Shown here: positions 1 through 16,907 of the stretch, in pieces
Numbering within the stretch: the first letter of the stretch is position 1
How the letters are laid out: every line of letters begins with the position of its first letter
Assembly: GCA_016763895.1 (NCBI GenBank)
Contig: JAESSV010000150.1
Coordinates: 1 to 16,907, forward strand
Direction: 5' to 3'
DNA from: Magnetovibrio sp.
GTDB lineage: Bacteria; Pseudomonadota; Alphaproteobacteria; Rhodospirillales; Magnetovibrionaceae
DNA length: 16,907 nucleotides
Made by a program: the position numbers and the translations under genes
The notes under the pieces: model-generated
What the model saw: the letters and a program-made list of their open reading frames with translations, nothing else
Told to the model about the DNA's origin: nothing
The model's database searches: none

Positions 1-2
1 AT

Positions 3-839
3 GTAGCTCTCTCAACTACAGGGAAATTGGACAACCTTGTCGAGCTTTGTCTCGCAAAAACAAATGGAACGTTAGGATCTTCAGAAGTTGTTCAACGCAT
101 CGACCAAGCAATCAATGAAATATTGGATTCTCGTCGAAAAGTATCAAGCGTGCAACTTCGTTTTATTAAGCACATCATCGAATCGCTAAATAATATAAAT
201 TTAATAAGTCCGATAACGTTCCTTATTTTACATGATAAATTGTTGGCAAAGAATTCAGGTAAAACAAACTCAGAAACCCTATTTCTTGAATATGCAGGTA
301 TTTTATTTGCCCTCAGAGGGATCCTCTACGATTGGGAAACAAAGGCTACGAAAGAGCTAAAAAAGTTTGATAACGATACTTATAAATGCCTAAACGGCAC
401 ACTATACCTACCACATCATCATGATTTAACTTCAGCTACTGTCTTGGCAAATAATATTTTTCTTATCGCTGGAATAAACCTCGATGAAGTTGAGCTAAAT
501 GTTCAGAAAGGAAGTGCATATATAAAATTTGTATTTAAATCAGTCGTCTCTCTTGCTTCACTATTGACGGCCATGAATATGGTGCTTGCCGAGGTGGATA
601 TTGGCGTTAAAAATATCAATTCAATAAAAGAAGGAATGGAAAACTTAACCCAGAGCTCTAGACAACAAAGTCCGTCAGATATAATCAAACGACCATCTCA
701 ACAAGATCGTATGATGCAGATTGTTACCAGTAACAAAAACAGTGCCCTTCTTGAAAAGGCAAGTGAAATAACTCAAGAACAAGGCGATACTTTTTTGGAT
801 TTTGAGGGTCGTGAAGCACGGTTAGTCATTGAGATATGA
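3..839 (+). CDS. Unrecognised protein, probably 5'-truncated by the window edge
   Basis: The frame is open from the first bases of the window to a TGA at 837-839. The first in-window start-like codon is a TTG at 27 with no good ribosome binding site, so the true start probably lies upstream and this is the C-terminal 270 or more residues of a longer protein. I recognise no family. The sequence is mostly polar and helical in character, with a moderately hydrophobic helix near VSLASLLTAMNMVLAEVDIG, about two thirds along. It has no signal peptide and no evident catalytic motif. The tail (about the last 70 residues) is rich in Gln, Ser and charged residues and looks disordered. The gene is visibly A+T-richer than those further right. 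Its end overlaps the end of the convergent aminotransferase gene by 18 bp. Confidence 0.6.
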   Translation, partial: VALSTTGKLDNLVELCLAKTNGTLGSSEVVQRIDQAINEILDSRRKVSSVQLRFIKHIIESLNNINLISPITFLILHDKLLAKNSGKTNSETLFLEYAGILFALRGILYDWETKATKELKKFDNDTYKCLNGTLYLPHHHDLTSATVLANNIFLIAGINLDEVELNVQKGSAYIKFVFKSVVSLASLLTAMNMVLAEVDIGVKNINSIKEGMENLTQSSRQQSPSDIIKRPSQQDRMMQIVTSNKNSALLEKASEITQEQGDTFLDFEGREARLVIEI

Positions 840-1903
840 CTGTGTATCAGGACTAAGTATATTAACACGAGAATAATCAGGGTAACGGCTTTGCTCAAAG
901 AATTCTCCGTCCATTGATAGATAGGACTTATTAATTTTTTCATGATTGAGCTTACCAAAGACGAAATATCCAGAATTTCGCATGATAACTTCTGTGAACA
1001 TATCGTTAGAACACATTGAATCAAAAATCTTTACGATATAATTCAGAAGCTTTCTGTTGCCCTCTCTAGATGATAAATGCTTCATTGCGCAATAAGCAAA
1101 CCTAAGTCCATGAACGGATCCAGGACCATGGCTGTTTGCATAAATATATCTTAGTGCATCTCTTTCCTGCTCCGGAACAAGCATATAAGAAAAACGAAAC
1201 CCATGTATAGCCAGTGCCTTCGTTGGACAAATCAGCCTGTATGTTAGGTTAGGATCTAATTTAGATGCTGGTTCTGCGATCGTTTCATCCCAACGCATAT
1301 ACTGGAAAGAACCATCTATAAAAATTGTTGATCCTGTTTTTTCTTGCCATACTTTTAGATGTTCATAAACCCATTCAGGGACAACTGTTCCGGCATACCA
1401 AACGGGATCACATACAATTAAAACCGTTTTTTTGTTGGGTAACGACAACTCAAAATCATTTTCAAAAGGATGTACTTTTGCGACAGGGCGTAATCGAAAA
1501 CCAAGCAGGTCTCCAAAGTAATAAAAATTGTAATAAAGGGGGGGAAGGTAAAAAATCTCTTTTACATTATTCTGAAACATGTGTGCGCAAAAAGTATAAA
1601 TTAAGGGTGTGGAACCATCGCCACCAAGAACATTTTATTTGTAATTTCTAGCCCTTCAATATTGCGGTGAAAATTTCCAATTTCGTCAATTACCAATGCC
1701 TCATCTTCAAAAAATTTGTAATGATGAATATTTGTTTTCGCGCTTAAAGTTACATCTATTTCTTCAAGATACTCATCAATATAAGGATGTGTACAATTCC
1801 AATCTGAAAAGAAAAGTTTTCCGTCCCTATCTCTAAAGGCAAGATCAAGTTCATGGTGTTTGGTAAGGAGACGACGAAAAGAGTTACTTTCAGAATCATT
1901 CAT
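822..1903 (-). pseudogene. PLP-dependent class I/II-like aminotransferase, split by a -1 frameshift
   Basis: Two minus-strand frames together make one fold-type I aminotransferase of about 360 residues. The first runs from ATG 1903 to a stop near 1601 (100 aa). The second is open from about 1636 to TAA at 822. Adding one A to the AAAA run at 1633-1636 (minus-strand reading) joins them into a smooth sequence, NVLGGDGSTPLIYTFCAH, the expected Gly-rich cofactor-phosphate region. The second part carries IFIDGSFQYMRW, with the Asp that contacts the pyridine nitrogen (about residue 197 of the joined protein). It also has PTKALAIHGFRFSYML, with the probable Schiff-base Lys (about 229) followed by the conserved G-x-R. 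The substrate is unknown; a secondary-metabolite or amino-sugar role cannot be separated from general metabolism. Either the gene is inactivated, or the missing base is a sequencing error, or ribosomes slip at the A-run. It converges on the gene at the window's left edge. Confidence 0.8.
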
Positions 1904-1994
1904 AATTTTGAGTTATCAAACAATTAACAGCAATATTTTTGAACTATTTTTTGCTCGTTAATCACTCTTAATTATGTCTGAAATTTTTGAAGTT

Positions 1995-2017
1995 ATTTGA
2001 ATGAAAGTCTTTCAAAT
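1995..2017. repeat. Inverted repeat with nested hairpin
   Basis: Arms ATTTGAA (1995-2001) and TTCAAAT (2011-2017) match perfectly. An alternative nested hairpin inside is TGAAA-gtc-TTTCA (2002-2014). It could be an operator for the adjacent recombinase gene or part of a recombination site. No function is proven. Confidence 0.4.
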
Positions 2018-2050
2018 ATACGCGTGTGAACGGCTCAAGCGTATCGTGCG

Positions 2051-2078
2051 TTTGTTTTTCAACTATATGAAAAACAAA
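2051..2078. repeat. 11-bp perfect inverted repeat upstream of the recombinase gene
   Basis: Arms TTTGTTTTTCA (2051-2061) and TGAAAAACAAA (2068-2078) flank a 6-bp spacer, actata. The dyad lies 63 bp before the recombinase start. Two arms of 11 bp around a 6-bp spacer resemble the geometry of a tyrosine recombinase core site (two binding arms around a 6-8 bp crossover region). An operator or mRNA hairpin is equally possible. Confidence 0.45.
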
Positions 2079-2141
2079 GATAAATTGCTTTTCTGTCTGT
2101 CGTCATTCAGTTTCCTATGCTCACTTGGGAACGGGAGTTAA

Positions 2142-3065
2142 ATGGTGAACCTTACAGAAATTTCGGATGAATTTATTGAATACTGTCGAGCTAAAAATCT
2201 TTCTGAACATACCTTGCGGGCCTATCGGCAAGATCTGAATGACTTTCTGATTTGGGGGGGGAAGTGTGCGCACCAAAATCCGTTTGCCAAAGATACAATG
2301 ATGGGGTGGATGATGGATATGCGTGAACGCGGTCTTGGCCCTGCGAGCATTAAACGGCGCATAGCATGTCTGAAAGTTTTGTGTCGTTGGCTGGAAGAAG
2401 ACGAAAGGATTGAGGACAACCCATTCCATAAATTTCGTGCAAATGTGCGTCTTCCAAGACGACTGCCCCGCAATTTGTATCATGAAGAATTAAAGGTTTT
2501 GTTTGGTTCTCGTTCGGTGGAGGGCCATGAACACTTCGGGGCAACGATGTCTTTGATATTAGAACTCTTATTCACAACGGGAATTCGTGTGGGCGAGCTG
2601 TGCCAAGTTCGAATTCATGACATTAACCTTGGTGGAAATTCGATTGCCATTCAAGGAAAGGGCAATCGTGAACGGCGTGTTTTTTTGGTAGATGATATAA
2701 TTAAGTGTCAAATTAAGGCTTATTATAAGGTTCGCGAACAACTCACACCTCGTACGGATGGGTTGCTCCTCACAACGCGGGGGACCGCCATTACACCAGA
2801 TTATGTGCGTCGGATGCTTCGCAAACATGTTGAAAATTTAAAGCTCAAACGACGCATAACGCCTCATATGCTACGCCATAGCGCTGCAACCCAGCTTTTG
2901 GAAAGTGGGGTTGATATTCGCTTTGTACAAAAACTATTGGGTCATGCCAGTATATCCACGACGGAAATATACACTCACGTCTCAGATTCCCGCTTGCAAG
3001 AAGCCATCCGCACAGCAAATCCGCGAAGTCAGTTAGATGAACACAGGATAGGTCTTGAGCCTTAG
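2142..3065 (+). CDS. Tyrosine recombinase, XerC/XerD-type
   Basis: A 307-aa site-specific recombinase that cuts and rejoins DNA through a covalent 3'-phosphotyrosine link. The N-terminal SAM-like core-binding domain spans about residues 1-100 (SEHTLRAYRQDL is typical). The catalytic domain has all expected residues: R149 in TGIRVGEL, K173 in GKGNRER, H242 and R245 in HMLRH, H268 in LLGHASISTT, and nucleophile Y277 in EIYTHV. Length matches XerC/D (about 300 aa). The ATG at 2142 has a good Shine-Dalgarno GGGAG at 2132-2136. It could be a chromosome-dimer resolvase. However, its neighbours are a split gene, a phage-like Mu F protein and IS relics rather than the usual xer neighbours, so I favour an element-borne integrase. 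The gene appears intact. The inverted repeats just upstream are candidate binding sites. Confidence 0.93.
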   Translation: MVNLTEISDEFIEYCRAKNLSEHTLRAYRQDLNDFLIWGGKCAHQNPFAKDTMMGWMMDMRERGLGPASIKRRIACLKVLCRWLEEDERIEDNPFHKFRANVRLPRRLPRNLYHEELKVLFGSRSVEGHEHFGATMSLILELLFTTGIRVGELCQVRIHDINLGGNSIAIQGKGNRERRVFLVDDIIKCQIKAYYKVREQLTPRTDGLLLTTRGTAITPDYVRRMLRKHVENLKLKRRITPHMLRHSAATQLLESGVDIRFVQKLLGHASISTTEIYTHVSDSRLQEAIRTANPRSQLDEHRIGLEP

Positions 3066-3277
3066 TCACAATAATTTTTGCTCGAATCAGAAAGCAGAAA
3101 TTAATATTTTTTCAGATAAAACAACCAATTTTTAGACATTTGATCTTAAATCACTACATTTTAGGAACTTTTTCTTGCATTCGCCAGCCTTTTGTTCTAT
3201 GTTTGTTCTTATTCGTCAGCTGCCCGGAATCCACAACAGCGCGAAGGCGGTGTGCCACAAAAAGGAAGATTGAGAAT

Positions 3278-4282
3278 ATGCGAGCGATTTTGAAACTGCG
3301 CAGGGCTTTGTCTGCGAATATAAATAGCAATCCAGAGGATGTTTTAGCGGCAAAGACCTTTTTGCAAAACCAAGGCCTTTATAAAGCGCCCGACTGGGGC
3401 ATTTCTGAATTTCCGGACCGAGCTTTGTTTAAAGCCATTGAAGCCTTTCAAAAAAACAACAATCTCCGCGTTGACGGGATCATGAAACCTAAAGGTGAAA
3501 CCGAAGCGGCCACGCAGTTTATCCAGGCCCAGGCCTTAAAACTGCAAAGTATGGGGCGCAACGGCGACACCATTCTTGCCCACATCACCCTGGGTGAAGC
3601 CAGATTGTTAAAAGAGAAAGGTGGTGCCGGGACGGTTAACCCCAAAACCGGACTGTTGGAGTTTTCCAAAGTAAGCAAAAAGAAAGGGAAGTACATCTGG
3701 CACACGGTGGGGGATGGCAAAGTGCGTTCCTCTCACGAGGATCGTGATGGTAAAGAGTTTTCATGGGATGAGCCACCAGGAGGCGGGCACCCTGGAGAAG
3801 CCTATAATTGTCGATGTTCGGCGGAAGATATTGTTGACAAGCAAAGGTGTAAAGAGCTCGACCGTCTCATTAAAGTGATGGAGATTAATCTTAAAAAGGC
3901 AGATGAACGTTATTCTAAAGCGGCAGACATATTCAATGCCGCCCAAAAGGCATTGAAACAACGCGAAAATAAATGCCTAGCACAACTGCGTAAAAGTGGA
4001 GCGACGGTCATACTCGACGGCGCCGCAGGAGGGGCTCTTGGGGCTATCGGCGGCTTGCCTGGTGTTGCTGTTGGCACGGCAAGAGGGGCGGGTATTGCGG
4101 TAATTAAAGAAGCCTCCGCTGTTTATGAAGCTTGCATCGTAAATGTAGCCAACAGTCAAGAGAAAGTAGACTTTGAAAAGGCTCAGGAGGACCTAAAAAA
4201 AGCTATTTTTTGGGTGAAGGCCCACAGGGAGGACTTGACGGCTTATCGTGATGAATATGAGCAGCTGGGATGTAAAAATTGA
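3278..4282 (+). CDS. Peptidoglycan-binding / phage Mu F-like minor-head domain protein with a glycine-rich membrane-like segment
   Basis: A 334-aa protein. The frame stays open upstream to about 3140 through a hydrophobic stretch, but ATG 3278 has an AGGAAG ten bases before it and directly precedes the conserved region. Residues about 20-75 resemble a peptidoglycan-binding_1 domain (helical repeat ending in LRVDGIMKPKGET). Residues about 98-182 match the C-terminal part of the Mu gpF/SPP1 gp7 minor-head family: GTVNPKTGLLEF, WHT at 141, H153, FSWDEPP, and HPGEAYNCRC with C178 and C180. Residues 185-235 are charged and helical. Residues 245-276 form a Gly/Ala-rich hydrophobic segment resembling a glycine zipper, followed by another charged helix. 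Mu F-type domains occur in phage heads and in polymorphic toxins. No capsid, portal or terminase genes are nearby, so a wall-targeting effector or an isolated phage remnant is more likely than a structural protein. It overlaps the convergent Sel1-like gene by 40 bp. Confidence 0.75.
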   Translation: MRAILKLRRALSANINSNPEDVLAAKTFLQNQGLYKAPDWGISEFPDRALFKAIEAFQKNNNLRVDGIMKPKGETEAATQFIQAQALKLQSMGRNGDTILAHITLGEARLLKEKGGAGTVNPKTGLLEFSKVSKKKGKYIWHTVGDGKVRSSHEDRDGKEFSWDEPPGGGHPGEAYNCRCSAEDIVDKQRCKELDRLIKVMEINLKKADERYSKAADIFNAAQKALKQRENKCLAQLRKSGATVILDGAAGGALGAIGGLPGVAVGTARGAGIAVIKEASAVYEACIVNVANSQEKVDFEKAQEDLKKAIFWVKAHREDLTAYRDEYEQLGCKN

Positions 4283-5259
4283 GGGGGGTCATGACTGAGA
4301 GTTAATTGGTAAGGCCCTGTTGTCGCATCAAGGTTAGCATTCCAACGCTCTGAGTCGGTTAACAAGGGTTCTAATGCCTTTAATTGTTCGGACACATCTG
4401 CACCTAAGATTTGAGCCTTGAGCAAGGCGAAGTAGGCATGGGGAAGATTTTTCTCAAAAACATCTCCTTCTTGCAGTAATTGAGCGGCCAGAACATATGC
4501 ATCAACGTTATGGTCTACGTTTGCTGATAGTTCTAGTAACAACATGGCTTTGCCGCTTGCGATTTTGACTCCATCGCCCAATGCCAATTGCCGCCCCAGT
4601 TGAAAACTTGCTTTTGTGTGACCTTTTATCTCCGCATTATAAAACCAGCGACACGCGACAACTTTAGATTCTGGATACGTTCCGTTTTTCAACACATCCA
4701 TGCCGATGTCATAGACAGCATCTACGGGTCCATTTTGTTTCTCTTTGATCCAGGCGAAAGCGTGTTCCAGGTGGGGGGAAAGTGTTGACGTTTGAAAGCG
4801 TTTGAACAGGTACTGTTTCCATCTCATAGGAGTAGTTAGTGTTATCATCAACAAGCGTGCACGTTTTGCCCATTCTTGGGCATTAGAGCCTTCTTCTCCT
4901 TCTTCTGTAAAATACAATTGAGCGAGCAAAAGCGCTGGTGTCGTTTCCCCGCGTTCTGCCGCAAAAATGAAAACTTTTTTGGCAAGTGGAATATTTACCT
5001 TAAGGCAAGTCCCTTGCCGTAGATATCCACCCAGAAAGATATGGGCAAGAAAAGTCGTATTGTGGTGGTCATAAAACCTCAGGCCTTTCAGGTAATCTGT
5101 AACAGCCGAGCATTGATCTGTATCGTCAAACTTTTCATATTGTTTTTCCCACCAGTCATCATCGTTCGTAAGATTTTCGCTTGCCCAAGCCGAGGGGAAG
5201 CCGAGGGTGAAAAGGCTCAAGAACAAAACAAGGAGGGTTATGGGACGAAGCAAGCGCAT
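4243..5259 (-). CDS. Secreted Sel1/TPR-like repeat protein
   Basis: A 338-aa protein with a clear Sec signal: positive N-terminus MRLLRP, a hydrophobic core at residues 7-21, and a likely cleavage after AWA at 26. The mature part is alpha-helical, with Sel1-like patterns at about residues 75-122 (ending in ALLLAQLYFTEEG) and 200-270 (SFQLGRQLALGDG and AYVLAAQLLQEGD). The repeats are degenerate, so the family call is tentative. Sel1 proteins are usually protein-interaction scaffolds in the periplasm. Its coding end overlaps the end of the Mu F-like gene by 40 bp on the opposite strand. A partner or immunity role toward that protein is conceivable, but only position supports it. The ATG at 5259 is preceded by a rather distant AGGAAG. 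Confidence 0.72.
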   Translation of the reverse strand: MRLLRPITLLVLFLSLFTLGFPSAWASENLTNDDDWWEKQYEKFDDTDQCSAVTDYLKGLRFYDHHNTTFLAHIFLGGYLRQGTCLKVNIPLAKKVFIFAAERGETTPALLLAQLYFTEEGEEGSNAQEWAKRARLLMITLTTPMRWKQYLFKRFQTSTLSPHLEHAFAWIKEKQNGPVDAVYDIGMDVLKNGTYPESKVVACRWFYNAEIKGHTKASFQLGRQLALGDGVKIASGKAMLLLELSANVDHNVDAYVLAAQLLQEGDVFEKNLPHAYFALLKAQILGADVSEQLKALEPLLTDSERWNANLDATTGPYQLTLSHDPPQFLHPSCSYSSR

Positions 5260-5481
5260 GACCGTATTCTACTACTTCCTGTTGCGTTATCAATTATAAT
5301 GATCAGGGCCGTGTTTTCCATAATGACAAGAGACCTGTTTGGGGAAAAACGGGGAACCTCTTAAAAAGAAATTTCAATAGGGGCTATATATATTTAAAGC
5401 CCGTAAATAATCGATTTCGTTTCAGGATAAGAGCCGTCTATCCATTCCCAATTACACGAATTCTGGGCCAATTGCCATGTG
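5260..5481. other. Intergenic stretch before the IS3 relic
   Basis: It should contain the promoter of the leftward Sel1-like gene. I see no convincing gene. Small reading frames on either strand lack family features and ribosome binding sites. Confidence 0.4.
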
Positions 5482-5754
5482 TTGGCATGGCGATTGAGCA
5501 ACACCATGGATGTGAGGTTTTGCGTTGATGCCCTAGACGAAGCCCTGGAACATGAATGCATCTATCTTCATGCTTTTCAAGGCGGCGCTGAAGTGCGGGC
5601 AGGCATCGGAAACTGAATTAACTTTTATAACCGGGACCACCCCTATACGGCGCATTGTGGACATACCCCGGCTCATCCTCGAGACAAGTTTAATAGCCGG
5701 AATCATCAATATGGGGCACCGATCAGAGAACATGATTATAGCTTAAATTCGTGA
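5482..5754 (+). pseudogene. IS3-family transposase (OrfB) relic with internal deletion
   Basis: Starting at TTG 5482 the frame reads LAWRLSNTMDVRFCVDALDEAL, the conserved region after the first catalytic Asp of IS3-family OrfB. At about 5548 it jumps directly to the C-terminal region (CIYLHAFQGGAEVRAGIGN, then INFYNRDHPYTAHCG). About 60 residues, including the second Asp and the catalytic Glu, are missing. A TGA at 5614-5616 stands where the family has Trp. After about 5660 the match fades. There is no OrfA and no recognisable terminal inverted repeats. The relic cannot produce transposase and marks an old insertion between the Sel1-like gene and the CTQ oxidase operon. Confidence 0.8.
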
Positions 5755-5980
5755 ATGATCTGCCCTATTTTTTCGTTTCAAGTGCCATACCGGTATGCCT
5801 CGTATGTGCAATTAAAAACACGCTCCCCTGCTGGATATCGGCGAGAGATTTGAGATTTGTCGTCTTCCAGCGCGCTAATTTCTCACTGTGTGCAAAGAAA
5901 AACCCCTTTTTATTCTAGGCCTCTAGATTCTTTATCCGCGACGCGTCCATGCGGCTGTACGTTGGGGGGCCTTTGTAGAA

Positions 5981-6014
5981 GCTGGCCCCGCTCATTTCGT
6001 GATCCGGGGCCAGC
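5981..6014. repeat. GC-rich 10-bp perfect inverted repeat
   Basis: Arms GCTGGCCCCG (5981-5990) and CGGGGCCAGC (6005-6014) flank a 14-nt loop. A weaker outer complementarity exists between GCTGTACG near 5953 and CGTACCAGC just after the inner arm. There is no T-run on either side, so it is not a standard intrinsic terminator. It lies about 85 bp before the putative -10 box of the operon and could be an operator or an RNA structure. Confidence 0.45.
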
Positions 6015-6074
6015 GTACCAGCTTTGGCCTATTTTAAAATATGAGTAGATTTGACTTTTATGGCACTGGTCATA

Positions 6075-6104
6075 TTCCTTTTAAGTGTAAAAAGAAGTTA
6101 TAAT
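6075..6104 (+). promoter_or_regulatory. Candidate sigma70 promoter of the CTQ oxidase operon
   Basis: A perfect TATAAT lies at 6099-6104, with a weak -35-like TTCCTT 18 bp upstream (6075-6080). A better TTGACT at 6051-6056 has only a poor -10. The TATAAT box would give a leader of roughly 85 nt before the ATG at 6198. The assignment rests on the -10 match alone. Confidence 0.35.
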
Positions 6105-6197
6105 TTACTTTAAAATTGTAGCACTGTATAAGGGAAATCGACTTAGGCATTTAGGAGCTTTGATGGGCTTCCATCATGGTAACCGGGAGAAAATCAT

Positions 6198-7574
6198 ATG
6201 ATGAATAGAATTTACCTTAAAGCCATTTTAGGCGGGGTGTTGCTTTCCTTAATCTTGACCGGCCAAGCGTCGGCTAAGCAGGAAGAAACATGTCCCAATA
6301 TAGACATTTCTGGGTGGTTCCCACACAGCACGACGCCAGAGCCGGATAATGTAAACTTCGACAGCTCGACGATATGTAATTTTCAGGAATGGTCATGGCA
6401 GATGTTTCTCTGGCTGACACAAAAGTCAGGGGATAAACCCCGGTTTTTATCTTTCGAATCGCCTTATGATTTGCTGGGCATCGAGAACCGCAGTGTGATG
6501 ATGCCAAGAACTACGGAAGCAGAAAGTTTCGACGAGTTTCTGCAGGCGGGCACAGACGGGATCCTTGTGGATCACAATGGCAATGCTGTTTATTATTCCC
6601 AGTATTTAAATGAAGCTTACACCAAATTTATAAGGGACAATTTTGAAAATGATAAAAATATAATAGACCCTGCTCTGATTCGTGGGTTCAGTCCGGATAC
6701 ACCTTTTCCCGTTGGCTCGATCGAATTGAAAGCTTCCTGGAAAATCGTAGAGCCTGGAGAAGACGCCAGCGAATTTTACACCATGGACGCTTCTGTTTAC
6801 CAGCTGGCCAACAGTGGTGGCAACATTGTCGTCGATACAACCAAAATCCGTAAAGTCAAATTGGCGTTGGTCGGATTCCATATCGGAGGCATCGTCAATG
6901 GTCATCCAGAGATGATTTGGGCGACATTTGAGCACATCAAAAATACGCCAAGCGTCCCAGCTAAATTCGAACCAACGACCATCGTATCGAATAAAGATTT
7001 CACCTTTTATAAGGCAGGCACCCCGTATTCGGGATGCAACGTGAATTATGCCGGTTCGCCATATCTAAAATTGGATGAGGCTACGCAAAAGCTGTTGCCA
7101 ATTGTTGAGGGGTGTCTGCAATACGAGTACGGAAACAGCGCAGAAAACGATCCAATATTACAGGCTTCCGTAGAGAAAAACGACAAACACATTAAGACAC
7201 TGAATAAAATTGTCAGGAAACATTTGCAAGATCCGGATGAGGATAAAGTATGGTCGAACTACCGTGAAGTCGGTTCAATCTGGTTCAGGCCAACAAATGC
7301 CCTGAAGCCTGACATGACCTTGGCCACTGATTTCGCCCCTGATGGGTCACAATTTCTGATCGGTTCGCTGAAGCTTTCAAACTCGACGATAGAAACCTTT
7401 ACGCAGTACCCAGCTTCGGTAAACAACTGTTTTCGCTGCCATAATACGCAGCAACGTTTCCCGCCAGCGGCCTCAGATGGTACACATCTTTTGCCTTTGA
7501 AGCCCATGAAACTGAATATTAGTTACGCATTCTCGAACATTTATTTTTGGTCTCAGCAGCTTCCGCAACAGTGA
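6198..7574 (+). CDS. Exported protein with a single C-terminal CxxCH haem-binding motif, first gene of the CTQ oxidase operon
   Basis: A 458-aa protein with a Sec signal peptide (hydrophobic core about residues 8-21, probable cleavage after ASA at 26). The start is ATG 6198 with GGGAG at 6185-6189; a second ATG follows immediately. The only recognisable motif is CFRCH at residues 411-415, a c-type haem attachment site. Several other cysteines (32, 60, 280, 306) could form disulfides in the periplasm. Trp-rich and conserved-looking blocks include WSWQMFLWLTQ (65-75), IELKASW (175-181) and VGFHIGGIVNGHPEMIWATF (225-244). It is far longer than a simple cytochrome c, so most of the chain is an uncharacterised domain. 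It lies about 100 bp upstream of a LodA/GoxA-like oxidase on the same strand. An electron-accepting or secretion/maturation role for that enzyme is inferred from position. Whether haem is bound is unknown. Confidence 0.82.
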   Translation: MMNRIYLKAILGGVLLSLILTGQASAKQEETCPNIDISGWFPHSTTPEPDNVNFDSSTICNFQEWSWQMFLWLTQKSGDKPRFLSFESPYDLLGIENRSVMMPRTTEAESFDEFLQAGTDGILVDHNGNAVYYSQYLNEAYTKFIRDNFENDKNIIDPALIRGFSPDTPFPVGSIELKASWKIVEPGEDASEFYTMDASVYQLANSGGNIVVDTTKIRKVKLALVGFHIGGIVNGHPEMIWATFEHIKNTPSVPAKFEPTTIVSNKDFTFYKAGTPYSGCNVNYAGSPYLKLDEATQKLLPIVEGCLQYEYGNSAENDPILQASVEKNDKHIKTLNKIVRKHLQDPDEDKVWSNYREVGSIWFRPTNALKPDMTLATDFAPDGSQFLIGSLKLSNSTIETFTQYPASVNNCFRCHNTQQRFPPAASDGTHLLPLKPMKLNISYAFSNIYFWSQQLPQQ

Positions 7575-7614
7575 CGGATAACGGCCTGCATCAAAATAAC
7601 GGCAATGGAGTTCA

Positions 7615-7641
7615 GGATCAGAGGCATTAGCCCTCTGATCC
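7615..7641 (+). repeat. Intercistronic hairpin between the CxxCH gene and the oxidase gene
   Basis: A perfect 10-bp stem, GGATCAGAGG (7615-7624) with CCTCTGATCC (7632-7641), and a 7-nt loop. No T-run follows, so full termination is unlikely. It may protect the upstream transcript end or set the ratio between the two products. Confidence 0.55.
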
Positions 7642-7661
7642 GCAATCCAGTTACATAATTT

Positions 7662-7668
7662 AAAGGAC
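7662..7668 (+). promoter_or_regulatory. Ribosome binding site of the CTQ oxidase gene
   Basis: AAAGGAC ends 6 nt before ATG 7675, a good match and spacing that fixes the start of the oxidase. Confidence 0.6.
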
Positions 7669-7674
7669 AGAACA

Positions 7675-9729
7675 ATGGTAAACAGTTTTTTTCGAGTTCA
7701 TCCGGCCATTAATATTGGACGTGTTGGCAACAGCAAAGACTATTATATCGCACCCGAAACGGCAGCCGGTAAATTGCAAGACCCGAGCACAGGGTTGTTT
7801 GGCGGGTTGCCAACTCAACACGGAACAGAAGACACCCCGATTGATTCCAGTGATTTCCGGGATGCCGAGGAGAAGGTCGTCCGTCAAGCCGCCAGATACC
7901 GCATTTATGCGTACGATACAGGCCAAGATACTTATCCTTCTACCGACCCGGGCCGAGAAGTAAAAATAGGTGATAAGATTGGCGACAAAGAGATTGTCGA
8001 CATCGTTTGGACCGTGCATCTCGCAAATAAAAAAAATAACGCCTACACCATTGAGAGCGCCAATGGAATAGACGAAGGGGTTGTCGCTTATGAAGATGGC
8101 CATGTTCCTCCCATCCGCAACCCGGAGTATGGAGATGAACTTAGCAATGAGGAAAGGCTTAAGCAGTTGGTGATTGATGCCGGACCGCGCGCCATTAAAT
8201 CAAGCAAAGGGGCCGCAAGTCCCGTTGAATTCAATGCGACCACGGCTTGTTGTCATGCGGAACAAAGTGGGAAAATTTCCGAAATCCCGGACTATCCCGT
8301 CAGTTTTCCAAGTGATTATTTCGAAATGTATAATTATGACGGTCCCATAGAAACTTTGGGCCAGTTGCAGATTGAAAGCGACACCGGTCGTTTGATTGTC
8401 ACGGGGGGATACGGCAAGGTAAGTGGAATCAAGGTTAATGGCAAAGAGCCGCCATTGAAAGACGCAGTCGATAACGATGGCTGGTTTGATGATACATCAG
8501 ACGGGCCGGTCAACGCTGTCATCGTTTTTGACGATCAGACGACATCTTCGGTGGTCGGCGGCTGGTTCTCTGAGACCGACCCAGGATACGCGCCACAGAC
8601 ACGTAATGTTGTATCCGTGTGGGACGACACCTTTAATACGTGGGTTGAAGAACTGGATTTGGTTCCAGACCTGTATTCAGATGGTAAGTATAACCCTTCC
8701 TACCAAGTGTCGTTCCTGGGTGAAGTTTTGCCCGTGTTCTACGCCGCTTTATTGCAACGCTGGAATACAAACTTCGCATCTAAAGCAATTAACGGCCATA
8801 ATCATATGGCCCAGATCACCTTTAAAGATAACCCCAAGGTGCAAATTCCCAACTTTAAAAGTCTGATCCGAGATCCGAATGTATCGGAGGAAAATGACGT
8901 GGGCGTAAAAATGCCTTTGGCCCTTGGCGATGCGATGAAACGCTTTCTTGCGGTCAGCAAGACTCAGTATTTTATGTTGATGCAATGGTTCGATGGTAAA
9001 TGTATTGAAGATGAACCCGCGATGGGTGGGGGCGAAACACTCGATAGGGTTGTCATGGAAAACCTGCTTGGCGGACGCTATTCGCCAGGCATTGACTTGG
9101 GCTTTATTGTCCGTGATGTGCATCTGTTCAAGGTGAATTGGAAAGGCGAGACGGGGCCCTTCCGCATCAATGAAGAGCCTTTGGATTACAGCAAGGTGCG
9201 CAAAGGCAAACCGTTCCTTGGGGTCGGTTATCTTCCCCTTAGGACGGCAATGGTCCAGCCGGGTGATCTTGGCAAATTCTTGTCGCAGCCTTGGCACACA
9301 GACTATAACAGTTGCGCTATTCACCAGACGGATCCCAACCCAAATAATGATAACACGCTCTACTGGTCGTGGCCGGCCCAGCGCCCCGTACAAGTGTTTC
9401 CGGCCAGTCTGTGTGCATATGATGTGGATAAAAAAGTTTGGAACCTCGGCGGACAATTATACAGTATCCGGGGTGACAACCTCGGGTCCGACAACCTAAC
9501 CCATACTGATTATCCTCAAAAAGAAGGGCGATATCAGGAATATACCGATTATACAGCTAATTGGCACAAGGTTGGTTTTGTTATCCAGGGCAGTCAGATC
9601 AAGACAGAGGATGGTGGTAACTACGGTTCTAAGTATTTCCTCGAAGTCGCAAGCCAATTCAACCCCACACCGAATGGCGATCCGACTGGATTTTGGCCGA
9701 CTGCGGCGATTCCAAAATCGAAGGATTAA
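7675..9729 (+). CDS. LodA/GoxA-like cysteine-tryptophylquinone (CTQ) amino-acid oxidase
   Basis: A 684-aa member of the LodA (L-lysine 6-oxidase)/GoxA (glycine oxidase) family, which oxidatively deaminates amino acids to release aldehyde, ammonia and hydrogen peroxide. Family features include the N-terminal HPAINIGRVGNS (9-20), then VVRQAARYRIYAYD (68-81), DTGRLIVTGGYGKVSG (236-251), and NDGWFDDTSDGPVNAVI (267-283). The C-terminal cofactor region reads QPWHTDYNSC, then TLYWSWPAQRP. C547 is the likely CTQ cysteine. D543, four residues before it, matches the Asp-x3-Cys spacing of LodA (Asp512/Cys516). The tryptophan partner is W566 or W564. There is no signal peptide, as in LodA, which is nonetheless exported. 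The flavoprotein gene needed for cofactor formation begins 17 bp downstream. The substrate cannot be read from sequence, so I give no lodA or goxA symbol. Studied family members have antimicrobial or biofilm-related roles through hydrogen peroxide. Confidence 0.92.
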   Translation: MVNSFFRVHPAINIGRVGNSKDYYIAPETAAGKLQDPSTGLFGGLPTQHGTEDTPIDSSDFRDAEEKVVRQAARYRIYAYDTGQDTYPSTDPGREVKIGDKIGDKEIVDIVWTVHLANKKNNAYTIESANGIDEGVVAYEDGHVPPIRNPEYGDELSNEERLKQLVIDAGPRAIKSSKGAASPVEFNATTACCHAEQSGKISEIPDYPVSFPSDYFEMYNYDGPIETLGQLQIESDTGRLIVTGGYGKVSGIKVNGKEPPLKDAVDNDGWFDDTSDGPVNAVIVFDDQTTSSVVGGWFSETDPGYAPQTRNVVSVWDDTFNTWVEELDLVPDLYSDGKYNPSYQVSFLGEVLPVFYAALLQRWNTNFASKAINGHNHMAQITFKDNPKVQIPNFKSLIRDPNVSEENDVGVKMPLALGDAMKRFLAVSKTQYFMLMQWFDGKCIEDEPAMGGGETLDRVVMENLLGGRYSPGIDLGFIVRDVHLFKVNWKGETGPFRINEEPLDYSKVRKGKPFLGVGYLPLRTAMVQPGDLGKFLSQPWHTDYNSCAIHQTDPNPNNDNTLYWSWPAQRPVQVFPASLCAYDVDKKVWNLGGQLYSIRGDNLGSDNLTHTDYPQKEGRYQEYTDYTANWHKVGFVIQGSQIKTEDGGNYGSKYFLEVASQFNPTPNGDPTGFWPTAAIPKSKD

Positions 9730-9746
9730 GCATAAGGGAAAGATCC

Positions 9747-10913
9747 GTGTTTGATCCAAAGATGCATGAAGAAAGGACCATCGCCATTATTGGCGGTGGT
9801 CCGGCCGGGTCAGCAACGGCCTTGTCCCTCGTGAATTCATTGACCGGATGCGAAGCGTCTCAAACTGACCGTTGTCAGGTGCATATATTTAATACGGAGC
9901 ACCCCACCACACATCGTTTTGGCGAATCCATTCCTCCCGCTGCAACGCCCGTATTAAAGCGATTGGGGGTTCAACAAATTGTCGAAGAGGGTGACGACCA
10001 CTTGGTTTGCCCCGGCAGCGTATCCGTGTGGAATAGCGATACGCCAGGGCACAATGACTTTTTTTGGGATATTGTCGGATACGGGTATCACCTTGACCGC
10101 GCGCGGTTTGACGAACAGATGTTAACCGCAGCCAAGAGATCCGCCTGTGTGACGGTTCACCAAGGCTGGCGCCTGACGAGCGCAACGAAACAGTCCGTGG
10201 GAATGGAGCTTGGGTTCTCCGTCTCGGGGAGGGCGAACAAAACTATAAAAGCGGATTTTGTTGTCGATGCAACGGGCAAGGCGGCTAACTTTGCCCGCCG
10301 CCTTGATGTCGCCCGAAATACATTCGACGAGGTGATATTCTTATGCTGCATGTTTGACATGCCCGAAGGGGCAAGCATGCTGAGCCACTCATTTGTGGAG
10401 GCTGTGCCGGAAGGCTGGTGGTATGCGGCCTGTTTACCGAACAATAAGGTCGTTATGACTTTTTGTACGGATGTGGAGGGCATGAAAGCCAACTGTTGGG
10501 ATGAACCGGACCAATGGTTGGGGCTCCTAAGGCAGACAAAATGGCTACACAAAAAAATACCGAACGCCCTCTTGCACACACCTCCATCCTCTCACCAGAT
10601 CACCATACAGGTGGCTTCATCGACGATCCTGTCAGCAGTCTGCGGAAACGGCTGGCTTGCCGTTGGTGACGCCGCCAGCAGTTATGATCCAATTACCTCG
10701 GCCGGAATCACGAAAGCTATGATGCAGGGTGAACTGGCGGGACAAGCTATTTCGGCGGCGCTATTTGAGGGAAAACCGGAAGCGTTGCAGGGCTACCAAA
10801 CCCGTGTGTTTGATGATTTTAATCAATATGTAAGTCTTCGCAACCAGCTCTATAGCAGCGAAACGCGCTTCACCAAATCGCGTTTTTGGCTCAAACGACT
10901 TGGTCATGCATGA
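9747..10913 (+). CDS. LodB/GoxB-like FAD-dependent oxidoreductase (CTQ maturation protein)
   Basis: A 388-aa flavoprotein of the tryptophan-halogenase-like/FAD monooxygenase superfamily. I chose GTG 9747 because AAGGGAA at 9734-9740 sits ideally before it; ATG 9762 is an alternative without such a site. Motifs seen are the dinucleotide-binding IIGGGPAGSATALSL (residues about 14-28), FGESIPPAA (about 58-66), VDATGKA (about 173-179), and WLAVGDAASSYDPITSAGI (about 303-321), the FAD-ribityl GD motif followed by the expected helix. In the characterised lod and gox systems the B protein is required post-translationally to make the CTQ cofactor in the A protein. The 17-bp spacing behind the oxidase gene supports the same role here. 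No transmembrane segment or signal is seen, so it should act in the cytoplasm. Confidence 0.9.
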   Translation: MFDPKMHEERTIAIIGGGPAGSATALSLVNSLTGCEASQTDRCQVHIFNTEHPTTHRFGESIPPAATPVLKRLGVQQIVEEGDDHLVCPGSVSVWNSDTPGHNDFFWDIVGYGYHLDRARFDEQMLTAAKRSACVTVHQGWRLTSATKQSVGMELGFSVSGRANKTIKADFVVDATGKAANFARRLDVARNTFDEVIFLCCMFDMPEGASMLSHSFVEAVPEGWWYAACLPNNKVVMTFCTDVEGMKANCWDEPDQWLGLLRQTKWLHKKIPNALLHTPPSSHQITIQVASSTILSAVCGNGWLAVGDAASSYDPITSAGITKAMMQGELAGQAISAALFEGKPEALQGYQTRVFDDFNQYVSLRNQLYSSETRFTKSRFWLKRLGHA

Positions 10914-11252
10914 CGAACATATGGTCATTTGGACAAGATTACACGTAGGTTAATAGTATTGTTTGGTAAAACTATTCACCGCACATAGAATTCTAAAATG
11001 ACCAATAACAAAAAAATCATCCGCACGAATCAAAGACATCCCGACGATTAAATAAAAGAATATCGAATGCTCTTGCATACATGAGAAACCCCCCACTATC
11101 CCCGATGGAAGATAAGGACCTAAAAGGGCCAATATAAAAATGGTTTAACAAACATCGTTGAGATTGATGTTTTGGTACCCGTTAAGATTTTAATTTCACA
11201 ATTCCAAATAGAGTAATGGCAGATGCAATCTTCACAATCAGAGAAGAAGTTG
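10914..11252. other. Intergenic stretch after the CTQ oxidase operon
   Basis: I see no supported gene. A 60-codon minus-strand frame (10950-11132) has a TTG start, no ribosome binding site and a stop just upstream. It may be chance or a fragment. No clear terminator follows the operon; only a weak AATAGT/ACTATT pairing lies near 10950. Confidence 0.4.
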
Positions 11253-11336
11253 TGAGGTGGTCCCGCATCATTGGATAATGGGTCAGTTTTTTTCAAGGTG
11301 CATTCTCATTCATCAATTATGCAATCAAAATTCTGT

Positions 11337-11624
11337 TTAACGCTTTTTCTTGTTGTTGTGGAGCCTATGAATATGATGGACGAAGTCATAATTTTCAGCC
11401 GGAGTCCGACCCTCAAATGCTGAATGGGGCCGTTCCGTGTTGAAAAAGTTCACCCCGTCACCGATAACCCGTTTCGCTTTAAACCCATCAGTCACTTCAT
11501 GCAGGTATACGGCTTCGTATTTCAGTGACCGCCACAACCGTTCAATAAAGATATTGTCCATGTATTGACCACATCCGTCCATCGGGATCGTGATCTGTGC
11601 GTGTTGCAAAACGCCTAAATACAT
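11337..11624 (-). pseudogene. IS3-family OrfB C-terminal fragment
   Basis: A 95-codon open frame that covers only the end of the DDE integrase core. The catalytic Glu of IERLWRSLKYE is retained and the two Asp residues are absent. It ends in a lysine-rich tail. A nonfunctional remnant of the element described for 11253-11809. Confidence 0.85.
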
Positions 11625-11809
11625 CGCATCAAACCCAAATCATCAGGGCTTTCCCGGCTCATCGTTTGAGCCCTTTGGCCAAAAAAGTCCCCCAAACCAT
11701 CCATCACTTGACGCTTCCAAGTGCTGACTTGGTTCAGGTCCAATTTGCGTTCAAAGTCATCAAATTGTGATGTTGCCGTATAAATTGTAAACTTAAATTT
11801 GGTGTTCAT
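11615..11809 (-). pseudogene. IS3-family OrfA fragment
   Basis: A 64-codon frame. Only the central block (LDLNQVSTWKRQ and the following MDGLGDFFG) matches OrfA. The first 20 or so residues do not match, and the tail runs into the OrfB fragment with a 10-bp overlap, consistent with a deletion junction. Confidence 0.65.
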
Positions 11810-11837
11810 TTGGGAACGTTCACATATTTGCCAAAAA

Positions 11838-11919
11838 ACGCTTGGCCCGTAAACGTCAAGTTAATTCCAAATCTGAAGCCGTATATGAGGATCTGCAACT
11901 CGGAATCATTACCATTTAG
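11838..11919 (+). pseudogene. Possible N-terminal fragment of a GntR-type regulator
   Basis: The frame reads AKKRLARKRQVNS, then KSEAVYEDLQLGIITI and a TAG. The second part resembles the first helix of GntR/FadR winged-helix domains, where VYE-x-L-x3-I-x-G is typical. Only about 25 residues survive, so the call is weak. Confidence 0.25.
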
Positions 11920-11926
11920 GACGTAG

Positions 11927-12211
11927 GTTTCCTTAATCAATACCACCGCGCAATTTTATATTGATGATAACAGCCCATACTCATGGGATGAGCCACCAGA
12001 ACCTGACCATTTCCATCACGTTGTATACTGCAATATACAGCCTTAATTTGAACGTCTCCCGCGTTTGAACAACCTGATTACGGGCGTATTTGGAAAAGGG
12101 CTGGTGCTGCTGGGGCTCGCTTTCCTGCGGTGTTGGCATCTGCACCTTCCACGGACCACACGGCGTGGACGATGGAAAACACCTTACGAAGCTCTTCGAA
12201 AAAAGCTATAA
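11927..12211 (+). pseudogene. Decayed relative of the Mu F-like gene
   Basis: The frame from 11927 contains YSWDEPPEPDHF. The 19 bp at 11981-11999 (TCATGGGATGAGCCACCAG) are identical to 3761-3779 inside the intact Mu F-like gene, and both copies use the same reading frame to encode SWDEPP. The downstream HPGE and CRC part is eroded (only one Cys remains) and a TAA follows. The same frame then continues with LNNLITGVFGKGLVLLGLAFL, a hydrophobic segment that could correspond to a membrane segment. Divergence outside the 19-bp block suggests an old, separate homologue rather than a recent duplication. Confidence 0.5.
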
Positions 12212-12303
12212 TCTTGTATCAAAAATGTCGCGCACGTTCGCCGGACGTACAGATTAAACACGATCATCAGCACCCTTCACTCTAAAACCCAAGGATATCT
12301 CAC

Positions 12304-13281
12304 ATGAGTAAAGCCATACAAATCGACACCTACGGTGGACCTGACGTTATGAAATTGGTGGACGTTGTTGTCTCTGCGCCCGGTCCGGGGGAAGCCTTGA
12401 TCCGACAAAGCGCATGTGGGCTTAACTTCATTGATGTGTATATGCGTACTGGCTTGTATCCCTTGCCCGATCTTCCTTGGGGGTTGGGTTTAGAAGCCGC
12501 CGGTGAGGTCGAAGCGGTTGGCAAGGGTGTCCGTGATGTAAAAGTTGGCGACCGTGTCACTTACGTTATGACCCCTGCTGGGGCCTATGCGGAGCTTCGT
12601 GTGATGGCCGTGGAAAATCTCATAAAGCTGCCGGACGACATCACGAATCAAATGGCGGCGGCGATGATGCTGAAAGGTCTGACCGCACAATACCTGTTGC
12701 GTCGGACCTATAACGTTCAAGCGGGCGATACCATCTTGATGCATGCCGCAGCAGGCGGCGTAGGCCAGATTGTGTGCCAATGGGCCAAACACTTGGGGGC
12801 TACGGTTATCGGCACGGTCGGCTCTGAAGAAAAGGCTGATCTGGCGCGCGCGCAAGGTTGCGACCATACGATTTTGTACCGTGAAGAAAGCTTTAAGGAC
12901 CGCGTGCAAGACATCACCGATGGTCAGGGCGTAAACGTCGTTTACGATTCCATTGGTAAAGACACCTTCATGGATGGCCTCGACAGCCTTAAACCGCTCG
13001 GCACCATGGTGACTTATGGCAACGCAACGGGACCCGTGGCTGCGTTTGAACCGGGTATTTTGGCGGCTAAGGGGTCGCTGTTTGTGACCCGTCCGTCTTT
13101 ATTTACGTATATCGCGAAACATGAAGACTTGGTGTCTATGGCGGATGAGCTTTTCAAGGTTGTCTCATCGGGTGCGGTCAAGATTAACATTAATCAAGAA
13201 TACGCGTTGGCTGATGTGGCCCAAGCCCACACCGATTTGGAAGCCCGCAAGACAACGGGGTCAACGATCCTCATTCCATAA
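12304..13281 (+). CDS. NADPH:quinone oxidoreductase, zeta-crystallin-like MDR family
   Basis: A 325-aa medium-chain reductase that uses NAD(P)H to reduce quinones or enones in the cytoplasm. It has the family signature around NFIDVYMRTGLYPLPDLPWG (41-60), GLEAAGEVEAVG (62-73), and the nucleotide-binding glycine motif HAAAGGVGQ (147-155). It lacks the zinc-binding residues of alcohol dehydrogenases. Length and motifs match bacterial Qor (about 325 aa). The ATG at 12304 has AAGGAT at 12291-12296. It stands alone, preceded by a graveyard of gene fragments and followed by about 200 bp of spacer. Its base composition is G+C-richer than the left end of the window, so it may be native. The gene name qor is likely, but the exact substrate is unknown. 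Confidence 0.92.
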   Translation: MSKAIQIDTYGGPDVMKLVDVVVSAPGPGEALIRQSACGLNFIDVYMRTGLYPLPDLPWGLGLEAAGEVEAVGKGVRDVKVGDRVTYVMTPAGAYAELRVMAVENLIKLPDDITNQMAAAMMLKGLTAQYLLRRTYNVQAGDTILMHAAAGGVGQIVCQWAKHLGATVIGTVGSEEKADLARAQGCDHTILYREESFKDRVQDITDGQGVNVVYDSIGKDTFMDGLDSLKPLGTMVTYGNATGPVAAFEPGILAAKGSLFVTRPSLFTYIAKHEDLVSMADELFKVVSSGAVKININQEYALADVAQAHTDLEARKTTGSTILIP

Positions 13282-13307
13282 AGTTTATTTTATGAATGAT
13301 TTTGTGA

Positions 13308-13344
13308 GCGTTATCTGGGCGTTATCGGGGCGTTATTTGCCCCG
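13308..13344 (+). repeat. Short tandem GCGTTAT repeats and GC hairpin after the quinone oxidoreductase gene
   Basis: GCGTTAT occurs three times at 10-11 bp spacing from 13308. The last copy sits in the loop of CGGGGC (13326-13331) pairing with GCCCCG (13339-13344). There is no T-run. It could weakly end transcription of the reductase gene, or be incidental. Confidence 0.35.
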
Positions 13345-13485
13345 GTGGAGATAAGGTAAATTGCTATCCGTTAAAAGTTATAACGAATTTGTCATCTTTC
13401 CGTCTTATATTATTCACATCCGTTGCATATCTTGTCTGCATTGAAATCTGTTGATATTCACAAGCAGCGACCTTTGAGGACAAAT

Positions 13486-14319
13486 ATGACAAATAAAGTA
13501 ATATTGATCGTGCTGGACGGTCTTGCCTATAGAACTGCGGAACAATGCATGGGCTTCATTCAAGCTTTGAAAGAGCAAAAAAAAGCCACTCTTTACAAAA
13601 TTCAATGCGAATTACCATCCATGTCCCGTCCGCTTTATGAAACGATTTTGACAGGTGTTGTGCCTGCTGTGAGCGGCATTACCGACAATCAAGTTAATCG
13701 TAATTCGAATCAACAGAGTGTTTTCAGCTTGGCTCAACAAGCCGGAAAGACCACCGCCGCAGCCGCATTTCACTGGGTAAGTGAACTTTACAATCTAAGC
13801 CCTTATGATGCGATAAGGGATCGCCATACCATGGATATAGAAAAAATGATCCAATATGGTTTGTTCTATCATGATGGGGATTACCCAGACAGCCATTTAT
13901 ATTTGGATGCTGAATTGTTGCGCCTCCGCCATGATCCGGATTTTCTATTGATTCATCCGATGAGTATTGACGAAGCCGGACACCGTTCTGGACTTGATAG
14001 TGCACATTACCGCAATACAGTACGGCATTCTGATAAAGAGTTATCTAAATATCTTCCAACATGGATTGAAGCCGGTTATCAAATTTTAATTACGGCTGAC
14101 CATGGCATGAATGAAGACAAAAGCCACGGAGGGGCCTTATCGGAAGAACGTGAAGTCCCGCTGTTTGTCATTGGTGAATCTTTCACTCATCAATTTGGTT
14201 GTGAGCCAAGACAAACAGAGATTTGTGGCACGGTCTGTGAGTTACTAGGGCTTCGCAATCATGAAAAACCCGTGGCTGAAAACTTACTGCTCAAAAGAAA
14301 ATTAGAAGTTGCCGCCTAA
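13486..14319 (+). CDS. Alkaline phosphatase superfamily phosphohydrolase/phosphodiesterase
   Basis: A 277-aa metal-dependent hydrolase related to nucleotide pyrophosphatases and phosphonoacetate hydrolases. The frame is open from 13423, but ATG 13486 has GAGGA at 13475-13479 and begins directly with the first strand, MTNKVILIVLDG. Predicted metal and active-site residues are D11 in VLDG, nucleophile S47 (or S45) in PSMSRPLYETILTG, D162 and H166 in SIDEAGH, D205 and H206 in TADHGM, and H214 in KSHGG. This is the normal superfamily order. No signal peptide is present, so it acts in the cytoplasm. It could cleave a nucleotide-alcohol or a phosphodiester. Two CDP-alcohol genes lie 1-2 kb downstream, which makes CDP-alcohol or a lipid head group a reasonable but untested substrate class. 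Confidence 0.85.
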   Translation: MTNKVILIVLDGLAYRTAEQCMGFIQALKEQKKATLYKIQCELPSMSRPLYETILTGVVPAVSGITDNQVNRNSNQQSVFSLAQQAGKTTAAAAFHWVSELYNLSPYDAIRDRHTMDIEKMIQYGLFYHDGDYPDSHLYLDAELLRLRHDPDFLLIHPMSIDEAGHRSGLDSAHYRNTVRHSDKELSKYLPTWIEAGYQILITADHGMNEDKSHGGALSEEREVPLFVIGESFTHQFGCEPRQTEICGTVCELLGLRNHEKPVAENLLLKRKLEVAA

Positions 14320-14547
14320 ATAAAAATTTTGAGATAAAGAGCATATGACGATGCCCTTTGGCACCGTGGTTTCGACGGCAAGCGCCTTATTGCAGAGGGC
14401 TTGCCGGAAATATTCAAAGGATTATGTGGCGAAGGTAAGAATTGAAAAAAGTGAAACACGAGCGGTATAAGAACCCCATGCTTTACATGATGAATTTACA
14501 CGCCTACTAATGGCTAGGGATACATGTATTTTTGGATATTAAAGTAA
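14320..14547. other. Spacer before cheW
   Basis: A short open stretch near 14340-14445 reads DDALWHRGFDGKRLIAEGL in one frame. It looks protein-like but has no start or ribosome binding site and may be a gene fragment. A candidate promoter follows it. Confidence 0.3.
14442..14471 (+). promoter_or_regulatory. Candidate sigma70 promoter of the CheW gene
   Basis: TTGAAA (14442-14447) and TATAAG (14466-14471) are separated by 18 bp. The leader would be about 70 nt. The CheW start itself has no strong Shine-Dalgarno sequence. Confidence 0.4.
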
Positions 14548-15048
14548 ATGGCACAAGACCTTGTAACAACCGATAACTCTGAACTTGTTGAAGCTGAAGA
14601 TCAAAGCGTTAAAGACTTTGTTACCTTTATGGTTGGTAATCAACTGTTTGGGATTTCAATCCTCTTGGTTCAAGACATCCTGCATCTGGAAAAAATTGCA
14701 CCAATCCCTTTGGCTCCTCCTGAAATCAAAGGCTCCGTTAATATTCGTGGACGTATCGTCACCGTTGTTAGCGTGCGCATATGCTTAGGGCTTACCGAGC
14801 AGGAAGAAAAAGTTGAGGGAGACAGGGGCTCAAACATGGGTGTGACCATTGAGCAAAACGGAAACCTTTATACCTTGCTTGTCGATAGCATCGGTGATGT
14901 TGTCAGCCCTTCACCCAACAGTTACGAGAGCAACCCAGGCACCCTTGACCCCGTGTGGCGACAGTTTGCCAACGGTGTTTACCGTCTGGAAGGTCGCTTA
15001 ATGGTGGCCCTTGACGTGGACCGTGTGCTGGCCATCAAACCCAAGTAG
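14548..15048 (+). CDS. CheW-family chemotaxis coupling protein
   Basis: A 166-aa single-domain CheW, which links methyl-accepting chemotaxis receptors to the CheA kinase in the cytoplasm. The domain covers about residues 22-162 and includes DFVTFMVGNQLFGISILLVQ (23-42), IAPIPLAPPEIKGSVNIRGR (50-69, the receptor/CheA-facing loop) and a C-terminal VYRLEGRLMVALDVDRVL. The segment after the conserved RGR reads VTVVSVRICLGL where most CheW proteins have VVDLR-x2-LGL, so Asp is replaced by Ser and an Arg by Ile. There are no che genes beside it, so it is an orphan CheW, either serving the main array or an accessory coupling protein. The name cheW describes the family, not proven orthology. Confidence 0.9.
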   Translation: MAQDLVTTDNSELVEAEDQSVKDFVTFMVGNQLFGISILLVQDILHLEKIAPIPLAPPEIKGSVNIRGRIVTVVSVRICLGLTEQEEKVEGDRGSNMGVTIEQNGNLYTLLVDSIGDVVSPSPNSYESNPGTLDPVWRQFANGVYRLEGRLMVALDVDRVLAIKPK

Positions 15049-15133
15049 ACGATATATATCGTGCCCTTGATATTCGAAGGGCCGAGAACAGCCGTAAGCT
15101 CGACACCCACACCTCTATTTGACGGGTGTGGGT
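15049..15133. terminator. Stem-loop cluster between convergent genes
   Basis: Three dyads follow cheW in succession: the 14-bp palindrome ACGATATATATCGT (15049-15062); GCCCTT/AAGGGC (15063-15082); and a perfect 9-bp stem ACCCACACC (15105-15113) with GGTGTGGGT (15125-15133). None is followed by a clear T-run on either strand. The position between two convergent genes suggests bidirectional transcription ending, but Rho-independent termination is not certain. Confidence 0.4.
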
Positions 15134-15218
15134 CATTGCTGTCGAAATCAATACCGTCTCGCCCCAACGACATGCGCCTGAATGGTCTCTTCTGCTAACC
15201 GCCAGGTGCGGACGTCCT

Positions 15219-15875
15219 CTACAGAAGTTTCCAGCCATAGATAGCTGTCATTCCAAGAGTATAGGCCGCAAGAAGAACAACATTGATTGGATTTCCAGAA
15301 AGCTTAGGTGTTTTGATCTGTGACACATTCAAAGCCGCGAGGCTCAGTCCGCTGACATAGAGAATGATCGAAAAAACACCCGAACCAAACAGGCCTTCAA
15401 ATAGAAATATAAAAACCAGGGCGATGTTATTGTTATCAATAGCCAGCCCGGTGTATTTCGCGCCATCAGCAAGGCCGAACGTGCTAAAATAACTGAGCCT
15501 GATCACCCCAGCGACAAGCATTAAAAATGCACCCGGCAGGAATATAGGATCGAACTTTCCATAACTTAAAAGAAGTATGGCAGGCGTAACACCATAGCTC
15601 ACGATATCGATAAGCAGATCAAGTTGCCCACCAAACAATCCGTCGGAACCCGTTCGCCCTTTCATCCTGCGTGCAATCAGCCCATCGGCCCAGTCAAAGG
15701 CAACGGCCCAGATCATTCCGATCATTGCAGCAGAATAATGACCTAGTATGATGAAATATATAGCAAGAAGTGTACAGCATAGTCCTGCAAGAGAACAAAT
15801 ATTGGGAAGATCCCATATGTAAGAAAGAATAGATCTCGGTTGTATTTCTTGAGTATTAGAATTTTCAGTTGTCAT
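15219..15875 (-). CDS. CDP-alcohol phosphatidyltransferase (PssA-like)
   Basis: A 218-aa integral membrane enzyme of the family that joins a CDP-activated alcohol or CDP-diacylglycerol to an acceptor alcohol. The active-site signature is present: D61-x2-D64-G65-x2-A68-R69, then G82-x3-D86-x3-D90. The spacer between AR and the G is 12 residues instead of the usual 8, because of an insert in RRMKGRTGSDGLFGG. The rest is a set of about six hydrophobic segments (around 25-45, 47-60, 93-106, 111-128, 150-178 and 195-215). The text after the motif, DIVSYGVTPAIL, is typical of phosphatidylserine synthase-like members. The ATG at 15875 has AGGAC upstream. It is divergent from the cytidylyltransferase gene across 104 bp, so the two probably share a control region. 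The substrate is not determinable; serine, glycerol phosphate or another alcohol are options. Confidence 0.87.
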   Translation of the reverse strand: MTTENSNTQEIQPRSILSYIWDLPNICSLAGLCCTLLAIYFIILGHYSAAMIGMIWAVAFDWADGLIARRMKGRTGSDGLFGGQLDLLIDIVSYGVTPAILLLSYGKFDPIFLPGAFLMLVAGVIRLSYFSTFGLADGAKYTGLAIDNNNIALVFIFLFEGLFGSGVFSIILYVSGLSLAALNVSQIKTPKLSGNPINVVLLAAYTLGMTAIYGWKLL

Positions 15876-15979
15876 TATTAAGTCCTGTAAACAGTAAGGG
15901 GTATCAATTTTATTATATTTAGTCTATATAACATGCTTGATTTCATAAATATTATTTTGATAAAGGTGCACAATAAATA
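15876..15979. promoter_or_regulatory. Shared divergent promoter region
   Basis: A very A+T-rich 104-bp spacer between two divergent genes of CDP-alcohol metabolism. Many TATA-like hexamers occur, including TATATT and TATAAC. I cannot single out a reliable -35/-10 pair. Confidence 0.4.
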
Positions 15980-16411
15980 ATGATTGTCTATACCGTTGGA
16001 ACGTTTGATTTGTTGCATGTGGGTCATTTGGCCTTGCTAAACCACTGTAGAACGTTGGGAAGCGTGGTTGCGGTTGGCGTTGCTTCTGATGAAGTCGTCA
16101 ATCTTTACAAGCCCAACGTACCTGTTATTCCGCTCAATCAACGCATGGAAATGCTAAAAAACTTGCGGTGTGTCGACATTGTTCGCCCATACCATGAACT
16201 TGAATATGTATCGGGCTGCAAAGAATTGAAAGCCGATATTTTTGTGATCGGAGAAGATTGGGGCAGAAATCAGCATAATCTTGACGTGGAATCCTTTTTA
16301 GAGGCCGCAGGAAAGAAAATCCTTCAAGTTCGTTATAATCCTCGAACCTCATCGACGGAAATTAAGCAAGCCGTCATCGCTCAGACTCACGCCCCCTTAT
16401 GCGCCGCATAA
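15980..16411 (+). CDS. TagD/GCT-like cytidylyltransferase
   Basis: A 143-aa nucleotidyltransferase of the HxGH superfamily, close in length and layout to glycerol-3-phosphate cytidylyltransferase (TagD, about 130 aa). It has YTVGTFDLLHVGHLALL (4-20) with HVGH at 13-16, GEDW (91-94), which matches the GDDW of TagD, and RTSSTEIK (122-129) in place of the usual RTEGISTT-x-IK signature, two residues shorter. It should transfer CMP from CTP to an alcohol phosphate (glycerol 3-phosphate, phosphoethanolamine or similar) to make a CDP-alcohol. It starts at ATG 15980 with AAAGGTG upstream and is divergent from a CDP-alcohol phosphatidyltransferase gene. The shortened RTxGIST motif means the exact substrate is open. 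Confidence 0.87.
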   Translation: MIVYTVGTFDLLHVGHLALLNHCRTLGSVVAVGVASDEVVNLYKPNVPVIPLNQRMEMLKNLRCVDIVRPYHELEYVSGCKELKADIFVIGEDWGRNQHNLDVESFLEAAGKKILQVRYNPRTSSTEIKQAVIAQTHAPLCAA

Positions 16412-16907
16412 CTTGGTGATTGCCCTCAGGTTAGCCATAACCGAAAGCCCATATTTTATCAATATAGCGGTGAAGGTCGTGTCAGGGGATCAGGATCAAC
16501 ACGAGTTTAAAGATCGTAAACCACCAATAATACGGATCCGAACCTCATCAAAGACAACGAATGCAAGGCTAACTTACCCCTGAAAACAGTGTTTCGTCCC
16601 TTAGGGATTTTCCTCAGAAAAGGCCCAAGGGACGAAGCCGCGCGAGGGCGTATTGTAAACCTTCACAGAATACATCCCCGTTTTCCCCCCGTTTTTTCCC
16701 AAATCAATTGCTTTTAAATCTAAATCATCCATGCAAGTGCTTATGGGCGACGCAGAAACGGCGGCGGCGGGCTGGAAGATCGGCTGGGAATGGGCATCGG
16801 GTAACTCGGGATAGACAACAGCAGATTGGCTGGAAATTGACTCTCAGTACTCGTTATTGCCCCACCCTTTGGGTGAGTTGTTTCTGGTGGAAGAACCATC
16901 GTAGCCC
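16412..16907. other. Right-end stretch without a convincing gene
   Basis: About 500 bp with no recognised gene. Two small minus-strand frames are possible: 43 codons from ATG 16732 to a TAA at 16601, and about 54 codons starting near 16900 and ending near 16745 with a proline-rich C-terminus. They are in different frames and could be pieces of one broken gene. I recognise no family. The stem-loop at 16593-16636 overlaps the end of the first. Confidence 0.35.
16593..16636. repeat. Strong long stem-loop
   Basis: Outer arms TTCGTCCCTT (16593-16602) and AAGGGACGAA (16627-16636) pair perfectly. Inside, GGG (16604-16606) pairs with CCC (16624-16626), and TTTTC (16608-16612) with GAAAA (16617-16621), around a 4-nt loop, ctca. 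The total is 18 bp in a 44-nt element. It could be a terminator-like structure, a small palindromic repeat or part of an unrecognised RNA. Confidence 0.6.

Follow-up and report, generated by a model that had tools for sequence, protein, structure and literature searches.

The haem-led LodA/LodB cassette

The genes for a haem c protein with an export-type N-terminus, a CTQ oxidase of the LodA family and a LodB-like flavoprotein are a real unit, which recurs in distant bacteria. The recurrence of this trio, taken together with the predicted fold of the haem protein, suggests that the two enzymes, oxidase and haem protein, work as a pair. The best mechanism, which we put forward tentatively and at somewhat less than even chances, is that the haem protein may be an exported enzyme using the H2O2 made by the LodA-like oxidase.

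The window, meaning the whole stretch of DNA that was analysed, is an entire contig of 16,907 bases (C96) in a genome assembly of 1.94 Mb and 59% completeness. Positions 6198-10913 are occupied by three open reading frames, all on the plus strand, at the same coordinates as in the original prediction. The features are as follows.

5521..5688, plus strand: decayed rve-like transposase fragment with an internal stop, left of the cassette
6198..7574, plus strand: gene of the haem c protein, 458 aa, exported-type, CFRCH at residues 411-415, predicted P460/c'-beta-like fold
6729..6731, plus strand: codon of K178, invariant in 40/40 divergent homologues and aligned with NsP460 Lys106 (cross-link lysine)
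7428..7442, plus strand: codons of residues 411-415, the CFRCH haem-binding motif
7615..7641, plus strand: hairpin, its 10-bp stem free of mismatches, in the gap between the haem gene and lodA, without a T run on its 3' side, single copy in the genome assembly
7675..9729, plus strand: LodA-like CTQ oxidase, 684 aa, with C547 and W566 as the CTQ residues and a conserved D543
9693..10913 (longest frame), plus strand: LodB/GoxB-like flavoprotein, likely CTQ maturase, likely start 9747 or 9762
11337..11624, minus strand: rve_3 transposase fragment, right of the cassette

The 684-aa protein matched both LodA_N (E 2.9e-49) and LodA_C (E 3.3e-29) over their curated cut-offs, and the third protein matched the models of LodB (239.3 bits, E 6.6e-71) and GoxB (216.3 bits), each with a curated cut-off of 400, which bears out the original prediction of a CTQ oxidase and a flavoprotein in the order of LodA/LodB and GoxA/GoxB. 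In LodA, CTQ is formed by C516 and W581 (available part of PMC4417212). Counting from the printed alignment, C547 of the window protein is aligned with LodA C516 and D543 with residue 512, and C547, W566 and D543 are identical in all 22 LodA rows with residues there (23 aligned). Against NCBIfam, the oxidase scored 193.7 bits for LodA, where the cut-off is 600, and 135 bits for GoxA, where it is 750. The LodA lysine oxidase and GoxA glycine oxidase equivalogs were rejected on these scores, and since they lie far under both cut-offs the substrate of the window oxidase cannot be named. Similarly, the third protein is a LodB homologue and not an equivalog, because its score is below the curated 400; from its sequence, it is likely a CTQ maturase. 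Its longest frame starts with TTG at 9693, and sequence reading favours GTG at 9747 or ATG at 9762 as better starts. By inspection, a signal peptide is absent both from the window oxidase and from LodA in the loci read.

The gap between the haem gene and lodA measures 100 bp in the window, and the promoter- and terminator-like sites that were found all lie outside it. The hairpin that it contains has a fold z-score of -2.97 and was rejected as a repeated element, there being no second copy in the genome assembly. When ten intergenic stretches were folded, a much stronger hairpin was seen at locus L016 and a moderate one at L011, while the others had little or weaker structure. The two transposase fragments flanking the cassette are the only copies found in the genome assembly. 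Since they are related, face inward and enclose the cassette, acquisition by a mobile element is suggested. Further to the left, positions 3140-4282 code for a protein with peptidoglycan-binding and Phage_Mu_F-like domains. The genome contains three further, partial relatives of it, two with internal stops; one of the three lies on L065 at about 12852-13463, roughly 3.5 kb from the second lodB of this genome. The 3' end of the 3140-4282 gene is overlapped by that of a minus-strand gene at 4243-5259, which codes for 338 aa with a signal-like N-terminus and without a Pfam match.

Sequence and predicted fold of the haem protein

The leading gene had been described as coding for a large exported protein with one c-type haem motif, and this description holds. 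The 458-aa protein begins with a hydrophobic segment followed by AxA, carries six cysteines (32, 60, 280, 306, 411 and 414) and has exactly one C..CH, the CFRCH near its C-terminus. It matched nothing in Pfam or NCBIfam, and nothing among the sequences of solved structures (PDB) at E up to 5. A protein search, with scoring limited to the 7,991 candidates that had most words in common with the query, gave 482 homologues at E <= 0.001. Among the 120 of these that were listed, each has exactly one C..CH (CFRCH in 119, CLRCH in one), and for this reason the haem motif is not a product of chance; those of them that bear a name are annotated as hypothetical proteins. Profile A1 was built from 36 of the 120. 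Relatives of the haem protein were not found in viral contigs, and at E <= 1e-20 they occurred, besides in the genome itself, in 3 of 150 genomes of its own order, all of them distant (34% identity).

A crude rule sorted the N-termini of the 120 listed homologues into 44 of AxA type, 21 with a lipobox, 37 otherwise hydrophobic, 11 unclear and 7 fragments, one fragment call (P0005) being wrong. The AxA-type and lipobox N-termini, beside a LodA without a signal, would suit a factor that exports or anchors the oxidase. This is the least probable of the roles considered and would be surprising, as the invariant lysine described below and the haem site indicate chemistry and most relatives have no adjacent LodA to export.

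Two structure models, together with weak sequence matches, suggest that the haem protein is a large relative with a cytochrome P460 / c'-beta fold, the hallmark of which is a twisted antiparallel sheet of five strands. The description of its main part as a mostly uncharacterised domain is thus still apt in that Pfam holds no match, but no longer in that a fold of P460/c'-beta type can now be suggested. Foldseek alone gave nothing at E <= 0.001 with either model, and the top 50 hits of the second model included no P460 or c'-beta chain. The window protein was not matched by PF16694 at the Pfam gathering score, and 4 of 40 relatives matched this family with E values no higher than 1, the lowest being 0.0018. 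The position of the haem-c motif near the C-terminus is that expected of P460 / c'-beta proteins. In the alignment of 40 divergent homologues (A3), K178, H228 and E245 are invariant, and K178 is aligned, in a weak alignment, with NsP460 Lys106, the position of the haem-crosslinking lysine. A3 was drawn from 48 homologues above 40 bits, of which four (without C..CH or shorter than 400 aa) and five near-duplicates (L011, L013, L015, L020 and L025) were left out, and P0001 was added; C..CH is therefore present in A3 by construction, whereas K178, H228 and E245 are not. The P460 profile (A2) was built from 16 of 19 loci, leaving out L099, L109 and L114. A match of profile A3 to a photosynthetic cytochrome among the solved structures was weak (E 0.27) and was disregarded. 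What is new here is the suggestion, from models, of a P460/c'-beta fold for the haem protein, along with the invariance of K178 in 40/40 homologues.

The predicted fold also raises the possibility of a reactive-nitrogen enzyme, in which the haem protein would oxidise a hydroxylamine- or oxime-type product or bind NO, with the oxidase supplying or competing for the nitrogen compound. K178 is aligned with the cross-link lysine of hydroxylamine-oxidising P460s (PMC11928373), but no residue could be assigned as the distal carboxylate that hydroxylamine oxidation requires, even though H228 and E245 are invariant, and we regard such a function as improbable.

Conservation of the trio

The original prediction had proposed counting how often homologues of the haem protein neighbour LodA-like genes. 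At all 11 loci read with close homologues (at least 390 bits; the window, L002, L003 and L010-L017, neighbourhoods read with local profiles), the haem gene lies directly upstream of lodA on the same strand. The trio is thus not a chance arrangement, because its gene order is kept in 11/11 loci. A twelfth paired locus (L134 in genome G675, 301 bits) was found by a LodA-first search. With these 12 loci, the proposal of an undescribed haem-led three-part arrangement has gained support: it is conserved, and it is undescribed in the papers found, the literature search having returned none on a haem-led LodA/LodB trio. LodA and P460 occur as words together in five papers, of which the four listed were unrelated medical texts and were dismissed.

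Based on the longest frames, the gaps between the haem gene and lodA range from -1 to 88 bp in ten loci and measure 100 bp in the window and about 75 bp in L134. In an all-versus-all comparison of the 12 paired loci, the haem gene and lodA were each found in 12 and lodB in nine; the sequences of L010, L011 and L017 break off within lodA or shortly behind it, hence before lodB. Besides shadow frames, any further gene in common was limited to two loci at most, nearly always the two from Xanthomonas, so that a fourth conserved gene was rejected. The hosts include Alphaproteobacteria (Eilatimonas), Gammaproteobacteria (Bermanella, Kangiellaceae, Pseudoalteromonas and Xanthomonas) and one Chitinophagales genome, and two copies of the trio are carried by large plasmids.

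No LodA was found at the 17 loci of distant homologues (L004-L009 and L018-L028, at most 364 bits), of which L021 stops at a contig end. The border between paired and unpaired loci is not sharp, L134 being paired at 301 bits and L004 unpaired at 364. In a survey of the phylum, in which at most four candidates were scored per genome, 14 of 398 genomes matched the haem profile, and the match was adjacent to lodA only in the window. Homologues of the CxxCH protein therefore do not usually occur without LodA-like genes within the subfamily (11/11 beside lodA), but in the wider superfamily they mostly do (1/14 beside lodA, in 398 genomes).

Other neighbours of the distant relatives bear on the main rival explanation, in which the haem protein would be a direct electron acceptor: it would draw electrons from the reduced CTQ and hand them on to the respiratory chain, so that the oxidase would act as a dehydrogenase. 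GMC/FAD dehydrogenase complexes usually include a cytochrome c subunit, and multihaem c subunits serve the membrane-bound enzymes in this way. Distant relatives adjoin GMC oxidoreductase genes in 4/34 loci (L009, L081, L083 and L084; identified through Pfam matches in L081 and L084, from the annotation in L009 and by similarity to L009 in L083). A small gene with a FAD-SLDH match lies in between at L009 (E 3.9e-5, just over the cut-off) and at L083 (E 0.0028, below it), and a gene of similar size without a Pfam match takes the same position at L081. An exported-type protein with a single haem c would also suit an electron acceptor. On the other side, the GMC gene of L084 adjoins a second, very weak copy (21 bits), and contact across the membrane with a LodA that by inspection is signal-less in the loci read would be left unexplained. 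The haem potentials, about -340 to -424 mV in P460 and -205 mV in c'-beta (PMC11928373, Table 3), are likely too low for accepting quinol electrons well, and direct electron transfer is disfavoured because P460 potentials are so low. We therefore consider an electron acceptor doubtful.

At L009 and L083, the P460-like protein stands beside GMC as if replacing the usual multihaem cytochrome subunit. At two other loci (L008, 1924-7047; L088, 2021-7091), in two genomes, a tyrosinase-like gene is followed by a gene whose product, of 577-579 aa, matches no Pfam family and then by the haem relative, and the distant relatives at L082, L088 and L093 have large neighbours without Pfam matches.

Partners across the LodA tree

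Starting from the oxidase, PF17990 was found at 13 loci in 12 of the 398 genomes sampled from the phylum and, over its cut-off, in 9 of 369 genomes in the class of G186; with three genomes common to both samples, this gave 19 distinct LodA loci. The haem gene lies directly upstream of LodA in two of them, the window and G675. Three of the 19 LodAs belong to the clade (local profile above 600 bits, the others reaching at most 276): the haem-led ones of the window and G675, and that of L065 (G000:C36, 5034-9358), the window genome's second LodA-LodB pair, in which a ferritin-like gene comes first (PF12902, E 3.9e-29). LodA was matched in 29 plasmid records, and both of those at 50% identity or more are haem-led; six of the other 27 (at most 31.1% identity) were read, and none of these six is. 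Seen from the LodA side and leaving out the window, 3/4 clade LodAs are haem-led. On two Pseudoalteromonas plasmids, distant relatives of both the haem protein and LodA are present, but distances of about 177 and 209 kb separate their genes.

These counts bear on a further alternative, that the haem protein acts as a maturase and carries out an oxidation late in the making of CTQ, much as the di-haem protein MauG does for TTQ. Haem-driven completion of cofactors is known or proposed in related quinoproteins (available part of PMC7876137). However, 17 of the 19 LodA loci, including the second LodA of the same genome, do without an upstream haem gene, and the superfamily adjoins LodA only in the window among 398 genomes, which makes a maturase very unlikely.

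In a LodA tree of 33 rows, 11 haem-led LodAs fall on one side of a branch (92/92; 90% of bootstrap trees), which the ferritin-led L065 adjoins. The fragmentary L010 was dropped from the LodA trees, and the 33-row tree also lacks L076 (long branch). Four partner labels (haem, ferritin, tyrosinase and other, the last including several rows in which no metalloprotein was found) require three changes, the minimum possible, compared to a mean of 16.0 after shuffling; the ferritin label alone requires two. The haem-led rows mostly came from searches with the haem protein, which makes the clade partly selected, though besides the window three of the 11 also turned up when starting from LodA, and two of these three, L002 and L003, form part of the local LodA profile as well. 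Ferritin-like genes lead L071, L072, L130 and, by annotation, L116, and tyrosinase leads L074, L075 and, by annotation, L118. L121 has a Haem_oxygenas_2 domain fused to its LodA-like protein, and in L117 (Mycetohabitans, 199-5896) an annotated DyP peroxidase gene is followed, on the same strand, by two unknown genes and a LodA-like gene. The upstream partner of LodA thus largely follows clades, suggesting a simple rule by which the metalloprotein partner of LodA-like oxidases differs clade by clade. Known partners of LodA-like genes are tyrosinase/multicopper oxidase (group ID), ferritin-like proteins (fungi) and fusions with catalase or iron-redox-enzyme domains (available part of PMC4417212), a paper whose main text contains the word cytochrome 0 times.

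Proposed coupling through peroxide

The cassette would comprise a CTQ amino-acid or amine oxidase, a flavoprotein responsible for making the cofactor of this oxidase, and a haem-c enzyme of P460/c'-beta type that is exported. We infer every catalytic step. By homology, LodB would complete CTQ in LodA. Judging from characterised family members, which release H2O2 (available parts of PMC4417212 and PMC4699246), LodA and O2 would then oxidise an amine or amino acid, and the H2O2 released could reach the periplasm and oxidise the haem of the partner. Since no contact between the proteins is needed, such coupling suits a signal-less oxidase with an exported partner; PfaP, a relative of LodA, has been reported to be extracellular. 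The partner would be a peroxide-using haem enzyme, acting perhaps on the imine or aldehyde that the oxidase itself produces, and may limit peroxide damage. NeCP-beta reacts with H2O2 to give a ferryl species and can act as a guaiacol peroxidase, whereas NeP460 does so only when its lysine is removed. The peroxide reading is weakened because cross-linked P460 is no peroxidase, as well as by the distant relatives beside GMC genes, which suit electron transfer.

The haem-lysine cross-link of P460 is formed by peroxide in vitro. If K178 forms a bond of this type, peroxide from the oxidase could serve to mature the haem cofactor too. It is conceivable, albeit unlikely, that LodA-made H2O2 both installs the haem-lysine bond and drives the partner, which would then belong to a large, hitherto unrecognised P460 branch serving CTQ and GMC oxidases instead of nitrification. 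Two protein-derived cofactors, CTQ and a cross-linked haem, would in that case be made and used in one cassette.

LodA-family CTQ oxidases are known to make peroxide, and most work on P460-type haems has concerned ammonia- and methane-oxidising bacteria. The P460-like protein of a cassette that joins it with a CTQ oxidase is a concrete candidate for what limits or uses this peroxide, and the cassette offers a reading for a large family, the 482 homologues found here.

Comparison with known systems

Like the lod and gox operons of Marinomonas mediterranea, the cassette has a CTQ oxidase gene followed by that of a flavoprotein maturase, with LodA_N/LodA_C domains and the Cys and Trp of CTQ, but it adds the upstream haem-c gene. 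The window oxidase also lacks the Tat signal that GoxA has (available part of PMC3948610). A second metalloprotein, nearby or fused, is shared with other LodA-like operons (available part of PMC4417212); in contrast to their tyrosinase, ferritin-like and catalase partners, that of the window is an unrelated, P460-like haem c protein. In quinohaemoprotein amine dehydrogenase (Qhp), a CTQ enzyme likewise works with c-type haem, though there with a di-haem subunit in the same complex and the maturation genes QhpD and QhpG (available part of PMC7876137); membership in this family was rejected, as the catalytic chain of the window is LodA-type and only one C..CH is present. With P460 / c'-beta proteins (NeP460, NsP460, McCP-beta and NeCP-beta), the haem protein shares the haem-c motif on the C-terminal side and, judging from the models and from a weak alignment, may share the fold and the cross-link lysine, yet at 458 aa it is about 2-3 times longer than the solved members (about 135-200 aa), has no PF16694 match, and carries four further conserved cysteines and an oxidase partner.
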